Assembly: GCA_944386985.1 (NCBI GenBank)
Contig: CALXDD010000002.1
Location: forward strand, 98,520 to 162,519
Direction of reading: 5' to 3'
Source of the DNA: an uncultured Oscillospiraceae bacterium
GTDB taxonomy: Bacteria; Bacillota; Clostridia; Oscillospirales; Oscillospiraceae
DNA length: 64,000 nt
This document shows, piece by piece, positions 1 through 64,000 of the stretch (position 1 is its first letter; each line of letters begins with the position of its first letter). Under the pieces are notes generated by a model. That model worked only from the letters and a program-made list of their open reading frames with translations, was not told the origin of the DNA and made no database searches. The translations under genes were made by a program, and so were the position numbers.

Positions 1-1
1 C

Positions 2-1675
2 CTCTTTGGCGCCACTTATATGGTGCTCTCTCCTGAGCATACCCTCATCAAGAACTGGTTGGAGGCCGGCAAGCTCCAGAACGCCGACGAGGTGAAGGCC
101 TACCAGAAGGCCGCCGCCTCCAAGTCCGATTTGGAGCGCACGGAGCTCAATAAGGAGAAGACCGGCGTGTGCCTCAGCGGCGTAAAGGGCGTGAACCCTG
201 TGAACGGCAAGGAGATTCCCATCTTTATCTCCGATTACGTCCTGGCCACCTACGGTACCGGCGCCATCATGGCCGTTCCCGCCCACGACGACCGTGACTG
301 GGAATTTGCCAAGAAGTTCGGCTGTGAGATCATCGAGGTAGTAAAGGGCGGCAACGTGGAGGAGGCTGCCTTCACTTTGAAAGACGACACCGGGATTATG
401 GTCAACTCCGACTTCCTCGACGGCCTTACCATCAAGGAGGCCATCCCCGCCATCACCAAGTGGCTGGAGGAGAAGGGCATCGGCCACGCCAAGGTCAATT
501 ACAAACTCCGTGACTGGGTCTTCTCCCGCCAGCGCTACTGGGGCGAACCTATTCCCATGGTGTACTGCGAAAAGTGCGGCTGGCAGCCTCTGCCTGAGGA
601 CCAGCTGCCGCTGCTGCTGCCGGACGTGGAGAGCTATGAGCCCACCGACGACGGCGAGAGTCCTTTGAGCAAGATGACCGATTGGGTAAATACTACCTGC
701 CCCTGCTGCGGCGGTGCTGCCCGTCGGGAGACCGACACCATGCCCCAGTGGGCTGGCTCCAGCTGGTACTTCCTCCGGTATATGGACCCCCACAACGACA
801 AGGCCCTGGCCAGCAAGGAAGCTCTCAACTACTGGAGCCCCGTGGACTGGTACAACGGCGGTATGGAGCACACCACCCTCCACTTACTCTACAGCCGATT
901 CTGGCACAAGTTCCTCTATGACATCGGCGTGGTGCCCACCAAGGAGCCCTATCAGAAGCGGACCAGCCACGGTATGATTCTGGGTGAGGGCGGCGAGAAG
1001 ATGTCCAAGAGCCGGGGCAATGTCATCAACCCCAACGACATCGTGGACCAGTACGGCGCCGACACCATGCGGACCTATATCATGTTCATCGGCGACTTTG
1101 AGAAGGCCGCTGCCTGGAGCGCCAACGCGGTGAAGGGCTGCAAGCGCTTTTTGGACCGGGTCTGGAACCTCAGCGAGATGGAACACACGGGGGAGGACTA
1201 CTCCGCTGCCAATGAGAGCGCCATCCATAAGGCCATCAAGAAAGTCAGCGAGGACATTGAGGCCATGAAGTTCAACACTGCCATCGCTACGTTGATGGCC
1301 CTGGTGAACGACTTCTATCAGAACGGCGCCAGCCGGGGCGATATGAAGGCCCTGCTGCTGATGCTGAGTCCCTTTGCCCCCCATATCTGCGAGGAAATGT
1401 GGCAGCAGATGGGATTTGAGGGCCAGGTGAGCCAGCAGAGCTGGCCCGTTTACGACGAGAGTAAGACCATTGCCGCCTCTGTGGAGATGGCGGTGCAGGT
1501 GGGCGGAAAGCTCCGGGGTACCATCCAGGTGCCCATGGACAGCGATCAGGACACCGTGGTGGCTGCCGCCAGGGAGAACGAGAAGGTGGCCAAGTTCCTG
1601 GATGGCATGGAGATCATCAAAGTCATCCATGTACCCAACAAGCTGGTAAACCTGATCGCCAAGCCCAAAAAATAA
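2..1675 (+). CDS. leuS: Leucyl-tRNA synthetase, 3' part (5' end outside window)
   Basis: Class I leucyl-tRNA synthetase, which charges tRNA-Leu and edits mischarged products in the cytoplasm. The reading frame is open from base 2 and begins in the segment [13 protein letters not shown], typical of the CP1 editing domain, so the N-terminal catalytic half with the HIGH motif lies outside the window. Visible are the editing-domain segment with VPAHDDRDW, the return to the catalytic core ([16 protein letters not shown]), a Cys pair near CEKCGW and CPCCGG that may bind zinc, the KMSKS loop ([10 protein letters not shown]) about 330 residues in, and the C-terminal anticodon-binding helices. The ATG at base 20 is internal and is not the start. 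Identity is very secure. Confidence 0.97.
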
Positions 1676-1735
1676 AGAGAGATAAAGCGGGTGCCGCGGG
1701 AATCCGGCGTATAAGCATTTGCGAAGCAGACCTTA

Positions 1736-1763
1736 GGGGAGGGCGAATTTATTCGCTCTCCCC
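1736..1763. terminator. Hairpin downstream of leuS
   Basis: Arms of about 13 bases (GGGGAGGGCGAAT and its near complement) flank a two-base loop, 60 bases after the leuS stop. There is no good T-run, so it is a weak or factor-assisted terminator candidate, or simply an mRNA 3' stem. Confidence 0.4.
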
Positions 1764-1865
1764 GCGTTAAAGGTTAAATAAGGGGCCAATTCCGGCAAAA
1801 GCGACAGGAAAGGGAAAGGACCACAAAAAAATCGCAGTATCATCGAATTTTTTTGGGATTCCGCC

Positions 1866-1894
1866 TTGACAAATATGGTGGACCTCTGTATAAT
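1866..1894 (+). promoter_or_regulatory. Consensus sigma-A promoter for rpsU
   Basis: TTGACA (1866-1871) and TATAAT (1889-1894) are separated by exactly 17 bp, a perfect housekeeping promoter. It lies 80 bp upstream of rpsU and separates it from leuS transcription. Confidence 0.9.
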
Positions 1895-1973
1895 ATCACA
1901 GGTAAAGCCATGAAGTTGGCCCTTAAAGAGTATCCAGGATTGAGCCGGATACATCGGAGGGAGGGAAATATAG

Positions 1974-2159
1974 ATGTCTGAAATTCGTGTGAAAGAGGGC
2001 GAGTCCCTGGACAGCGCTCTGAAGCGCTTTAAGCGCAGCTGTGCCAAGGCCGGCGTCATCGCCGAGGTGCGCAAGAGAGAGCACTACGAGAGCCCCAGCG
2101 TGAAGCGCCGCAAGAAGAGCGAGGCCGCTCGGAAGAATCGCAACAAGCGTTATTATTAA
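1974..2159 (+). CDS. rpsU: 30S ribosomal protein S21
   Basis: Small basic 61-residue protein of the 30S subunit; S21 acts near the anti-Shine-Dalgarno end of 16S rRNA. The sequence has the family's N-terminal [16 protein letters not shown]-like segment and a lysine/arginine-rich tail ([17 protein letters not shown]). Length is normal. A GGAGG-type ribosome binding site lies at 1957-1966. The gene is monocistronic, between a consensus promoter and a strong terminator. Confidence 0.97.
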
Positions 2160-2167
2160 AAGCGGAA

Positions 2168-2200
2168 AGTCCCTGCCAAACCGGCAGGGACTTTTTCTTT
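2168..2200 (+). terminator. Rho-independent terminator of rpsU
   Basis: Perfect ten-base arms (AGTCCCTGCC / GGCAGGGACT) around a short loop, followed immediately by a T-rich run. Confidence 0.9.
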
Positions 2201-2303
2201 TTTGATTTTGTTTGGACAGAGCAAAGTATTGTGGAAATATTTCCCGGGCGGCGGTGACCTTTTCCGCCGCCCGATCGTTTTCTCAGTGAAGGGAGGCGAT
2301 GGG

Positions 2304-2774
2304 ATGGAAGAGACCTTTGAGCAGGTCTATGCCGCCTGTGGAGAGATGCTCTACCGGCTGGCGGCGCTGTATCTTGGGTCTGCCGGAGAGGCGGAGGACG
2401 TGCTCCAGGACGTCTTTGTGAAACTCCTCAGCCGGAGACGGACTTTTCAAAATGAGGAACATCGGAAGCGGTGGCTCATCCGGGTGACGGTGAACCTTTG
2501 CAAGGACCACCTGCGCAGCGCCCGGCGGCAGAAGACGGTGCCGTTGGAGGAGCGGGACCTTGTGGGCAGGGAGGAGGACCGGGAGATCCTCTCCCTGGTT
2601 CTCGGTATGCCGGAGATTTACCGGGCAGCGGTCCATCTCCACTACTATGAGGGCTACTCGGTGGAAGAGATCGGAAAAATCCTTGGGCTCAGTGTCAGTG
2701 CGGTGAAAATGCGTCTGAAACGGGGGAGAGAGTATCTGCGTCTGGAAATGGAGGATGGGAATGGACATTCATGA
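2304..2774 (+). CDS. ECF-type sigma-70 family RNA polymerase sigma factor
   Basis: Alternative sigma factor of 156 residues. Region 2 is seen as YRLAALYLGSAGEAEDVLQDVFVKL (about residues 16-40, quoted here only as landmark) with the DVLQDVF core motif, and region 4 as the helix-turn-helix around YSVEEIGKILGLSVSAVKMRL. The frame is open from 2202, but the ATG at 2304 is preferred: it follows GGGAGGCG and begins directly at region 2. The gene overlaps the next one, a single-pass membrane protein, in the usual sigma/anti-sigma arrangement. The regulon and signal are unknown. Confidence 0.88.
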   Translation: MEETFEQVYAACGEMLYRLAALYLGSAGEAEDVLQDVFVKLLSRRRTFQNEEHRKRWLIRVTVNLCKDHLRSARRQKTVPLEERDLVGREEDREILSLVLGMPEIYRAAVHLHYYEGYSVEEIGKILGLSVSAVKMRLKRGREYLRLEMEDGNGHS

Positions 2775-4143
2775 GTATCGGAACGCGGTGGAGGGCGTGC
2801 GCCCACCGGAGGACATGGAACAGCACCTTCGTGCGGCAGTGCTGGGCTCCGGAACTCCGATGCGGCGGCGGAAAGCCCCACTGGTGCTGGCGGCGGCTCT
2901 GGCGGTACTGCTGACCCTCTTTGCTACAGCAGTAGCCGCCGACGAGAGTTTCCGCCAGGAGGTATTCCAATTTTTCCGTATCCCCACGGCGGAGCAGGTC
3001 CCTCAGGATCTGGGCGGCGGGGAGGAGGGTGACGGTGTGTGGCTGGGGACTTCGGAACTGGAGGGCGGCGTCACCGTTCAGTATCTCCGGCTTACCGGCC
3101 GATGGGATGATGAAAACGGCATCCTCTGCCACTGGCGGGATGAGGCCTTGACAGATGCTTCGTTCTACGCCGTCACCGACCGGGGCCTACAAAAACTGGA
3201 GGCCCATCATTTGATTACCACTGTCACCTGGAATGGAGCGGACTATGCCATTGATCTCCAGTGGACAGTCTGGGAGGACACCCTTCGGGTCCAGGCCTTC
3301 GGCAAGCAGCCTGGAAACGATACCTACTGGGAGGTCTCCTACCTGGAGGGCCGCACCGACGCGGTGCTGCTGCGGCTGGCCCGGGGCAGAGGGGAGGATT
3401 ACAACGAGTATGCTATGCTGCTGGATCTCTCCACCGGGGAGGTGACGGACCTCTTTGCCGGTACCGGGGCGGAACAGCTGACAGACGTGGTGGGGATCAC
3501 TCTCAGCAGGGACCTCCGCCGGGCCATCTTCTCCTGTGACAATGGGAAGCAGCTCTATCTCTGCGACCTGGAGAAAAAGACACTGGCGCCTGTGGAGGAG
3601 GTCTTGGGCGGCCAGGCGGACGGCGTCTGGTTCATCGCCGGGGATATGGCAGGGTGGTACACTATGGATGTGAATTACCAATATACCTGCTTTATCACCG
3701 ATCTATCAGACGGATCGACCACCCTCCGCTTTGCAAACCAACCCGCCTACCAGCGGGAGCAGAACCAGGGCGTGGTGTTTTTAGAGGGACGCTATGTGCT
3801 GGAGGTGCTGGCGAACCGGCAGACTGCCCTGCTGGATCTTCTCACCGGGGACCGGATGCCGGTAGAGGGCTTTGTCTATCCTGAGGGGGACAGCTATACA
3901 CGCATCAACAGCGCGGGGGACAAGATTTTATTCCTGGCAATGGAGATGGATGGAGACGGCCTGGGCATCTCTGAGCTGACAGTGCTGGATTTGGAGCAGG
4001 GTACGGCAACGGCCCTCAGCCGGGAGGGATACGATGTCCGCCACGAAGTCACGGTAAGCTGGTTTGATGAGAACCGGGTAGTGATCCGGGCGGAAGAGTC
4101 AGACGGCACGCAGCTGCTGAGTCTGTACCAATTCGGGGCATAA
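2761..4143 (+). CDS. Probable membrane anti-sigma factor with extracellular beta-propeller-like domain
   Basis: A 460-residue protein whose N-terminal cytoplasmic part (about residues 1-35, HEYRNAVEGVRPPEDMEQHL) resembles the short sigma-binding leaders of clostridial anti-sigma factors. One transmembrane helix follows (about 40-62), then a large outer domain with repeated LLDLSTGEVTDLF-, LYLCDLEKKTLAPV- and LLDLLTGDRMPV-like strands that suggest a WD/TolB-like propeller. ATG 2761 is preferred over ATG 2755 because GGAGG at 2750-2754 is correctly spaced only for it. The start lies inside the preceding sigma gene, which implies translational coupling. The anti-sigma role is inferred from context and topology. 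Confidence 0.65.
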   Translation: MDIHEYRNAVEGVRPPEDMEQHLRAAVLGSGTPMRRRKAPLVLAAALAVLLTLFATAVAADESFRQEVFQFFRIPTAEQVPQDLGGGEEGDGVWLGTSELEGGVTVQYLRLTGRWDDENGILCHWRDEALTDASFYAVTDRGLQKLEAHHLITTVTWNGADYAIDLQWTVWEDTLRVQAFGKQPGNDTYWEVSYLEGRTDAVLLRLARGRGEDYNEYAMLLDLSTGEVTDLFAGTGAEQLTDVVGITLSRDLRRAIFSCDNGKQLYLCDLEKKTLAPVEEVLGGQADGVWFIAGDMAGWYTMDVNYQYTCFITDLSDGSTTLRFANQPAYQREQNQGVVFLEGRYVLEVLANRQTALLDLLTGDRMPVEGFVYPEGDSYTRINSAGDKILFLAMEMDGDGLGISELTVLDLEQGTATALSREGYDVRHEVTVSWFDENRVVIRAEESDGTQLLSLYQFGA

Positions 4144-4152
4144 AGAAATGCA

Positions 4153-4205
4153 GGATGGTTCGGGGGAGAGAGGAGCCTCTCCCCCGAACCATCCGGGAAG
4201 TTTTT
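4153..4205 (+). terminator. Strong terminator after the sigma/anti-sigma operon
   Basis: Eighteen-base perfect arms (4153-4170 and 4177-4194, core GGTTCGGGGGAGAG) with a six-base loop, followed by TTTTT at 4201-4205. Confidence 0.85.
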
Positions 4206-4216
4206 GAAAAAAGTGG

Positions 4217-4245
4217 TTGACAACAGCGATTTGGTGTGCTAAAGT
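4217..4245 (+). promoter_or_regulatory. Promoter of the Trp T-box/trpB transcript
   Basis: TTGACA (4217-4222), a 17-bp spacer and TAAAGT (4240-4245). It starts just beyond the previous terminator and directly upstream of the T-box leader. Confidence 0.7.
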
Positions 4246-4251
4246 ATGCCC

Positions 4252-4522
4252 ATAAACCGATGAGAAAGGGTAAGTAACCCCCGAAGGAACGGTGCAGAGA
4301 GCCGCCGGTGGTGGAATGGCGGCACGGGAAGCGGGGCGCGAATGGCCTTTTGAGGGCGCGCTGAAGGAAAGTAGGCAAGCCGGAGTGGTCCTCCGTTACC
4401 GGGACCGGCGTATGATTGTACGCGTAAAGTGGGCGCACTTGAGTGCGTCAAGCCGGGTGGCACCGCAGAAGCGCTTCGCTTCTGTCCCAGCAGAGCAGCT
4501 TGGGACAGAGGCGTTTTCTTTT
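4252..4522 (+). promoter_or_regulatory. T-box riboswitch leader, probably tryptophan-specific
   Basis: Transcription-attenuation leader that senses uncharged tRNA. The T-box core GGGTGGCACCGCAG is at about 4454-4467. It is followed by a terminator hairpin with arms at 4477-4489 and 4501-4513 (CGCTTCTGTCCCA type) and a T-run. Aligning by eye with the second T-box of this window (44.7 kb) puts the stem I apical region at CAGAGAGCCGCCGG and the specifier triplet in GAA-TGG-CC at 4343-4345. UGG is the tryptophan codon. This matches the downstream trpB and supports tryptophan-starvation control. The specifier assignment is inference. Confidence 0.88.
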
Positions 4523-4555
4523 GTCCCGACGAATTTGCCGAAAGGAGACAAAACC

Positions 4556-5929
4556 ATGAGCGAGAACAAAATCCCCTATAAGATTTACCTCAGTGAAGAG
4601 GAGATGCCCAAGGCTTGGTATAACCTGCGGGCAGATATGAAGAACAAGCCCGCCCCGCTGCTGAATCCTGCGACCCATCAGCCCATGACTCGGGAGGAGC
4701 TGGACGGCGTATTCTGTGACGAGTTGGTGCAGCAGGAACTGGACGACACCACCCCCTACTTTGAGATTCCCCAGGAGATCCGGGATTTCTACAAGATGTA
4801 CCGTCCCTCCCCGCTGGTTCGGGCCTACTGCCTGGAGGAGGCCCTGGGGACCCCTGCCAAGATTTACTACAAGTTTGAGGGCAACAACACCTCCGGCTCC
4901 CATAAGCTGAACAGCGCCATTGCCCAGGCCTACTACGCCAAGAAGCAGGGCTTGAAGGGCGTCACTACTGAGACCGGAGCCGGTCAGTGGGGTACCGCCC
5001 TCTCTATGGCCTGCGGCTATCTGGGCCTTGACTGCAGGGTGTTTATGGTCAAGTGCTCCTACGAACAGAAGCCTTTCCGCCGTGAGGTTATGCGGACCTA
5101 CGGCGCCAGTGTCACCCCGTCCCCCTCCGAGACCACCAATGTGGGCCGGAAGATTCTCCAGGAGCACCCCGGCACCACCGGGAGCCTTGGCTGTGCCATC
5201 AGTGAGGCGGTGGAGGTGGCTACCTCTACTCCCGGCTACCGCTATGTGCTGGGCAGTGTCCTCAACCAGGTGCTGCTCCATCAGAGCATCATCGGCCTGG
5301 AGTGCAAGACGGCCCTTGACAAGTATGGCGTAAAGCCCGATATCATCATCGGCTGCGCCGGCGGCGGCTCCAACCTGGGCGGCCTCATCTCTCCCTTCAT
5401 GGGTGAGAAACTGCGAGGTGAGGCAGACTACCGCTTTGTGGCAGTGGAGCCTGCCAGCTGCCCCTCGCTTACCCGGGGCAAGTACGCCTATGACTTCTGC
5501 GACACCGGTATGGTCTGCCCCCTGGCCAAGATGTACACCCTGGGCAGCAACTACATTCCTGCACCCAACCACGCCGGCGGCCTGCGGTATCATGGCATGA
5601 GCAGCACGTTGTCTCAGCTCTACGATGATGGTCTTATGGAGGCTATCTCTGTCAAGCAGACCGATGTGTTCAAGGCCGCCGAGCAGTTTGCACGGATCGA
5701 GGGTATTCTGCCCGCTCCTGAGTCCAGCCACGCCATCAAGGCGGCTATGGATGAGGCCATGAAGTGCAAGGAGACCGGCGAGGAGAAGACGATTCTCTTC
5801 GGCCTTACCGGCACCGGCTACTTTGATCTGGTGGCTTACCAGAAGTTCAACGACGGTGTAATGGATGATTATATCCCCACCGATGAGGAGATTGCCAAGA
5901 GCCTGGAGATGCTGCCCAAGGTAGACTGA
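4556..5929 (+). CDS. trpB: TrpB2-type tryptophan synthase beta chain
   Basis: PLP enzyme of 457 residues that condenses indole with L-serine to form tryptophan. The PLP lysine sits in NTSGSHKLNSA (about residue 116), followed by the TETGAGQWG substrate loop and the phosphate-binding GCAGGGSNLGG. The length and N-terminal extension (EEEMPKAWYNLRADM) fit the TrpB2 (TrpEb_2) branch rather than the classical TrpB1. Such proteins are often encoded alone. No trpA is adjacent, so it may use free or salvaged indole. Start ATG 4556 follows AAAGGAG; the longer open frame upstream is the T-box leader. Expression is probably induced by uncharged tRNA-Trp. Confidence 0.93.
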   Translation: MSENKIPYKIYLSEEEMPKAWYNLRADMKNKPAPLLNPATHQPMTREELDGVFCDELVQQELDDTTPYFEIPQEIRDFYKMYRPSPLVRAYCLEEALGTPAKIYYKFEGNNTSGSHKLNSAIAQAYYAKKQGLKGVTTETGAGQWGTALSMACGYLGLDCRVFMVKCSYEQKPFRREVMRTYGASVTPSPSETTNVGRKILQEHPGTTGSLGCAISEAVEVATSTPGYRYVLGSVLNQVLLHQSIIGLECKTALDKYGVKPDIIIGCAGGGSNLGGLISPFMGEKLRGEADYRFVAVEPASCPSLTRGKYAYDFCDTGMVCPLAKMYTLGSNYIPAPNHAGGLRYHGMSSTLSQLYDDGLMEAISVKQTDVFKAAEQFARIEGILPAPESSHAIKAAMDEAMKCKETGEEKTILFGLTGTGYFDLVAYQKFNDGVMDDYIPTDEEIAKSLEMLPKVD

Positions 5930-6001
5930 TCCATCTGTTTTTAGCTAAGGGAGCGGCTGCTCTGCAATGGCTTCCGCTTCATTACCACAAACAGGAAAGA
6001 A

Positions 6002-6031
6002 GAGCCGCCGCAGGAATTCCTGCGGCGGCTC
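6002..6031. terminator. Bidirectional terminator between trpB and the - strand gene
   Basis: Perfect 15-base inverted repeat (GAGCCGCCGCAGGAA and complement) between two convergent genes. Confidence 0.75.
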
Positions 6032-6049
6032 CTCCTTCTATGGGACCGG

Positions 6050-6811
6050 CTATGCCAGAATATCGCGGAGAAGGTCCTTTACCTCCGGATAGGTGAGAAA
6101 TGCGGCGGGAAAACCCATGGCCGAACCGGTCTGAATTTTTTTCCGCATGGTGTCTGCGTCGTCGAAGACTACGAAGTGGCTCTTGCCGTTTTGGGTGTAG
6201 GTAAAATACCGGGCGCAGAGATCCCGGGAGTAGAATGCGGAAGGTTGCAGTTCCTCCCGGAGCTTCTCCAGTTCCGGGGCAGTCAGCGGTGTTCCTTCTC
6301 CTGTAGGGGAGGGGAGGGGAAAATCCATTATCAGCCGCTGGACGTCCAGGGCTACATGACCTGCTCCCCAGCGGTCCGCCGCCTCCTGGAGCCGCTGACG
6401 GAAGCTGCCGCCGGAGAGAGCGGTGCAGATCACCACGGTAGCCCCGGGAACCCGGGGGCCATAGACCTCCGGTACATACAGCCGCCGCCGGTTTGCCTGA
6501 AGAATCGCCCGCAGACGTACCAGCAGGGCGGTCCGGTCGTCGGTGGGAGCGGACTCAAAATCTGCCAGCACCCCACTATAGCCCCGGAGGCCGCACTCCT
6601 GCCAGATCTGCCGGGCCAGCTGCTCCGGACGGCCAATGGCCGGGGCATCCACATCGCTGAGGGTAAGCAGCCCGCCCTGGGTCCGCAGCAGGAGATTCTG
6701 CCGTAACAGCACGCTGCCCGGGCCGATGCGGTAGGCCACATGGGCCATTCGGACGCCGAAGCCTCCGGCGCCGGGGAGATCCCCGGGAGTCACGGTGAGA
6801 TAGAGCTGCAA
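6050..6811 (-). CDS. Uncharacterised protein with GH18-like TIM-barrel features
   Basis: A 253-residue protein with no signal peptide. The first strand (MQLYLTVTPGDL), the acidic strand end GVLADFES (about residues 79-86) and the C-terminal YFTYTQNGKSHFVVFDDADTMRKK-like segment recall the substrate-barrel strands of glycoside hydrolase family 18, where a late strand precedes the last helix. The classical DxxDxDxE motif is not complete, so it may be a degenerate barrel, as in spore-associated chitinase-like proteins. The fold assignment is an impression from motif layout. It is a single gene, convergent with trpB and divergent from yqeG. Confidence 0.5.
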   Translation of the reverse strand: MQLYLTVTPGDLPGAGGFGVRMAHVAYRIGPGSVLLRQNLLLRTQGGLLTLSDVDAPAIGRPEQLARQIWQECGLRGYSGVLADFESAPTDDRTALLVRLRAILQANRRRLYVPEVYGPRVPGATVVICTALSGGSFRQRLQEAADRWGAGHVALDVQRLIMDFPLPSPTGEGTPLTAPELEKLREELQPSAFYSRDLCARYFTYTQNGKSHFVVFDDADTMRKKIQTGSAMGFPAAFLTYPEVKDLLRDILA

Positions 6812-6826
6812 TTTTCCTTCCTCCTC

Positions 6827-6856
6827 TTGTGCGGCGGCCTGCCGGTGGTGTATACT
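6827..6856 (+). promoter_or_regulatory. Candidate promoter of yqeG
   Basis: TTGTGC (6827-6832), an 18-bp spacer and TATACT (6851-6856), located 57 bp upstream of the YqeG start. Confidence 0.5.
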
Positions 6857-6912
6857 ATCGAAAAGGACGGATGCCGTCCCTCAGGAAAATGTATGCCAGA
6901 CAGGAGAAAACT

Positions 6913-7422
6913 ATGTCCCTATCCATCATCCCTCACCGTGTGTTCAAACGCTTTACCGATGTGACGCCTCAGGTGCTGAAGTCCATGGACATCCACCTTT
7001 TGCTGTGCGACCTGGATAACACTCTGGCGCCGCCCAAGACCCGCCACCCAACTCAGGAGGTGCGGGACTGGATCGCCTCCCTCACTGATGCGGGCATCGG
7101 CTTTGCTATTGTCTCCAACAACCGCAGCGGCAGCCGGGTGCTGGACTACTGCGGGGAGCTGGGGGTGCCCTATATCGGCCACGCAGGGAAGCCCAAGCCC
7201 GGCGGATTTAAGCGGGCTATGGCTCTCTTCCACGAGATGCCGGAGCACACCGCCATGCTGGGGGATCTCTGGACCACGGATATCCTGGGCGCCCGGCTGT
7301 GGGGGCTGACTATGCTGGCGGTGGAGCCGGTGGAGGGAGCGCCCAATTTTGGCCACTGGCTGCTCTATCAGATGCACCGCCCCTTTATGGCGGCGGCCCG
7401 AAGGAGGCAACAAAAGAAATGA
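6913..7422 (+). CDS. yqeG: YqeG family HAD IIIA-type phosphatase
   Basis: A 169-residue haloacid dehalogenase-fold phosphatase. Motif I is DLDNTL (about residues 30-35), motif II VSNN, motif III GKPKPGGF and motif IV GDLWTTD, all in order and correctly spaced. Family members act on phosphatidylglycerophosphate or related phospho-substrates; the substrate here is not known. ATG 6913 follows CAGGAGAAAA. The stop overlaps the start of the next gene in ATGA, so the two are translationally coupled. Confidence 0.88.
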   Translation: MSLSIIPHRVFKRFTDVTPQVLKSMDIHLLLCDLDNTLAPPKTRHPTQEVRDWIASLTDAGIGFAIVSNNRSGSRVLDYCGELGVPYIGHAGKPKPGGFKRAMALFHEMPEHTAMLGDLWTTDILGARLWGLTMLAVEPVEGAPNFGHWLLYQMHRPFMAAARRRQQKK

Positions 7423-8495
7423 ACCATTTTCAAAAGGTGGCGGACCGGCTGTCCGCCTATGAACTGGACGGTTTTCTGGTGCTCAGTGAGCCCAACCGCC
7501 TCTATGTGACGGGATTTCACTCCACCGCCGGCGCGGCTCTGGTAACCGGGAAGGGAAGCTGGTTTTTTACTGACAGCCGCTATATCGAGGCAGCCCGCCG
7601 GAACATCTCTGATGCGGAGGTAGAGGAGAACACCTCCTCCCGGCCCACGCTCTCCCAGGTGGAGGATCTGATCCAAAGCCGGGGAATTCATCGGCTGGGC
7701 TATGAGGATGCCTACCTGACGGTGGCGGAACTGCGGCGGCTGGAGGCGAAGCTCGGCTGCGAGCTGGTGCCGGCCACGAAGCTGCTGCTGGAGCTGCGGG
7801 CGGTGAAGGACCAGGAGGAGATCCGGCAGGTGATCGCCGCCCAGCGCATCGCAGAGCGGGCGCTGGAGGAGACTTTGGAATTTATCCGCCCGGGGAAGAC
7901 CGAGCGGGAGATTGCCGCCTTCCTGCAGTACCGGATGCTTCTGGGGGGCGGGGAGAAGATGTCCTTTGACCCCATCGTGGTCAGCGGCCCCAACAGCAGT
8001 ATGCCCCACGGAGTCCCCGGAGACCGCCCGGTAGGGGAGGGGGACTTCATTACCATGGACTTTGGCTGCGTGTGCGGAGGATACTGCTCAGACATGACCC
8101 GCACTGTGGCGGTGGGTTATGTGACCGATGAGATGGAGCAGGTGTACCGGACGGTGCTGGAGGCCCAGCTGGCGGGGATTAATGCGGCCCGGGCAGGCGT
8201 TACCGGCGCCGCAGTTCACAACGCCGCCGCCGAGGTGATCGGACAGGCGGGATACGGTCCCTATTTTGGTCATGCCTTCGGCCACAGCCTTGGGGTGGAG
8301 ATCCATGAGTCTCCCAATGCCGCACCCTCCAACCGGGAACCCCTGCCCGCCGGGGCAGTGATCTCTGCGGAGCCTGGTATCTATCTGACTGGGCGATTCG
8401 GCGTGCGGATCGAGGATGTGTTGGTTCTGGAAGAGGGGAGATGCAGGGACATCACCCTGGCGGACAAGGAACTGCTCATTCTCCACACCGTCTGA
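7419..8495 (+). CDS. M24 family metallopeptidase (Xaa-Pro aminopeptidase type)
   Basis: A 358-residue proline-specific aminopeptidase with a creatinase-like N-terminal domain (about residues 1-125) and a pita-bread C-terminal domain. All five metal ligands are visible in order: Asp in TMDFG, Asp in DMTRT, His in GHSLGVEIHE, Glu in SAEPGIY and Glu in RIEDVLV. Cytoplasmic, degrading proline-containing peptides. ATG 7419 overlaps the yqeG stop by four bases. A strong terminator follows. Confidence 0.92.
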   Translation: MNHFQKVADRLSAYELDGFLVLSEPNRLYVTGFHSTAGAALVTGKGSWFFTDSRYIEAARRNISDAEVEENTSSRPTLSQVEDLIQSRGIHRLGYEDAYLTVAELRRLEAKLGCELVPATKLLLELRAVKDQEEIRQVIAAQRIAERALEETLEFIRPGKTEREIAAFLQYRMLLGGGEKMSFDPIVVSGPNSSMPHGVPGDRPVGEGDFITMDFGCVCGGYCSDMTRTVAVGYVTDEMEQVYRTVLEAQLAGINAARAGVTGAAVHNAAAEVIGQAGYGPYFGHAFGHSLGVEIHESPNAAPSNREPLPAGAVISAEPGIYLTGRFGVRIEDVLVLEEGRCRDITLADKELLILHTV

Positions 8496-8504
8496 ATAAT
8501 AGAG

Positions 8505-8542
8505 AAAAGTACCGCTGAACGTCTGTTCAGCGGTACTTTTTT
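8505..8542 (+). terminator. Terminator after the M24 peptidase
   Basis: Sixteen-base arms (AAAAGTACCGCTGAAC / GTTCAGCGGTACTTTT) with a GTCT loop, followed by T. Confidence 0.9.
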
Positions 8543-8648
8543 GCCTAAAACAGGAAAATTCTGCGATATGCAGAGATGCGTGGATACTATACACGAGGAA
8601 ATACAGATCGTAATACAACGTGAATATTGCCGCATATTTATCCAAAAG

Positions 8649-8677
8649 GCATAGACGGGGACAACCCATCATACAGT
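8649..8677 (+). promoter_or_regulatory. Sigma-E-like promoter of the spoIIIA operon
   Basis: CATACAGT at 8670-8677 matches the mother-cell sigma-E -10 element (CATACAmT) at seven of eight positions. GCATAGA at 8649-8655, 14 bp upstream, matches the first five bases of the -35 element (kmATATT). The spoIIIA operon is sigma-E controlled in B. subtilis, so the match is expected. Confidence 0.65.
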
Positions 8678-8703
8678 GGACTATCAACAACGGGAGGGAT
8701 CAC

Positions 8704-9597
8704 ATGACCGGAGCATACGCAAGAGAGCGCTATGAGCAGGCCTGTCTGCTGCTGCCTCCGCCGCTCCGCCTGCAGGCGCTGGACGCGGCAAAAGAACTGG
8801 GGGAGACGGCGGAGGAGCTGCGGCTTCGCCGGGGGGAGCCGCTGATGCTGACCACCCCGGAGGGAGAGCGCGTCCTGCCGGGACCGGCGGTCACAGGGGA
8901 GGACTTAGAGCAGGTAGTGGACCAGGTGACGGACTGGTCCCGGTACACGGCGGCGGAGACCATCCGCCAGGGCTATCTCACCGCCCGGGGCGGCTTTCGG
9001 GTGGGCCTCTGCGGCACCGCCGTGGTGGAGCAGGGGCAGATCCGGCAGATCGGGGACCTGTCTTCCCTGGCTATCCGCATTCCCCGGGAGAGCGTGGGGC
9101 TCTCCGCCCAGGTGCTGCCCCGTCTGATGGAGGGGGAGACCTTTCCCTCTACCCTGGTGATCTCCCCGCCTGGGGGCGGCAAGACCACCCTCCTCCGGGA
9201 CATGGTCCGGTCCCTCTCGGACCATTACGGATTGCGCGTTGCCCTGGCCGATGAGCGTGGGGAGTTGGCGGCGGTCTATCAGGGACAGGCCCAGCTCAGC
9301 GTAGGACGGCATACCGACGTCATGGACGGCTGTCCCAAAGCCCTGGCCATCCCGGCGCTGCTGCGTGCCATGAACCCCCAGATCATCGCCGTGGACGAGG
9401 TGGCATTGCCGGAGGATGTGGAGGCCATGGTCCGGGCCGCCCGGGGCGGTGCGGGGCTGCTGGCCACGGTCCACGGGGCATCGGTGGAGGAGCTGCGGCA
9501 AAAGCCTCTGCTGCGGGAACTCTTCGAGGTCTTTTCCCGCGCTGTGGTGATCCGGCGGCAGGGGAGAGAGCGAGTGTACGAGGTGCATGGATTGTGA
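8704..9597 (+). CDS. spoIIIAA: Stage III sporulation protein AA, ATPase
   Basis: Secretion-type ATPase of the SpoIIIA-SpoIIQ channel that links mother cell and forespore after engulfment. The 297-residue sequence has the Walker A motif PPGGGKTTLLRD (about residue 155), a Walker B-like strand ending IIAVDEV, and a VHGAS sensor segment, as in type II/IV secretion ATPases. ATG 8704 follows GGGAGGG; the open frame upstream contains the promoter. First gene of an eight-gene operon with overlapping or closely spaced starts. Confidence 0.95.
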   Translation: MTGAYARERYEQACLLLPPPLRLQALDAAKELGETAEELRLRRGEPLMLTTPEGERVLPGPAVTGEDLEQVVDQVTDWSRYTAAETIRQGYLTARGGFRVGLCGTAVVEQGQIRQIGDLSSLAIRIPRESVGLSAQVLPRLMEGETFPSTLVISPPGGGKTTLLRDMVRSLSDHYGLRVALADERGELAAVYQGQAQLSVGRHTDVMDGCPKALAIPALLRAMNPQIIAVDEVALPEDVEAMVRAARGGAGLLATVHGASVEELRQKPLLRELFEVFSRAVVIRRQGRERVYEVHGL

Positions 9598-10067
9598 AGG
9601 TTCTGGGAACGGCGCTGCTTCTCTGGGGGAGTCTGTGGGCCCGGCGGCTCCTGGCAAGCCGGAGGCGGCAGAAACTCCGCTGGGGGGAGGAGATGTGCCG
9701 GATGCTGGATGTCCTCTATCGGGGAATGGTCCACTTCCGCTGGCCTCTGCCGCGGATTTTGAAGGACTGCCAGGCGGAGAGCCGGGAGACGGCGGCGTTC
9801 TGGAGGATGCTTTTGGAGGGGCTGGGGCGACCCTTTCCCGCCCTGTGGCGGGATGCGGCGGCTTTGGCGCCGCCGGAGTTCCGACCCTGGCTTCTCTCCC
9901 TGGGGGATAGTCTCTCCGCCGGGGACCGGCCGGATCTCATCAATTTGACAAGGGAGGAAGTGTACCGCGCCGCCGGGGAGCTTCGGCGGCAGCAGCGGGA
10001 GAGGGACAGGCTGGAGACGGCGCTCTGTCTCGCTGCCTCGCTGATGACGGCGGCGGTACTGCTGTAG
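9594..10067 (+). CDS. spoIIIAB: Stage III sporulation protein AB
   Basis: A 157-residue membrane protein related to GspF-type secretion platform proteins. It has hydrophobic segments at each end (about 1-20 and 140-157) and a basic, helical middle (RILKDCQAESRETAAFW). The GTG start at 9594 overlaps the spoIIIAA stop. Position between spoIIIAA and spoIIIAC makes the assignment secure despite low sequence conservation. Confidence 0.9.
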   Translation: MKVLGTALLLWGSLWARRLLASRRRQKLRWGEEMCRMLDVLYRGMVHFRWPLPRILKDCQAESRETAAFWRMLLEGLGRPFPALWRDAAALAPPEFRPWLLSLGDSLSAGDRPDLINLTREEVYRAAGELRRQQRERDRLETALCLAASLMTAAVLL

Positions 10068-10072
10068 ACGCC

Positions 10073-10267
10073 ATGGACATTGATCTTATTTTTAAAATCG
10101 CCGCCATCGGCATCATTGTGGCGGTGCTCAATCAGCTGCTGGTGCGGTCGGGACGGGAGGAGCAGGCCCTCATGACCACCCTGGCGGGGCTGGTGGTGGT
10201 GCTGATGATCTTAGTGCGGGAGATCAGCGACCTGTTCCAGCTCATCAAGACACTCTTTCAGTTCTGA
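10073..10267 (+). CDS. spoIIIAC: Stage III sporulation protein AC
   Basis: A 64-residue protein with two transmembrane helices and the conserved opening DIDLIFKIAAIGIIVAVL. Part of the membrane platform of the SpoIIIA channel. It starts five bases after spoIIIAB and its stop overlaps the spoIIIAD start by one base. Confidence 0.94.
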   Translation: MDIDLIFKIAAIGIIVAVLNQLLVRSGREEQALMTTLAGLVVVLMILVREISDLFQLIKTLFQF

Positions 10268-10662
10268 TGGAGCTGGTAGCAAAGGCGGCGGTGATCTGCG
10301 TTGTGGTGGCACTCACCGCCCTGCTGCTGGAACGGGACACACCGGAGCTGGGGCTGCTGCTCACCCTGGCGGCGGTGGCGGCGGTAATGACCTACGCCCT
10401 GTCCTTCTACCAGCAGGTCCGGGAGATGCTGGAGGCCCTGATGGACCAGGCAGGCCTGGACAGTTCCCTTTTCGCGCCCATTCTGAAGATCGTGGCCATC
10501 TCCCTCATTGCCCGGCTTGGCTCCGACGTGTGCAAGGACAGCGGCCATGGGGCTTTGGCTTCTCTGATGGACATGGCAGGAACAGTGTGCGCCCTGCTGG
10601 CGGCCCAGCCTCTGCTGGAGCGGACCCTGGCGCTGCTGCTGGGTTGGGGAGGACAGGCATGA
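10267..10662 (+). CDS. spoIIIAD: Stage III sporulation protein AD
   Basis: A 131-residue protein with about four membrane segments, homologous in its first part to SpoIIIAC. The signature LKIVAISLIARLGSDVCKD (about residues 77-95) is typical of the family. TGATG coupling to spoIIIAC and an ATGA overlap with spoIIIAE indicate stoichiometric translation. Confidence 0.94.
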   Translation: MELVAKAAVICVVVALTALLLERDTPELGLLLTLAAVAAVMTYALSFYQQVREMLEALMDQAGLDSSLFAPILKIVAISLIARLGSDVCKDSGHGALASLMDMAGTVCALLAAQPLLERTLALLLGWGGQA

Positions 10663-11723
10663 GAAGATGGGTGATTGTAGGGTTCCTCTGCCTGGCGGTC
10701 CTGACGGTGTCCGTTCGGGCCTCCGTTTTGCCGGAGGAGCTGACAGGGGAGCTGCCGAGCCAGCTGCAGGAGGCAGCAGACAGCGGAGACTGGCAGGATG
10801 GGATTCTCAGTCTCTGGGACAGTGTCCGGGATAGCCTTGGACAGTGGGTACGTCACGGTCTCTCCGGCGTGGCGGGGATGATGGCGGTGCTGCTGCTGTG
10901 TGGCATCGGGGAACCCCTTTTGGAGACGGCGCCGGGAGGGAAAGGACTGCCTTACCTCACCATGGCGGGGGCTGCCGCCGTGGTCTCTCTGACAGCAGGG
11001 GAACTGGACCAGCTCATCGGCCTTGGGTCCGAGACCATTTTGGAATTGGACCAATTCTCCAAGGTGCTCCTGCCCACGCTGGCCACCGCCACCGCCTCAG
11101 CGGGGTTGGTGGGCACGGCGGCGGCCAAGCAGGTGGCCACCGTATTCTTCTGCGACATTCTCATCACGGTGATTCAGCGCCTGCTGCTGCCCTTCCTGTA
11201 CCTCTATATCGGCGCCGCGGCGGCGGGGGCCATGCTGGGGGATGGGCGGCTGGAGTCCATCGCAAAGGCAATCAAGGCTGGGGTCAGCTGGTGCCTCAAG
11301 GGGATGCTGACCCTTTTTACCCTGTATCTCTCCGTTGCAGGGGTGATCTCAGGAGCCGCCGACGCGGCGGCGGTGAAGGTGACAAAGACCGCTATTTCCA
11401 GCGCGGTTCCGGTGGCGGGCTCAGTGCTGGCGGGAGCGGCAGAGACCATGCTGGCGGGGGCCGGAGCGGTGAAGAACACTATCGGCATCTTCGGTGTGCT
11501 GGCCATCGCCGCTATCTGCCTGCCGCCCTTCCTCCGCCTGGCGGTACAGTACCTTCTCTACAAGCTGGCGGCCTTCGCCGCCTCTACGGTGGCGTCTCCG
11601 GCTCTGGTGAAGCTCATCGACAGTCTGGGCTCCGCCTTCGGGCTGGTGCTGGGGATGGCGGGCAGCTGCGGACTGCTGTTGGCCATCTCCGTCCTATCTT
11701 CGATATTGGCGGTGAGTGTATGA
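10659..11723 (+). CDS. spoIIIAE: Stage III sporulation protein AE
   Basis: A 354-residue polytopic protein with a cleavable-type signal sequence (RRWVIVGFLCLAVLTVSVRA), a short outer segment and about seven membrane helices. Conserved positions include GVAGMMAVLLLCGI and the long VAGVISGAADAAAVKVTKTAISS-type region (cited as a landmark only). ATG 10659 is chosen because it overlaps the spoIIIAD stop and leads directly into the signal sequence; the frame is open further upstream by chance. The protein is somewhat shorter than the B. subtilis one. Confidence 0.94.
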   Translation: MRRWVIVGFLCLAVLTVSVRASVLPEELTGELPSQLQEAADSGDWQDGILSLWDSVRDSLGQWVRHGLSGVAGMMAVLLLCGIGEPLLETAPGGKGLPYLTMAGAAAVVSLTAGELDQLIGLGSETILELDQFSKVLLPTLATATASAGLVGTAAAKQVATVFFCDILITVIQRLLLPFLYLYIGAAAAGAMLGDGRLESIAKAIKAGVSWCLKGMLTLFTLYLSVAGVISGAADAAAVKVTKTAISSAVPVAGSVLAGAAETMLAGAGAVKNTIGIFGVLAIAAICLPPFLRLAVQYLLYKLAAFAASTVASPALVKLIDSLGSAFGLVLGMAGSCGLLLAISVLSSILAVSV

Positions 11724-12193
11724 TCGAATCTCTGCGGCAGTGGCTGGTGAGCCTGACGGCAGCGGCCATTCTTTTGGGGGCGGCGGAATCCCTGGTAACC
11801 CAGGGCAGTGTCCGGCGGGTGCTGCGCCTGGCAGGCGGTGTGGTGCTGATGATCCTGCTGCTGCGGCCCCTCAGCGGCATTGCCGGAAATCTTCCCCAGC
11901 TGTCCATAGACGGCTTCCGGCAGGAGACGGAGCAGCGGGAGGAGGAACTGAAAAAGCAGCAGGAGGAGGCTGTGGGAGGACTCATAGAAAGCGAACTTGG
12001 CTCATATATATGGGACAAGGAGCAGAGCCTTGGCCTCGACTACCCGGTGTCGGTATCCACCCGGCCGGGGGCAGGAGGCGGATCGGTGCCGGACCGCGTG
12101 TCCATCGACGGTCCCTTCCACCAGGAGCTCAGCGACTGGCTGACCACAGAGCTCGGCCTGGGGCCGGAATGTCAGATATGGCGGGAGGAGTAG
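11720..12193 (+). CDS. spoIIIAF: Stage III sporulation protein AF
   Basis: A 157-residue protein with two N-terminal membrane helices (about 7-27 and 33-53) and an extracytoplasmic domain after a charged coiled segment (QEEELKKQQEE). SpoIIIAF forms a ring-like domain in the channel. ATG 11720 overlaps the spoIIIAE stop (ATGA). The same frame is open from 10844 through spoIIIAE, but that part is out of phase with real coding. Confidence 0.92.
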   Translation: MIESLRQWLVSLTAAAILLGAAESLVTQGSVRRVLRLAGGVVLMILLLRPLSGIAGNLPQLSIDGFRQETEQREEELKKQQEEAVGGLIESELGSYIWDKEQSLGLDYPVSVSTRPGAGGGSVPDRVSIDGPFHQELSDWLTTELGLGPECQIWREE

Positions 12194-12196
12194 AGC

Positions 12197-12739
12197 GTGG
12201 AAGAGAAGCACAAGGGAAAGGCGCTGGCCCTGCTGCGGGCAGCAGGGAAGTACAAGGCGGTGCTGCTGGTGATCGCAGCCGGTGTGATCTGCCTCCTGTG
12301 GCCAAGCGGCGGAGGAGGTGAAAAGGAAGCAGACTTCACAGCAAAAGCATCCTCGGCGGACCAGGAACTTCAGCAGCTGGAGGCCATCCAAACGGAGATG
12401 GAGGAAATTTTGGGCCATATCCAAGGGGTGGGACAGCTTCAGCTGATGCTGACAGTGGATCGGGGGCGGGAGCAGGTCCTGGCAGGGGACACCACCCTCG
12501 CCTACAGCGGCCCCACCGCCTCGCCGGAGGACTACAGTCGCTCCTCGGAAACGGTGGTGCTGTCCGGCGACGGGGGCAGCGTGGTGGTGACCCAGGAGGT
12601 CTGGCCCAAGTTCCGGGGCGCCCTGGTGGTGTGCCAGGGCGCAGAGGACCCGGCGGTGCAGTTAGAGGTGATTGAAGCGGTCTCAGCGCTGACAGGGCTG
12701 GGGTCGGATAAAATTTCAGTGGTGACATGGGCAGAATAA
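12197..12739 (+). CDS. spoIIIAG: Stage III sporulation protein AG
   Basis: A 180-residue ring-forming component of the feeding channel. One transmembrane helix (about 20-37) is followed by a linker and the ring-building-motif domain with LMLTVDRGREQVLA and a C-terminal LEVIEAVSALTGLGSDKISV. The GTG start at 12197 is three bases after the spoIIIAF stop, preceded by GGGAGGAG within spoIIIAF. Confidence 0.93.
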   Translation: MEEKHKGKALALLRAAGKYKAVLLVIAAGVICLLWPSGGGGEKEADFTAKASSADQELQQLEAIQTEMEEILGHIQGVGQLQLMLTVDRGREQVLAGDTTLAYSGPTASPEDYSRSSETVVLSGDGGSVVVTQEVWPKFRGALVVCQGAEDPAVQLEVIEAVSALTGLGSDKISVVTWAE

Positions 12740-12755
12740 ATGAGGAGGATATGGG

Positions 12756-13340
12756 ATGAAACAGCTTTGGAAGAGGAATATCGTGGCAGCCACCGTACTG
12801 CTCTTTGTGTGCGCGGCGGTCTATCTCAACTGGAAGTACGCCAGCGGCCTGCCGGACGGGGCCGCCACTGATGTGGGGCAGAAGATCTTAGGGGAATCCA
12901 CTCTGGTCAGCGGCGGAGCTCAGACCGGTGAGGAGGAGAGCGGCGCTGGGGAGACCAGCGGTGTGGAGGAGACCTCCAGCGACGCCGGGGACGACTATTT
13001 TGCCTCCGCCCGGCTCTCCCGTCAGCAGGCCAGGGACAGCGCCATCGCCCTTTTAAGGGAGGCGGCGGAGAGTGAGACAGCGGATGTGGCGGTGGCCAAC
13101 GAGGCGGCGGAGACCATCCAGGTGCTGGCGGGCTACGCACTGGCGGAGGCCCAGATCGAAAACCTTGTCACCGCAAAGGGTTACAGCGAGTGTGTGGCCT
13201 TCATGGGAGACGGGGCCATCAGCGTAGTGGTGGAGAAGGAGGGAGGCCTCCAGGCGGAGGACGTGGCTAAGATCACAGAGATCGTTTTGTCTGAGACAGA
13301 TTACACCACAGACCAGATCACTGTGCTGGAGGCAAATTAG
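12756..13340 (+). CDS. spoIIIAH: Stage III sporulation protein AH
   Basis: A 194-residue mother-cell component that in B. subtilis meets forespore SpoIIQ across the intermembrane space. One transmembrane helix (about 9-27), a variable acidic linker (GEEESGAGETSGVEE) and the YscJ/FliF-like domain with ARLSRQQARDSAIALLREA, ending in an ALAEAQIENLVTAKGY-like segment. Preceded by GAGGAT. Last gene of the operon; a housekeeping promoter begins immediately after its stop. Confidence 0.94.
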   Translation: MKQLWKRNIVAATVLLFVCAAVYLNWKYASGLPDGAATDVGQKILGESTLVSGGAQTGEEESGAGETSGVEETSSDAGDDYFASARLSRQQARDSAIALLREAAESETADVAVANEAAETIQVLAGYALAEAQIENLVTAKGYSECVAFMGDGAISVVVEKEGGLQAEDVAKITEIVLSETDYTTDQITVLEAN

Positions 13341-13343
13341 TGG

Positions 13344-13372
13344 TTGTCAACCGCCGGGGGTTGTGGTACAAT
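13344..13372 (+). promoter_or_regulatory. Sigma-A promoter for asp23-nusB
   Basis: TTGTCA (13344-13349), a 17-bp spacer and TACAAT (13367-13372). It begins three bases after the spoIIIAH stop, giving the following housekeeping genes expression independent of sporulation. Confidence 0.8.
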
Positions 13373-13424
13373 GTGGAGGATAGCAATACAAAAGAAACAC
13401 CTGTTTAGAGGAGTGTCTGCTGAT

Positions 13425-13769
13425 ATGAACGAGAACAAGGAATATATCACCCATCCCGACGAACTGGGGACCATCCATATTTCCGAGGATGTGCTGGGCG
13501 CCATCGCAGCCTCCGCCGCCGGAGAGATCGAAGGTGTCAGCAGCCTGATGGGCTCCGGAATGGGGAAGAAGAACCCCACCCGGGGCGTGAAGATCTCCCT
13601 TCAGGACGATCAGGCTGTGGTGGATGTGTATGTCATGGTGCGCTATGGTCAGCCCATTCCCGAGGTGGCGGAAAAGATCCAGTCCGCGGTGGCAGGCGCT
13701 GTGGAGGCCATGGCCGGTTTCACTGTAAAGGCAGTGAACGTCCATGTGGGCGGCGTCAGCTTTGAGTAA
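13425..13769 (+). CDS. Asp23/Gls24 family envelope stress protein
   Basis: A 114-residue cytosolic or membrane-associated protein of the alkaline-shock Asp23 family, in which two beta-alpha repeats surround a conserved GTIHISEDVLGAIAASAA segment and a VDVYVMVRYGQPIPEVAEKIQ-type strand-helix unit (named as a landmark). ATG 13425 follows AGAGGAGTG; the upstream in-frame region contains the promoter. The location directly before nusB is conserved in many clostridia. Confidence 0.92.
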   Translation: MNENKEYITHPDELGTIHISEDVLGAIAASAAGEIEGVSSLMGSGMGKKNPTRGVKISLQDDQAVVDVYVMVRYGQPIPEVAEKIQSAVAGAVEAMAGFTVKAVNVHVGGVSFE

Positions 13770-13824
13770 GTATCCGCCCGTGCCCGGTAAGTAAATTCAA
13801 AAGAAACAGAAGGAACCTTCGTTT

Positions 13825-14274
13825 ATGGTCAGAAATACCGCCAGAGAAATCGCCATCCACCTCTCCTACCAGCTGAACTTTACCCGGGAGGCCCCGGAGA
13901 AGCTGTTGGAGGAGTATTTGTCCCCTGAGCACTTCGCGGAGCTTGCGGAGGAGGATGAGTCGTATCGGGAGCTGCCCAATCCCAAGCAGCGCCAATACAT
14001 CTCACGTCTGGTCACCGGCGTGGCTCAGCACCGCTCAGAGTTGGACGGCTATATAGAGAAATACGCTGTGGGCTGGAAATTTGCCCGGATTCCTATGGTG
14101 GCTGCCGCCATCATGCGGGTGGCCATGTATGAGATCTTGTATATGGACGACATTCCCAACGGCGTCGCCATCAACGAGGCGGTGGAGCTGGCAAAGAAGT
14201 ACGAGAGCGACGAGGTCGTCAAGTTCATCAACGGAATTCTGGGCACCTTTGTCCAGAAGGAAGCCATCCATTGA
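13825..14274 (+). CDS. nusB: Transcription antitermination factor NusB
   Basis: A 149-residue helical protein that binds boxA RNA with NusE (S10) in rRNA antitermination. Typical features are the N-terminal AREIAIHLSYQLNF and the conserved C-terminal block YEILYMDDIPNGVAINEAVELAKKY. Length and spacing are normal. It is followed by a terminator hairpin before xseA, so readthrough may be partial. Confidence 0.95.
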   Translation: MVRNTAREIAIHLSYQLNFTREAPEKLLEEYLSPEHFAELAEEDESYRELPNPKQRQYISRLVTGVAQHRSELDGYIEKYAVGWKFARIPMVAAAIMRVAMYEILYMDDIPNGVAINEAVELAKKYESDEVVKFINGILGTFVQKEAIH

Positions 14275-14277
14275 GCA

Positions 14278-14325
14278 GGAGAGAGCGTACAAACAAAAGC
14301 TGTGCGCTCTCTTTTTCCTTTTTTA
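14278..14325 (+). terminator. Terminator or attenuator between nusB and xseA
   Basis: Stem GAGAGCGTAC / GTGCGCTCTC (14281-14312) followed by a long pyrimidine run with TTTTT and TTTTTT. It interrupts an otherwise continuous gene cluster. Confidence 0.7.
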
Positions 14326-14350
14326 TTCCTGTTTTGGAAGGAGTGAAGCT

Positions 14351-15580
14351 ATGCAGCCGCGGATCTATGCTGTCTCCGAGGTCAACCAATACATCAAACA
14401 GGTGCTGGATGGGGACCCTATACTGGGGGAAATCTATGTCCGGGGAGAAATCTCCAATTATAAGCTCTATCCCTCCGGCCACCACTACTTCACATTGAAG
14501 GACCCGGAGGGGGCCATCCGCTGCGTCATGTTCAAAGGACAGGCTATGCGCCTCCGCTTCCGGCCGGAAAACGGTATGAAGGTGATCGCCTTTGGACGGA
14601 TCTCCGTCTTTCCCCGGGACGGGGCCTATCAGCTCTACTGCAATGAGCTCAGCGCTGACGGGATAGGGGATCTTCATGTGGCCTTCGAGCAGCTGAAGGA
14701 GAAGCTGTACCGGGAGGGGCTCTTCGATCCCGCTCACAAAAAGCCCCTGCCCAAATACCCCAGGCGTATCGCCATCATTACCTCTGGAGCGGGGGCGGCG
14801 GTCCACGATATGATCCGCATCATTCGCCGGCGGTACCCCATTACGGAGGTCGCCCTTCTGCCGGTGCGGGTCCAGGGGGTGGAAGCGCCGCCGGAGATCG
14901 TGGGGGCCATCCGCTATGCCAATCGCTGGCGGGTGGGGGACCTTATCATCACCGGCCGGGGCGGCGGTTCCATCGAGGATCTGTGGGCCTTCAACGACGA
15001 GCGGGTGGCCCGGGCCATCTATGAGTCGAAACTTCCTGTCATCTCGGCGGTGGGCCACGAACCGGACGTCACCATCGCCGACTTTGTGGCGGACGTCCGG
15101 GCGGCCACTCCCTCCCACGCGGCAGAGATCGCCGTGCCGGACATGGCAGAGCTGCTGGACAAGCTCCGCAGTGCCCGGGACGCCATGGAGCGGTCGGAGA
15201 GCCGGCGGCTGGAGCTCTGCCGCCAGCGGCTCCAGGCCCTGGCGACAAAGCGGGCCATGACCGACCCCATGGCCTTTTTGCAGGATAAGCGGATGGTACT
15301 GGACTACGTTCAGCGGGGCCTTCTCCATGGAGGCGAGACACTGCTGATGGGGAGACGGCGGCGGCTGGGGGAGCTGGCCGCTGCAATAGACGCCCTCAGT
15401 CCCCTGAAGGTGCTGGGCCGGGGCTACGCCATGGTCACCAGCGAGGAGGGCGGTGTGGTCCGCTCAGCGTCCGAGGTGGAGAAGGACGAGAAGCTGTGGA
15501 TCACTATGGGCGACGGCAGACTCCACTGCCGGGTAGAGGAGAAGGAGGAGTTCCAACATGGCACAGAAGAAAACCTTTGA
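14351..15580 (+). CDS. xseA: Exodeoxyribonuclease VII large subunit
   Basis: A 409-residue nuclease subunit with an N-terminal OB fold (about 1-100) and the catalytic domain containing IAIITSGAGAAVHDM, GRGGGSIEDLWAFNDE and ISAVGHEPDVTIADFVAD, followed by a helical region that binds XseB. Degrades single-stranded DNA. ATG 14351 follows GGAAGGAG. The frame extends upstream through nusB out of phase. It overlaps the xseB start. Confidence 0.96.
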   Translation: MQPRIYAVSEVNQYIKQVLDGDPILGEIYVRGEISNYKLYPSGHHYFTLKDPEGAIRCVMFKGQAMRLRFRPENGMKVIAFGRISVFPRDGAYQLYCNELSADGIGDLHVAFEQLKEKLYREGLFDPAHKKPLPKYPRRIAIITSGAGAAVHDMIRIIRRRYPITEVALLPVRVQGVEAPPEIVGAIRYANRWRVGDLIITGRGGGSIEDLWAFNDERVARAIYESKLPVISAVGHEPDVTIADFVADVRAATPSHAAEIAVPDMAELLDKLRSARDAMERSESRRLELCRQRLQALATKRAMTDPMAFLQDKRMVLDYVQRGLLHGGETLLMGRRRRLGELAAAIDALSPLKVLGRGYAMVTSEEGGVVRSASEVEKDEKLWITMGDGRLHCRVEEKEEFQHGTEENL

Positions 15581-15788
15581 GGAGAGCATCACCCGTCTGG
15601 AGGAGATTGTATCCCTTTTGGAGAAGGGGGACGCCAAGCTGGCGGACTCCCTGGCCCTTTTTGAGGAGGGGACCAAGCTGGTGCAGGTGTGCACCAAGAT
15701 GCTGGATGAGGCGGAGCTGAAGGTGGTGAAGCTCCGTAAGGGAAGTGACGGCGTTCCCGAGGAGCTGCCCTTCGCAGAGGAGGAATAA
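15558..15788 (+). CDS. xseB: Exodeoxyribonuclease VII small subunit
   Basis: A 76-residue helical partner of XseA with the family pattern TFEESITRLEEIVSLLEKG and LADSLALFEEGTKLVQVC. It starts inside xseA and ends two bases before ispA, as expected for a coupled operon. Confidence 0.95.
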   Translation: MAQKKTFEESITRLEEIVSLLEKGDAKLADSLALFEEGTKLVQVCTKMLDEAELKVVKLRKGSDGVPEELPFAEEE

Positions 15789-15789
15789 C

Positions 15790-16659
15790 ATGGACTTTCA
15801 AATCTGCTATCAGGAGTATCTTACAGAAATCGAGAGCTACCTCGGCGGCCTCTTCCTCAGCAGCGCCCCCTACCACGAGCTTCAGGAAGCGATGCGTTAC
15901 AGCCTCCTGTCTGGCGGCAAACGGATCCGTCCGGTTCTGACGGCGGCTTTTGCCCAGCTGTTCGGGGGAGACTGGCACAAAGCGGTACCTTTGGGGTGTG
16001 CGCTGGAACTGGTCCACACCTACTCTCTGATCCACGACGATCTGCCCTGTATGGATGACGACGATCTCCGTCGGGGTAAACCCACCTGCCACAAGGTGTA
16101 CGGAGAGACATTGGCGGTACTGGCAGGGGATGCTCTGCAGCCGGAGGCCTTTGCTATCCTGGCGGGAGCAGAGGGGCTCAGCTCCCGCCAGCGGGCAGAG
16201 GCGGTAGCAGTACTGGCCCGGGCCTGCGGCGCCGACGGCATGGTGGCCGGTCAGGTGCTTGACGTCCAGGGGATGAGTCGGACGGAGGAGGAGCTTCGGC
16301 TTCTCCACAGTCTGAAGACCGGTGCTATGATCAAGGGTGCGGCTCTTCTGGGCTGCATAGCAGCGGATGCCGGGGAGGAGGAGAAAACTGCGGCCGCCAG
16401 CTATGCGGATGCGCTGGGTCTCGCCTTCCAGATCCGAGACGACATGCTGGATGTGATCGCTGATGAGAAGGATCTGGGCAAGCCCATCGGTTCGGACAAG
16501 GAGGAGGGGAAGAACACCTTTGTGGATCTGATGGGTCTGGAGCGCTGCGGGAAGCTGGTGGAGGAATGTACTGCCAGGTCCAAAGCGGCCATCCAGGGGT
16601 ATGCAGGATCAGAATTCCTGATGGAATTGGCTGATTCGCTGGCCACACGGAGAAAATGA
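15790..16659 (+). CDS. ispA: Polyprenyl synthetase (farnesyl diphosphate synthase type)
   Basis: A 289-residue trans-prenyltransferase making farnesyl diphosphate or a similar short chain from IPP and DMAPP. The first aspartate-rich motif is HDDLPCMDDDDLRRG (about 78-92), preceded by GGKRIRPVL; the second is QIRDDMLDV. Aromatic bulky residues before the first motif suggest a short-chain product. ATG 15790 lies immediately after xseB. It supplies substrate for the undecaprenyl and quinone pathways with dxs, which lies elsewhere in this window. Confidence 0.94.
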   Translation: MDFQICYQEYLTEIESYLGGLFLSSAPYHELQEAMRYSLLSGGKRIRPVLTAAFAQLFGGDWHKAVPLGCALELVHTYSLIHDDLPCMDDDDLRRGKPTCHKVYGETLAVLAGDALQPEAFAILAGAEGLSSRQRAEAVAVLARACGADGMVAGQVLDVQGMSRTEEELRLLHSLKTGAMIKGAALLGCIAADAGEEEKTAAASYADALGLAFQIRDDMLDVIADEKDLGKPIGSDKEEGKNTFVDLMGLERCGKLVEECTARSKAAIQGYAGSEFLMELADSLATRRK

Positions 16660-16660
16660 T

Positions 16661-17095
16661 ATGGGAATGCTGACAAGAAATCCCATTTTGGACTGTGCGC
16701 TGCTGGCCTGGTTCATTGCCCAGCTGATCAAATTCCTTTTAGAGCTTCTGATGAATCGTCATTTAGATATGAAGCGGTTTGTCACCAGTGGAGGAATGCC
16801 CAGCAGCCACTCCTCCTTTGTGGTGGCGGGTACTACAGCATTGGGGAGGCTGTACGGCATCGGCGATCCGCTGTTCGCTCTGGCAGTGATGCTGTCGGCG
16901 GTAGTGATGTACGATGCCTGCAATGTTCGTCGCAGCGCCGGGGACACGGCCAAGCTGGTGAATCAGCTGCTGGCCCATGTAGAAAAGCTGACGGCGGAGG
17001 ACTTTGCCGATGATCTGAAGATCATTATGGGCCATACGCCTCTACAGGTGGCGGTGGGAGCGATATTAGGCGTTGCCATCGGATTTCTGGCATAG
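16661..17095 (+). CDS. Divergent PAP2 family membrane protein
   Basis: A 144-residue protein (YuiD/DUF212 type) with about four hydrophobic segments and the PAP2-like remnant KRFVTSGGMPSSHSSFVVA (about 37-55) that carries the SxxxH-like phosphatase motif, plus a late MGHTPLQVAVGAILG segment with a second histidine. Probably acts on a lipid phosphate; the substrate is unknown. It begins two bases after ispA, which hints at a role in isoprenoid phosphate metabolism. Confidence 0.88.
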   Translation: MGMLTRNPILDCALLAWFIAQLIKFLLELLMNRHLDMKRFVTSGGMPSSHSSFVVAGTTALGRLYGIGDPLFALAVMLSAVVMYDACNVRRSAGDTAKLVNQLLAHVEKLTAEDFADDLKIIMGHTPLQVAVGAILGVAIGFLA

Positions 17096-17134
17096 AAAAT
17101 CCCGTGACAGAGTTGCTGTCACGGGATTTTGCTT
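17096..17134. terminator. Bidirectional terminator
   Basis: Perfect 15-base arms (AAAATCCCGTGACAG / CTGTCACGGGATTTT) with a five-base loop, flanked by A and T tracts, between convergent genes. Confidence 0.9.
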
Positions 17135-17154
17135 TACAGATACAAAGGACGAAA

Positions 17155-18039
17155 TCAAAGGAGTCCATACTCCTGCAGTCCCTCCTGAAGGGCCAGCCGG
17201 TTCTCCGGGGACATCTCGCACAGCGGCAGACGCATGGCGCCGGAGCAATAGCCCATCATGGCGAGGGCGGTCTTCACGGGAATAGGATTTACCTCGCAGA
17301 ACAGCAGTTCACACAGTCGGTGCAGCCGCAGCTGCATTTCCCCCGCTTTTCGGAAATCGTTTTTCATGCAGGTATCTACCAGGGCATGCATCTCGGCGGG
17401 AACTATGTTGGCAGCTACGGAGATAACGCCCTTGCCTCCCAGAAGACAGATGGCGGCAGTGTCCTCATCGTTACCGGACCAGATATAGAAGTCCTTGGGG
17501 CAGAGGCGGCGGGTCCGCTGAATCAGAGCGAAGCTGCCGGAGGCTTCCTTGACGCCGATGATCCCGGGGTGCTTGGCAAGCTCCCGGTAAGTCTCTGCTG
17601 TGGCACAGACTCCAGTGCGGGAGGGGACGTTGTAGAGGATCATGGGCTTCTCCACCGAATCGGCGATGGCGGTGTAGTGGCGGACCAGGCCGGCCTGAGT
17701 GGCTTTATTGTAGAAAGGAGTTACAACCAGAAGGGCATCCGCTCCGGCCTGGGCGGCGTCCCGGGAGAGAGTGATAGCGTTTTCCGTGTTGTTGGAACCG
17801 GTACCGGCGATGACTGGTACCCGGCCTGCCACCTGCTCCACAGTGTACTGAATGACCCGCATCCGCTCGGTGTAGGAGAGAGTGGCGGCTTCACCAGTGG
17901 TGCCGCAGATCACAATAGCGTCGGTGCCGGAGGAGAGCTGGAACTGCAGCAGCTTTCCAAGCGCCTCGTAGTCTACCGACTCGTTTCGGAAGGGCGTAAT
18001 GATTGCTACAGCAGAACCTGTAAAGATTGGTTGCTTCAC
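17155..18039 (-). CDS. dapA: 4-hydroxy-tetrahydrodipicolinate synthase
   Basis: A 294-residue TIM-barrel Schiff-base aldolase joining pyruvate and aspartate semialdehyde in the lysine/diaminopimelate pathway. It also supplies dipicolinate for spores. Seen are GTTGEAATLSYTE near the active site, the YNVPSRTG strand with the catalytic tyrosine, and GVKEASG with the Schiff-base lysine (about residue 160). AAAGGAGG precedes the start. It follows asd on the same strand, but a terminator lies between them. Confidence 0.96.
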   Translation of the reverse strand: MKQPIFTGSAVAIITPFRNESVDYEALGKLLQFQLSSGTDAIVICGTTGEAATLSYTERMRVIQYTVEQVAGRVPVIAGTGSNNTENAITLSRDAAQAGADALLVVTPFYNKATQAGLVRHYTAIADSVEKPMILYNVPSRTGVCATAETYRELAKHPGIIGVKEASGSFALIQRTRRLCPKDFYIWSGNDEDTAAICLLGGKGVISVAANIVPAEMHALVDTCMKNDFRKAGEMQLRLHRLCELLFCEVNPIPVKTALAMMGYCSGAMRLPLCEMSPENRLALQEGLQEYGLL

Positions 18040-18104
18040 AGAAAAATACCTCCTTTTAAGGTGATTTGAGAAGGGAAAGGGAAAAGATTGACAGGAAAAA
18101 TGGG

Positions 18105-18141
18105 CAAAAAAAGAGAACGGATGAAGTCATCCGTTCTCTTT
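18105..18141 (-). terminator. Terminator between asd and dapA
   Basis: Twelve-base arms (GAGAACGGATGA / TCATCCGTTCTC, 18113-18138) and an A-tract that becomes a T-run on the - strand, just past the asd stop. Confidence 0.75.
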
Positions 18142-18164
18142 TGTGTATGAAAAGGGGAAACGCT

Positions 18165-19256
18165 TTACGCCTTAGTGATATACCCCTCGGCACAGAGAAG
18201 CTCCGCCAGAAGCACAGCACCGCCGGCTGCGCCCCGAAGGGTGTTGTGGCTGAGGCAGACGAATTTGTAATCGTACTGAGTGTCGGGACGCAGGCGGCCG
18301 ATGGAAACGACCATTCCGTTCTCCAGCATCCGGTCCAGCTTGGTCTGGGGCCGATTGTCCTCCTCAAAGTAGTGGAGGAACTGCTTGGGGGCGGAGGGGA
18401 GGTTCAGCTCCTGGGGCTTGCCGGAGAAGGCAGCCCAGTCGGCCTTGATCTGATCCATGGAAGGGGCTTTGCCATCGGCAAACTTCATGAAGCAGGCGGC
18501 CATGTGACCATCACTGGCGGCCACGCGGATGCACTGGGCAGTAATGGAGGGACCTTTGGCATTGACAAACTTGCCGTCCTCCAGGGTGCCCCAGATCTTC
18601 AAAGGCTCCTGCTCGCTCTTCTCCTCCTCGCCGCCGATGTAGGGGATGACGTTATCCACCATCTCAGGCCAGGTCTCGAAGGTCTTGCCGGCGCCGGAAA
18701 TGGCCTGGTAAGTACACACAAGGGCCTTCTCCAAACCATACTTCTTCAGAGGGTGCAGGGCGGGGACATAGGACTGGAGGGAGCAGTTGGATTTGACGGC
18801 GATAAAGCCCCGCTTGGTGCCCAGGCGCTTGCGCTGGGCGTCAATGATCTTGATATGGTCACTGTTGATCTCGGGAATCACCATGGGCACATCCTCAGTC
18901 CAGCGGTGGGCGGAGTTGTTGGACACCACGGGGCACTCCAGTTTGGCGTACTTCTCCTCCAGGGCCCGGATCTCCTCCTTCTTCATATCCACGGCGCAGA
19001 ACACAAAGTCCACCATGCCGGCGATCTTCTCAGCGTCGGCCTCGGCGTCCATGACAATGATGTCCTTGGCCTCCTGGGGCAGGGGGGTGGCCATGGCCCA
19101 GCGGTGGCCCACAGCGTCCTCATAGCGTTTGCCGGCGCTGCGGGAGCTGGCGGCGATGACGGTCAACTGAAACCAGGGGTGATTCTCCATCAGAGAGACA
19201 AAGCGCTGGCCCACCATGCCGGTGCCGCCGATCACGCCTACACGATATTTTTCCAT
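18165..19256 (-). CDS. asd: Aspartate-semialdehyde dehydrogenase
   Basis: A 363-residue NADP enzyme that reduces aspartyl phosphate to aspartate semialdehyde, the precursor used by the adjacent dapA. The nucleotide loop is GVIGGTGMVGQRF, the catalytic cysteine lies in VKSNCSLQSY and a catalytic histidine region is visible later. Length and the SNCS motif fit the archaeal/fungal-type branch found in many clostridia. The frame opens at 19295, but ATG 19256 is preferred: AAGGAGG is spaced correctly and the protein then starts MEKYRVGVIGG. Confidence 0.95.
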   Translation of the reverse strand: MEKYRVGVIGGTGMVGQRFVSLMENHPWFQLTVIAASSRSAGKRYEDAVGHRWAMATPLPQEAKDIIVMDAEADAEKIAGMVDFVFCAVDMKKEEIRALEEKYAKLECPVVSNNSAHRWTEDVPMVIPEINSDHIKIIDAQRKRLGTKRGFIAVKSNCSLQSYVPALHPLKKYGLEKALVCTYQAISGAGKTFETWPEMVDNVIPYIGGEEEKSEQEPLKIWGTLEDGKFVNAKGPSITAQCIRVAASDGHMAACFMKFADGKAPSMDQIKADWAAFSGKPQELNLPSAPKQFLHYFEEDNRPQTKLDRMLENGMVVSIGRLRPDTQYDYKFVCLSHNTLRGAAGGAVLLAELLCAEGYITKA

Positions 19257-19303
19257 TGGGGTTTCCTCCTTGACAGTTGTTGTGGTTGAAATCATGGCTG
19301 TAC

Positions 19304-19332
19304 TTGCAATGTCCGCACTTTTTCGCTATAAT
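19304..19332 (+). promoter_or_regulatory. Promoter for the SpoIID-like gene operon
   Basis: TTGCAA (19304-19309), a 17-bp spacer and a perfect TATAAT (19327-19332), about 100 bp upstream of the next + strand gene. Confidence 0.75.
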
Positions 19333-19377
19333 GTCACAATACAGGAACAGGCGGACCCGTTGATTTCGATAGTGTAA

Positions 19378-19406
19378 GCTATATCACATTTCCGGCACCC
19401 TGTCAA
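19378..19406 (-). promoter_or_regulatory. Promoter for asd
   Basis: On the - strand, TTGACA (19401-19406), a 17-bp spacer and TATAGC (19378-19383). The transcript would overlap the divergent + strand promoter at 19304-19332, so the two may interfere. Confidence 0.55.
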
Positions 19407-19432
19407 CAGATTCCCCGCGGTTTGGAGGCGCT

Positions 19433-21148
19433 ATGAGAAACTTTTTTCGCACATTTTTGATATGTTCACTCTTGATGGTCATTTTCTCGGTTTCTGCTTA
19501 TGCAGCGGAGGACACCCTGAAAGTAGGCCTTCGGTATGGTTCCGGCGCTCTGTTTTCTGCCAATCTGCAGAATGTGACGGGATACGGTTGGGGATATGAA
19601 GTGGGTTACTTTGATTCTGCCCGGGACTTTATAGCCCTGGGGCGCATCGATACCAACGAGATCTCCATGACGGCCTCCGGTACCATCTATGTAGCTGGGG
19701 ATGGGGCCTATTCTCCCTCCGGCAGCGGCAGCGCCATGGGGGACTATCATGTGCAGCTGGACGATGTCTTCTCTTCCTGGGAGGAGGCCCAGGCGGCATC
19801 CTCCGCTTTTACCGGCGGCTATCCGGCCTACATCAACGGCAGCTATCGGGTACGGATCGGAGCTTACACCAGTAAGAATGACGCGGCGGCGGCTCAGGCG
19901 CTCTATGTGGGTACCAACTGGACCGGAGCGGATGGGATGTCCCGGCCCTTCTCCGGTACAGTGACTACTCCCAGCGCCACCGGCGTGACGGTGACGGCTA
20001 CCGGGACACAGACCATTCTATTCCAGTTCGACTGCTCCGGTGCCATGAACCTTGGGGTGCGCCCTTTGGACAGTGACGGCCAGAAGGCGATCACCTGGTT
20101 CAAGGGGTATAAATATTACGGGGGTTTTGAATATCTGCGGACCACAGGAGGAAACCTTACTGTCATCAACGTCCTGCCGGTGGACGACTATGTCAAGGGC
20201 GTGGTTCCTTACGAAATGACCCCCAGCTGGCCGGTAGAGGCCCTGGCGGCGCAAGCGGTGTGCGCCCGGACCTACGCCATGCGGGAGACCAAGCATAAGA
20301 GCGACGGCTTTGATGTGTGCAGCACCACCAACTGCCAGGTCTATTACGGCGTCAACAAGGCCACAGACCAGTCGGACCGGGCGGTGGAGGAAACGGCAGG
20401 ACTGTGTATGTACTACAACGGCAAGCTCATAGAGGCGGTATACTCCTCCTCCAACGGCGGCGCCAGCGAGGACGCCAAAAATGTGTGGGGCGGGGATGTG
20501 GGCTACCTAAAAGGGAAAATTGACCCCTACGAGGCCATGACTACCATTCCCGGCTACCAGTATACAGTGAGCTTCACCAAGGATGAGTTGACCCACATTT
20601 TAGATACCAAAGGCTACTCTGTGGGACAGGTGACGGACGTGTATGTCTCCTCTGTAACGCCGACGGGGAATGTGGGGAGCGTAACCTTTGTGGGCACCTC
20701 CGGTTCCAAGACCTTTACCGGGGAGTCCTGTCGGACCATTTTCAACAGCGTCTACAGCGGCCGCTCCGTTCGAAGCCAGCGCTACACCATCAACAACGGC
20801 GCCGGCGGGGGAGCCGCAGGCAGTGCCCATGTCAGCGGCGGCGGCAGCGTGGATCTGGGGAGCAGCTATATCATCAGCGGTTCCGGGTCCGTCAGCCTCT
20901 ATCCCGGCGGGGAGATCTATGTGATCACCGGCTCCGGTACCGAGCTTTTGACTCCCTCCGACGGGACAGCCTCATCCTCTTCCGATTCCTCCGGCAGCGG
21001 AGATGTCTTTACCATCACCGGCACTGGCAACGGCCATAATGTGGGCCTCAGCCAGTATGGGGCCAAGGCTATGGCGGAACAGGGGTTCTCCTATGAAGAG
21101 ATCCTCCACTTCTATTACACAGATATCACCATTCAAAAGGTAGGATGA
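19433..21148 (+). CDS. SpoIID/LytB domain protein with SPOR-like region
   Basis: A 571-residue exported protein. The signal peptide covers about residues 1-24 (ending VSAYAA). A SPOR-like region ([21 protein letters not shown], about 140-165) is followed by the SpoIID/LytB lytic transglycosylase-type domain with [30 protein letters not shown], and the C-terminal [22 protein letters not shown] block. It probably acts on peptidoglycan. A Gly/Ser-rich repeat region (about 455-525) interrupts the SpoIID domain before its last block, which is unusual. Its stop overlaps the queA start, so it heads the queA-tgt operon. Confidence 0.85.
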
Positions 21149-22179
21149 AACCATTGAAAACGCATGACTTTTACTTTGATCTTCCCCAGGAGCTCATTGC
21201 CCAGACGCCTCTGGAGCGGCGGGACGGGTCCCGCCTTCTGACGCTGGACAAGGTGACGGGGGAGTGGACCCACCGCCATTTTTATGAGCTGCCCCAGCTG
21301 CTGCGCCCCGGGGACTGCCTTATTATGAACGATTCGCGGGTACTGCCCGCCCGCCTGTTGGGCCACAGGCTCCCCGGCGGCGGCGCCTGTGAGGTGCTGC
21401 TGCTCATCGACCGGGGGAACAAGACTTGGGAGTGTCTGGTGCGCCCAGGCAAGAAGCTGCGTCCCGGCGCCCGGGTCTCCTTTGGAGATGGGGAGCTGAC
21501 AGCTGAGATTGTGGAGGAGGTGGAGGGCGGCAATCGTCTGGTCCGCTTTGAGTACGAAGGAATTTTTCTGGAAGTGCTGGAGCGGCTGGGCAAAATGCCC
21601 CTGCCTCCCTATATCAAGGAGGAGCTTCAGGATCAGGAGCGATATCAGACTGTCTACTCCAAGGTCAACGGATCTGCCGCCGCTCCTACTGCCGGACTCC
21701 ATTTCACCCGTGAACTGATGGATGAGCTTGTGAGCATGGGCGTGAACATTGGCTATGTGACCCTCCATGTGGGCCTTGGTACCTTCCGACCCGTAAAGGA
21801 AGAAGACATTACAGACCATGATATGCATAGTGAGTACTGTGTAATCTCCCAGGAGACGGCGGATCTCATCAACAGGACCAAGCAAAAGGGCGGACGGGTG
21901 ATCTGCGTGGGCACCACCTCCTGCCGCACCATTGAGAGCTGGGCCAACGAGGACGGAACCATGGAGGCCAAGGCGGGGTGGACCAACATCTTCATCTATC
22001 CCGGCTACCGATTCAAAGTGCTGGATGGGCTGATCACCAACTTCCACCTGCCGGAGAGTACCCTTATCATGCTGGTATCGGCTCTGGCAGGGCGGGAGCA
22101 TGTGCTGGCGGCCTATGAGGAGGCGGTGCGGCAGCGTTACCGGTTCTTCAGCTTCGGTGACGCTATGTTTATTTCATAG
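21145..22179 (+). CDS. queA: S-adenosylmethionine:tRNA ribosyltransferase-isomerase
   Basis: A 344-residue enzyme that transfers and isomerises the ribosyl part of SAM onto preQ1 in tRNA, forming epoxyqueuosine. The family motifs [45 protein letters not shown] and [13 protein letters not shown] are all present. Start ATG 21145 overlaps the preceding stop. It forms the queuosine pair with tgt two genes downstream. Confidence 0.97.
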
Positions 22180-22190
22180 GAGGAGCGCGC

Positions 22191-23547
<1,357 letters not shown>

Positions 23548-23549
23548 GC

Positions 23550-23578
23550 TTGCAAAAGCATGCAAATCCCGCTATAAT
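23550..23578 (+). promoter_or_regulatory. Promoter for yajC
   Basis: TTGCAA (23550-23555), a 17-bp spacer and TATAAT (23573-23578), directly after the tgt stop. It uses the same -35 variant as the promoter at 19304. Confidence 0.78.
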
Positions 23579-23584
23579 ATGGAC

Positions 23585-23743
23585 TGTTGAAGCATCGGCG
23601 GTCCTGCAGGAGAGAATGCGGACCGGCTGCAATTCCGCCAGGAACGAGGCGATAGGCTTCTTGGGGGACTTGGAGCATGATTCTGTGGGTATGCCCGCAG
23701 GATGAACACAATATGTCGGCAAAATAAAAGGAGAACAGAAGCT
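23585..23743 (+). other. Long untranslated leader of yajC with several hairpins
   Basis: The predicted start site leaves about 160 untranslated bases before yajC. Three inverted repeats are visible: CCTGCAGG, GCGGA...TCCGC (around 23617-23640) and CTGTGGG-TATG-CCCGCAG (around 23684-23701). No known riboswitch consensus was recognised and there is no T-run before the start. Confidence 0.4.
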
Positions 23744-24091
23744 ATGCCTCAAGAGTACTACAGCATTATTATGATTGTGGCGATGATCGCCATCCTCTAC
23801 TTCCTGATGATTCGCCCTGAGCAGAAGCGGAAAAAGCAGGCCCAGCAGATGCGGGATTCCCTGAAGAAGGGCGATATGATCACTACCATCGGCGGCATTG
23901 TCGGCAAGATCGTCATGGTCAACGACAGTACCATTGTCATTGAGACCAGTGAAGACCGGGTCCGGATGGAGCTGACCAAGTGGGCGGTTTCTACCACCGG
24001 TGTGCAGACCAGCGATATGCCGGAAAAGAAGAAGGACGAAAAGAAGGAAGAGAAAAAGTCTGATGGCCCCATGGAGGAAAAGAAGGACTGA
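23744..24091 (+). CDS. yajC: Preprotein translocase subunit YajC
   Basis: A 115-residue accessory subunit of the Sec translocon, bound to SecDF. One transmembrane helix (about 8-26), the landmark FLMIRPEQKRKKQAQQM, and a small cytosolic domain with MITTIGGIVGKIV. The C-terminus is strongly lysine-rich (EKKKDEKKEEKK). ATG 23744 follows AAAAGGAG. No secDF is adjacent within the window. Confidence 0.95.
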   Translation: MPQEYYSIIMIVAMIAILYFLMIRPEQKRKKQAQQMRDSLKKGDMITTIGGIVGKIVMVNDSTIVIETSEDRVRMELTKWAVSTTGVQTSDMPEKKKDEKKEEKKSDGPMEEKKD

Positions 24092-24117
24092 TTTTCGCAT
24101 AACCTGCATAAGCAGCG

Positions 24118-24163
24118 CTCCCGCAAAATATGTTGTAGTGACATGTTTTGCGGGAGGTTTTTT
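24118..24163 (+). terminator. Terminator after yajC that also carries the next ribosome binding site
   Basis: Arms CTCCCGCAAAATATGT (24118-24133) and its near complement (24141-24156), followed by a run of T. The right arm ends in GGGAGG, which is the only Shine-Dalgarno candidate for the ATG at 24165. Confidence 0.8.
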
Positions 24164-24164
24164 T

Positions 24165-24587
24165 ATGCCGAAGAAGGAACGAAAGGGAGGAGAGATCCCG
24201 TGGAAGGCCGTGGCTTTGTCTGCCGCAGGAGGACTGCTGTTATATCTTCTGTGGCAGCCTCTTTGGGCACTGCTGATCCATCGGGAGACGGTGGGGCCGG
24301 GAATGGCGCCGGTCTTTACTGCTATGAGCGCAGGAGTTTCCCTGCTGGCGGCGGTTTTGATCCTGGGACGGAGATGCCGGAGCAGGCGGCTTGCCCTGGG
24401 GTGCGGAAGCGCCGGGCTCTTTTTGGCGGTGCTCCTGCTGCTGAGCCTGGGATACAACCGTGCTTCGGGGTTCCCGATCCTGCTGCCCGGTACCGCATCG
24501 GCGGTATTTGGCGGCGGCATCCTGGCGGCTATGATGGGCGGCGGAGGGAAACGGACTGCTCACCCGGCCGGCAGGCGGCGGCGGTAG
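24165..24587 (+). CDS. Four-helix membrane protein, TIGR04086-like
   Basis: A 140-residue protein with a basic N-terminus (MPKKERKGGE) and about four transmembrane segments covering residues 14-125, ending in a short basic tail (HPAGRRRR). The size, topology and place directly after yajC match the TIGR04086 membrane family of clostridia, whose function is unknown. ATG 24165 is chosen because the frame upstream is out of phase with yajC. The Shine-Dalgarno lies in the 3' arm of the terminator hairpin. Confidence 0.7.
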   Translation: MPKKERKGGEIPWKAVALSAAGGLLLYLLWQPLWALLIHRETVGPGMAPVFTAMSAGVSLLAAVLILGRRCRSRRLALGCGSAGLFLAVLLLLSLGYNRASGFPILLPGTASAVFGGGILAAMMGGGGKRTAHPAGRRRR

Positions 24588-24838
24588 ACGACACTGTGGT
24601 TACATAAGACAGAGGACGCGTTTCGCGCCCTCTGTTCATCTATGCAGGAAATCAAGTTTGGGCAAAATGACGAAATGCACAAAAAACGGTTCGAGTGGGG
24701 GAAAGCTGCTGAAGACCGCGGGGAAATCTTGGAGAACATCAAAAAAATTAAAATACAGTGGGGAAGATAGACAAAATTCGTCAAAATTACGCAAGGTTTT
24801 GGGGAGAAGCAGCAAGTATTCCTTCCACCGGTATACTG

Positions 24839-24866
24839 AGTTTACATAACTCTGTTTACATAAAAA
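24839..24866. other. dif-like half sites near xerD
   Basis: AGTTTACATAA (24839-24849) is identical to the XerD-side arm of the B. subtilis dif site on the complementary strand. Six bases (CTCTGT) separate it from TTACATAAAAA (24856-24866), which matches the XerC-side arm at only about five of eleven positions. The 11-6-11 geometry is right and xerD lies 800 bases away, but the second arm is poor. Confidence 0.3.
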
Positions 24867-24908
24867 ATTGTCATAACGCACAAAAACGGATAAGTTTTCC
24901 AGGAAGAC

Positions 24909-24937
24909 TTGCACAATTGGGAAAATTGTCCTATAGT
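24909..24937 (+). promoter_or_regulatory. Promoter for spoIIM-xerD
   Basis: TTGCAC (24909-24914), a 17-bp spacer and TATAGT (24932-24937). Confidence 0.65.
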
Positions 24938-25010
24938 ATATGGTATCAAAGTTATGGACAAGGGCGTCTATTCCCACCAGGGGCCTCATAGAATGGGACG
25001 AGGTGATTTG

Positions 25011-25634
25011 GTGGGTCGGACAACGGTGGTGGGGCGCTCCGGACGGAGCGCACTGGAACCTGCGGTGCTGCAGGGGCTGCTTTTGGCGGCGCTGTGCGCG
25101 GCGGGGATGCTGGCAGGCTTTTGGTATGCCGGACGGTGTCAAGAGGACGCAGGGCAGACCCTGCAGCAATATCTGGAGGGCTACTGTCAGCTCTATAGCG
25201 ACACGGGCAGCGCGGTATCCACCCTGACGGCGGTCCGGCTGTACTTCAGCTATATTGTCGCTGCCTTTTTGCTGGGATTCACAGCTCTGGGGACGGTGGC
25301 ACTGCCGGCACTGGCAATAGCCTATGGGTTTACGGCTATGTTTTCTGTGGCAAGTTTTGTGGGCTGCTTTGGCCGCTCCGGCGTACTGCTTGCGCTGGCG
25401 GCTCTGGGGGTGCGGGTAGCCTTTACGCTGCCCTGCTTTTTGTGGGTGGGAACTCACGCATGGGCATCGGCCCTGTCCATGACATCGTGCCGCGGCAGGC
25501 GCTGTGCGCCGGTCCCACGGGACAGCGCTTATTATTACCGCTTGTTTTTCTGTGTTGTGTGGTTGATTGTGGGAATCCTGTGCGAGCAGACGGTGACTCC
25601 CCACTTCTTTCAGGCGGCAATGAAACTGATGTAG
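25011..25634 (+). CDS. spoIIM: Stage II sporulation protein M family membrane protein
   Basis: A polytopic protein of about 207 residues with five hydrophobic segments, resembling SpoIIM, a component of the peptidoglycan-hydrolase complex driving engulfment. The segment LLGFTALGTVALPALAIAYGFTAMFSV with a glycine-rich pair of helices is typical, and in B. subtilis spoIIM lies just upstream of fur and xerD, as here without fur. Three starts are possible: ATG 24954, TTG 25008 or GTG 25011. GTG 25011 is preferred because GACGAGGTG sits at the right distance and the length then fits the family. A housekeeping-type promoter is unexpected for a sporulation gene. Confidence 0.75.
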   Translation: MGRTTVVGRSGRSALEPAVLQGLLLAALCAAGMLAGFWYAGRCQEDAGQTLQQYLEGYCQLYSDTGSAVSTLTAVRLYFSYIVAAFLLGFTALGTVALPALAIAYGFTAMFSVASFVGCFGRSGVLLALAALGVRVAFTLPCFLWVGTHAWASALSMTSCRGRRCAPVPRDSAYYYRLFFCVVWLIVGILCEQTVTPHFFQAAMKLM

Positions 25635-25658
25635 AGATGCAGGAGAGGAGGCAGGCTT

Positions 25659-26543
25659 TTGTCTGATTATATTGCGCGCTACGGCGTATATCTGCGGGAG
25701 GAGAAGCATGCCTCAGAAAATACCATCGCGTCCTACCTCAGGGATGTGAGGCAGTTTGAGAGTTATCTGACCGCCGCGGAGGAGGAACCTTTGGAGAATT
25801 GCCTTCAGGTCCATGTAGAGGGATATCTTGTCTACATGCAGGGGAAGGGAAAGTCTGCGGCCAGCGTGGCCAGGGGCGTTGCCTCCTTGAAGTCTTTCTA
25901 CCAGTACATGATTTCCATTGGTGCTATGGACCAAAACCCCGCCAAGGGAGTGACTCCGGTGCGGGCGGAACGGAAGTATCCTGAGATTCTTACCGGCAGA
26001 GAGGTGGAGACCTTTTTAGAGCAGCCCCAGTGTGTGGATGCCAAAGGTTACCGGGACCACGCCATGCTGGAGCTGTTGTACGCCACCGGAATCCGGGTCA
26101 GCGAGCTGATTGCCTTGAATTTAGACGATGTGAATTTCAGCGCCGAAGTGCTGCGGTGTACCAGCCGGGGGCGGGAACGGTTTATCCCCCTGTATGCCGG
26201 CGCAGTGAAGGCTCTTCAGGACTATGTGCGGGACATCCGTCCCCAGATTATTCTCAGCAATGACGAGAAGGCGCTGTTTGTCAATATGAACGGCGAGCGC
26301 ATGAGCCGTCAGGGCTTTTGGAAGATCATCAAATATTATCAGGAGAAGGCTCAGATCAACAAGGACATTACGCCCCACACACTACGCCACTCCTTTGCCG
26401 CCCATCTGCTGGAAAACGGAGCGGATTTGCGGTCTATTCAGGAGATGCTGGGGCATGCGGACATCTCCTCCACCCAGATCTATTCCCACATGGTCAAGCA
26501 GAAGTTGAAGGATGTGTATCAAAAGGCACATCCCCGGGCGTAA
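25659..26543 (+). CDS. xerD: Tyrosine recombinase XerD
   Basis: A 294-residue site-specific recombinase resolving chromosome dimers. SAM-like core-binding domain (about 1-85) and a catalytic domain with Arg in ATGIRVSELI, the HTLRHSFAAHLL box, GHADISSTQIYSHM with the catalytic tyrosine, all correctly spaced. The start is TTG 25659, preceded by GGAGAGGAGG. It closes the spoIIM-xerD operon before a strong terminator. Confidence 0.94.
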   Translation: MSDYIARYGVYLREEKHASENTIASYLRDVRQFESYLTAAEEEPLENCLQVHVEGYLVYMQGKGKSAASVARGVASLKSFYQYMISIGAMDQNPAKGVTPVRAERKYPEILTGREVETFLEQPQCVDAKGYRDHAMLELLYATGIRVSELIALNLDDVNFSAEVLRCTSRGRERFIPLYAGAVKALQDYVRDIRPQIILSNDEKALFVNMNGERMSRQGFWKIIKYYQEKAQINKDITPHTLRHSFAAHLLENGADLRSIQEMLGHADISSTQIYSHMVKQKLKDVYQKAHPRA

Positions 26544-26559
26544 TAGAAAATCCATAAAA

Positions 26560-26598
26560 GAAACGCCGCTGCAGAGTTTTGCTCTGCAGCGGCGTTTC
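26560..26598. terminator. Bidirectional terminator between xerD and rqcH
   Basis: Perfect 16-base arms (AAACGCCGCTGCAGAG / CTCTGCAGCGGCGTTT) between convergent genes. Confidence 0.88.
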
Positions 26599-26610
26599 TA
26601 CACAATTCGT

Positions 26611-28362
26611 TTATTTCCCAACGGCCAGGGACTTTACCAACGCCTCATCCGGCGTGACGTAGGCGGTCTCATAGGGATCATACACTACCATGCCCGGCCG
26701 GGCCCCGGCGGGCTTTTTCACATTCTTCACCGCTGTGTAGTCCACGGCGATCTGATTGCCGCCCCGGCCCTGAGAGAACCAGGCGGCCAGCGCGGCGGCC
26801 TCCGTAATGCTCTGACGGTCCGCCGGTACGCCGCCAGTACAGAGGATCACATGAGAGCCGTGGATCTTCTGGGTGTGAAGCCAGATGTCCCGCTTGTCTG
26901 CCTCTCGGGTGAGGCGGTCATTCTGGCTGTTGCTGCGGCCCACCAGAATCCGAAGTCCCGCCGAGGAGCGGAATTCCCTGGGCTTAGAGGGTCCCCGGCG
27001 CTGCTCCTTCTTCCCGCCATTTCCCTTGAGATATCCAGCCGCCTGCAGTTCCATCCGGGCGTCCCGGAAGTCCTGCTCCAACTCCGCCCGGCTCAGCTCG
27101 TCCAGAACGCTGGTGAGATAGGCCAGTTCCTCCCGGCCTTTGGCGATCTGCTGAGTGAGTACCGCCTCGGCGGTCTTGGCCTTGTTGTACCGCTTGAAAT
27201 ACTTGGCGGCGTTCTGCTGGGGCGTCAGAAGGAGGTCCAGAGGAATCTCCACCGCAGGACAGCCCTCCTCATAGTAGTTTTCCGCCCGAAGAACTTTCTC
27301 ACCCCGCTCCATCCGATAGAGATTGGCGGTAATCAGTTCCCCCCGGAGACGCAGCTCCTCCCGCTGTTCCGTTTCCGCCAGTTCCTTCTCCTGAAGGGCC
27401 AGCTTCCGGGCCACACGGTCTCGGGCGGTGGTGGCGCAGCGCAGAAGATCCTGGCCCCGCTGGCGGACCCGCTCCTGCTGCTCCCGGGTCTCATAGTAGG
27501 TATCCAGCAGGGAGGAGAAGCTGTCCATGGTCTGCTGCGCGACTCCGGCCCCGTACTGGAGAATGGGCTGATAGGTGAAATCTGCCATGGATCCGTCCCG
27601 CAGGAGGATGGTGGGGATGAACCGGTTTTCTTTCACATGTTCCTGCCAGGTAAAAAAGGTGTCACAGAGCCGGGCCGGGGCATCGGGACCGGCGGTGAGG
27701 AGGCGGGCGTCGCTGTCTCCCCAGGCCCGGCAGGCGATCTCACGGCAGATGAGAGGAGAGAGGCCGAAAAAGCTGTCCAGCAGCAAGGCGTCCCCGGTCT
27801 TCTCCGGATTGCTCCCGGCAATCAGCACCTCCAGTTCCTCCCGGCTGACAGCCAGGGGGTCCCCCTTCTCCATGGCGGGGGGGAGATGGTAGAAGAGGCC
27901 AGGCAGCACCTGGCGCTGAGGGCTCATTTCAAAATCCACCCGGCGCAGGCAGTCGATGATCCGGCCGTCCCCGTCCAGAAGAATCAGATTGGACCGCCGG
28001 CCCATACACTCCAGCACCAGCTGCCGCTGGCCGGAGATCCCCAACTCGTCCATCACCCGGAAGGTGAGGATCACCACGCGTTCCAGTCCCGGCTGCTCCA
28101 TAGAGAGAAGAGCACCGCCGGACAGGTGCTTGCGCAGCAGCATACAGAACATAGGGGGCGCGGCAGGGTTCTCCCGCTGGAGGGCGGTGAGGTGAATCCG
28201 GGACTGGTTGGCCCCGGCACAGAGCAGCAGCCTCCGATTGCCTCGGAATGTAAGCAGCACCAAGTCTCGGGCAGGCTGCTGGATCTTCTCCAGCCTGAGG
28301 TTCTCCAGCTGGGGCTTCAGTTCCTGTACCACGCCTTTCAGGCAGACAGCATCCAATGGCAT
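26611..28362 (-). CDS. rqcH: Rqc2 homolog RqcH (NFACT family)
   Basis: A 583-residue ribosome-associated quality control factor that recruits tRNA-Ala to stalled 50S subunits and adds C-terminal alanine tails. The N-terminal NFACT-N domain begins MPLDAVCLKGVVQELKPQLE and contains RIHLT; a central coiled coil (about 280-420) is rich in Arg/Glu; the C-terminal NFACT-R domain has ILVGRSNSQNDRLT and DIWLHTQKIHGSHVIL. Previously annotated in many genomes as a fibronectin-binding protein. mrnC lies immediately upstream. Confidence 0.93.
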   Translation of the reverse strand: MPLDAVCLKGVVQELKPQLENLRLEKIQQPARDLVLLTFRGNRRLLLCAGANQSRIHLTALQRENPAAPPMFCMLLRKHLSGGALLSMEQPGLERVVILTFRVMDELGISGQRQLVLECMGRRSNLILLDGDGRIIDCLRRVDFEMSPQRQVLPGLFYHLPPAMEKGDPLAVSREELEVLIAGSNPEKTGDALLLDSFFGLSPLICREIACRAWGDSDARLLTAGPDAPARLCDTFFTWQEHVKENRFIPTILLRDGSMADFTYQPILQYGAGVAQQTMDSFSSLLDTYYETREQQERVRQRGQDLLRCATTARDRVARKLALQEKELAETEQREELRLRGELITANLYRMERGEKVLRAENYYEEGCPAVEIPLDLLLTPQQNAAKYFKRYNKAKTAEAVLTQQIAKGREELAYLTSVLDELSRAELEQDFRDARMELQAAGYLKGNGGKKEQRRGPSKPREFRSSAGLRILVGRSNSQNDRLTREADKRDIWLHTQKIHGSHVILCTGGVPADRQSITEAAALAAWFSQGRGGNQIAVDYTAVKNVKKPAGARPGMVVYDPYETAYVTPDEALVKSLAVGK

Positions 28363-28365
28363 CGG

Positions 28366-28773
28366 TTATTCCTCCATCATACGGCAGAATAGTTCATTGA
28401 TCCGCCGGGTCTGTCCGTTGAGATAGAGATAGCCCAGCAGACACTCCAGGGCGGTGGCCCGGAGATATTCCCCACGGCTGGCACTGTGGGGGATGGAATT
28501 GACGTGGGCGTTGCGGCCACGGCGGAACACCGCCGTCTCCTCCTCGGTGAGAAGGGGGAGGATTTTCTCCGCTCGGGCGGACTGGCTCTCCGCCCGTACC
28601 AGCTCCACAGTGGCACGGTGGAGGCCCTTTCCAGTGGCCTTCCCATGGCTGCACAGCCAAGCCCGTACCAGTAATTCATACACAGCGTCTCCCAGGTGGG
28701 CCAGTCCAATGCTGCTGATGGCCCGGATCTCGTCCTGCGGCAGGCGGAGGTCAAAGTAGTTCTCCATAGGCAT
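28366..28773 (-). CDS. mrnC: Mini-ribonuclease 3
   Basis: A 135-residue RNase III-like endonuclease lacking the double-stranded RNA-binding domain, which matures 23S rRNA in B. subtilis. The catalytic helix shows AHLGDAVYELLVRAWL (about 24-39), the second conserved block is RGRNAH and the third is YLRATALECLLGYLYL with the acidic residue. Its stop is three bases before the rqcH start, so they form an operon. Confidence 0.93.
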   Translation of the reverse strand: MPMENYFDLRLPQDEIRAISSIGLAHLGDAVYELLVRAWLCSHGKATGKGLHRATVELVRAESQSARAEKILPLLTEEETAVFRRGRNAHVNSIPHSASRGEYLRATALECLLGYLYLNGQTRRINELFCRMMEE

Positions 28774-28879
28774 TCCCTTTCCACGGGGGCAGTCTTCGCT
28801 CCCCAGAGCAAAATATTATACCGATTTTTGCTGGGAAAGTCAAGGAAAGGGGAGAGGAGCCGGGTAAAACAGACCGGAA

Positions 28880-28910
28880 GCAAAAATTTTTCACCAGCAG
28901 AGGCATATTA
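28880..28910 (+). promoter_or_regulatory. Possible forespore (sigma-F/G) promoter
   Basis: GGCATATTA (28902-28910) fits the sigma-F/G -10 element GGCATnhTA; GCAAA (28880-28884), 17 bp upstream, is a partial match to the -35 GHATR. No sigma-A promoter was found for the next gene, so sporulation control is possible. Confidence 0.3.
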
Positions 28911-28962
28911 GGGAGAGTTTTCCGTCTTACAAAGCAGAAGGAAATAGAAGGAGGCGTATAGG

Positions 28963-29793
28963 ATGAAACGGAACACCAAAATTTTGCTGGCAGCGGTGTG
29001 TGCCGCCGCGGCGGTGGGGCTGGCGGTCCTTTTGCTGAAGGAGTCAGACCCGGTGCAGCCCTTTCAGGATTTGAAGGCAGAAGACATTGTCGATGCCTCC
29101 GTAGAGTTGCTGCCGCCGGGGGAGACGGTGGAGGTGGAGGATCTGGAGAAGCTGGCGGCGCTTCTTAGAGAGGCAGTAATCTACCAGGAGGACAATTCCT
29201 ATTCCGGGTACGCCGGGCAGGCGGTCACTTTCACGCTTACCATGGCTGACGGTACGGAGACCCGGATTATGGCGTACACCCCCTTCCTGGTCATCGATGG
29301 AGTAGGCTACCGGGCGGAGTACGAACCCTGCGAGGCCCTGAACGCCTACGCCAACCAGCTGCTGGAGGGACCGACTATCACGCGAAAGGAGCCGCCGGCG
29401 TGTACGGTGGAGAGCGGCGGTGCATCGGTCCGTGCCATGCGGGGCGGGTTCTCCTGGATCTGGGAGATGGAGGAGGGGATGGAGGGCATGATTGCTGACA
29501 GTGCCCACCCTCTGGACTGTCAGGAGCTGCTGCCGCCTTTCCACACCGGAGAGGGAACGGCGGTGCTGCAATTTGAAGAGAATCCCACAGATTTTGAAAG
29601 CATCCGGTGCTGGCCAGACACATGCTGGGGGGACCCCACTGCTGCCGGGGAGACGCTGCAGCCGGAGAGCAACGTTATTGCCCTGAAGGAGGGCGGGTGG
29701 ATCTACGAGATTCAGGTCCGCTGGGATGGTGGGAACGGCAGCGGCGGCACTGTGGGCTACGCAGTCTACATCGTCTATGACGCCGTTCAATGA
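28963..29793 (+). CDS. Membrane-anchored protein of unknown function
   Basis: A 276-residue protein with one N-terminal membrane helix (about residues 7-27) and an extracytoplasmic remainder. No lipobox is seen. The outer part contains two beta-rich halves (VTFTLTMADGTETRIMAYTP and GGWIYEIQVRWDGGNG) separated at GPTITRKEPPACTV, with four cysteines that could pair. I recognise no family. AAGGAGG precedes ATG 28963. The gene stands alone between the mrnC promoter region and the next promoter. Confidence 0.7.
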   Translation: MKRNTKILLAAVCAAAAVGLAVLLLKESDPVQPFQDLKAEDIVDASVELLPPGETVEVEDLEKLAALLREAVIYQEDNSYSGYAGQAVTFTLTMADGTETRIMAYTPFLVIDGVGYRAEYEPCEALNAYANQLLEGPTITRKEPPACTVESGGASVRAMRGGFSWIWEMEEGMEGMIADSAHPLDCQELLPPFHTGEGTAVLQFEENPTDFESIRCWPDTCWGDPTAAGETLQPESNVIALKEGGWIYEIQVRWDGGNGSGGTVGYAVYIVYDAVQ

Positions 29794-29799
29794 GGTGGA

Positions 29800-29828
29800 T
29801 TGCGGTCTGACCTGCCCTGTGGTACAAT
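29800..29828 (+). promoter_or_regulatory. Promoter for the exported protein at 29883
   Basis: TTGCGG (29800-29805), a 17-bp spacer and TACAAT (29823-29828). Confidence 0.65.
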
Positions 29829-29882
29829 GATCCTACAGAAAGATAGGGAAGGAAGGGATTTGTCAAAAAGGAGGAAAACGGG

Positions 29883-30764
29883 ATGAAACGGATGAAAATG
29901 CTCTTGTTTTTGGTCCTCTGCGGGGTGCTTCTGGGGTCCCAGGCGGTCTATGCCAACATGGCGGCCCCCGACGACCCGGACGTGGGGTCCTCCATTACGT
30001 TCCAGAAAAACGACGCCCTCTCGGTGACGTCGGAGGTGCTGGACATTGAGGTCCACGGCGCCACGGCGGACATCACCGCCATCTATACCATGGAAAACAC
30101 CACCGGCGAGGCCGTGTCCACCCCGGTCATGTTCCTCTCCCCCAACGTGGAGGAGGGAGGCACGACGGTGACGGCGGACGGCGAGGCCCTGGCCTTCACG
30201 GTGGAACGCTACGTCCTCCGCTATAACACCACGGTCCAAACAGAGGACTGGCGGTACGCTGTGCTGTCCGAGGCCGAGGCGGAGGAGGGGCAGACGGTGG
30301 ACTCCGTATCCTTCACCATGGACTTCGCTCCCAGGGAGACACGGGAGATCGCCGTCTCCTACACCTACCGCCTGGGGGGCTACCCGGACTACGACTTTGA
30401 CGTGAAGGACGGCCGCATCGAGTACTACCTGGCTCCCGCCGCCCTGTGGAAGGACTTCCAGGACCTGACCATCAACCTGTATCTGGACGAGGGGATGCCG
30501 GTGATCAGGGACAGCAGCGTGGAGTTTGAGGAGGTGGGGACCAGGATCTACCAGTACGTCTCCCACACCCTGCCGGAGGGGAACCTCATCATCACCATCG
30601 ACGAAAGTAGATTCCAGGAGATCTTCAGTTCCCTGCGAAGCCCCTACCTGTGGATGGGCGTGATGATGTTCCTGCCGGTTCTTGTTCCGCTGCTGCTCAT
30701 CATCCTTGCAGTGGTAATCTGGCGGGTCAGAAAAAAGCGGAAGGCAAACAAGCTGGAGCCGTGA
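29883..30764 (+). CDS. Exported protein with C-terminal membrane anchor
   Basis: A 293-residue protein with a signal peptide (about 1-25, ending AVYA), a large outer domain of alternating strands (LDIEVHGATADITAIYTMEN, VSFTMDFAPRETREIAVSYTYRLGG) and one transmembrane helix (about 258-280) before a basic tail (RVRKKRKANK). The outer domain layout suggests stacked immunoglobulin-like or DUF-type beta domains. No enzymatic motif is visible. It is a single gene with its own promoter and terminator. Confidence 0.7.
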   Translation: MKRMKMLLFLVLCGVLLGSQAVYANMAAPDDPDVGSSITFQKNDALSVTSEVLDIEVHGATADITAIYTMENTTGEAVSTPVMFLSPNVEEGGTTVTADGEALAFTVERYVLRYNTTVQTEDWRYAVLSEAEAEEGQTVDSVSFTMDFAPRETREIAVSYTYRLGGYPDYDFDVKDGRIEYYLAPAALWKDFQDLTINLYLDEGMPVIRDSSVEFEEVGTRIYQYVSHTLPEGNLIITIDESRFQEIFSSLRSPYLWMGVMMFLPVLVPLLLIILAVVIWRVRKKRKANKLEP

Positions 30765-30774
30765 CCCAGTCGAA

Positions 30775-30813
30775 CAGGAAAGAGGCGGACGCAACGCGTC
30801 CGCCTCTTTCCTG
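30775..30813. terminator. Strong bidirectional terminator
   Basis: Perfect 18-base arms around CAGGAAAGAGGCGGACGC and complement, between convergent genes. Confidence 0.9.
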
Positions 30814-30821
30814 TATGCTGC

Positions 30822-31955
30822 TCAGGATAGCTTTTCCTGAATATACTCCTCCGCCGCCTGGAGGACCTCCACATCGGTGGCGAAGGTGACCAGGGGATAG
30901 GCATCCTCGAAAGTGAACCAGCCCAACTGCCGGATCTCCTCCTCTTGAGCGTGCTCCGTGCCGCCGGTGGGCTGGGCAATGAAGAAAATTACGTCCTTAA
31001 TCACCCCGGGTTTTGGGTAGTAGGTCACCACCTGGCGGAAGCTTTCGTCAATGGTGACCTCCAGGCCGGTCTCCTCCTGGATCTCCCGGAGAGCGGTCTC
31101 ACGCTCCGTCTCCTTGCCCTCTACATGCCCCTTGGGGAAGCTCCAGTGGCTGGCGCCATGCTGGGCCAGCAGATAGACATGGCCGGTTTCCGTCTTCTTC
31201 CAGATCACTGCGCCGCAGGACTTCTCCTCCGCCGCTTTCTCAAAAGTCCCCGGTGATCCCCAGGTCCATACGCCGCCGTGGGCACCGATCTCAAAGTGGT
31301 ACTTGGCAATACCTAAATCAATGAGGGAAAATTCGCCTTCCTCCACAATTTCGGCAACGACAGAGCCTTTTTCATAAGTAAAGCGGATAGGTTGGCGGTT
31401 CATGGCGGAAGGAGCCCTCTGGACCGATGCTACGCCGGCCATAAACCAGTCCGGGGCGTCGCCCATGCCACGGGCCAGCTCTGAGAGTGCCTTGCTCTTG
31501 TGCTGAATGGTGCCCCGCACCAGTTTCTCCTTGACGCTGCGCTCCTCAGCCACAGGACCCACTGCGATGACGCAGCACAGCGTGTCACTGCTGGAAATCT
31601 TCTTTTGACACAGCGCCTTGTCGTAGGTGCCGCCGATCCAGCAGGTGCCAAGGCCCATGGTAGTGGCAAACAGCACCAGCTGCTGGCCGTAATAGCCGCA
31701 TTTTTCCATCAGATCCGGGTCGCTGGAGGGGCCGGCCATCTCAATGTAGTTCTGGACACCAGACAGCATCCCGTAACTCTTGCGCAGGGAGCGGAAGGCC
31801 TCCGGTGCGTTGCAGACCAGGCGAGCGTGAAGGCCGCTCTCCCGGTTGGCCCGGTCAATGGCCTTATTGAGAAGCGCCTGCTCCTGCTGAGACAGGGGAA
31901 TATCCAAATATTTCCGGTTGGAGATGCGTCGTAAAATCGCCTGATCAAATGTCAT
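30822..31955 (-). CDS. Fusion of a nitroreductase-like domain and a NUDIX hydrolase
   Basis: A 377-residue protein with two domains. The N-terminal part (about 1-225) resembles the TM1586-type nitroreductase branch: AILRRISNRKYLD opening, YYGQQLVLFATTMGLGTCWIGG, and a late PSAMNRQPIRFTYE segment for FMN binding. The C-terminal part (about 240-377) is a NUDIX domain whose box runs from GHVEGKETERE to LREIQEETGLEV and fits GX5EX7REUXEEXGU; the preceding HGASHWSFPKG is typical of Ap4A-type members. Substrates are unknown. The order in one chain implies linked redox and nucleotide chemistry, or damage clean-up. Confidence 0.85.
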   Translation of the reverse strand: MTFDQAILRRISNRKYLDIPLSQQEQALLNKAIDRANRESGLHARLVCNAPEAFRSLRKSYGMLSGVQNYIEMAGPSSDPDLMEKCGYYGQQLVLFATTMGLGTCWIGGTYDKALCQKKISSSDTLCCVIAVGPVAEERSVKEKLVRGTIQHKSKALSELARGMGDAPDWFMAGVASVQRAPSAMNRQPIRFTYEKGSVVAEIVEEGEFSLIDLGIAKYHFEIGAHGGVWTWGSPGTFEKAAEEKSCGAVIWKKTETGHVYLLAQHGASHWSFPKGHVEGKETERETALREIQEETGLEVTIDESFRQVVTYYPKPGVIKDVIFFIAQPTGGTEHAQEEEIRQLGWFTFEDAYPLVTFATDVEVLQAAEEYIQEKLS

Positions 31956-32003
31956 ACCATCACTCCTCCATTCCTCTATGCGGAAATCAAATACCTTGAT
32001 TAA

Positions 32004-32032
32004 ATCATATCATGTTATGGAAAATTTGTACA
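32004..32032 (-). promoter_or_regulatory. Promoter of the nitroreductase-NUDIX gene
   Basis: On the - strand, TGTACA (32027-32032), a 17-bp spacer and TATGAT (32004-32009), 49 bp upstream of the start. Confidence 0.5.
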
Positions 32033-32089
32033 GGGCGAATTGTGTAGGAGAAAGGAAAAGATTGTCACCAAATCGTTACGGTTTTGTCA

Positions 32090-32118
32090 TTGCAATCCGG
32101 CGCGTAAACGGCTACACT
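32090..32118 (+). promoter_or_regulatory. Distal promoter of the SGNH lipoprotein operon
   Basis: TTGCAA (32090-32095), a 17-bp spacer and TACACT (32113-32118). Confidence 0.45.
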
Positions 32119-32179
32119 ATGAATCGTACCGGAAGGGAAAAACGCGGGAAAAATCGTGATTTCCGACAAGGAAATTCCC

Positions 32180-32208
32180 TTGACAGTCGCGGCGTGTTTT
32201 TCTATAAT
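32180..32208 (+). promoter_or_regulatory. Consensus promoter of the SGNH lipoprotein operon
   Basis: TTGACA (32180-32185), exactly 17 bp, and TATAAT (32203-32208): a perfect sigma-A promoter, 155 bp before the start codon. Confidence 0.85.
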
Positions 32209-32362
32209 ATTAAAATGCTCCTTTCGATTGAGCGATATTGGAGACAATGCCGGGGAGGAGCGCGAAAAAAGAAAAAATTTTGCGGCGGAGAGAAAACTTT
32301 CCGCTCTCTGCCGCCGTCTAATAGATACAATGCGCGCAGAATACGAACTTGGAGGACAGACC

Positions 32363-33277
32363 ATGCGCAATAAAAAATGGAAGAATGTGAAGTTCAGCGG
32401 AGCAGCTGGCCGGCGGCTGATGGCTCTGCTTTTGGCGGCAGGAATTGCGGCCTCGGCCAGCGGATGCTCCGCGGACGCGCGGGCTACCGATGAGCAGCCC
32501 TCCCAAAAGGAGACACAGACACAAAGCGATGCAGAGCAGCCGAATCCCGGCAGCCAGGAAGAGGAAGAGGTGGATGGGATCAAGGAACCAGAATTGAACG
32601 AGGAACCGGAGGATTCAAAGGATACGGTTCCTCCGTCGGAGACAGGGCCCTACGACTTCAGCCAAAGTGTGCCGGAGAGTGCGGAGGTGGAGAACTCCTA
32701 TTTTGATGACGCAGTCTTCATCGGCAATTCCCGCACCGAGGGCTTCAAACTCTACTCAGGACTCTCCAACGCCCAATATTATACAGCTATCGGTCTCATG
32801 GTGGATACCATTTTTACCAAGCCCTACGCCACAGTGGACGGGGAGAAGACCACCATCATGGAGGCCCTGAAAACCACAGAATTTTCCAAAGTATATATCA
32901 TGCTGGGCATGAACGAGTTGGGCTGGGTCTACGGCTCAGTGTACCAGGAGTACTACGGGCGGATCATCGACGCTATCCGGGAGATCAACCCCGACGCGGT
33001 GATTTACATCCAGTCCATCCTACCGGTGAGTGCGGAGAAGTCTGAATCCGATCAGATTTATAATAACGAGCGGATCAACGAGTTCAACAGCCTTCTCCGG
33101 GAATTGGCGGAGGAGAAGGAAGTCTACTATGTGGACGTGGCCCAGGCAGTATCCGATGAGAACGGCTGCCTTCCGGAGGATGGCTCCTTTGACGGGGTTC
33201 ACCTGACGCCGGAGTACTGCGGAAAATGGCGGGACTACTTGAAAACTCATACTGTGACTGTGGAGTGTGCGGATTGA
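32363..33277 (+). CDS. SGNH/GDSL-type hydrolase lipoprotein
   Basis: A 304-residue lipoprotein. The signal sequence ends in ASASGC, a lipobox (Cys at about residue 32). An acidic, low-complexity linker (about 40-95) leads to an SGNH hydrolase-like fold: FIGNSRTEGF holds the block I serine, IMLGMNELGW the block III Asn, and DGVHLTPEYCG the catalytic Asp and His. The expected substrates are acyl esters on envelope polymers. ATG 32363 follows TTGGAGGA; the frame opens upstream only by chance. Its stop overlaps the next lipoprotein start. Confidence 0.85.
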   Translation: MRNKKWKNVKFSGAAGRRLMALLLAAGIAASASGCSADARATDEQPSQKETQTQSDAEQPNPGSQEEEEVDGIKEPELNEEPEDSKDTVPPSETGPYDFSQSVPESAEVENSYFDDAVFIGNSRTEGFKLYSGLSNAQYYTAIGLMVDTIFTKPYATVDGEKTTIMEALKTTEFSKVYIMLGMNELGWVYGSVYQEYYGRIIDAIREINPDAVIYIQSILPVSAEKSESDQIYNNERINEFNSLLRELAEEKEVYYVDVAQAVSDENGCLPEDGSFDGVHLTPEYCGKWRDYLKTHTVTVECAD

Positions 33278-33738
33278 TGAAACGACTGATTCCTTTGATG
33301 GCGCTGGTACTGGCTGCGGTATTGGCAGGATGTGCCGGAAAGCAGGCGCTGGAGCTGGACTGTGGTCAGCTGGCCCAGGATCTTTTGGATGGTGGAGTAT
33401 TCGGTGAGACGCTGTACGAACTGGATGCGGACGCAGCGGATCTTTTGGTAGGCACAGAGCTTAACTGTGAAGATGTGGTGGCCTATGTCGGTACCGGCGC
33501 CACCTCGGAGGAGCTGCTGATTTTGACTGCGGCGGACGAGGAAGGAGCAGAGGACTGTCTCGCAGCGCTCCAGACCCACCTGGAGGATCGTAAGGTGTTG
33601 TATGCCAGCTATCTGCCGGAGGAATCCTATAAGCTGGAGAATGCCTACCTGTCCCAAGAAGGACGGTATGTGATTCTCTGTGTGGCGGCGGACAACGACA
33701 AGGCGGCGGAAATCATCGGCGCGGCTGTCAAGGGATAA
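33277..33738 (+). CDS. DUF4358-type lipoprotein
   Basis: A 153-residue lipoprotein with lipobox LAGC (Cys at about residue 18) and a small alpha-beta domain containing LAQDLLDGGVFGETLYELD and EELLILTAADEEGAEDCLAAL, as in DUF4358 proteins that often sit beside SGNH hydrolases and sigma factors in clostridia. Function is unknown. ATG 33277 overlaps the SGNH stop (TGATG), so they are coupled. Confidence 0.8.
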   Translation: MKRLIPLMALVLAAVLAGCAGKQALELDCGQLAQDLLDGGVFGETLYELDADAADLLVGTELNCEDVVAYVGTGATSEELLILTAADEEGAEDCLAALQTHLEDRKVLYASYLPEESYKLENAYLSQEGRYVILCVAADNDKAAEIIGAAVKG

Positions 33739-33757
33739 GAAAGGAGTGCGCCGGGCT

Positions 33758-34255
33758 TTGACCAGCGACCAGGAATTTGTTTCATTTGTCAAAGAGAATC
33801 AGGCCCGGTTTTATCGCCTGGCGTTCAGCTATGTGAAAAACAGCGACGATGCGCTGGATGTGGTGCAGGAGGCTGTTTTGAAAGCCTATGAGAAGCGGCA
33901 TACCCTGCGCCAGGATGATACCATGCGGACCTGGTTTTACCGGATCCTCATCAACACCAGCATCGACGCTCTGCGGCATAAGCAGCGTGTTCTCTATACC
34001 GACATGGTACCGGAGGAAAGCGGCAGCGGACCGGAGGCCGGGGTGCTGGATACCATGGCTCTCAGCGATGCGCTGGAGCGGCTGAGCCCGGAGTTGAAGA
34101 GTGTGGTACTCCTTCGCTTTTTTGAAGATATGAAGCTCATGGAGATTGCCCAGGTGCTGGGCATTCCCCTGAGCACAGTAAAAAACCGGCTGTATCGGGC
34201 GCTGTCCCTGCTGCGGACGGACCTGACAGCTGAGGAAGGATGTGAGCTGTCATAA
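33758..34255 (+). CDS. ECF sigma factor (SigV/SigW-like)
   Basis: A 165-residue alternative sigma factor. Region 2 includes FYRLAFSYVKNSDDALDVVQEAVLKAY (landmark), and region 4 shows MEIAQVLGIPLSTVKNRLYRAL. TTG 33758 is favoured because AAAGGAG lies 11 bases upstream; the GTG at 33746 overlaps the ribosome binding site itself. It directly follows the two lipoproteins and is followed by an RsiV-like gene, giving a sigma/anti-sigma module that may be tuned to envelope stress. Confidence 0.87.
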   Translation: MTSDQEFVSFVKENQARFYRLAFSYVKNSDDALDVVQEAVLKAYEKRHTLRQDDTMRTWFYRILINTSIDALRHKQRVLYTDMVPEESGSGPEAGVLDTMALSDALERLSPELKSVVLLRFFEDMKLMEIAQVLGIPLSTVKNRLYRALSLLRTDLTAEEGCELS

Positions 34256-35103
34256 ACGATCGATGGAGAGAAGAATATGAGAGCATCCCCATCCCGGAGA
34301 AACTGGACAGGGTGGTGGACACCGCTATTCAAAAGGGAAGACGGAATCGCCGACGCCGGATGGGGGCTGGCTTCCTGGCGCCGCTGGCAGCCTGTGCTGC
34401 CTTTGTGTTGCTGCTCAATGTGAACGCCACGTTTGCCTATGCGGTGTATGAGATCCCCGTTTTGGGGGATTTGGGCAGAATTTTTACCTTTCGGGAGTTC
34501 CAGGAGGAGACGGATACCTTCATTGCCGATGTGAAGATTCCCAATGTGGATCTGAGCGATCTGGAGGGGGACACCTCCTGGATGGAGGCCATCAATGAGA
34601 CCATCACCACGACGATGGAGCAGAGCGTGGAAGAGTCCATAGCTCGTGCTGAAGACTACTACAAGGCCTATGTGGAGACCGGCGGCGATCCAAACGACTT
34701 CTTCCAGATGCGCATTGACGTGGACTATGATGTGAAGTACAGTTCCCAGAATATCCTCTCCTTTGTGATCTACAAGTGTGAAACCCTGGCCAGCGGTTAT
34801 CAGGAGAACTATTACTACAATATTGACCTGAAGACCGGCGAGGAAATTACTCTGGAGGACATTCTGGGTCGTGATTGGGCTGAGATCGTCACCGAACAGG
34901 TGGAGCAGCAGCTGGAGCAATTTCCGGAGGAGGACAAGGCCATGCTGTTTACCGACTACCTGAACGTCCGGGATGTAGTGGAAAAAGGAGTAGGTTTCTA
35001 TCTAAATGAGAGCGGCACGCCGGTGGTGGTATTTGAGAAATACGCTCTGGGTGCAGGCGCTCTGGGGCTTTTGGAGTTTCCTATCGAAGTTCCTGCCAAG
35101 TAG
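34252..35103 (+). CDS. RsiV-like anti-sigma factor (DUF4163/DUF3298 type)
   Basis: Membrane anti-sigma factor: cytoplasmic leader, one transmembrane helix (GFLAPLAACAAFVLLLNVNA) and an outer domain with DUF4163-like and DUF3298-like parts (SFVIYKCETLASGYQE, YYYNIDLKTGEEITLEDILG, VVVFEKYALGAGALG), as in B. subtilis RsiV, a lysozyme receptor. The first standard start in frame is GTG 34312, without a ribosome binding site. The codons before it read EYESIPIPEKLDRVVDTAI, a sigma-binding leader typical of the family. Extending to 34252 gives an AUA codon overlapping the sigma stop, so either an AUA start or a lost ATG is likely. Start uncertain, identity good. Confidence 0.78.
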   Translation: MNDRWREEYESIPIPEKLDRVVDTAIQKGRRNRRRRMGAGFLAPLAACAAFVLLLNVNATFAYAVYEIPVLGDLGRIFTFREFQEETDTFIADVKIPNVDLSDLEGDTSWMEAINETITTTMEQSVEESIARAEDYYKAYVETGGDPNDFFQMRIDVDYDVKYSSQNILSFVIYKCETLASGYQENYYYNIDLKTGEEITLEDILGRDWAEIVTEQVEQQLEQFPEEDKAMLFTDYLNVRDVVEKGVGFYLNESGTPVVVFEKYALGAGALGLLEFPIEVPAK

Positions 35104-35136
35104 AAATGAAAGCTCCAGGCAGACGAATCAAGAAAA

Positions 35137-35171
35137 AGGAGGTCCCGCTGCTGAAAACAGCGGGACCTCTT
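35137..35171. terminator. Terminator after the second sigma/anti-sigma pair
   Basis: Arms AGGAGGTCCCGCTG and CAGCGGGACCTCTT around a seven-base loop. Confidence 0.75.
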
Positions 35172-35175
35172 TCAT

Positions 35176-35204
35176 AAAAAACCACCGGCAAAGCCGGTGG
35201 TTTT
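35176..35204. terminator. Second hairpin, convergent terminator
   Basis: AAAACCACCGGC / GCCGGTGGTTTT with a three-base loop; A and T tracts on both sides serve both strands. Confidence 0.8.
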
Positions 35205-35234
35205 GATTGTATATACAGGAATATAAATCAACCT

Positions 35235-36146
35235 TCAGGCGTCGAAGGCGCCCATGATAGCGATGCCGATGACCACCAGCAGAATCATCAGATAATGCTT
35301 CCATGACAGTTTCTCTTTCAGAAACAGACGGCTCCACAAGACAGAAGCCACACAATAGGAGGAGATAATCGGGGCGGACATGGGCAGGTGCTCCGTGTCG
35401 GCGATGGCGTAGATGTACGCAAACTGTCCCGCAGTTTCAAAGATGGCGCCGGTGTACTTGGGCAGCTCCGCCTTGGGGAGGAGCCGGTCCTTTTTGATCA
35501 GCACCACATAAATAAAGGAAACAATCCCCGCCAGAAGGAAAGTCAGCTCATAGGCCACGTTGGCACTGTCCTCATTGAGAGTCTCCAACACCCGGTTGTC
35601 CGCGAAAGTTCCCAGAGCGTCCAGCAGACAGTACATCACCGGCAGCGTCAGGGCCAGCCAGCTCTTGGCGTACTTATAGTTGCCGGCCTCCTGACGGGCG
35701 GCCCGCAGGTCCTCGTCCTCCCGGGCCTCCACAATGCCGAGGCCCACCACACCCACGCAGGCGCAGGCCACAGCCACAAGCTGCATGGGGTGCATGCCGC
35801 CGGCTCCGCCGGTGGCCAGAGCCAGCACCGCCACCAGGGCGCCGGAGGAGTTGCAGATGGGGGAGGAAATGGAGAGTTCAATGTACCGAAGGCCAATGTA
35901 GCCCAGTGTCATGGAGCCTATGTACAAAAGGGAGACAGGCAGATAGGTCAAGAGGATCATAGGGCTGATCGCCGTACCGCCCACAAAAATCTCGTAAGCG
36001 GCGTGGACACCCATCACCACGCCCACAGCCATCACCATTTTCAGGTGACTGTATTTATCCTTGGGGTTCCGACAGCCGATCTTGGAAAACAGATCGGAAC
36101 CGCTCCAGCATAAAAGTGTAATCAGGGAAAGCCAAAACCACATCAT
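35235..36146 (-). CDS. EamA/DMT family transporter
   Basis: A 303-residue protein with ten predicted membrane helices in two five-helix repeats (the first from about residue 4, the second from about 165), typical of drug/metabolite transporters. Landmarks are YIGLRYIELSISSPICNSSGA and SAPIISSYCVASVLWSRLFLKEKLS, the latter being the repeat-end motif. Substrate is unknown. It stands alone on the - strand behind a leader whose ribosome binding site can be sequestered. Confidence 0.85.
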   Translation of the reverse strand: MMWFWLSLITLLCWSGSDLFSKIGCRNPKDKYSHLKMVMAVGVVMGVHAAYEIFVGGTAISPMILLTYLPVSLLYIGSMTLGYIGLRYIELSISSPICNSSGALVAVLALATGGAGGMHPMQLVAVACACVGVVGLGIVEAREDEDLRAARQEAGNYKYAKSWLALTLPVMYCLLDALGTFADNRVLETLNEDSANVAYELTFLLAGIVSFIYVVLIKKDRLLPKAELPKYTGAIFETAGQFAYIYAIADTEHLPMSAPIISSYCVASVLWSRLFLKEKLSWKHYLMILLVVIGIAIMGAFDA

Positions 36147-36156
36147 AATTACGATT

Positions 36157-36203
36157 CTCCTATTCTAAGACACAAAAATAAAAAATATGGTTTGGAATAG
36201 GAG
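36157..36203 (-). promoter_or_regulatory. Inverted repeat sequestering the ribosome binding site of the DMT transporter
   Basis: On the - strand, CTCCTATTC (36195-36203) and GAATAGGAG (36157-36165) form a perfect nine-base stem with an AT-rich 29-base loop. The 3' arm holds the AGGAG ribosome binding site, 11 bases before the ATG. Confidence 0.5.
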
Positions 36204-36263
36204 GGTGGGGGACGGCGTCGATAATACCGATTAGGCATACGTCGTTCTCATTTCTTTCAAATT

Positions 36264-36286
36264 TTTCAACCGCAGTGCGGTTGAAA
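36264..36286 (-). terminator. Terminator-like hairpin after the PLP lyase
   Basis: Eleven-base arms (TTTCAACCGCA / TGCGGTTGAAA) six bases after the stop of the - strand gene; the T-run is weak. Confidence 0.5.
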
Positions 36287-36291
36287 GCAGA

Positions 36292-37572
36292 TCACAGCCG
36301 GATCAGTCCGGCGTCCGCCATCTTCTGCAGGCTCATGAGAATGCCTGTCTTGGCGTGGTACCAGGTGAGGCCGCCCTGAAAATAGATGGCGTAGGGTGGG
36401 CGAATGGGCCCATCGGCGCTGAGCTCAATGGAGCTGCCCTGAACAAAGGCGCCGGCGGCCATAATTACATTGCTGTCGTAGCCGGGCATAGCCCAAGGCT
36501 CCGGGGTCACATAGCTATCCACCGGAGCTGCCGCCTGGATACCCTTGCAGAAGGCCACCATAGCCGCTTCGCTGCCCAGCTCCACCGCCTGAATGATGTC
36601 GTGGCGGGAGGCGTTGGCGGAGGGAACACAACGAAAGCCCAGCTGTTCATAGAGGCTGGCGGCGAAGATGGCGCCCTTCAAAGCCCCGGCGGACACGGTG
36701 GGGGCCAGGAAGAAGCCCTGGAACAGGGCGGGCATCAGTCCTAAGTTGGCGCCTACCTCCTGGCCAAGACCGGGAGCGGACAGCCGGAAGCCGCACCGGT
36801 CCACACAGGCCTTGGTGCCGCAGATATAGCCGCCGATGGGAGCAAGACCGCCGCCAGGGTTTTTGATGAGGCTGCCCACCACCATGTCGGCCCCTGCATC
36901 AGAAGGCTCCACAGTCTCTACGAACTCGCCGTAGCAGTTGTCTACCATACAGATCACGTCCGGCTTGACGGACTTGCAGAAGGCGATCAGCTCCCCGATC
37001 TGGGCCACTGAGAAGGTGGGACGGGTGGCGTAGCCTTTAGAGCGCTGGATGGTGATGAGCCTGGTCTTTGGACCGATGGCGGCGCGGATGCTGTCGTAGT
37101 CAAAGCTGCCGTCCTCCTTCAGATCCACCTGACGGTAACTGACGCCGTACTCCTTGAGAGAGCAGGGGGAGGGACGGATGCCGATGACCTCCTGAAGGGT
37201 GTCGTAGGGAGCGCCCACCGGGGAGAGCAGCTCATCCCCAGGCAGAAGGTTGGCGCTGAGGGCCACCGTGAGGGCGTGGGTACCACAGGTGATTTGGGGC
37301 CGCACCAGGGCGGCCTCAGTGTGGAACACATCGGCATAGACCTGCTCTAACTTGTCCCGGCCCACATCATTGTAGCCGTACCCGGTAGTGGCGGCAAAGC
37401 AGGTGGCATCCACCCGGTTTTTCTGGAAGGCGGCCAGCACCTTTGCCTGGTTATACTCCGCCACGCTGTCGATTTCCTCAAAGCGATGGCGCAGCTTTTC
37501 CAGGGCCGCCTCGCCCATTTCATATACCGCTTTGCTGATTCCCAGCGTCTCATACACTGCCTGTCTATTCAT
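36292..37572 (-). CDS. Methionine gamma-lyase/aluminium-resistance family PLP enzyme
   Basis: A 426-residue fold-type I PLP enzyme of the YnbB branch, often named methionine gamma-lyase or aluminium resistance protein. The PLP-binding aspartate lies in CMVDNCYGEF and the Schiff-base lysine in VGSLIKNPGG. The N-terminus FAATTGYGYNDVGRDKLEQVYADVF is characteristic. The start at ATG 37572 (MNRQAVYETL) is chosen over the first in-frame ATG because the region before it contains the promoter. The true substrate in this family is poorly established. Confidence 0.87.
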   Translation of the reverse strand: MNRQAVYETLGISKAVYEMGEAALEKLRHRFEEIDSVAEYNQAKVLAAFQKNRVDATCFAATTGYGYNDVGRDKLEQVYADVFHTEAALVRPQITCGTHALTVALSANLLPGDELLSPVGAPYDTLQEVIGIRPSPCSLKEYGVSYRQVDLKEDGSFDYDSIRAAIGPKTRLITIQRSKGYATRPTFSVAQIGELIAFCKSVKPDVICMVDNCYGEFVETVEPSDAGADMVVGSLIKNPGGGLAPIGGYICGTKACVDRCGFRLSAPGLGQEVGANLGLMPALFQGFFLAPTVSAGALKGAIFAASLYEQLGFRCVPSANASRHDIIQAVELGSEAAMVAFCKGIQAAAPVDSYVTPEPWAMPGYDSNVIMAAGAFVQGSSIELSADGPIRPPYAIYFQGGLTWYHAKTGILMSLQKMADAGLIRL

Positions 37573-37615
37573 GATCGGTCCACAGATCCTTTCTCGTGTA
37601 TACAGATTCCGAATC

Positions 37616-37644
37616 ATAATATCATGGACAGCAGTACAATTCAA
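37616..37644 (-). promoter_or_regulatory. Promoter of the PLP lyase gene
   Basis: On the - strand, TTGAAT (37639-37644), a 17-bp spacer and TATTAT (37616-37621), 44 bp upstream of the start. Confidence 0.6.
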
Positions 37645-37742
37645 CAGCATTTTTACCGATTTTACCCAAGAGATTCTGAAAAGGTTTTAGCAGGGAGAGA
37701 AGGCCGAGGATATGAATATTTTGTAAAACTATTCATGCGGCC

Positions 37743-37771
37743 TTGTATAGAGAGGGAAAGTGTGGTATACT
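37743..37771 (+). promoter_or_regulatory. Promoter of dxs-tlyA-nadK-argR-recN
   Basis: TTGTAT (37743-37748), a 17-bp spacer and TATACT (37766-37771). The leader to dxs is about 150 bases and contains a hairpin (AGTACCGC / GCGGTGCT, about 37785-37815). The rest of 37573-37931 holds nothing else that I can support. Confidence 0.65.
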
Positions 37772-37931
37772 TAAAATCGCTAAACAGTACCGCAGCGCCT
37801 AATTTGGAGCGGTGCTTTCTGTAGAGGACTTTCAAGTTCCTTTTAACCTAATAGAGATAACCCTTCACCAGAGGTGTGTGCGTTCAGACAGGTTTTTGAT
37901 CTGTTTCGCGGGAAAAGGTAGGGAGATTTTT

Positions 37932-39791
37932 TTGCTTCTGGATACCATTCGGTCCACTGCGGACCTGAAGACCTTGAATAAAGGCCAGTTGGAGCAGTTG
38001 TGCGGAGAATTGCGGACTTTCCTGATCGACAGCGTTTCCCACACCGGCGGCCATCTGGCTTCCAATTTGGGCGCGGTGGAGTTGACCGTGGCCATTCATA
38101 CCGTGTTCGATACGGAGAAGGATCGGTTGGTGTTCGACGTGGGACACCAGTGTTATGTCCATAAAATTCTCACCGGGCGGAAGGATAAGTTTGATACCCT
38201 CCGGCAGCTGGACGGGATCTCCGGATTCCCCAAGCCCTCAGAGAGTATCCATGATGCCTTCGTGGCCGGCCATGCCTCCAACAGCGTATCGGTGGCCCTG
38301 GGAATGGCCAGGGCCCGTACCCGACTGGGAGAGGACTATGCGGTCCTGGCTTTGATCGGCGACGGCGCCCTCACCGGCGGCCTCAGCTATGAAGGTCTCA
38401 ACGACGCCGGGGCCTCCAATGAGCCCCTGATCGTGATTCTCAACGACAACGGCATGTCCATCAATCCCAACGTAGGCGGGGTGTCCAGCCATCTGGCGTA
38501 CATCCGGACAAGAGCCAGTTACTACCGCTTCAAAAAGCACTACCGCAGCCTGCTCACCCACCTTCCCGGCGGGCGGAAGCTGTACCGGTTTAACCACCGG
38601 ATCAAAACGGCATTGAAGAAGATGTTCTGGCCATGCACCATGTTTGAAGATATGGGCTTTACCTATTTGGGGCCGGTAGACGGGCACAATGTAGAGCAAT
38701 TGTGCCATACTCTTCGCTGGGCCAGAGAGTTGAATTGCCCGGTGTTGATCCATGTAAAGACGAAAAAGGGCAAGGGCTATCCCTCGGCGGAGCAGACGCC
38801 GGACGCTTATCATGGGGTGGGCCCGTTTAACAAGGAAACTGGCATCACACCTTCTGCAGCAAATGATTTTTCCGCTGCCTTTGGCCGCACAATGGAGCGG
38901 CTGGCCGGGGAGGACAAACGGGTGTGCGCTATTACCGCCGCCATGGAGTCGGGGACAGGGCTGGAGAATTTTGCCCGCTACTACCCCGACCGTTTCTTCG
39001 ATGTGGGCATTGCCGAGGGACATGCGGTGAGTATGTCCGGCGGTCTGGCCAAGCAGGGGATGATCCCGGTGTTCGCGGTCTACTCCAGTTTCCTGCAGCG
39101 GGGCTACGATATGCTCCTCCATGATGTAGCGCTGCAGGATCTCCATGTGGTGCTGGCGGTGGACCGGGCAGGGCTGGTAGGCGCTGATGGCGCCACCCAT
39201 CACGGTGTGGCGGACATTGCTTTTCTCTCCCATATTCCCAATATGACGGTGCTGGCCCCAGCCAGCTTTGCCGAACTGGAGGCCATGCTCCGCCAGGCGG
39301 TACTTTTTACTGAGGGTCCTGTGGCGGTACGGTATCCAAGAGGCGGCCAGGGGGAGTACACAGCTCCCTGGAACTATGAGGACAGCATCTGCCTCCGGAA
39401 GGGGCGGGGGGTGACCATCGTCACCTATGGTGCTCTTGTCAGCGAGGTTCTGGCCGCAGGACGAAGGCTGGAGGAGGATGGGCTGGACCCGGAGATCCTC
39501 AAGCTCAACACTCTGGCGCCTCTGGTGGCCGATCCAGCGGTGTGGAGTGTCCGGAAAACCGGCAGGCTGGTGGTGGTGGAGGACTGCTTCGCGGTGGGTT
39601 CCATCGGTCAGCAGCTGTGCGCGGCTCTTGCCGCGGAAGGGGTAGCTCCGGAACGGGTGCGCCTTCTCAATTCTGGGGACAATTTTGTTTCCCAGGGAAC
39701 CGTGGCTCAGCTGCGGCACAAGCTGAAGCTGGATGCGGAAGGAATTTATCAAACGGTATGCGAGGTGTGCAATGGCCAAAGTGAGACTTGA
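37932..39791 (+). CDS. dxs: 1-deoxy-D-xylulose-5-phosphate synthase
   Basis: A 619-residue thiamine-diphosphate transketolase-like enzyme, first step of the MEP isoprenoid pathway (pyruvate plus glyceraldehyde 3-phosphate). Landmarks: DVGHQCYVHKIL, the TPP motif GDGALTGGLSYEGLNDAG, the VDGHN loop, and C-terminal ADGATHHGVADI with SFAELEAML. TTG 37932 is chosen since GGGAG at 37921 precedes it and the length is then normal; the frame is open upstream. It overlaps tlyA by 20 bases. Confidence 0.95.
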   Translation: MLLDTIRSTADLKTLNKGQLEQLCGELRTFLIDSVSHTGGHLASNLGAVELTVAIHTVFDTEKDRLVFDVGHQCYVHKILTGRKDKFDTLRQLDGISGFPKPSESIHDAFVAGHASNSVSVALGMARARTRLGEDYAVLALIGDGALTGGLSYEGLNDAGASNEPLIVILNDNGMSINPNVGGVSSHLAYIRTRASYYRFKKHYRSLLTHLPGGRKLYRFNHRIKTALKKMFWPCTMFEDMGFTYLGPVDGHNVEQLCHTLRWARELNCPVLIHVKTKKGKGYPSAEQTPDAYHGVGPFNKETGITPSAANDFSAAFGRTMERLAGEDKRVCAITAAMESGTGLENFARYYPDRFFDVGIAEGHAVSMSGGLAKQGMIPVFAVYSSFLQRGYDMLLHDVALQDLHVVLAVDRAGLVGADGATHHGVADIAFLSHIPNMTVLAPASFAELEAMLRQAVLFTEGPVAVRYPRGGQGEYTAPWNYEDSICLRKGRGVTIVTYGALVSEVLAAGRRLEEDGLDPEILKLNTLAPLVADPAVWSVRKTGRLVVVEDCFAVGSIGQQLCAALAAEGVAPERVRLLNSGDNFVSQGTVAQLRHKLKLDAEGIYQTVCEVCNGQSET

Positions 39792-40572
39792 CGTGCTGCT
39801 GGTGGAGCAGGGCCTGCAGGAGAGCCGGCAGAAGGCCCAGGCCACCATTATGAGCGGACAGGTGTTCGTCAACGGCCAGCGGGTGGACAAGCCCGGCACC
39901 GCTGTGGCGGCGGACGCCCAGATCGAGGTGCGGGGCGGCGGCCTCAAATATGTAAGCCGGGGGGGACTGAAGCTGGAAAAGGCCATGGCAATCTGGCCCA
40001 TTTCCCTGGAGGGCTGCGTCTGTATGGATGTAGGCGCTTCCACCGGCGGTTTTACCGATTGTATGTTGCAAAGCGGGGCGGTGAAGGTATACGCCATCGA
40101 TGTGGGGTACGGCCAGCTGGCCTGGAAGCTCCGCAGCGACAGTCGGGTGGTCTGTCTGGAGCGGACCAATGCCCGGTACTTGACCCATGAACTGATCCCC
40201 GAGGAACCGGACTTCTCCTCGGTAGATGTGAGCTTTATCTCCCTGAAGCTGATTCTTCCAGCCATTGCGGCGGTTTTGAAGGAGGAGGGCCATGTGGTCT
40301 GCCTCATCAAGCCTCAGTTTGAGGCCGGGAAGGAGAAGGTGGGCAAAAAAGGTGTGGTCCGGGATCCCGCCGTCCATTTGGAGGTGCTGGAACACTTCCT
40401 TATCCATGCAAAGGAAAATGGCTTTACAGTTCTTGATTTAACTTACTCTCCCATCCGCGGCCCGGAGGGGAATATTGAGTATCTCGGCTATCTGCAGCTG
40501 GGCGAAGGGGAGGAGAAGACCTTCGATCTGGCGGCACTGGTGGAGGATTCTCACCGTGTGTTGAAGGAGTGA
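39772..40572 (+). CDS. tlyA: TlyA family rRNA (cytidine-2'-O)-methyltransferase
   Basis: A 266-residue protein with an N-terminal S4 RNA-binding domain (LDVLLVEQGLQESRQKAQ...VFVNG, about 5-60) and an FtsJ/RrmJ-like SAM methyltransferase domain whose motif I is CMDVGASTGGFTDCML. Methylates rRNA; older name hemolysin A. ATG 39772 lies within the dxs 3' end. Confidence 0.94.
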   Translation: MAKVRLDVLLVEQGLQESRQKAQATIMSGQVFVNGQRVDKPGTAVAADAQIEVRGGGLKYVSRGGLKLEKAMAIWPISLEGCVCMDVGASTGGFTDCMLQSGAVKVYAIDVGYGQLAWKLRSDSRVVCLERTNARYLTHELIPEEPDFSSVDVSFISLKLILPAIAAVLKEEGHVVCLIKPQFEAGKEKVGKKGVVRDPAVHLEVLEHFLIHAKENGFTVLDLTYSPIRGPEGNIEYLGYLQLGEGEEKTFDLAALVEDSHRVLKE

Positions 40573-40580
40573 GCAGTGTG

Positions 40581-41450
40581 ATGAAAAAGGTGATTTTGTG
40601 CCCCAATCCCTATCGGGACAAGGGCTTGGCGGCGGCCAGGGAGGCTGAAAAAATCCTCAACGATGTAGGAATCCGGACCGCCGCTTGTCTTCCGTTTCGG
40701 ATGGAGGAACAAAATTGTGAGATGGAGATCCACCCGCTGCAGCAGGAACTGAAGGGCAGTGATCTGATCATTACCTTTGGCGGCGACGGCACCATTCTCC
40801 ACCTGGCCAAGACGGCGGCTACCCATTCGCTGCCGGTGCTGGGGGTAAATCTGGGAAGCCTCGGCTTTATGTCGGAGTTAGAGCGCAATGAGATGCATCT
40901 GCTGCGGAATCTTTCTACTGGGAAGTTTACCCGGGAGCGCCGGATGATGATGGATGTGTCTGTGGAGCGAAACGGTCAGAAGGTCTACAGCAACATCGGC
41001 CTCAATGACGCAGTGGTTACCAAGGGCGCGGTGGCCCGGGTGATCCGGATGAATGTGTTTGTTGGAAATGCCCGGATGGGACTCATTGAGGGAGACGGCA
41101 TTGTGGTGGCGACGCCTACCGGTTCTACCGCCTACTCCCTGTCCGCCGGCGGTCCTGTTGTGGAACCGGTGGCCCGGAATTTTATCATCAGCCCCATCTG
41201 TGCCCACTCCATGCACTCCAATTCCTATGTACTTTCCGCCACCAACACCATTACCGTAGTGCCCCGGGACGTGGGACGCAAGCCGGTGTTCCTGTCTGTG
41301 GACGGGGGCCGGGCCTTTTCCCTCCGGGCGGAGGACCGGGTGGTGATTCGCAATTCCCGCTTTGAGACGGAGCTGATCCGCCTTTCCGATAGGAGTATTT
41401 TTGAAATTTTGCGGACGAAGATGACAGGAGAAACGCACCATGAAGAATGA
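40581..41450 (+). CDS. nadK: NAD kinase
   Basis: A 289-residue ATP-NAD kinase. The catalytic GGDGT motif lies in ITFGGDGTILHLAK (about residues 57-70), followed by GVNLGSLGFMSE and the NE/DG loop PTGSTAYSLSAGGP. ATG 40581 or GTG 40578 fit the AAGGAG at 40564-40569. Its 3' end overlaps argR. Confidence 0.95.
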   Translation: MKKVILCPNPYRDKGLAAAREAEKILNDVGIRTAACLPFRMEEQNCEMEIHPLQQELKGSDLIITFGGDGTILHLAKTAATHSLPVLGVNLGSLGFMSELERNEMHLLRNLSTGKFTRERRMMMDVSVERNGQKVYSNIGLNDAVVTKGAVARVIRMNVFVGNARMGLIEGDGIVVATPTGSTAYSLSAGGPVVEPVARNFIISPICAHSMHSNSYVLSATNTITVVPRDVGRKPVFLSVDGGRAFSLRAEDRVVIRNSRFETELIRLSDRSIFEILRTKMTGETHHEE

Positions 41451-41892
41451 ACGTCAGAACAAGATTCTGGAAATTATTCAGAAAGAGGATATCGACACCC
41501 AGGAGATGCTCCTGGAGCGCCTGGAGCGAATGGGGATTACCTGTACCCAGGCCACAATTTCCCGTGATATCAAGCAGCTGCACCTCATCAAAGAGCCGGT
41601 GGGCCGGGGCAAGTACCGCTACGCCATCTCGATCCACCGTAACAGCCTGAATGTGGCGGACAAGCTGCGCACCATCTTCCGAGAGAGCATCACCAGCATC
41701 GACTACGCGGAGAACATCGTGGTCATCAAGACTATGGCGGGCCTTGCCAGCGCGGCAGCAGCTGCCATCGACGGCATGCACATCACCTATATGGTTGGAA
41801 GTCTGGCCGGAGACGACACGGCTCTGCTGGTGATGCGTGACAAGGAGTCCGCCGCGGTGTTCGCAGAGGAGATCAAGGACATGCTGAAGTAA
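41440..41892 (+). CDS. argR: Arginine repressor ArgR
   Basis: A 150-residue hexameric repressor/activator. The N-terminal winged helix has GITCTQATISRDIKQLHLIK and the C-terminal oligomerisation/arginine domain has GDDTALLVMRDK with the ligand-binding Asp pair. Its place between nadK and recN is conserved in Firmicutes. ATG 41440 lies inside nadK after GACAGGAGA. Confidence 0.94.
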   Translation: MKNERQNKILEIIQKEDIDTQEMLLERLERMGITCTQATISRDIKQLHLIKEPVGRGKYRYAISIHRNSLNVADKLRTIFRESITSIDYAENIVVIKTMAGLASAAAAAIDGMHITYMVGSLAGDDTALLVMRDKESAAVFAEEIKDMLK

Positions 41893-41926
41893 AGGGCATG
41901 CGTGTATTGTGTGAGGCGAGGGGAGT

Positions 41927-43627
41927 ATGCTACAGCTGCTTCATATTGAGAATATCGCGGTGATCGAGGAGGCGGACATCACCTTCTGCCGGGGCTTCAA
42001 CGCCCTCACCGGCGAGACCGGTGCCGGTAAGTCCATCGTCATCGACGCCATGGGTGCAGTACTGGGCCAGCGGACCAGCCGGGATTTGATCCGCACCGGG
42101 GCCGCCAAGGCTTTTGTCAGCGCCCTGTTTATTGATGTACCGGCTCTGCCTGCCCTGGATGAGAATGGTATCTCCGCCGAGGGTGGAGAGCTTTTGCTGC
42201 AGCGGGAGATCTACGGCGACGGAAAAAATGCCTGCCGGGCCAACGGCAGACCCATCACCGTGGCCCAGCTGCGGCAGATCGGCAGCGGCCTCCTCAATAT
42301 CCACGGCCAGCATGACGGCCAGCTGCTGCTGGACGAGGAGCGTCACTGCGATTATCTGGACAGCTTTGGCCGCATCGCTCCCCAGCTGGAGGCCTATCAA
42401 GTCTGCTACCGGTCCTTGGAGGAGATCCGGCGGAAGATCCGGGGCCTTCGGATGGACGAGGCGGAGCGGGAGCGCCGGGTGGACGCTTTGCAGCATCAGA
42501 TTGAGGAGATCGAGCGGGCGGAACTGCGGCCCGGGGAGGAGGAGGAGCTGCTGGAGCGGCGGAACGTACTGCGCAACAGTGAAAAATTTCTCTCCGCCGT
42601 TCGGGGCGCCTCCTTTTATCTCAGCGGTGATGAGGATTCTACCGGCGCTGTGGCGCTGCTGGAGGAGGCAGAGAGCGCCCTCACTGGCGCAAGAGGGCTG
42701 GGGGATCAATTTTCTCAACTGGCCCAGCGGCTCAGCGCCCTGCGGAGTGAGGCCTGGGACATCGCCGAAACCGTCAGGGACATGGAAGGGAGTTACGACT
42801 TCTCTCCTGGGGAGTTGGATGCCATTGAAAGCCGCACCGACCTCATCTACCGCCTGAAAAAGAAATATGGGGCCACGGTGGAGGATGTACTGGCTTTCCT
42901 GGACAAAAGCAGGGAGGAGTTGGACCGCATCCAGTTTGCCGATGATACCATTGCCCGGTTGGAGAAGGAGCAGGAGAAGGCCCAGCGTAAAGTGGAGAAG
43001 GCCGCCGAAACGCTGACGGAGGCCCGGAAGGCCGCGGCGGCCGTACTGGAGGCACGGATTCAGGAGGAGCTTCGGCAGCTGGATATGCCGAAGGTCCGTT
43101 TTGCCATTTGTTTTGCCCAGCGGGAGCCGGGGGAGACCGGCGCTGACGAGGTGCGGTTCCTCATGTCCGCCAACGTGGGAGAAGATCTGAAGCCCATTCA
43201 AAAGATTGCCTCCGGCGGCGAGCTGGCCCGGATCATGCTGGCACTGAAGAATGTGCTGGCGGAAAACGAGTCTGTGGGCACCATGGTCTTCGACGAGGTG
43301 GATACCGGTGTCAGCGGACGGGCCGCCCAGAAGGTGGCAGAGAAGCTGGCCCAGGTATCCCGTACCAAGCAGGTGCTGTGCGTCACTCATTTGCCCCAGC
43401 TGGCCGCCATGGCCGACACCCACTTTTCCGTGGAGAAGGGGGAGCGCGGCGGCCGGACCTACACTCGGGTGGTGGAGCTCAACCGACAGCAGCGGCAGCA
43501 GGAGCTGGCCCGCCTCACCGGCGGTTCCCATGTGACCGAAGCTCAGCTTACCGGTGCGGAGGAGCTGATCCGTGCCGCCGAGGGATACAAAGCGGAACAC
43601 GGCCTCCGAAACGCAGAAAACGTTTAA
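41927..43627 (+). CDS. recN: DNA repair protein RecN
   Basis: A 566-residue SMC-like ATPase for double-strand break repair. Walker A is GETGAGKSIVID (about 30-41), two coiled-coil arms surround a short hinge, the signature motif is KIASGGELARIMLALK and Walker B is TMVFDEVDTGVSG. It ends the dxs operon. GAGGGGAG precedes ATG 41927. Confidence 0.96.
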   Translation: MLQLLHIENIAVIEEADITFCRGFNALTGETGAGKSIVIDAMGAVLGQRTSRDLIRTGAAKAFVSALFIDVPALPALDENGISAEGGELLLQREIYGDGKNACRANGRPITVAQLRQIGSGLLNIHGQHDGQLLLDEERHCDYLDSFGRIAPQLEAYQVCYRSLEEIRRKIRGLRMDEAERERRVDALQHQIEEIERAELRPGEEEELLERRNVLRNSEKFLSAVRGASFYLSGDEDSTGAVALLEEAESALTGARGLGDQFSQLAQRLSALRSEAWDIAETVRDMEGSYDFSPGELDAIESRTDLIYRLKKKYGATVEDVLAFLDKSREELDRIQFADDTIARLEKEQEKAQRKVEKAAETLTEARKAAAAVLEARIQEELRQLDMPKVRFAICFAQREPGETGADEVRFLMSANVGEDLKPIQKIASGGELARIMLALKNVLAENESVGTMVFDEVDTGVSGRAAQKVAEKLAQVSRTKQVLCVTHLPQLAAMADTHFSVEKGERGGRTYTRVVELNRQQRQQELARLTGGSHVTEAQLTGAEELIRAAEGYKAEHGLRNAENV

Positions 43628-43682
43628 TTCACAATAAGTGAAAAGCAAATCAACTTGACAGAAAATGTAGGAGTAGACCGAC

Positions 43683-44636
43683 ATGGAAACGGTAGAACGC
43701 ATCAAAAATATTCTCTTGACTCTGTATCCTGTCCGGAAGACCATGGGCCAGAAGGCTATGTTCCGGGAATGGCTGATGAAAGAACTGAAGCACGACGGAT
43801 ACCGGGTCAAGGAGGAGCGGTACGGGAAGACCAACGGCTCAGTCAATGTGATTGCCGGGGACCCGGACAAGGCTACTGTGTTCCTGACAGCTCACTACGA
43901 CACGCCCTCCATGATGCTGCTGCCGAATTTCGTCAGTCCCACCAACGTCCCCGCTCATCTATTGTACCATTTTGTTGCGGCATTTCTTCTTATGGCAGCG
44001 GCCTTGGTGTTGTCCTTTGTGATCACTTATCCCATCAACCAGCCAAAGCTTACCTTCCCGCTGTTTGTGATTCTGGCCCTGGCCCTGTTATTTTTCACCG
44101 CCTTCGGTCCGGCCAACCGGAACAATGCCAATGGCAATACTTCCGGCGTAGCGGCGCTGCTCTCTATGGCGGAGCGCCTGGGTGGGAACAAGAAAGTATG
44201 CCTGCTGTTCCTTGACAACAGCGAGCGGGGATTTCTGGGAGCCAAGTCCTTCCGGCGCAAGCATATAGCGGCGGCGGATACCTGCCTGTTCGTCAACTTC
44301 GACTGTGTAGGGGATGGAGAGCATATGCTGTTCATGCTCAGCAAGCTCTGCCGCTGGGACGGAGACCTCATCAACGCCCTCCTGGATGCCTTTCCCCAGG
44401 AGGAGGGCTGCCGTGCCCATGTACTGGATAAGGGTATGATGTACTATCCCTCCGACCATCGGAAGTTCAAATTTCATGTAGGCGTGTGCGCCTGCCGCCA
44501 TCTGGCGGGGCTGGGGTATTACATCCCCCACTTGCGCAGCCGCCGGGATACGGTGCTGGAGGAGAAGAATGTCGCCTACCTGACGGAGGGCATCCTCCGC
44601 TTCCTGCCGCTGTATCTCGATAAGCAGGAATCATGA
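43683..44636 (+). CDS. Membrane-embedded M28-family peptidase
   Basis: A 317-residue protein with an M28 aminopeptidase-like fold. Metal and catalytic positions: His and Asp in LTAHYDTP (about 68-75), Asn in ANGNTSGVAALL (the bridging aspartate of the family appears as Asn), an acidic pair near LDNSERGFLGAK, Asp in VNFDCVGDG and a late His near the conserved SDHRKFK. Two hydrophobic helices (about 88-112 and 120-140) are inserted between the first two metal motifs. This insertion and Asn are unusual, so activity is uncertain. It is located between recN and the Tyr T-box. Confidence 0.75.
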   Translation: METVERIKNILLTLYPVRKTMGQKAMFREWLMKELKHDGYRVKEERYGKTNGSVNVIAGDPDKATVFLTAHYDTPSMMLLPNFVSPTNVPAHLLYHFVAAFLLMAAALVLSFVITYPINQPKLTFPLFVILALALLFFTAFGPANRNNANGNTSGVAALLSMAERLGGNKKVCLLFLDNSERGFLGAKSFRRKHIAAADTCLFVNFDCVGDGEHMLFMLSKLCRWDGDLINALLDAFPQEEGCRAHVLDKGMMYYPSDHRKFKFHVGVCACRHLAGLGYYIPHLRSRRDTVLEEKNVAYLTEGILRFLPLYLDKQES

Positions 44637-44664
44637 TGAAATCCTGGAAATTTGAATTTATCAG

Positions 44665-44693
44665 TTGACATTTTGCCGGTCTTCGGATAGAAT
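44665..44693 (+). promoter_or_regulatory. Promoter of the Tyr T-box transcript
   Basis: TTGACA (44665-44670), a 17-bp spacer and TAGAAT (44688-44693). Confidence 0.8.
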
Positions 44694-44699
44694 ACAGTG

Positions 44700-44963
44700 C
44701 GAAGCGTTGAAAAGGAAGAGTAGCAAGCGGTGCTCTGACAGAGAGCCTCCGGTCTGGTGCAAGGAGGGGAGAGACCGCCTGTGAATACGCCTTGGAGCAG
44801 ACTTTTCGAACCCGTGAGGCAGTAGGGGAGTCCGGGTGCGCCCGATAGCGCGCAGGAGAGTCAACGCGACTCCGTGAGGCCCTTGACCGCGAGGTGAGGG
44901 AGAACCAGAGGTGGTACCGCGTATTTTACGCCCTCTGTCCATGTGGGACAGAGGGTGTTTTTT
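44700..44963 (+). promoter_or_regulatory. T-box riboswitch leader, probably tyrosine-specific
   Basis: Stem I apical region GACAGAGAGCCTCCGG aligns with the Trp T-box of this window. The specifier triplet reads GAA-TAC-GCC at 44786-44788, and UAC is a tyrosine codon. The T-box core AGAGGTGGTACCGCG is at about 44907-44921. The terminator arms CCCTCTGTCC / GGACAGAGGG (44931-44955) are followed by TTTTTTT. The second downstream gene is tyrS, in agreement. The terminator ends right at the next start codon. Confidence 0.9.
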
Positions 44964-44964
44964 T

Positions 44965-45852
44965 ATGTCGCTTTCCGGGGATACTTTCCATCATCCAATT
45001 CCAAGGGGAACGCTTTTCTGCTTTTTTGCTGCAGTACTGTACAGTATCGGAGGGCTCTGCATTAAGGTGATCCCATGGAATGGCCTGTCTATTAACAGCG
45101 CGCGGAATATCGTGGCACTAATGGTGGTAGGAGGGTATCTTCTGATTACCCGCCACAAGCTGCGGCTGAACCGATGGATCTTATTGGGAGCTATCAGCGT
45201 ATGTGGAACCAATGTCTTTTATACTGTGGCCAACAAGATGACCACTGCCGCCAATGCTATCGTCCTGCAATTTACCGCCCCCATTTTCGTTATTCTGCTG
45301 GGAATCCTCTTCCTGCGCCGCCGTCCTACCCGGCTGGATATAGGGGCCTGCATATTGGTGCTGCTGGGAGTGCTCTGCTTCTTTGTGGATAGCCTGGAGG
45401 TAGGGGGAATTACCGGAAATGTGATTGCTCTGATCTCCGGTCTTTGTTATGCGGGGGTATTCCTGCTCAATGACCTTCCAAACAGCGACCCCATCTCCTC
45501 CATCTTCTGGGGGGATATCATCAGCGTCACGGTAGGGTTGCCCTTCCTTGCCAGAGAGACTTCCTTTACACCAACGGCCATTGTCAGCGTGGTGATTTTA
45601 GGCGCTTTCCAGGTAGGGCTCGCTTATGTGCTTTTGACCATCGGACTTCGGACCACGCCGGCGGTGACTGCGGCGTTGGTATCCGGTATTGAGCCGGTGC
45701 TCAACCCCATTCTGGTAGCGGTATTTTACCACGAGACCATCGGTCCGCTCTCCCTGGTGGGGGCTGTGGTGGTCATCGGCGGTGTGGTGGGCTATAATGC
45801 CCTGCGGGCCCGACAGGAGAAGGAAGCGGCGGGCGAAATGCAGAAATCATAG
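44965..45852 (+). CDS. EamA/DMT permease in a tyrosine T-box operon
   Basis: A 295-residue transporter with ten membrane helices in two repeats (first block ending near residue 140, second from about 150). Landmarks: VANKMTTAANAIVLQFTAPIFVILLG and VSGIEPVLNPILVAVFYHETI. ATG 44965 follows the T-box terminator with only a U-run between; the upstream frame is leader sequence. Placement under a tyrosine T-box and 27 bases before tyrS suggests transport of tyrosine or a precursor; the family alone does not show direction or substrate. Confidence 0.85.
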   Translation: MSLSGDTFHHPIPRGTLFCFFAAVLYSIGGLCIKVIPWNGLSINSARNIVALMVVGGYLLITRHKLRLNRWILLGAISVCGTNVFYTVANKMTTAANAIVLQFTAPIFVILLGILFLRRRPTRLDIGACILVLLGVLCFFVDSLEVGGITGNVIALISGLCYAGVFLLNDLPNSDPISSIFWGDIISVTVGLPFLARETSFTPTAIVSVVILGAFQVGLAYVLLTIGLRTTPAVTAALVSGIEPVLNPILVAVFYHETIGPLSLVGAVVVIGGVVGYNALRARQEKEAAGEMQKS

Positions 45853-45879
45853 CAAAATTTATTTTTAAGGAGAATAACC

Positions 45880-47103
45880 ATGCAGACTTATGAGGAATTG
45901 GTGGCTCGTGGATTGATCGCCCAGGTCACCAATGAGGAAGAGATCCGGGAGATGGTCAACAATGGAAAGGCCACCTTCTATATTGGCTTTGACCCCACGG
46001 CAGACAGTCTTCATGTGGGCCACTTTATGGCGCTGTGCCTGATGAAGCGACTGCAGATGGCTGGCAACCGTCCTATCGCCCTCATCGGCGGCGGTACCGG
46101 TATGGTGGGCGACCCCTCCGGCCGTACTGATATGCGGTCTATGATGACGGTGGAGACCATTCAGCACAACTGTGACTGCTTTAAAAAGCAGATGGAGCGG
46201 TTCATCGACTTCGGTGAAGGGAAGGCCATGATGCTCAACAATGCCGACTGGCTGATGAAGCTCAACTACATTGAGCTGCTCCGTGAGGTGGGCGCCTGCT
46301 TCTCCGTCAACAATATGCTCCGGGCCGAGTGCTACAAGCAGCGGATGGAGAAGGGCCTCAGTTTCCTGGAGTTCAACTATATGATCATGCAGTCCTACGA
46401 CTTCTACTACATGTTCCAGCATTACGGCTGCAACATGCAGTTCGGCGGCAATGACCAGTGGAGCAACATGCTGGGCGGCACGGAACTGATCCGGCGGAAG
46501 CTGGGCAAGGATGCCCACGCCATGACCATCACACTGCTTCTTAACAGCGAGGGCAAGAAGATGGGCAAGACCGCCTCCGGCGCAGTGTGGCTGGACCCCA
46601 ACAAGACCTCCCCCTACGACTTCTACCAGTATTGGCGGAACGTGGAGGACGCCGACGTCCTCAAGTGCATTCGGATGCTCACCTTCCTGCCTCTGGAGCA
46701 GATCGACGAAATGGATAAGTGGGAGGGCAGCCAGCTCAACAAGGCAAAGGAGATCCTGGCCTACGAACTCACCGCCCTGGTTCACGGCAAGGAAGAAGCC
46801 GAAAAGGCCCAGGAGGCGGCCAAGGCTCTCTTTGGCGGCGGTGGAAACAAGGACAATATGCCCACCACCACTCTCACAGAGGCCCAGTTTGAGGATGGAC
46901 AGATAGGCGCTATCAGTCTGCTGGTGGCCTGTGGTCTGGCCCCTTCCCGTGGTGAGGCCCGCCGCCTGATCCAGCAGGGCGGCGTCAGCGTCAACGATCA
47001 GAAAGTCACCGATATTGACCAGAAGTGGGACATGGATGACTTCCGGGGCGATGGCGTCATCGTGAAAAAGGGGAAGAAGGTCTTCCATCGGGCCGTTCTG
47101 TAA
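45880..47103 (+). CDS. tyrS: Tyrosyl-tRNA synthetase
   Basis: A 407-residue class Ic synthetase. The HIGH-like motif is LHVGHF (about 45-50), the tyrosine pocket includes [17 protein letters not shown] and GGNDQWSNM, the KMSKS-like loop is KKMGKTASG, and a C-terminal S4 domain ([15 protein letters not shown]) binds tRNA. Expression appears to be under the tyrosine T-box through the permease gene. Confidence 0.97.
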
Positions 47104-47140
47104 CGCCGGCTGGCAGGTCCTGCTGCACTCTTATAAAAAT

Positions 47141-47185
47141 ACCCCCTGAGGAGCCTGAAAAAATTCTCAGACTCCTCAGGGGGTT
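47141..47185 (+). terminator. Terminator after tyrS
   Basis: Long arms (ACCCCCTGAGGAG and complement CTCCTCAGGGGGT) around an AT-rich loop. Confidence 0.85.
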
Positions 47186-47222
47186 CCCTCATAACACGCA
47201 GCATGGCAGAGCAACAGATCGG

Positions 47223-47885
47223 TCAGAGGAGGGTAGAACCGTTGATTTCCAGTTTGAAGCGGAGAGACAGATGTTCCGCCGCCCTGCGGCACAGCAGCAT
47301 CCGCTCTAAAAAAATCTCAAAGTAGTCCATGACTGCACAGACCTCTGTATTGATGGTCAGCGTCAGTGTGATGGTATGAGCGGCGGTGTCCAGATCCAAA
47401 GCGGAGTGCTCCGCGGCGTAGTTGACCCGATCATGGATATCAAAGCTTTGAGGGTCCTTGTTGCGCACCCGGCTCCGGCGTACGTCGGTCTTATCCGCTA
47501 AGATCAGCGCTGCCGCCACCGGATTGACAGGGAAGGCCGTAGGCTCGTCGTGGTGGCCGATGGCGGTGATTACGGCTGCCAGATCCGGCGGCTCCATCCC
47601 CATACGGTCCAGAATCCGAAAGGCCATCACCGCACCAGTCTGAGCATGGCCGTGGCGGTTGACTACATTGCCGATATCATGCATAAAGCCCGCAATACGG
47701 CTGAGCTCCTGCTGGTGGCTGTCGTATCCCAACTGATCCAAGATCCCAGAAGCCACCTCGGCACATCGAGATACATGGGCAAAGCTGTGCTCGGTAAAGC
47801 CCAGGGCCATAAGGGACCGGTCCGCCTGGGTAATATAGGTACGGATCTCCTGAGAATTGCGGATCATATCGTAGGTAATATTCAA
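47223..47885 (-). CDS. HD-domain phosphohydrolase
   Basis: A 220-residue protein with the HD metal site: FAHVSRCAE (first His), GFMHDIGNVV (HD pair) and a late AIGHHDE and ADKTDVRRSRV. The catalytic layout is that of YqeK/HDIG-type phosphohydrolases for nucleotides. TTG 47885 is preferred (AAAGGAG, protein starts NITYDMIRN); the longer frame contains the promoter region. Substrate unknown. Confidence 0.82.
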   Translation of the reverse strand: MNITYDMIRNSQEIRTYITQADRSLMALGFTEHSFAHVSRCAEVASGILDQLGYDSHQQELSRIAGFMHDIGNVVNRHGHAQTGAVMAFRILDRMGMEPPDLAAVITAIGHHDEPTAFPVNPVAAALILADKTDVRRSRVRNKDPQSFDIHDRVNYAAEHSALDLDTAAHTITLTLTINTEVCAVMDYFEIFLERMLLCRRAAEHLSLRFKLEINGSTLL

Positions 47886-48106
47886 AAATTCCAACTCCTT
47901 TCGAAATGGGAGGATTTTCCATCCTACTGGGGTTGATGTCATTATAGCAGGAACCCCACCGCACCGCAACAGAGGAGAAGATTTCCGGAACACAAAAAAG
48001 CTGGAAAACTAACGGGAAATAGAGTAAAATAGAAAAGTTAACAAGCTGCGCGGTACGAATTGTTTGAACAGTATGTACCAGCGAGATAAGGATAGGAGTT
48101 TATAAT

Positions 48107-48865
48107 ATGGATAATTTGCAGAAGATTGCGGTGCTGATCGATGCGGACAATACCCCCGCTTCCAAGCTGGAGGCGATATTCAAGAAGCTGTCCGCCTATG
48201 GCCGCATTGTGGTAAAGCGGGCCTATGGAAACTGGGAGAAGCCGTCTCTGAGCAAGTGGGAGAATGAGACCAAACGTCTGGCGGTGAAGGCGGCACAGCA
48301 ATTTGACTATACCACTGGGAAAAACGCCACCGACATTGCCATGGTTATCGATGCCATGGACCTGCTCCACACTGGGACCTACGATTCCTTCGCTCTGGTG
48401 TCCAGCGACAGTGACTTCACCCCTCTGGCCATCCGGCTGCGGGAGTCCGGTGCATACATTCTGGGCGCAGGAGACGCCAAGACGCCCCAGGCCTTCCGTA
48501 ACGCCTGCGACGATTTTATTTTGCTGGAGGGACTCAGCGCCCCGGAGGGGGAACAGGAGGAAACTCCCAAGCCCGCGAAAAAGGCAGGTAAGTGCCGCTG
48601 CACAAAAGAGGCTGGACATTCCGATATTGAGGAGATCCACCGCCTTCTGCTCCTGGCGGCTGAGCAGTACCAGGACATGGAAGGCTTTGTGGACGTGTCT
48701 CTGGCGGGGAACTACATCAAGAGCGTCCTGCCGGAATTTACGCCGAAGACCTTCGGCTTCTCCAAGATGTCAAAGCTTTTGGAGGCATTTCCTCAGCGCT
48801 ACAAGCTAAGCAAGCGGAAGGGGAAAGGGAAGCACGGCGACATCGTATCCTATCGCTGCCTTTAA
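48107..48865 (+). CDS. NYN-domain (LabA/DUF88) protein with OST-HTH-like tail
   Basis: A 252-residue protein. The NYN/PIN-like nuclease domain (about 1-150) has the aspartates at VLIDADN, TDIAMVIDAMDL and SSDSDFTPLA, the usual PIN metal triad. The C-terminal part (about 175-250, FVDVSLAGNYIKSVLPEFTPKTFG) resembles an OST-HTH RNA-binding domain. Probably an RNA-directed nuclease. GATAGGAG precedes ATG 48107. Confidence 0.87.
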   Translation: MDNLQKIAVLIDADNTPASKLEAIFKKLSAYGRIVVKRAYGNWEKPSLSKWENETKRLAVKAAQQFDYTTGKNATDIAMVIDAMDLLHTGTYDSFALVSSDSDFTPLAIRLRESGAYILGAGDAKTPQAFRNACDDFILLEGLSAPEGEQEETPKPAKKAGKCRCTKEAGHSDIEEIHRLLLLAAEQYQDMEGFVDVSLAGNYIKSVLPEFTPKTFGFSKMSKLLEAFPQRYKLSKRKGKGKHGDIVSYRCL

Positions 48866-48878
48866 GTTTTGCGCAGAG

Positions 48879-48907
48879 AGCCCCGGAGATTCTGCATCTC
48901 CGGGGCT
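48879..48907. terminator. Bidirectional terminator
   Basis: Perfect twelve-base arms AGCCCCGGAGAT / ATCTCCGGGGCT between convergent genes. Confidence 0.85.
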
Positions 48908-48918
48908 TGTTTTGCGCA

Positions 48919-49488
48919 TTATGGATGCTCCGCTTGTGCTGACCTTTCCCCCAGTCGGCGACGCAATGTGAAGAGGCGCACCGTAATTATGAGGCACACA
49001 ATCGTTCCAGTGATGGCCAACACCACTGCCGCTGCGATCCAATCTTCCCAGGGGAAAGGGAAAAACATCACCGCCTCAAGGATCACATCCAGATTCCGGC
49101 AAATCAGAAGCCCCTGGGCGGGAATCCCCTCCCGCTCCGACAGGCAGGCAAGGTCCGTCAGCAGCTGGAATGTCACATACATGGCAAGGCAGACCCATAC
49201 CGCACTGACCGGCAGAAACTGCCGGAGGAAGCTCTGGCCGGTCAGCAGCGCGGCTGTCCACTCTATGCCCTCCGCCACAGCCAATACCCGACAAAAGGGA
49301 CGGAGGAGAGGAAGATCCCACAGTTCCAATTCCAGAAGGGGAATGGATGAGAGCAGAATCAGATACCCTGCCCAATTGGGAAGAAAATCCAGTGTACACC
49401 GCCCAATGCTGAAATCGATGTCCAGCAGCAGAAAGATGTAAGCCCAAGCCACTTTACTGAGTCCTTTTTGCAGTGCTTCCAGGTTCAT
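48919..49488 (-). CDS. Membrane protein of the BlaI/BlaR1 operon
   Basis: A 189-residue protein with about five hydrophobic helices and a short basic tail. No family motif is recognised. It overlaps the end of the M56 gene by four bases (coordinates 49485-49488), so it belongs to the same operon and may be the target or partner of the sensor. Confidence 0.65.
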   Translation of the reverse strand: MNLEALQKGLSKVAWAYIFLLLDIDFSIGRCTLDFLPNWAGYLILLSSIPLLELELWDLPLLRPFCRVLAVAEGIEWTAALLTGQSFLRQFLPVSAVWVCLAMYVTFQLLTDLACLSEREGIPAQGLLICRNLDVILEAVMFFPFPWEDWIAAAVVLAITGTIVCLIITVRLFTLRRRLGERSAQAEHP

Positions 49489-51476
49489 GCCGTGCCTCCT
49501 TCCGGCCGGACGATACAGGTGTATTCCTGATCGTCTATGGTGTATTGAAGAAGCAGGGCGGCGGGAGCACTCTGGCTGTCTGAGGTGCCGCCATAATTGC
49601 TTCCCGAAAAGCAGTAGGAGGAGGGGAGGGAGATCGTTCCATCCGCTTCCCGGTTGGGTGCATGGGTGGGCATTTTAGCTGCCTCCTGTGCCGTGAGGCA
49701 CCAATATTGCACATGGTGGAACAAGGGGTCTCCGGTGGTAAGATCTATGGCGTGTCCACCGTCCTGACAGTGCTGAGTGCTGAATCGGATATTGGGCCGC
49801 AGCGCATAGTCCAGTACGGCGGCGTTTCCGGAAAAGATGTTCATGGAGAAGTCCCTATATTCCGACCAGTTTTTCTCCTCTTGCCCGGGTACGCTCAGGA
49901 TATACTGCAGCTCGATCCAGAACTCGTGGGTGGCGTTGGTGCCGTGGTAGACAAGCGCTGGGATATCCTCACTCCCGTATTTTGCCGAAAGCGCCGCATA
50001 TCGTGTGTCAAAGGGCAACCGCGTCCAATCAGAGAGGGGCCGGACGGACCAGCCGTCGCCGTTTGGCTCTAAAAGGATGTCCTGATAGAAAATCCAGGGC
50101 GCTTCCTCATAGCTTGCGCTGGCCCACGGGCTGGCATCCAGGACCAAAATTCCGGTGTAGTTATCCTCTGTTTTCAATAAATTGTAGACATACCAGTTGG
50201 CCTGGTAGGTCCGCACTGGCGCATCCATTCCCTCCTCCCAGCGTTCAAAGTAATTGGGGGCCTCCGCCTCCTCCCAGAACTGGGAAAGCCCCAGGCTCCA
50301 TTGGGGAGACGCCGCCAGTTTTTCTGCCAGCACCGCCTGTTCCTTCTCCGGTGTCACCATGGCCAGAATCGCGCCGTTGTCGGTGAGGACTGCACTGGTG
50401 TAAAGATCCAGAGCACCCGCTGGCGTTGTGGGCCGGTAAACGCTGGCCTGAGCTATGGCCAAGGAGAGGATATTCTCTGATAGGGTTATGGTATCCGCTT
50501 GGGCACTGCCCGCGAGACAGGTGGCGCCCAGCACCACTGCCACGCACACCGACACCAGGGCCATCCCTGCGGGGTAGCGCTTGAAGCGGGTGATAGCGGT
50601 AATGCGCCGTTTGATATTCCCGGCCCCGTTGGCCATAGAGGAGGTACCAGGTGCCCGGGCATATTTCTCGTCGGCCATAGACAGCAGAATCACTCCATAC
50701 TGCCGCCGATCCTCACCCTCCAGCCGCTCCAGCACCCGCTGGTCGCAGAGCGCCTCGCAGTCGTTCTGCATCCGGGTACAGCAGTACCGCACCAGGGGGT
50801 TGCACCAGTGGAGGCACCGCATAAGGCAGATCCCCGCGCCGGCCCATATGTCTCCGTACCGGAGATGAAGCAGCTCGTGAAGCAGTACCTTGTCGGCCAC
50901 CGGCCGCTCCGGCAGCACCAACACTGGTCGGAGAAAGCCACAGACAAAGGCACTTTCCACCTGAGGCAGCACCATAATCCGGTGGGGCATGGGTAGGGCG
51001 TGAGCCGCTGCCACCGCCTGCACCTGGGCCATCTCCGCCTCTCCGGCTTTATGTCCCTTGGACACTGTCCGGCGGAGAAGCAGATAGGTTCCCGCAAGCC
51101 ACAAAAGGGAGATCACCGCTCCGGCAATATAGAGGCAAAAGAGCCAGTCGGTGATACTCCGGGGAATGGAAAATCCATCGGGGAGGAGAGGGACAGGAGC
51201 TGACACTGTGATTTCCTCATAAGGGGCGGAGAGGGCGGAGGAGAGCCGCCCCTCCACAGCATTTTTAGCCCATGCCAGCAGCACCTGCCCCTGTGGAAAC
51301 AGGTACCGGTGGAAGAGCCCCACCGGCAAAAGCAGCCGAAGCGTGAAGATACTCCAGATTCCGTACTGCCACCGTGGGGAGAGTTTGTCTTCAAAAAGCT
51401 TTTTAAGAAGCAGAAGCAATGCCGCCGTTACCGACAGAGCCAGCGTCTGATTCAAAAAGGACCAGAGATTGTCCAT
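49485..51476 (-). CDS. BlaR1/MecR1-type M56 peptidase sensor
   Basis: A 663-residue membrane sensor. Four membrane helices frame the M56 metallopeptidase with the zinc site LLHELLHLRYGD (HExxH-like) and a distal NDCEALCDQ acidic ligand. A further helix near residue 310 leads to a 330-residue outer domain. That outer part lacks the SxxK penicillin-binding sensor of true BlaR1 and contains a beta-rich region (about 370-660) of unknown fold. It probably senses a non-beta-lactam signal and cleaves the adjacent BlaI-type repressor. Confidence 0.82.
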   Translation of the reverse strand: MDNLWSFLNQTLALSVTAALLLLLKKLFEDKLSPRWQYGIWSIFTLRLLLPVGLFHRYLFPQGQVLLAWAKNAVEGRLSSALSAPYEEITVSAPVPLLPDGFSIPRSITDWLFCLYIAGAVISLLWLAGTYLLLRRTVSKGHKAGEAEMAQVQAVAAAHALPMPHRIMVLPQVESAFVCGFLRPVLVLPERPVADKVLLHELLHLRYGDIWAGAGICLMRCLHWCNPLVRYCCTRMQNDCEALCDQRVLERLEGEDRRQYGVILLSMADEKYARAPGTSSMANGAGNIKRRITAITRFKRYPAGMALVSVCVAVVLGATCLAGSAQADTITLSENILSLAIAQASVYRPTTPAGALDLYTSAVLTDNGAILAMVTPEKEQAVLAEKLAASPQWSLGLSQFWEEAEAPNYFERWEEGMDAPVRTYQANWYVYNLLKTEDNYTGILVLDASPWASASYEEAPWIFYQDILLEPNGDGWSVRPLSDWTRLPFDTRYAALSAKYGSEDIPALVYHGTNATHEFWIELQYILSVPGQEEKNWSEYRDFSMNIFSGNAAVLDYALRPNIRFSTQHCQDGGHAIDLTTGDPLFHHVQYWCLTAQEAAKMPTHAPNREADGTISLPSSYCFSGSNYGGTSDSQSAPAALLLQYTIDDQEYTCIVRPEGGTA

Positions 51477-51505
51477 AAAGTACCTCCTGTAGAAAAGGGG
51501 AGGGA

Positions 51506-51871
51506 TCAGACCTCCATGTCATCCAGCAGCTTCCGCAGTTCCTCTCGCTCCTTGGCGGTGAGCTTTTCCTCCCGAAGAAAGGCTGCCACCAGCATTCCGG
51601 CGGACCCCCGATAGACCCGGTTGAGAAGGCTTTGCCGCTCCTGGGCGGCACAGGTATCCCGGCTTACCGCTGCAGCGTACCGATGGGGGCTGCCGTCCTT
51701 GGCAATGGTCACCAACCCCTTGCTCTCCATCCGGGTGAGATAGGTAAGCACCGTATTCCGACTCCAACCTGTCTCCGCCTTCAGCGCGTCCACTACATCA
51801 CCCAGGGGAAGTCCTTCCGGGCAGGGCCATAAAACCTCCAGCACCTGCCATTCCTTGTCGCTTACTTTCAT
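51506..51871 (-). CDS. BlaI/MecI/CopY family repressor
   Basis: A 121-residue winged-helix repressor: the DNA-recognition part is LGDVVDALKAETGWSRNTVLTYLTRMESKGLV (about 20-50, landmark), and the C-terminal dimerisation helices follow. It precedes the M56 sensor gene. Two dyads in its promoter region fit BlaI operators, so autoregulation is expected. Confidence 0.9.
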   Translation of the reverse strand: MKVSDKEWQVLEVLWPCPEGLPLGDVVDALKAETGWSRNTVLTYLTRMESKGLVTIAKDGSPHRYAAAVSRDTCAAQERQSLLNRVYRGSAGMLVAAFLREEKLTAKEREELRKLLDDMEV

Positions 51872-51882
51872 GGAGAAACACC

Positions 51883-51898
51883 TCCTACAAGTGTAGTA
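51883..51898. promoter_or_regulatory. BlaI-type operator, proximal
   Basis: TCCTACAAGTGTAGTA matches the family operator TACTACATATGTAGTA at 13 of 16 positions and overlaps the ribosome binding site of the repressor gene. Confidence 0.7.
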
Positions 51899-51907
51899 TT
51901 CATCAAC

Positions 51908-51936
51908 ATACTACATCTGTAGGAACGTATTGTCAA
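51908..51936 (-). promoter_or_regulatory. Promoter of the BlaI-BlaR1 operon
   Basis: On the - strand, TTGACA (51931-51936), a 17-bp spacer and TAGTAT (51908-51913). The distal operator covers the -10 element and part of the spacer. Confidence 0.75.
51909..51924. promoter_or_regulatory. BlaI-type operator, distal
   Basis: TACTACATCTGTAGGA differs from the family consensus at only two or three positions. It lies over the -10 region, so binding would block RNA polymerase. Confidence 0.75.
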
Positions 51937-51955
51937 GAAAAATTTTACTCCTGTG

Positions 51956-52006
51956 CAAAAAGCCCCGGCATGCCGCCTGCAGGATGCAGGGCAGCATGCC
52001 GGGGTT
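51956..52006 (-). terminator. Terminator after hcp
   Basis: Long stem (AGCCCCGGCATGC...GCATGCCGGGGTT) with a T-run on the - strand from the A-tract at 51956. Confidence 0.75.
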
Positions 52007-52019
52007 GATTGGTTTTTGA

Positions 52020-53618
52020 TTATTCTCCGAGGATGGCTTTCAGGTCTTCCTCCGGTGTGGTGATAGGCGCGATGTGATAGTGCTCCACCAGGTAGGAGAG
52101 AACGTTGGGGGAGAGGAAGGCGGGCAGGGTGGGGCCCAGGCGGATATTCCGGATCCCCAGATGCAGAAGGGTCAGCAAAATGCACACTGCCTTCTGCTCA
52201 TACCAGGACAGCACCATAGACAGCGGCAGATCATTGACACCGCAACCGAAGGCGTTTGCCAGGGCCACCGCCACCTGAATGGCGCTGTAGGCGTCGTTGC
52301 ACTGGCCCATATCCATGAGCCGGGGGAGTCCGCCGATGGTGCCCAGGTCCAGGTCGTTGAAGCGATACTTACCGCAGGCCAGGGTAAGCACCACCGTGTC
52401 CGCCGGGGTCTGCTTGACAAACTCGGTGTAGTAGTTCCGGCCGGGGCGGGCGCCATCGCAGCCGCCCACCAGGAAGAAGTGGCGGATGGCGCCGGATTTC
52501 ACCGCCTCCACCACCTTGTCCGCCACGCTCAGCACGGCGTCCCGGCCAAAACCGGTGGTCACTGTGCTACCACCGTTGATACCGGTAAAGGCCCGGTTTT
52601 CCTGATAGCCGCCTAACTCCAAAGCCTTTTCAATGAGGGGTGTAAAGTCCTTGTCCTCGCCGATGTGGACCATCCCCGGGAAGGTGACGGTGCCTGTGGT
52701 GAAGACCTGGTCGGCGTAGCTCTGTTTGGGAGGCATGAGGCAGTTGGTGGTAAAGAGAACAGGGGCGGGCATATCCGCAAACTCCTTCTGCTGGTTCTGC
52801 CAGGCGGTTCCGAAGTTGCCCTTCAGGTGAGCGTACTTCTTCAGTTCCGGGTAGGCGTGGGCAGGCAGCATCTCCCCATGGGTGTAGATGTTGACGCCCT
52901 TACCCTCGGTCTGCTCCAAAAGGAGCTTCAGATCTAAAAGGTCGTGGCCGCTGACCACAATGAAGGGGCCCTTCTCCACGGTCAGGGAAACGGTAACAGG
53001 GGAGGGGGTACCGAAGGTCTCTGTGTTGGCCCGGTCCAGAAGCTCCATGCAGAGGAGGTTTTTCTCTCCCACCTCCATAACGATAGGCAGAAGCTGCTCC
53101 ATACCCCAGTCTTCGCCAATGGCAAAGAGGGCTTTGAAGAGGAAGGTGTTGACCTCCTCACTGACCCGGTTCAGCACCATAGCATGATAAGCGTAGGCTG
53201 CCACGCCCCGGATGCCGAAGAGGATCAAGGACTTGAGGGAGCGGATGTCCTCCTGGGCGCTCCAGAGGAGGGAAAGGTCGTAGTCGTCGCTGCGGCCGCA
53301 GGGGGCGCCGCAGGAGTCGCAGCCGGGCTGCAGGGCCGCCTTCTCCTGGTGCACCCGGTCGATCAGGCGCTCCAGAGCGGCATCATCAAAGCTGACATTG
53401 GTCAGGGTGGCAAAGAGACTCTCTACCACCAGCCGCTGCACGGGAAGGCCGGTGACCTCCCCGCCGCTCACCGCACGGGCCAGTCCCACCAGGGCACCGG
53501 TGAGGGCATCCTGCAGCCGGGCGGTATGGGCAGTCTTGCCGCACACGCCGGCATTGCCGGTGCAGCCGCTGCAGCCAGCGGTCTGCTCACACTGAAAACA
53601 AAACATCTTGTGGTCCAT
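52020..53618 (-). CDS. hcp: Hybrid cluster protein (hydroxylamine/nitric oxide reductase)
   Basis: A 532-residue iron-sulfur-oxo protein that reduces NO or hydroxylamine. The N-terminal cysteine set begins FCFQCEQTAGC and continues to VCGKT, the pattern of strict anaerobes. Hybrid-cluster ligands lie in VSGHDLLDL, TNCLMPP and GGCDGARPGRNYYTEF, with a late LACGKYRFN. It is the second gene after a ferredoxin, its probable electron donor, and behind a Crp/Fnr site. Confidence 0.96.
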   Translation of the reverse strand: MDHKMFCFQCEQTAGCSGCTGNAGVCGKTAHTARLQDALTGALVGLARAVSGGEVTGLPVQRLVVESLFATLTNVSFDDAALERLIDRVHQEKAALQPGCDSCGAPCGRSDDYDLSLLWSAQEDIRSLKSLILFGIRGVAAYAYHAMVLNRVSEEVNTFLFKALFAIGEDWGMEQLLPIVMEVGEKNLLCMELLDRANTETFGTPSPVTVSLTVEKGPFIVVSGHDLLDLKLLLEQTEGKGVNIYTHGEMLPAHAYPELKKYAHLKGNFGTAWQNQQKEFADMPAPVLFTTNCLMPPKQSYADQVFTTGTVTFPGMVHIGEDKDFTPLIEKALELGGYQENRAFTGINGGSTVTTGFGRDAVLSVADKVVEAVKSGAIRHFFLVGGCDGARPGRNYYTEFVKQTPADTVVLTLACGKYRFNDLDLGTIGGLPRLMDMGQCNDAYSAIQVAVALANAFGCGVNDLPLSMVLSWYEQKAVCILLTLLHLGIRNIRLGPTLPAFLSPNVLSYLVEHYHIAPITTPEEDLKAILGE

Positions 53619-53670
53619 TTTATCATTCTCCTTGCTGTATCATTTGGTAAAGTAGTAGGGGAATAGGGGG

Positions 53671-54366
53671 TCAATCCAAAATCCGGCCGTCGGTGGAGAT
53701 GGTTACCACCTGCCAGGGAATAAACTTGCCGCTCTTCTGGAGAGCGGTCTTCACAGCCTGCTCAATGCCGCCGCAGCAGGGCACCTCCATCCGCACTACG
53801 GTGACGCTCTGAATGTCGTTGCTCGACAGGATCTCCGTCAGCTTCTCAGCGTAGTCCACACTGTCCAGTTTGGGACAGCCCACCAGAGTCACCTTGCCTT
53901 TGATGAAGTCCTCGTGGAAATTGCCATAGGCATAGGCGGTGCAGTCCGCCGCCACCAGCAGCTTTGCCCCTTTGAAATAGGGGGCTTTCACCGGGGCCAG
54001 CTTGATCTGTACCGGCCATTGGCGCAAGCGGCTGGGCTGGGGACTGGTCGGAGCGGCACAGGCCGTCTCCTCCCGCCGGATCTGCCGTGACTGGGTACCG
54101 GGGCAGCCGTAGGGGAGGGGGGCCGCCTTGGCCGCCTTATGGGCCTCCACCGCCGCCTCATCGTAGGCCGCGGCCTCCCGCTCCACAAAAGTGATGGCAC
54201 CGGTGGGACAGGTGGGGAGGCAATCTCCAAGTCCGTCACAGTAGTCGTCCCGCAGCAGTTTCGCCTTGCCGTTTACCATACCGATGGCACCCTCATGGCA
54301 GGCTTCCGCGCAGGCACCACAGCCGCTGCACTTCTCCTCGTCAATCTCAATCACTCTCCGAATCAT
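53671..54366 (-). CDS. 4Fe-4S ferredoxin-type electron donor of Hcp
   Basis: A 231-residue protein with two 4Fe-4S motifs in the first 60 residues (CSGCGACAEACHEGA and CDGLGDCLPTCPTGA) and a C-terminal domain with VPCCGGIEQAVKTAL. This arrangement is seen in proteins beside hcp in clostridia. The second cluster has slightly altered spacing. First gene of the hcp operon; the promoter is inferred to depend on the activator at 54464. Confidence 0.9.
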   Translation of the reverse strand: MIRRVIEIDEEKCSGCGACAEACHEGAIGMVNGKAKLLRDDYCDGLGDCLPTCPTGAITFVEREAAAYDEAAVEAHKAAKAAPLPYGCPGTQSRQIRREETACAAPTSPQPSRLRQWPVQIKLAPVKAPYFKGAKLLVAADCTAYAYGNFHEDFIKGKVTLVGCPKLDSVDYAEKLTEILSSNDIQSVTVVRMEVPCCGGIEQAVKTALQKSGKFIPWQVVTISTDGRILD

Positions 54367-54408
54367 CGCAAAACCTCCTGATATAGTATCTTGACGTCAT
54401 GGCCAGAG

Positions 54409-54414
54409 TATACT
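54409..54414 (-). promoter_or_regulatory. -10 element of the ferredoxin-hcp promoter
   Basis: TATACT on the - strand. The expected -35 position shows only CATACT, so the promoter is weak alone. The palindrome centre is about 40 bases upstream of the inferred start site, near the class II Crp/Fnr activation position. Confidence 0.6.
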
Positions 54415-54433
54415 AAAATCACGGCAGCGAGTA

Positions 54434-54449
54434 TGTTGTTATAACAACA
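54434..54449. promoter_or_regulatory. Perfect palindrome, likely Crp/Fnr-type operator
   Basis: TGTTGTTATAACAACA is a perfect 16-base inverted repeat. It lies between the divergent ferredoxin-hcp operon and the regulator gene, only 14 bases before the latter's ATG. It may activate hcp and repress its own regulator. Confidence 0.75.
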
Positions 54450-54463
54450 ATTCGGAGGATTTT

Positions 54464-55138
54464 ATGAATATTTCTTTTTTGTGTACCACGGCACTGTTCC
54501 GGGGCACCAGCCGGGAGGAGGCAGAAGCTATGCTGGGATGCATGGGAGCCTTTGCCAGGCAATACCGCCGCCAGGAGATGATCTATCGGGCAGGGGAGGA
54601 GGTACGCTGCCTGGGTGTAGTTCTCTCCGGCGGCGCCAACATTGAAGCGGACGACGTGTGGGGTAACCGGAGTATCTTGTCCCATGTGGCGGCGGGACAA
54701 ATTTTTGCTGAGACCTACGCCTGCATCCCGGGGCAGCCCCTTTTGGTCTCCGTAACCGCCACAGAGGAGACAGAGGTTCTATTTCTGAACACCGCCAAGC
54801 TGCTGCAGACCTGCACAAGTGCCTGCACCCACCATAGCCGCCTTATCCAAAATCTACTGCAGATTTCTGCCAGGAAAAATTTAGCTCTCTCCCAGCGGAT
54901 GCTCCACACCGCCCCCAAGACCATCCGCGGCCGCCTGCTGTCCTACTTCTCTCAGCAGGCCATGGAAGCGGGCGAATATCAGTTTTCTATTCCCTTCAAC
55001 CGCCAGCAGCTGGCGGACTATCTGGGAGTGGACCGCAGCGCTATGTCCAATGAACTGTCCAAAATGCATCAGGAAGGACTGATCCGATATCAGAAAAATG
55101 TCTTCGAACTGAAAAAGCCGCTGGAAGATGCGGAGTGA
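54464..55138 (+). CDS. Crp/Fnr family regulator (HcpR-like by context)
   Basis: A 224-residue regulator with an N-terminal cyclic-nucleotide-binding-like barrel (about 20-120) and a C-terminal winged helix with NRQQLADYLGVDRSAMSNELSKM. No Cys cluster typical of Fnr is seen. It is divergent from hcp, the usual place of HcpR-type regulators that sense nitrosative stress. TTCGGAGG precedes ATG 54464. Confidence 0.85.
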   Translation: MNISFLCTTALFRGTSREEAEAMLGCMGAFARQYRRQEMIYRAGEEVRCLGVVLSGGANIEADDVWGNRSILSHVAAGQIFAETYACIPGQPLLVSVTATEETEVLFLNTAKLLQTCTSACTHHSRLIQNLLQISARKNLALSQRMLHTAPKTIRGRLLSYFSQQAMEAGEYQFSIPFNRQQLADYLGVDRSAMSNELSKMHQEGLIRYQKNVFELKKPLEDAE

Positions 55139-55165
55139 TTCCCACTCCTTGGCGGCGGCATAGAA

Positions 55166-55203
55166 AAAGCCGCCTGGAAGGCCAATGGCCCCCAGGCGGC
55201 TTT
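55166..55203. terminator. Bidirectional terminator
   Basis: Perfect arms AAAGCCGCCTGG / CCAGGCGGCTTT between convergent genes. Confidence 0.85.
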
Positions 55204-55234
55204 GGTTTTGCTCACTGTGGATACTGCGTACCGT

Positions 55235-55831
55235 TCAGCGGTCGAAAGCTGGATTCATGTAGTAGACGTTTTTCTCGTCCAGCTTATCCTTGGCCAGCCG
55301 CAGCCCCTCACCGAAGCGCTGGAAATGAACAATCTCTCTGGCCCGCAAGAATTTAATGGCGTCGTTGACATCCGGGTCATCGCTCATCCGCAGGAGATTT
55401 TCATATGTGACCCGGGCCTTTTGTTCCGCAGCGAGATTCTCAGTGAGATCTGCGATTACGTCCCCCTTCACGCCGATACCTGCCGCATTCCAGGGGGCAC
55501 CGCTGGCGGCGGTGGGGTAGACGGCGGTGGTGTGGTCGATAAAATAAGGGGCAAAGCCCGCCTCCCGAATCTGTTCCTCGCTGAGATTCCTCGTCAGCTG
55601 GTGGACAATGGTACCAATCATCTCTAAATGGCCCAGTTCCTCGGTGCCGATATCGGTGAGGAGGCCTTTCAGTTCCGGGTAGGGCATGGAGTAGCGCTGG
55701 CTGAGATACCTCAGAGAGGCGCCCAATTCCCCATCTGGTCCACCGTACTGACTAATGATCAACGCCGCCAGTCTGGGATTTGTGTTTCGGATATTTACCG
55801 GGTACTGCAGCTTCTTCTCATAGACAAACAC
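55235..55831 (-). CDS. cotJC: Spore coat protein CotJC (manganese-catalase-like)
   Basis: A 198-residue ferritin-like protein of the spore coat. Metal ligands lie in GTEELGHLEMIG and REIVHFQRFGE; the opening FVYEKKLQYPVNI is typical of CotJC. It directly follows the CotJA-B gene with no gap. Mother-cell expression is expected. Confidence 0.94.
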   Translation of the reverse strand: MFVYEKKLQYPVNIRNTNPRLAALIISQYGGPDGELGASLRYLSQRYSMPYPELKGLLTDIGTEELGHLEMIGTIVHQLTRNLSEEQIREAGFAPYFIDHTTAVYPTAASGAPWNAAGIGVKGDVIADLTENLAAEQKARVTYENLLRMSDDPDVNDAIKFLRAREIVHFQRFGEGLRLAKDKLDEKNVYYMNPAFDR

Positions 55832-56281
55832 TTATTTCTTGCCTCCTTCCGCTTCCCAGGGCCACGGGTCCTGCAGCCAGCTGTAGCTTTCAGCCTCAGC
55901 GGCGGCTGTTTGCTGCAGAGGACCGTATTTGGCCTCATAGGCTGCCTTTCCCTGTCGGTAGAGGTCTACATATTTCTGATAGAGGGCAAAGGCCTCTTGG
56001 TCGTCCTGGTGGGTATCCAAATACAGTCCCAACTCCGCCACGGCAAAATCCATGGCCATCAGCTCGCACAGGGCTGGACGGGCGCAGCGGTAGCGGTTTT
56101 GCATCTCACGGAAGAAGGGGAGGTAGAGTCCGGGAAACAGCGTCCCTTTCTCCAGAGCATCCTCTTTTTCATAGATAGCAGGGTTCTTCTCCTGCATGGA
56201 AATATAGGGAAACACCATGGGCGCACAGGTTCCCGGCAGAGAGCCTTTCCCTGCGCCGCAGGCGGTGGTTTCGCTTTGCAA
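55832..56281 (-). CDS. Fused CotJA-CotJB spore coat protein
   Basis: A 149-residue protein that combines two usually separate coat proteins. Residues about 20-62 resemble CotJA (PMVFPYI...DALEKGTLFPGLYLPF), and about 63-149 resemble CotJB (MDFAVAELGLYLDTHQDD, YGPLQQ, and the terminal WLQDPWPWE). In other spore-formers these are neighbouring genes of about 80-90 codons. The TTG start at 56281 follows GGAGG. The chain is followed immediately by cotJC. Confidence 0.85.
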   Translation of the reverse strand: MQSETTACGAGKGSLPGTCAPMVFPYISMQEKNPAIYEKEDALEKGTLFPGLYLPFFREMQNRYRCARPALCELMAMDFAVAELGLYLDTHQDDQEAFALYQKYVDLYRQGKAAYEAKYGPLQQTAAAEAESYSWLQDPWPWEAEGGKK

Positions 56282-56405
56282 TTTGATTCCTCCAGTCTGT
56301 GGTAGGGTAGGGGTAGGGGAGACCCCCTGGGATATCCTATGCCTAAGCGTTTTTAACGGTGCCCACTATTTCATTTTGCTGATGATTGTGTTAGAATGAT
56401 TTCAG

Positions 56406-56439
56406 CACCACCCTCATAAGGTTGTTGAGGGGTGTTTTT
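56406..56439 (+). other. Hairpin and U-run holding the cwlD ribosome binding site
   Basis: CACCACCCTCA and TGAGGGGTG form an imperfect stem, followed by TTTTT and the GTG start. The GAGGGG ribosome binding site lies in the 3' arm, so it could be sequestered or act as an attenuator. Confidence 0.5.
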
Positions 56440-57183
56440 GTGTTTTGTATCATTACAAAGCGTCATGTAGCCATGCTGCTTGGACTGATGTTATTCGTCA
56501 TCCTGTTTTCCTCCATTCTTTGGAATGGTGCTGTCCAGCCGGCTTTCCAGCAGCAGTCCGCCAGTTCCAGGCCCAGTGTCGTCATCATCGATCCGGGCCA
56601 CGGAGGTGAAGATGGCGGCGCGGTGGCGGCAGACGGTACGGTGGAGAGTGGGATCAATCTCTCCATTGCGCTGAAGGTAGAGGAGCTGCTGTTTCTTATG
56701 GGCCAGGAGACGGAAATGACCAGGCGGGAAGATATCTCCATCTATTCCCAAGGGGCGGAGACCCTGCGGGAAAAGAAAGTGTCGGATCTCCACAATCGGG
56801 TGGATCTGGTCAATGGCATGGGGGAGGGTACCGTTCTCCTTTCCATCCATCAGAACAGTCTTCCCCAAGCCAAAAGCGTCCATGGCGCTCAGGTTTTCTA
56901 TAACGATTTTCCAGCAGCGGAGACCCTGGCGGCCTCCATCCAGCAGTCGCTGAATCAGAGCGCAAATCAGGGCGGAGAAAAGGCATACAAATCCGTTGAT
57001 TCCTCTGTCTATTTGATGGCCCATATCCATTGCCCGGGCGTCTTGGTGGAGTGCGGCTTTTTGTCCAACATGGAGGAGTCTGCACTGCTGCAGACAGAGG
57101 AATATCAAAGAAAACTGGCGCTGTCGGTGACCGCCGGATATCTGGCGGGAAGCGCGGCGCTGTATGAGGAAGGAACTGCATGA
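56440..57183 (+). CDS. cwlD: N-acetylmuramoyl-L-alanine amidase CwlD
   Basis: A 247-residue amidase that forms muramic-delta-lactam in spore cortex together with PdaA. An N-terminal membrane helix (about 12-32) anchors it. The Amidase_3 zinc residues are His in IDPGHGGEDGG, Glu in VESGINLS, His in SIHQNS and a late catalytic Glu in GVLVECGFLSN. GTG 56440 is chosen on ribosome-binding-site spacing. It overlaps radA by four bases. Confidence 0.9.
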   Translation: MFCIITKRHVAMLLGLMLFVILFSSILWNGAVQPAFQQQSASSRPSVVIIDPGHGGEDGGAVAADGTVESGINLSIALKVEELLFLMGQETEMTRREDISIYSQGAETLREKKVSDLHNRVDLVNGMGEGTVLLSIHQNSLPQAKSVHGAQVFYNDFPAAETLAASIQQSLNQSANQGGEKAYKSVDSSVYLMAHIHCPGVLVECGFLSNMEESALLQTEEYQRKLALSVTAGYLAGSAALYEEGTA

Positions 57184-58556
57184 AGACGAAGACTGTGTTT
57201 TACTGCACGGAGTGTGGAAATGAAACGCCGAAATGGGCAGGGAAGTGCCCCGCCTGCGGCGCATGGAATACCATTGTAGAGCAGCCCTCCGCTCTAAAGG
57301 CCAAGTCCGGCAGCAGCCGCAGCAGTGCCAATGGTGGGTATTCTCCTGTAAAGGCAGTACGCCTTTCAGAAATTGAGGGACAACAGGAGATCCGGTTTTC
57401 TACCGGAATGAAGGAACTGGATCGTGTGTTGGGCGGAGGCGCCGTAAAGGGCTCTCTGGTGCTGGTAGGCGGTGCGCCGGGTATCGGAAAAAGTACGCTG
57501 ATGCTGCAGATCTGCCATACCCTGTGCAGCGCTTCCAAGGTGCTGTACGTCTCCGGAGAGGAGTCAGTAGGGCAGCTAAAGCTGCGGGCCCAGCGGCTGA
57601 AGGTGACAGGGGAGGAGCTTTATATTCTGGCGGAGACAGCGCTGGAGGATGTGCTGGAATCCGTACGTCGGGAAGCGCCGGACGTTCTGATCATCGATTC
57701 CATCCAGACTCTGTACAATCCCAATCTGGATACTCCGCCGGGGAGCATCGGACAAGTTAAGGACTGCACTTTGGCACTGATGGATCTGGCCAAGCGGCAG
57801 GGAGTGACTGTCTTTGTGATCGGCCATGTGAACAAAGAGGGTTCCATCGCAGGGCCAAAGGTTCTGGAGCACATGGTGGACTGTGTACTATATTTTGAAG
57901 GCGACCAACACAATACCTACCGAATTCTTCGAGCTGCAAAAAATCGATTTGGTGCTACCAATGAGATCGGCGTCTTTGAAATGCAGAATGATGGCCTTTA
58001 TGAGGTGGAAAACCCCTCTAAAATGCTGCTGTCAGGGCGTCCAGAGGGTGCCAGCGGCACCTGTGTGACCTGTGTCATGGAGGGCGCCCGGCCAGTGCTT
58101 GCGGAGATCCAGGCGCTGATCGCACCCACCAGCTTTTCTGCGCCCCGACGGACCAGCAATGGATTTGACTTCAACCGGGCGGCTATGCTGATGGCGGTAC
58201 TGGAGAAGCGAGCGGGACTGCGACTGTCCAACTGCGATGCTTATATGAATATCATCGGGGGACTGACTCTGGACGAACCTGCCGCTGACCTGGCAGCCAT
58301 TTTGGCCTTGGCGTCCAGCTATTTGGACAAGCCGATAGCGAGCGACCTGGCTGCCATCGGTGAGGTTGGGCTGACCGGAGAACTGCGGGCAGTGAACCAT
58401 CTGGAGCAGCGTTTGTCGGAAGTTCGCCGACTGGGATTTACCAAGTGTGTAATTCCCAAACGCCGCAGCGGAAAACTGGAACCTGGCGACGGCCTGACGC
58501 TGATCCAGGCCGATCACATTGGTGAAGCCATCCGCGCGGTGCTGGGCAAAACTTGA
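57180..58556 (+). CDS. radA: DNA repair protein RadA
   Basis: A 458-residue RecA-like helicase for recombination intermediates. The zinc finger reads CTECGNETPKWAGKCPACG (residues 9-27), Walker A is GGAPGIGKSTLML, the KNRFG motif is present and the C-terminal Lon-like domain contains GLTGELRAVNHLEQRL. Start ATG 57180 overlaps cwlD. The mobile element begins 75 bases after its stop. Confidence 0.97.
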   Translation: MKTKTVFYCTECGNETPKWAGKCPACGAWNTIVEQPSALKAKSGSSRSSANGGYSPVKAVRLSEIEGQQEIRFSTGMKELDRVLGGGAVKGSLVLVGGAPGIGKSTLMLQICHTLCSASKVLYVSGEESVGQLKLRAQRLKVTGEELYILAETALEDVLESVRREAPDVLIIDSIQTLYNPNLDTPPGSIGQVKDCTLALMDLAKRQGVTVFVIGHVNKEGSIAGPKVLEHMVDCVLYFEGDQHNTYRILRAAKNRFGATNEIGVFEMQNDGLYEVENPSKMLLSGRPEGASGTCVTCVMEGARPVLAEIQALIAPTSFSAPRRTSNGFDFNRAAMLMAVLEKRAGLRLSNCDAYMNIIGGLTLDEPAADLAAILALASSYLDKPIASDLAAIGEVGLTGELRAVNHLEQRLSEVRRLGFTKCVIPKRRSGKLEPGDGLTLIQADHIGEAIRAVLGKT

Positions 58557-58631
58557 CACTGCCGGATCGAGCTTGAGCGTATGCCGGTCAAGTCGCTGAA
58601 GGGGAAGAAGTGATTTTTTCATACGCGCTTA

Positions 58632-58661
58632 ATTGAACAAAATATTGTAGTTTTGTTCAGT
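58632..58661. repeat. Recombination-site-like repeat A (left end of element)
   Basis: ATTGAACAAAA (58632-58642), an eight-base centre TATTGTAG and TTTTGTTCAGT (58651-58661). Arms of 11 bases in inverted orientation resemble a tyrosine-recombinase core site. Copies B and C are at 61259 and 61342. Confidence 0.65.
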
Positions 58662-58683
58662 CGTCCGGCAGGGATTTGGGCAT

Positions 58684-58773
58684 AAAAAAACCGCCCAGCT
58701 CGGACCCTGGTACACGACAGGGGGGTTACGGAAACCCGCTGGGCGGCAGTGTGGCTTTCGCCATCACCTGGCA
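58684..58773 (-). ncRNA. Candidate small RNA of about 90 nt
   Basis: A - strand promoter (58780-58808) would start transcription near 58773. The RNA begins with a hairpin carrying a GAAA tetraloop (TGGC-GAAA-GCCA), then two short hairpins (GGGTT...AACCC and CCCTG...CAGGG) enclosed by the nine-base outer stem CCGCCCAGC / GCTGGGCGG, which is followed by seven T and so doubles as terminator. No Rfam class was recognised. It would be antisense to the leader of rep if the element were circular. Confidence 0.7.
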
Positions 58774-58779
58774 CTATCG

Positions 58780-58808
58780 AGTATAGAATATTTGTTCCCC
58801 TTTGTCAA
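58780..58808 (-). promoter_or_regulatory. Consensus promoter of the small RNA
   Basis: On the - strand, TTGACA (58803-58808), exactly 17 bp, and TATACT (58780-58785). Confidence 0.85.
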
Positions 58809-58845
58809 GGTGGAATTTTGCGGCCTTATGCCGCTTGCCTACTTT

Positions 58846-58927
58846 TACCACCGGGCTCGGGCGGGGTCAAGGCCGCCGCCTGTGGCGGCGCTCGCTTTGG
58901 CCTTGACGCTGCCCGGGAACGGTGGTA
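58846..58927. repeat. Large imperfect inverted repeat
   Basis: TACCACCG and GGTCAAGGCC on the left pair with GGCCTTGAC and CGGTGGTA on the right, around a CCGCC/GGCGG inner stem: an 82-base cruciform-capable structure. It could be a replication origin hairpin or a transcript attenuator. Confidence 0.6.
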
Positions 58928-59460
58928 GAGCCTCCGATAGAAGGACAGGCCATCAGCGACGGAGCGCGCCGAGGCCCAGAGCCCCCCACACGGCGCGCGG
59001 GCCCCCGCCCGGACACCAGACCCGGACACGGGGGCCGAGCGCGCCCGAGGGGGGGACCCGCAGGCCGACCGACCCCCGCAAGGGAGGCCCTGGACGCGCG
59101 CCACCAGGCGGCGGCCAGAGCGGGGGGGGCGGCAGAGACCACCGACACCCACCAGGCGGCGCGCGACCAGACCGGGCGAGGGGGGCGGCGACGAGCCCGG
59201 CGGCCCCACGGGCCGACGGCAAGGGGCCCGCAGGCCCCGCAGCCCGCGCAAAACCCACCAGGCCACCGCCCAGCGCCAGACAACCGGCGCGGGGCGAATT
59301 CCAATGGAGCCGCCTTCTTCTTTGGGTGGGAAGGGATGCACCGGGCAGGGGGGACCAGCCACCGAGCGAGGGCCCGGGGAGCCGCCCGAGTAGGGCGGGG
59401 GGCCCCGGGGGGGAGCTCACCCACTGTCGAGGGCCGGAGATACCAACTCACAGATTCGCT
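58928..59460. other. Very GC-rich block without a trustworthy gene
   Basis: About 530 bases, visibly richer in G+C than everything around it, with runs of G and C. Several frames on both strands are open only because stop codons are rare. The conceptual products are Arg/Pro/Gly/Ala-rich with no motif, and no ribosome binding site favours any of them. I therefore call no CDS. From 59461 to 59639 the sequence returns to normal composition and holds a hairpin (CCTCTCCGC / GCGGAGAGG) near 59515-59537. Confidence 0.6.
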
Positions 59461-59639
59461 GAAATATTCGTTCGATAATCACAGAAAAACTGTGAGCCGT
59501 CATCATCTGGCGCTCCCCTCTCCGCTGGCGGAGAGGGGCGGGGGGGAGTGGTGGTCTCCAGGCTGTCGCCATGGCGGTTTGCCGGTGGGGTGGGCTGCAC
59601 CATCTATACTTGATATAGGGACGTTATTCCGTCACCAGC

Positions 59640-60521
59640 ATGAGGCAAGAGGGCATCATGTTTACCGGCAGGGTCAAGTCCCACCGGTGCGGAATCACGG
59701 AGATTCTATGCGCCTCCAGGGCTGTCTTTCGGCAGCCTGGTTGGGAGGAGCGGGGGAAGAAACGGCGGCTGCCGTGTCCGCAGTCTCAGGACACGGAGTG
59801 GCAGGAGCTCAGTGTATGGGACTTGGAGCGGATCGAACAGGAGGAGCAGCGTAAGGCTGCTGACAGCCTCAGCCGGTCCATGAGGCGGGCCCGGACCAGC
59901 GTCCGGGACTATGCCTTTAACACCCCCATGCGCTGGTTCATCACCCTTACCCTGGATAAGGCCACGGTGGATCGCTACGACGGCGAGGCCGTGGTCAAGA
60001 AGCTGTCCACCTGGCTGGACAATCAGGTCAGACGGCGGGGGCTGGCTTACGTCCTTGTTCCCGAGCGGCACAAGGACGGGGCCATCCACTTCCATGGCCT
60101 CATCAACGACGCCGTGGACGTGGTGAACAGCGGCACCCTGGTGCCTCCCGGCGGGGGCAAGCCCAGACGGCCCAGGTCCCGGCGGCAGCGGGACGAGTGG
60201 ATCGCCCAGGGCGGTCACGTCGTCTACAATCTCCCCGGCTGGCGGTTCGGGTTCACCACCGCCATGGAGCTGTATGGGGACTATGCCGCCGCCGTGGGAT
60301 ACATCTGCAAGTACATCGGCAAGGACCCCCAGAAGGTGGGGGGCCGGTGGTACTACTCCGGCGGCAAGCTGGGGCGGCCTGACGTGGAGTACCTCAACCT
60401 CAACGTGGAGGACCTGGAGGCCGCCGGGGCCTTTTCCTGGACCGCTGAGACGCTGGCCGGGGTCCGTTTCGCCTCCGCAATTTTTGGGCCGGATGGTCAG
60501 TTTACAAAATCTGGAAAGTAG
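59640..60521 (+). CDS. HUH-type rolling-circle replication initiator
   Basis: A 293-residue protein with the three Rep motifs in order: motif I FITLTL (100-105), the HUH motif HFHG (150-153) after VPERHKDGAI, and the catalytic-tyrosine motif YICKYIGK (221-228) with Tyr 221 and Tyr 225. A charged helical region (60-90) precedes them. Such enzymes nick one strand and start rolling-circle replication of plasmids and ssDNA phages. ATG 59640 or 59658 are possible starts; neither has a strong ribosome binding site. A hairpin separates it from the recombinase gene. Confidence 0.82.
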   Translation: MRQEGIMFTGRVKSHRCGITEILCASRAVFRQPGWEERGKKRRLPCPQSQDTEWQELSVWDLERIEQEEQRKAADSLSRSMRRARTSVRDYAFNTPMRWFITLTLDKATVDRYDGEAVVKKLSTWLDNQVRRRGLAYVLVPERHKDGAIHFHGLINDAVDVVNSGTLVPPGGGKPRRPRSRRQRDEWIAQGGHVVYNLPGWRFGFTTAMELYGDYAAAVGYICKYIGKDPQKVGGRWYYSGGKLGRPDVEYLNLNVEDLEAAGAFSWTAETLAGVRFASAIFGPDGQFTKSGK

Positions 60522-60530
60522 CCTCACGCC

Positions 60531-60567
60531 GAAAACCTCCGGGCCCCAAGGGCTGCCGGGGGTTTTC
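60531..60567 (+). terminator. Hairpin between rep and the recombinase
   Basis: GAAAACCTCCGG / CCGGGGGTTTTC with one mismatch; a weak terminator or mRNA stem. Confidence 0.5.
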
Positions 60568-60611
60568 CGGTTGGAATGGCTGGCAAAAAGTTCTGAAAAG
60601 GCGGGAATTTT

Positions 60612-61139
60612 ATGACGACTGAGTACCTTCTGAATAGGGAGGTGGAGCACGTTCTGGCCGCTCTCACGCCGTCAAATCGGTTGGTGGTTCGGGTCAGTTT
60701 ACACACCGGCCTCCGGGTCTCCGATGTGCTGGCCCTGCGGACAGAACAGCTCAAGCCCAGCTTCTGGGTCAAGGAGAGCAAGACCGGCAAGGCCAAGCGG
60801 GTGGGCCTTCCGGCGGAGCTGCTGGCGGACATCCGCAAACAGGCCGGGAAGGTCTGGGCCTTCCCAGGCCGCAGCGGCGACAAGCCCAGGACCCGGCAGG
60901 CTGTATGGAAGGACGTGAAGAGGGCAGCCAGGTTGTTCCGGCTGCCGCAGAACGTGGGCACCCACAGCTTCCGCAAAGTCTACGCCGTGCGGCTGCGGGA
61001 GAGGTACGGGGACCTGTCCAAGGTCCAGGCAGCCTTGAACCACGACAACTACGCCGTCACGGCGGTGTATGCCATGGCGGACGTGCTCCTGGAGGAGCGC
61101 CGCAGCCACCACTACCGGCGACGGTCAACTCGGAGTTGA
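60612..61139 (+). CDS. Short tyrosine recombinase (integrase)
   Basis: A 175-residue protein consisting almost only of the catalytic domain. Active-site residues: Arg 35 (HTGLRVSD), a lysine in the KTGKAKR hairpin (57-62), His 118 and Arg 121 (THSFRK), His 144 (LNHDNY) and Tyr 153, nine residues after His 144 as in XerD. The N-terminal SAM-like DNA-binding domain is missing, which is rare among active integrases. It follows rep in the same direction and presumably recombines the flanking repeats, alone or with a host Xer protein. Confidence 0.85.
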   Translation: MTTEYLLNREVEHVLAALTPSNRLVVRVSLHTGLRVSDVLALRTEQLKPSFWVKESKTGKAKRVGLPAELLADIRKQAGKVWAFPGRSGDKPRTRQAVWKDVKRAARLFRLPQNVGTHSFRKVYAVRLRERYGDLSKVQAALNHDNYAVTAVYAMADVLLEERRSHHYRRRSTRS

Positions 61140-61164
61140 CAGCCGCTGACGCTTCGGGTATAAT
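61136..61164 (+). promoter_or_regulatory. Perfect consensus promoter at the right end of the element
   Basis: TTGACA (61136-61141), exactly 17 bp, and TATAAT (61159-61164), overlapping the recombinase stop codon and pointing out of the element. A hairpin AGCCCTCC / GGAGGGCT (61171-61197) follows. Confidence 0.88.
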
Positions 61165-61213
61165 GAAATCAGCCCTCCGCATCAATTCGGGAGGGCTGGA
61201 AAGGAGCGTAGGA

Positions 61214-61270
61214 ATGACGGACGGCGGAGGCTGCCGTGTCCGGATCACCTACACGACGATTGAACAATAA
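61214..61270 (+). CDS. Tiny ORF ending in recombination site B
   Basis: An 18-codon ORF (MTDGGGCRVRITYTTIEQ) with a strong AAGGAG site seven bases upstream and a consensus promoter in front. Its last codons ATT GAA CAA TAA lie inside repeat B. In a circle joined at repeat A the frame would continue as NIVVLFSRPAGIWA. It may be a leader peptide, or the split 5' end of a junction-spanning ORF. Confidence 0.45.
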   Translation: MTDGGGCRVRITYTTIEQ

Positions 61271-61287
61271 CGGTTATTTTGTTCTGT
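61259..61287. repeat. Recombination-site-like repeat B
   Basis: ATTGAACAATA (61259-61269), a seven-base centre and TTTTGTTCTGT (61277-61287). Differs from repeat C at three arm positions. Confidence 0.55.
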
Positions 61288-61341
61288 TCCACTGATCCTG
61301 ACGCGCACCCCGAGAGGGGGGCGCTTGAATTTAGATTGAGA

Positions 61342-61369
61342 ATTGAACAAAATAAAAATTTTGTTCAAT
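61342..61369. repeat. Recombination-site-like repeat C
   Basis: ATTGAACAAAA (61342-61352), centre TAAAAA and TTTTGTTCAAT (61359-61369). A perfect 11-6-11 palindrome, the geometry of a dif/Xer site, 190 bases upstream of the Xer-type gene. It shares AATTGAACAAAATA with repeat A as a 14-base direct repeat. Confidence 0.7.
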
Positions 61370-61559
61370 TTAGGGGAGGGGCAAATTCTTTCTTCTCGTG
61401 TTTTGCGGCCTTTTTACCCGATTCGGGGTCTGGACAGGCTCAGTCCCCGGACAGTCTGGATCTTGCTCATATAATGCCGCACACTGCAATTTCACTTGAT
61501 GGAAGCGTTTATCGTGGCGCAGATAAAACAGAATAGAAAATAATTGAGAGGTTTGTACA

Positions 61560-62570
61560 ATGTTGGATTATCGGGACGATGCGCCCAAGGTTTTGCTGGA
61601 TTTTCTGTCTTACCATGAGACCATCAAAGCCCATTCACGAAAAACGGTGGATGAATACTATCTGGACCTGCGGAATTTCTTTCGCTATCTCAAACAGCTA
61701 CGGAATCCCTCACTGCAGAATCTTCCGCTGGATGAAATCTCCATTCGGGACGTAGATATCGAATTGATCCGTACCATTACACTCACAGATGTCTACAGCT
61801 ATATGTCCTATCTCAGCCGAGATCGGCAGCTTCACCACAACAGCCAACACTCGGCCACTGGGCTGTCTGCCGCCTCACGGGCACGGAAAATTGCAACACT
61901 TCGTTCATTTTTTAACTATCTCACTCGAAAGGCCCACCTGCTGGAGGAAAATCCTATCAAGGATATTGATTCTCCAAAACTGATGAAAACACTGCCGAAA
62001 TATTTAACTTTTGAGGAATCTGTGGAACTTTTGGATGCTGTTGATGGAGACCATCGGGAGCGGGACTACTGTATTCTGACACTGTTTCTTAATTGTGGCC
62101 TTCGAATCTCCGAACTGATCGGCATCAATCTCAATGACATTCAGGATGACGCCCTGCGGATTCGCGGCAAGGGCGGAAAAACCAGAATCGTTTATCTTAA
62201 TGAGGCCTGCCGGAATGCCCTTGACGCTTATCTCGCCGTCCGCCGGCCCATTGTGGGGCGGGATGATCAGGCTCTTTTCCTCTCTGCCAGAGATCAACGG
62301 ATCAGCCGCTCCACCGTACACGCCCTGGTCAAAAAGCATTTAGGCGCCGCCGGACTCGACAGCACCCAGTACTCTTCCCACAAGCTTCGTCATACCGCCG
62401 CTACGCTGATGCTGCAAAACGGCGTGGATGTGCGAGCAGTCCAGGAGGTACTGGGCCATGAGCATCTGAATACTACGGAGATCTATACTCACATTGACAA
62501 TGAGGCACTGCGGATAGCCTCCCGGGCCAATCCGCTGGGCCATGTAAAGCCAAAGAAGAAAGAGGGATGA
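61560..62570 (+). CDS. xerC: Xer-type tyrosine recombinase
   Basis: A 336-residue recombinase with a complete N-terminal core-binding domain (about 10-140) and catalytic domain: Arg in NCGLRISELIG, a lysine in IRGKGGKTRIV, the SSHKLRHTAATL box and GHEHLNTTEIYTHI with the catalytic Tyr. Longer than XerC/XerD by about 40 residues. Whether it is the chromosomal XerC or a separate Xer is undecided. GAGAGG precedes ATG 61560. A promoter of its own is not obvious, but the element promoter at 61136 points at it. Confidence 0.85.
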   Translation: MLDYRDDAPKVLLDFLSYHETIKAHSRKTVDEYYLDLRNFFRYLKQLRNPSLQNLPLDEISIRDVDIELIRTITLTDVYSYMSYLSRDRQLHHNSQHSATGLSAASRARKIATLRSFFNYLTRKAHLLEENPIKDIDSPKLMKTLPKYLTFEESVELLDAVDGDHRERDYCILTLFLNCGLRISELIGINLNDIQDDALRIRGKGGKTRIVYLNEACRNALDAYLAVRRPIVGRDDQALFLSARDQRISRSTVHALVKKHLGAAGLDSTQYSSHKLRHTAATLMLQNGVDVRAVQEVLGHEHLNTTEIYTHIDNEALRIASRANPLGHVKPKKKEG

Positions 62571-62590
62571 TACCATTCCTCTTTCTTCTT
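62553..62590 (+). terminator. Terminator overlapping the 3' end of the Xer gene
   Basis: AAGAAGAAAGAGG and CCTCTTTCTTCTT flank a short loop across the stop codon. Confidence 0.7.
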
Positions 62591-62730
62591 GTCTATGAAT
62601 TCCTATTATATTAGGGCAATCGGCTTTTATTGGGAAATCTCTTGTCCCTCTTCCCTTCCGACAGTTCCTGGCTCTCTCCTCTTCCCTTCTTACCATAACT
62701 GAATCCTCTTTTAAAACTAATAAGCATAAA

Positions 62731-62762
62731 GAGAGATCCTGAGAAAATTTCTCAGGATCTCC
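62731..62762 (-). terminator. Terminator-like hairpin after the amidase-domain gene
   Basis: GAGATCCTGAGAAA / TTTCTCAGGATCTC just beyond the - strand stop; a short T-rich run follows. Confidence 0.7.
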
Positions 62763-62769
62763 TTGGCAT

Positions 62770-63294
62770 CTACAGAATTTCCATGTGATCTGGCCTTCGC
62801 ACTCCAATAATATGCAAAAATCGTATTTTTTGAAAAGAATAGGTGCTCAATGGCCGGTTATCACTGTCATAGCTGTGGGCAGCGATCAGGATATTAGAAA
62901 GATTTTTAGGCCGCCCCACTGATACCACCACCGGCGTGTGGGTAAATTTCCTGCCGTCAAAAGATAGCTGCACCACGTCGCCGGGCATAATCTCCTCTAT
63001 GGAGGTCTCTTGGGCCGCTGGTCCCACCGATTGCTCTCTTCTCGTCAAAAAACGGTAAAAGTACTCCACACCGGTCCAAGCCGGCGCCTTTTGGTTACCA
63101 TTGATATAATACCAGCCAAAATCCGGTGTAAAGTTCATAATACCGCTGCCGGCATAGACACACTGGGACGCAAAATTTGTACAGTCTCCACCAATGGTCT
63201 CATAATCGTAAAAGGCGGGATTCCGTCCGTAGGCCCAGCGGTGGGCATAGCGGACGGCCACTTCCCGGTCATAGGACTGCAGCGCAATGGGCAT
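62770..63294 (-). CDS. Amidase_6-type domain protein
   Basis: A 174-residue protein of the putative amidase domain family, with cysteine in GGDCTNFASQCVYAG, aromatic block DFGWYYINGNQ and histidine in GRKFTHTPVVV: the layout of NlpC/P60-like cysteine hydrolases. There is no signal peptide from this start. ATG 63294 follows GTGGAGG. The frame is open to 63696, but the extra residues are low in conserved features and the region contains a terminator. Confidence 0.82.
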   Translation of the reverse strand: MPIALQSYDREVAVRYAHRWAYGRNPAFYDYETIGGDCTNFASQCVYAGSGIMNFTPDFGWYYINGNQKAPAWTGVEYFYRFLTRREQSVGPAAQETSIEEIMPGDVVQLSFDGRKFTHTPVVVSVGRPKNLSNILIAAHSYDSDNRPLSTYSFQKIRFLHIIGVRRPDHMEIL

Positions 63295-63667
63295 GGCAAA
63301 ACCTCCACTCTTCATCTTGGTATTTCTCCATGATATGAGAGTGAAGGCGGTTTGTTTCCTCTTCGTTTTCCGTCGAACCGCAAAGGCCCGGGTTCCTCCC
63401 CCATTCGTCTGAGGCACCATAACGCGGACCTGTACTTCCTTGCCGGAGCTCTCCCGGATTTCTTCCATCTCCCCTGCTGTGCCGTTGCCCGACAGTTCCG
63501 AAGTATAGGGCTTTGGCAAAGCAGGGGGATAAATTTCTCGCCGACCGCCTTCCCCTGTGAGACGTGCTCCGCCAGCTTCAAAATCCGGCTGGCCCCCTCC
63601 CCCTGCAAATAAAAAACACCCATCCGGTTTCCTGGATGGGTGTTTTTGTATGAAAACAGGGGTAGAA
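63295..63667. other. Intergenic region between fba and the amidase-domain gene
   Basis: About 370 bases. The fba terminator lies at 63612-63647. Open frames exist on both strands, but none has a ribosome binding site plus recognisable residues. I see nothing else that can be supported. Confidence 0.5.
63612..63647 (-). terminator. Terminator after fba
   Basis: AAAAACACCCATCC / GGATGGGTGTTTTT perfect arms with an eight-base loop. Confidence 0.88.
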
Positions 63668-64000
63668 TCAGGCCTTGTTGTCGCAACCCAGAACATCGAT
63701 GATCTTGTGCTTGACCAGCTCCTTGATGTTGGCGCGGGCGGGCTTCAGATACTCACGAGGATCGAACTTGTCGGGGTGCTCATTGAAGAACTGACGGATG
63801 GTGCCGGTCATGGCCAGACGCAGATCGGAGTCGATGTTGATCTTGCAGACAGCCATGGAAGCAGCCTTGCGCAGCTGTTCCTCGGGGATACCCACAGCAT
63901 CAGGCATCTTGCCGCCGTTCTCATTGATCATCTTCACATACTCCTGAGGCACGGAAGAGGAGCCGTGGAGCACGATGGGGAAGCCGGGCAGGCGCTTGGA
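63668..64000 (-). CDS. fba: Class II fructose-bisphosphate aldolase, 3' part
   Basis: Zinc-dependent aldolase of glycolysis/gluconeogenesis, cleaving fructose 1,6-bisphosphate. The 5' part lies beyond the window. Visible are FPIVLHGSSSVP with a zinc histidine, followed by AVCKINIDSDLRLAMTGTIRQFF with the phosphate-binding Asn/Asp segment (landmarks only), and the C-terminal helices. The frame runs to the window edge. Confidence 0.93.
   Translation of the reverse strand, partial: SKRLPGFPIVLHGSSSVPQEYVKMINENGGKMPDAVGIPEEQLRKAASMAVCKINIDSDLRLAMTGTIRQFFNEHPDKFDPREYLKPARANIKELVKHKIIDVLGCDNKA

What the first reader, a model, noticed from the sequence alone, without database searches (positions are those of the whole stretch)
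58632..61369. Compact integrative element: HUH Rep plus minimal tyrosine recombinase beside a Xer gene
Seen: two genes only (HUH Rep with HFHG and YICKY motifs; a 175-residue recombinase with all catalytic residues but no N-terminal domain), enclosed by repeated 11-N(6-8)-11 inverted sites between radA and a Xer-type gene. Known: rolling-circle plasmids and ssDNA phages can integrate through tyrosine recombinases, some through host Xer proteins at dif. Inference: this is an autonomous rolling-circle element reduced to replication and integration, a combination I do not recognise as a described family.
Basis: partly seen in the sequence, partly recalled or inferred. Interest (0 to 1): 0.85.

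Follow-up and report, generated by a model that had tools for sequence, protein, structure and literature searches.

The report
Tiny circular element invading dif sites
A 2.7-kb piece of DNA with only two recognisable genes, one to copy itself as a circle and one tiny recombinase, has inserted itself into what is almost certainly the site a gut bacterium uses to separate its chromosomes, and its sequence suggests that it gets in as a folded single strand, as the cholera-toxin phage does.

Summary
Observation confirmed; core interpretation holds. The 2.74-kb insert (58631-61370) carries an HUH Rep and a 175-aa catalytic-domain-only tyrosine recombinase (Rec) between radA and xer. Eight of ten congeners show the empty site, one 26-bp near-palindrome. 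One congener has the same element (fourfold sites 88-90% identical against 45-57% in flanking genes), so it moved horizontally; the tenth has a probable inovirus there. The target is single-copy in the genus, lies beside xer, and in six other genomes sits near the GC-skew switch: almost certainly chromosomal dif. Nine of 18 related loci show both ends beside xer, one in Oscillibacter ruminantium GH1; one relative is a 2895-bp circle; Rec relatives occur on circular rat-cecum plasmids without this Rep. The internal third site is an inverted partner of attP: in 15 elements the two co-vary (0 of 20,000 permutations) and fold into a dif-like hairpin, as in CTXphi. Best reading: a dif-integrating rolling-circle element that enters as folded ssDNA, leaves an intact dif, and, unlike the dif-integrating elements I read about, carries its own minimal recombinase. 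What Rec adds to host Xer is unknown.

The parts
57180..58556 (+). radA, host left flank
   Evidence: TIGR00416 602 bits
58631..58660 (.). attL: host left arm AATTGAACAAAATA, then element spacer and right arm TTGTAG-TTTTGTTCAG
   Evidence: the empty site in relatives fixes the junction to within the shared arm
58691..58747 (.). branched hairpin next to an A run; terminator-like on the minus strand or a structured DNA; function unknown
   Evidence: DNA fold; a similar-looking stretch seen by eye in L031
59607..59635 (+). putative double-strand origin TACTTGATA-N-GGACGTTATTCCGTCA; nick expected in CTTG^ATA (recalled from phiX174/pC194-type origins)
   Evidence: upstream of rep in 16 of 17 loci by pattern, in L041 diverged and seen by eye (L022 is a near twin of the window)
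59640..60521 (+). rep, HUH rolling-circle initiator
   Evidence: PF23343; alignment of 16; AF2 mean pLDDT 88.2
60612..61139 (+). rec, 175-aa tyrosine recombinase, catalytic domain only
   Evidence: PF00589; AF2 mean pLDDT 92.5; Foldseek top hits XerH-difH 5jk0 and integron recombinase 2a3v
61136..61164 (+). promoter-like TTGACA-N17-TATAAT reading out of the element across the att junction
   Evidence: pattern found after rec in 14 of 17 loci, 0.1 expected from mononucleotide shuffles; not shown to be active
61260..61286 (+). internal att partner site (I), inverted complement of attP
61343..61368 (.). attR = intact dif core, identical to the empty site of 8 congeners
61560..62570 (+). host xer beside dif
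   Evidence: PF00589 and PF02899; TIGR02224 235 bits, under cut-off

Best explanation
A minimal integrative rolling-circle element parasitises the chromosome-dimer-resolution site dif. Seen in sequence: Rep and origin motif, Rec, two inverted dif-like sites (I and attP) about 80 nt apart, insertion exactly at the dif-like site beside xer, an intact copy of that site left at the right end, horizontal movement, a circular relative. Inferred: Rep nicks the plus strand and releases single-stranded circles; I and attP pair into a hairpin that presents one dif-like duplex with mismatched spacers; Rec, probably with host Xer, exchanges one strand pair at the left arm, where attP and dif match (TTGAACAAAATA); replication completes insertion. 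Because the folded site is lost in duplex DNA, integration would be largely one-way, and the regenerated dif accepts further copies, which would explain tandem arrays.
For: One dif-like site and no element between radA and xer in 8 of 10 congeners; the pattern occurs at one place per genome in 11 of 11 genus genomes, own included. GC skew changes sign near the site in 200 kb of O. ruminantium (best change point 2.4 kb away) and of a Dysosmobacter MAG (4.5 kb), and in G046, G040, G039 and G025 (0.1, 1.1, 5.7, 8.2 kb). Same element at the same site in G006: fourfold-site identity 87.8% (rep) and 89.6% (rec) against 45.0% (radA) and 56.5% (xer). attL = host left arm then element; attR = element then host spacer and right arm: crossover within or just past the left arm. 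Own I/attP outer-stem scores sum to 203 against permuted mean 111, maximum 159, 0 of 20,000; inner stem 111 against 95.4, 2 of 20,000 (15 elements). All 15 predicted folds put I on attP, z -2.8 to -10.4 against dinucleotide shuffles. Origin motif in 17 loci. Circle L038. Two tandem copies in L031.
Against: No experiment. The arms of dif, I and attP are alike anyway, so part of the pairing would exist without selection for folding; the permutation test addresses only the element-specific part, and several of the 15 elements are related to each other. I found both I and attP in 11 elements from the 18 loci, the window, and 3 of 7 rat-cecum plasmids; the rest were not testable or gave no pair. 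For the inner stem, 9 of 15 own scores are within 1 of the cross mean. A Rec-less array (G380) also has a foldable pair, in mirrored order, so the hairpin does not need Rec; the probable inovirus of G008 shows no such pair. Own-genome skew is inconclusive: the contig ends 2.6 kb past the site and the best change point lies 17 kb away.
Confidence: 0.75

Rival explanations
1. Host Xer proteins do the strand exchange, as for CTXphi, and Rec is accessory: an activator of Xer, an excision factor, or a resolvase of element multimers.
For: Elements at such sites without Rec exist: a probable inovirus in G008 and a triple tandem array in G380. The host has a full XerD (window 25659-26543, TIGR02225 339.8 bits, cut-off 329.6) besides the dif-adjacent Xer. 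Another dif element, TLCphi, is reported to carry a Xer activation factor (title seen in a reference list).
Against: The catalytic residues of Rec are invariant in 17 of 17 homologues. Rec occurs with an I/attP pair on three rat-cecum plasmids that lack this Rep.
Confidence: 0.35
2. Integration uses double-stranded attP (VGJphi- or TLCphi-like, reversible); the internal site is only an accessory binding site.
For: attP keeps two recognisable arms in the window and in most of the tested relatives, so a duplex site is possible. Circular forms exist, compatible with excision.
Against: Window attP and dif spacers differ in length (8 against 6 nt) and, beyond TA, in sequence; complementarity of I and attP runs past the arms into flanks that differ between elements; in L040 and L041 the attP right arm matches dif only in TTTTG or so, yet its flank pairs with I.
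Confidence: 0.15
3. The element is a satellite of filamentous phages, packaged by a helper inovirus, as RS1 is with CTXphi.
For: All 29 phage records hit by Rep bear the names bajarodino or Dulem virus; the three that I opened are Inoviridae (27.9-34.9% identity among the 20 listed). L036 has a Zot gene (23.6 bits, cut-off 20.3) directly beside the element; IMG/VR contig L130 has Rep and Rec with a Zot gene 4.3 kb downstream. G008, same genus, has a probable inovirus in the same dif.
Against: No Zot match in the own genome; 3 of 99 genomes in all at E<=0.001, and the model also matched 5 of 14 control genomes and missed the G008 protein (19.9 bits), so it is a poor probe. Rep is also distantly similar to small staphylococcal plasmids (27 plasmid records, 24-29% among the 20 listed). 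No packaging signal was looked for. Not exclusive of the main explanation.
Confidence: 0.25
4. An immobile relic inherited vertically in this clade.
For: Related elements sit beside the same xer in several genera.
Against: Absent from 8 of 10 congeners; intact ORFs; much less diverged than the flanking genes.
Confidence: 0.03

Closest known systems
CTXphi and the CTXphi-type IMEX group (RS1, Ypf-phi, CUS-1phi)
   Same: Two inverted dif-like sites about 90 nt apart (here I to attP 58-199 nt in 15 elements) that pair in ssDNA into one dif-like site with unequal spacers; insertion at dif; a functional dif arises; tandem copies (comparison from passages of PMC3089051 and PMC4246890).
   Different: No phage structural genes recognised; carries its own tyrosine recombinase; hosts are Oscillospiraceae and relatives, with a near-palindromic dif beside xer.
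Rat-cecum circular plasmids pRGF00147, pRGI00952, pRGI00836, pRGF00030, pRGI01058, pRGF00146, pRGI00891
   Same: Circular, 2.2-3.8 kb, encode Rec relatives (40-62% identity); I/attP pair recognised in 3 of 7.
   Different: No Rep of this family found at E<=1e-6. Genes deposited without names. The passages of PMC3913684 that I saw count phage-integrase domains but do not mention Xer or a dif site.
Gut inoviruses (bajarodino and Dulem viruses)
   Same: Related Rep.
   Different: The three records opened are 5.4-6.4 kb with Zot and no gene annotated as recombinase or integrase.
Integron integrase / attC
   Same: A tyrosine recombinase that may join a folded single strand to a duplex site; structural similarity to 2a3v.
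   Different: Integron-integrase model TIGR02249 matched at 50 bits against a cut-off of 265; cassettes were not searched for.

Membership tests
[quoted passage not shown]
   single copy, beside xer, near skew switch in six other genomes, empty sites; dif activity itself not tested
[quoted passage not shown]
   (prediction and covariation)
[quoted passage not shown] relies on host Xer | tested here: not met
   carries rec
[quoted passage not shown]
   needs genetics
[quoted passage not shown]
   26-bp attR core identical to the empty site
Inoviridae | Zot/pI and coat genes within the element | tested here: not met
   only rep and rec were recognised in the element; no Zot match in the own genome (a weak probe)
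Rolling-circle plasmids | HUH Rep with nick-site origin | tested here: met
   nicking itself not tested
Rolling-circle plasmids | extrachromosomal circle | tested here: inconclusive
   met for relative L038 (141-bp exact terminal overlap); not examined for the window element
Integrons | integron-type integrase | tested here: not met
   TIGR02249 50.4 bits, cut-off 265

The most novel reading that the evidence does not exclude
Rec is an element-encoded, catalytic-domain-only recombinase specialised to join a folded single-stranded attP to duplex dif. That would be a third, independent ssDNA-hairpin recombination system beside integron integrases and CTXphi/XerC, carried as a portable rec-hairpin cassette by small circular replicons with different replication genes.
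Probability: 0.4. Interest if true: 0.87.

Novelty: new variant of a known kind. Interest (0 to 1): 0.74.

Why it matters
Integration of folded single strands at dif is described for filamentous phages such as CTXphi. Here the same anatomy appears in a two-gene replicon of gut clostridia without recognisable phage genes, with its own recombinase cut down to the catalytic domain and at least 15 natural variants whose two half-sites co-vary. That makes the ssDNA-hairpin mechanism testable in a very small system, and shows dif beside xer as a recurrent insertion site in this group, used also by a probable inovirus and by tandem arrays. The promoter-like sequence pointing at host xer raises the question whether the element alters dimer resolution.

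Tried and rejected
A viral-contig scan with the single Rec protein confirmed no relative; with the Rec alignment 14 loci, of which L130 (47%, residues 3-159) is the only close one over most of its length; with the Rep alignment one, L144. Rec matched 81 of 99 relatives at E<=0.001, but nearly all hits are ordinary tyrosine recombinases near 30%; only own, G006 (99%), G060 (63%) and G082 (50%) are close. Rfam gave only a sub-threshold match. The Rep alignment has no relative among solved structures at E<=0.1. I first thought that the host might have a single palindrome-acting Xer (XerH-like); a full XerD in the window makes a XerC/XerD-type pair as likely, so I do not claim a single-recombinase system. 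I considered that only Rec-bearing elements have the folding pair; the Rec-less G380 array also has one, mirrored (downstream score 12, 0 of 1000 shuffles; upstream 8, 403 of 1000), so I dropped that claim; G008 has none (517 and 814 of 1000). The GC-rich noncoding stretch 58930-59450 (77.5% GC) was not explained.

Rows left out of the permutation test: of the 18 loci, L025 is the window element's near twin, L039 and L040 were merged into one, and L029, L032, L033, L035 and L042 were left out because attL was not identified or lies off the contig; of 7 rat plasmids, L149, L150, L152 and L154 gave no pair. G060/G082 (L023, L024) and L162-L168 were not included; in L163 a pair is visible by eye. 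Literature: ten searches of the held open-access library; I saw listings (often only the first 20 of many) and passages of six papers (PMC3913684, PMC3089051, PMC4246890, PMC10061712, PMC3025954, PMC5357621) plus PMC9765430. None of what I saw describes a Rep plus minimal recombinase element at dif in clostridia; subscription papers and preprints were not covered.
Full report
WHAT IS THERE. Between radA (57180-58556) and a Xer-type gene (61560-62570) lie two recognisable genes on the plus strand: rep (59640-60521, 293 aa, PF23343 REP_ORF2-G2P, E 5.8e-14) and rec (60612-61139, 175 aa, PF00589, E 2.4e-19). Rec is a catalytic domain alone: AF2 gives a confident model (mean pLDDT 92.5), the best structural matches are XerH on difH (5jk0) and integron recombinase 2a3v, and R35, K57/K60, H118, R121, H144 and Y153 are invariant in 17 of 17 homologues. 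Only 90 nt separate rep and rec. The own genome has one copy of rep.

THE TARGET IS, IN ALL LIKELIHOOD, dif. Eight of ten congeners (G001-G005, G007, G009, G010) have radA, one copy of TTGAACAAAATAAAAATTTTGTTCAA, then xer, without the element. At up to one mismatch the pattern occurs at one place in each of 11 genus genomes (own included) and in 25 of 99 genomes searched. In 200 kb of Oscillibacter ruminantium GH1 the GC skew by 20-kb blocks is +0.05 to +0.10 on one side and -0.04 to -0.12 on the other, with the best change point 2.4 kb from the site; in a Dysosmobacter MAG it is 4.5 kb away; G046, G040, G039 and G025 give 0.1, 1.1, 5.7 and 8.2 kb. The own contig ends too soon: its best change point lies 17 kb off, its cumulative maximum 0.3 kb off. 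Proximity of dif to the skew switch and to xerC (passages of PMC3025954) and xer genes beside dif in single-recombinase systems (passages of PMC5357621) are described. A full XerD lies elsewhere in the window (25659-26543).

IT MOVED. G006 has the same element at the same place. Fourfold-degenerate sites agree in 45.0% (radA, 104 of 231) and 56.5% (xer, 83 of 147) of the flanks but in 87.8% (rep, 130 of 148) and 89.6% (rec, 86 of 96) of the element. G008 has the left and right halves of this dif locus on two contigs with a probable inovirus between: a Rep of the same Pfam family and a Zot-like protein just under the Pfam cut-off; that the two contigs adjoin is inferred.

A FAMILY. One genome-contig scan with Rec gave 18 loci; 18 of 18 also encode a Rep relative, and 14 of 18 have the same kind of xer (49-93% identity) in the fetched stretch. 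In 9 of the 18 I found both ends beside xer (L025, L026, L027, L028, L030, L031, L034, L037, L041). One, O. ruminantium GH1, is not labelled a MAG. Searching 394 genomes of the order with the Rep alignment gave 20 with a match, own included; of the 24 match loci 9 have Rec within the fetched flank of 1.5 kb or less (a weak tenth, in L126, is the host xer). L031 holds two tandem copies. L038 is a 3036-bp contig with an exact 141-bp terminal overlap, that is, a 2895-bp circle. Seven circular plasmids of the rat-cecum metamobilome encode Rec relatives at 40-62% identity but no Rep of this family; their paper reports inverse PCR products of the expected size for 38 of 40 tested circles (passages of PMC3913684; I do not know whether any of the seven was among them).

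THE HAIRPIN. The empty site shows that attL (58631-58660) holds the host left arm and then element sequence, and attR (61341-61370) element sequence up to the left arm and then host spacer and right arm. So attP is TTGAACAAAA-TATTGTAG-TTTTGTTCAG against a dif of TTGAACAAAA-TAAAAA-TTTTGTTCAA: beyond TA the spacers differ in length and sequence. In other loci the match ends one or two bases into the spacer, as in L026 and L027. The internal site I (61260-61286) is complementary to attP in inverted order, and on the outer side the complementarity runs past the arms. In L028 the attP right half TTTTGTGCCTTTTCGCC meets GGCGAAATTGCACAAAA in I; in L030 the flank changes on both sides. In 15 elements own pairs total 203 against a mean of 111 and a maximum of 159 for 20,000 permuted pairings; the inner stem totals 111 against 95.4, reached by 2 of 20,000, and for most single elements the inner stem is no better than the cross mean. 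The predicted folds of all 15 put I on attP with the spacers largely unpaired; z against dinucleotide shuffles is -2.8 to -10.4, weakest in rat plasmids L155 and L151. A search of the 300 nt inside attR finds the partner in the window (2 of 1000 shuffles as good), L022 (1), L028 (0) and L037 (5). Against: the arms are alike to begin with, several of the 15 are related, and several loci could not be tested. CTXphi has this anatomy: attP1 and attP2 inverted, about 90 nt apart, unequal spacers, XerC exchanging one strand pair, a new functional dif, excision not detected (passages of PMC3089051 and PMC4246890).

STRAND. TACTTGATA followed by GGACRTTATTCCGTCA or close to it precedes rep in 16 of 17 loci, and L041 has a diverged form. 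If the nick is in CTTG^ATA, as recalled for phiX174/pC194-type origins, the displaced strand is the one written here, so rolling-circle replication would supply the folding strand. This is inference.

PROMOTER. TTGACA-N17-TATAAT begins at the rec stop and points out of the element; a match to the looser pattern occurs near the rec stop in 14 of 17 loci (not in L035, L041, L042), 0.1 expected. In a circle or tandem array it would read across attP towards rep; in a single insertion it points at host xer. Function is inferred only.

ROLE OF Rec. Two facts pull apart. Rec and the folding pair occur together on three rat plasmids without this Rep, which suggests that Rec works on the hairpin. But a triple tandem array in G380 with Rep and no Rec, beside xer at a dif-like site, has a mirrored folding pair, so host Xer may suffice there. 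I hold joint or Rec-led catalysis as somewhat more likely, without proof.

RELATION TO PHAGES. All 29 phage records hit by Rep are named bajarodino or Dulem virus; the three opened are Inoviridae with Zot. Rep also hits small plasmids, mostly staphylococcal, at 24-29%. L036 has a Zot gene beside the element and L130 has Zot downstream of Rep and Rec. A satellite life is possible and untested.

VERDICT. In its inferred working it resembles CTXphi-type dif integration; it is not filed as an IMEX in the strict sense because it carries its own recombinase, nor as an inovirus because no structural gene was recognised. New variant of a known kind, with an open and testable question about Rec.

Noticed in passing
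L160/L161 (G008 C120 and C171): A probable inovirus sits at the same dif of a congener (two contigs); its Zot-like ORF runs through dif at its 3' end.
   Followed up: partly
L159:5091-13821 (G380): Three near-identical tandem 2.9-kb Rep elements without Rec beside a xer gene, with a different dif-like site (TTTCGCTAAAT arms) and a mirrored folding attP pair.
   Followed up: partly
L036:6655-10825: Zot gene and a Rep_OBD-type Rep (probable inovirus) directly adjoining the element's right end on the opposite strand.
   Followed up: partly
L130:1-6101: IMG/VR contig with Rep and Rec and, 4.3 kb downstream, Zot: either a co-integrated array or an inovirus that carries rec.
   Followed up: partly
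L034:3290-3330, 6790-6890: The dif-like site and both att sites share a different arm sequence (CGGCATAAT), so element sites appear to track the host dif.
   Followed up: partly
L163:5656-8612 (G195): Another element of the family with attL, internal site and attR visible beside xer; not included in the covariation test.
   Followed up: no
window 58930-59450: 520 bp of 77.5% GC noncoding DNA inside the element; the role is unexplained.
   Followed up: no
window 58691-58747: Branched hairpin with adjacent A run near the left end; a similar-looking stretch in L031.
   Followed up: no
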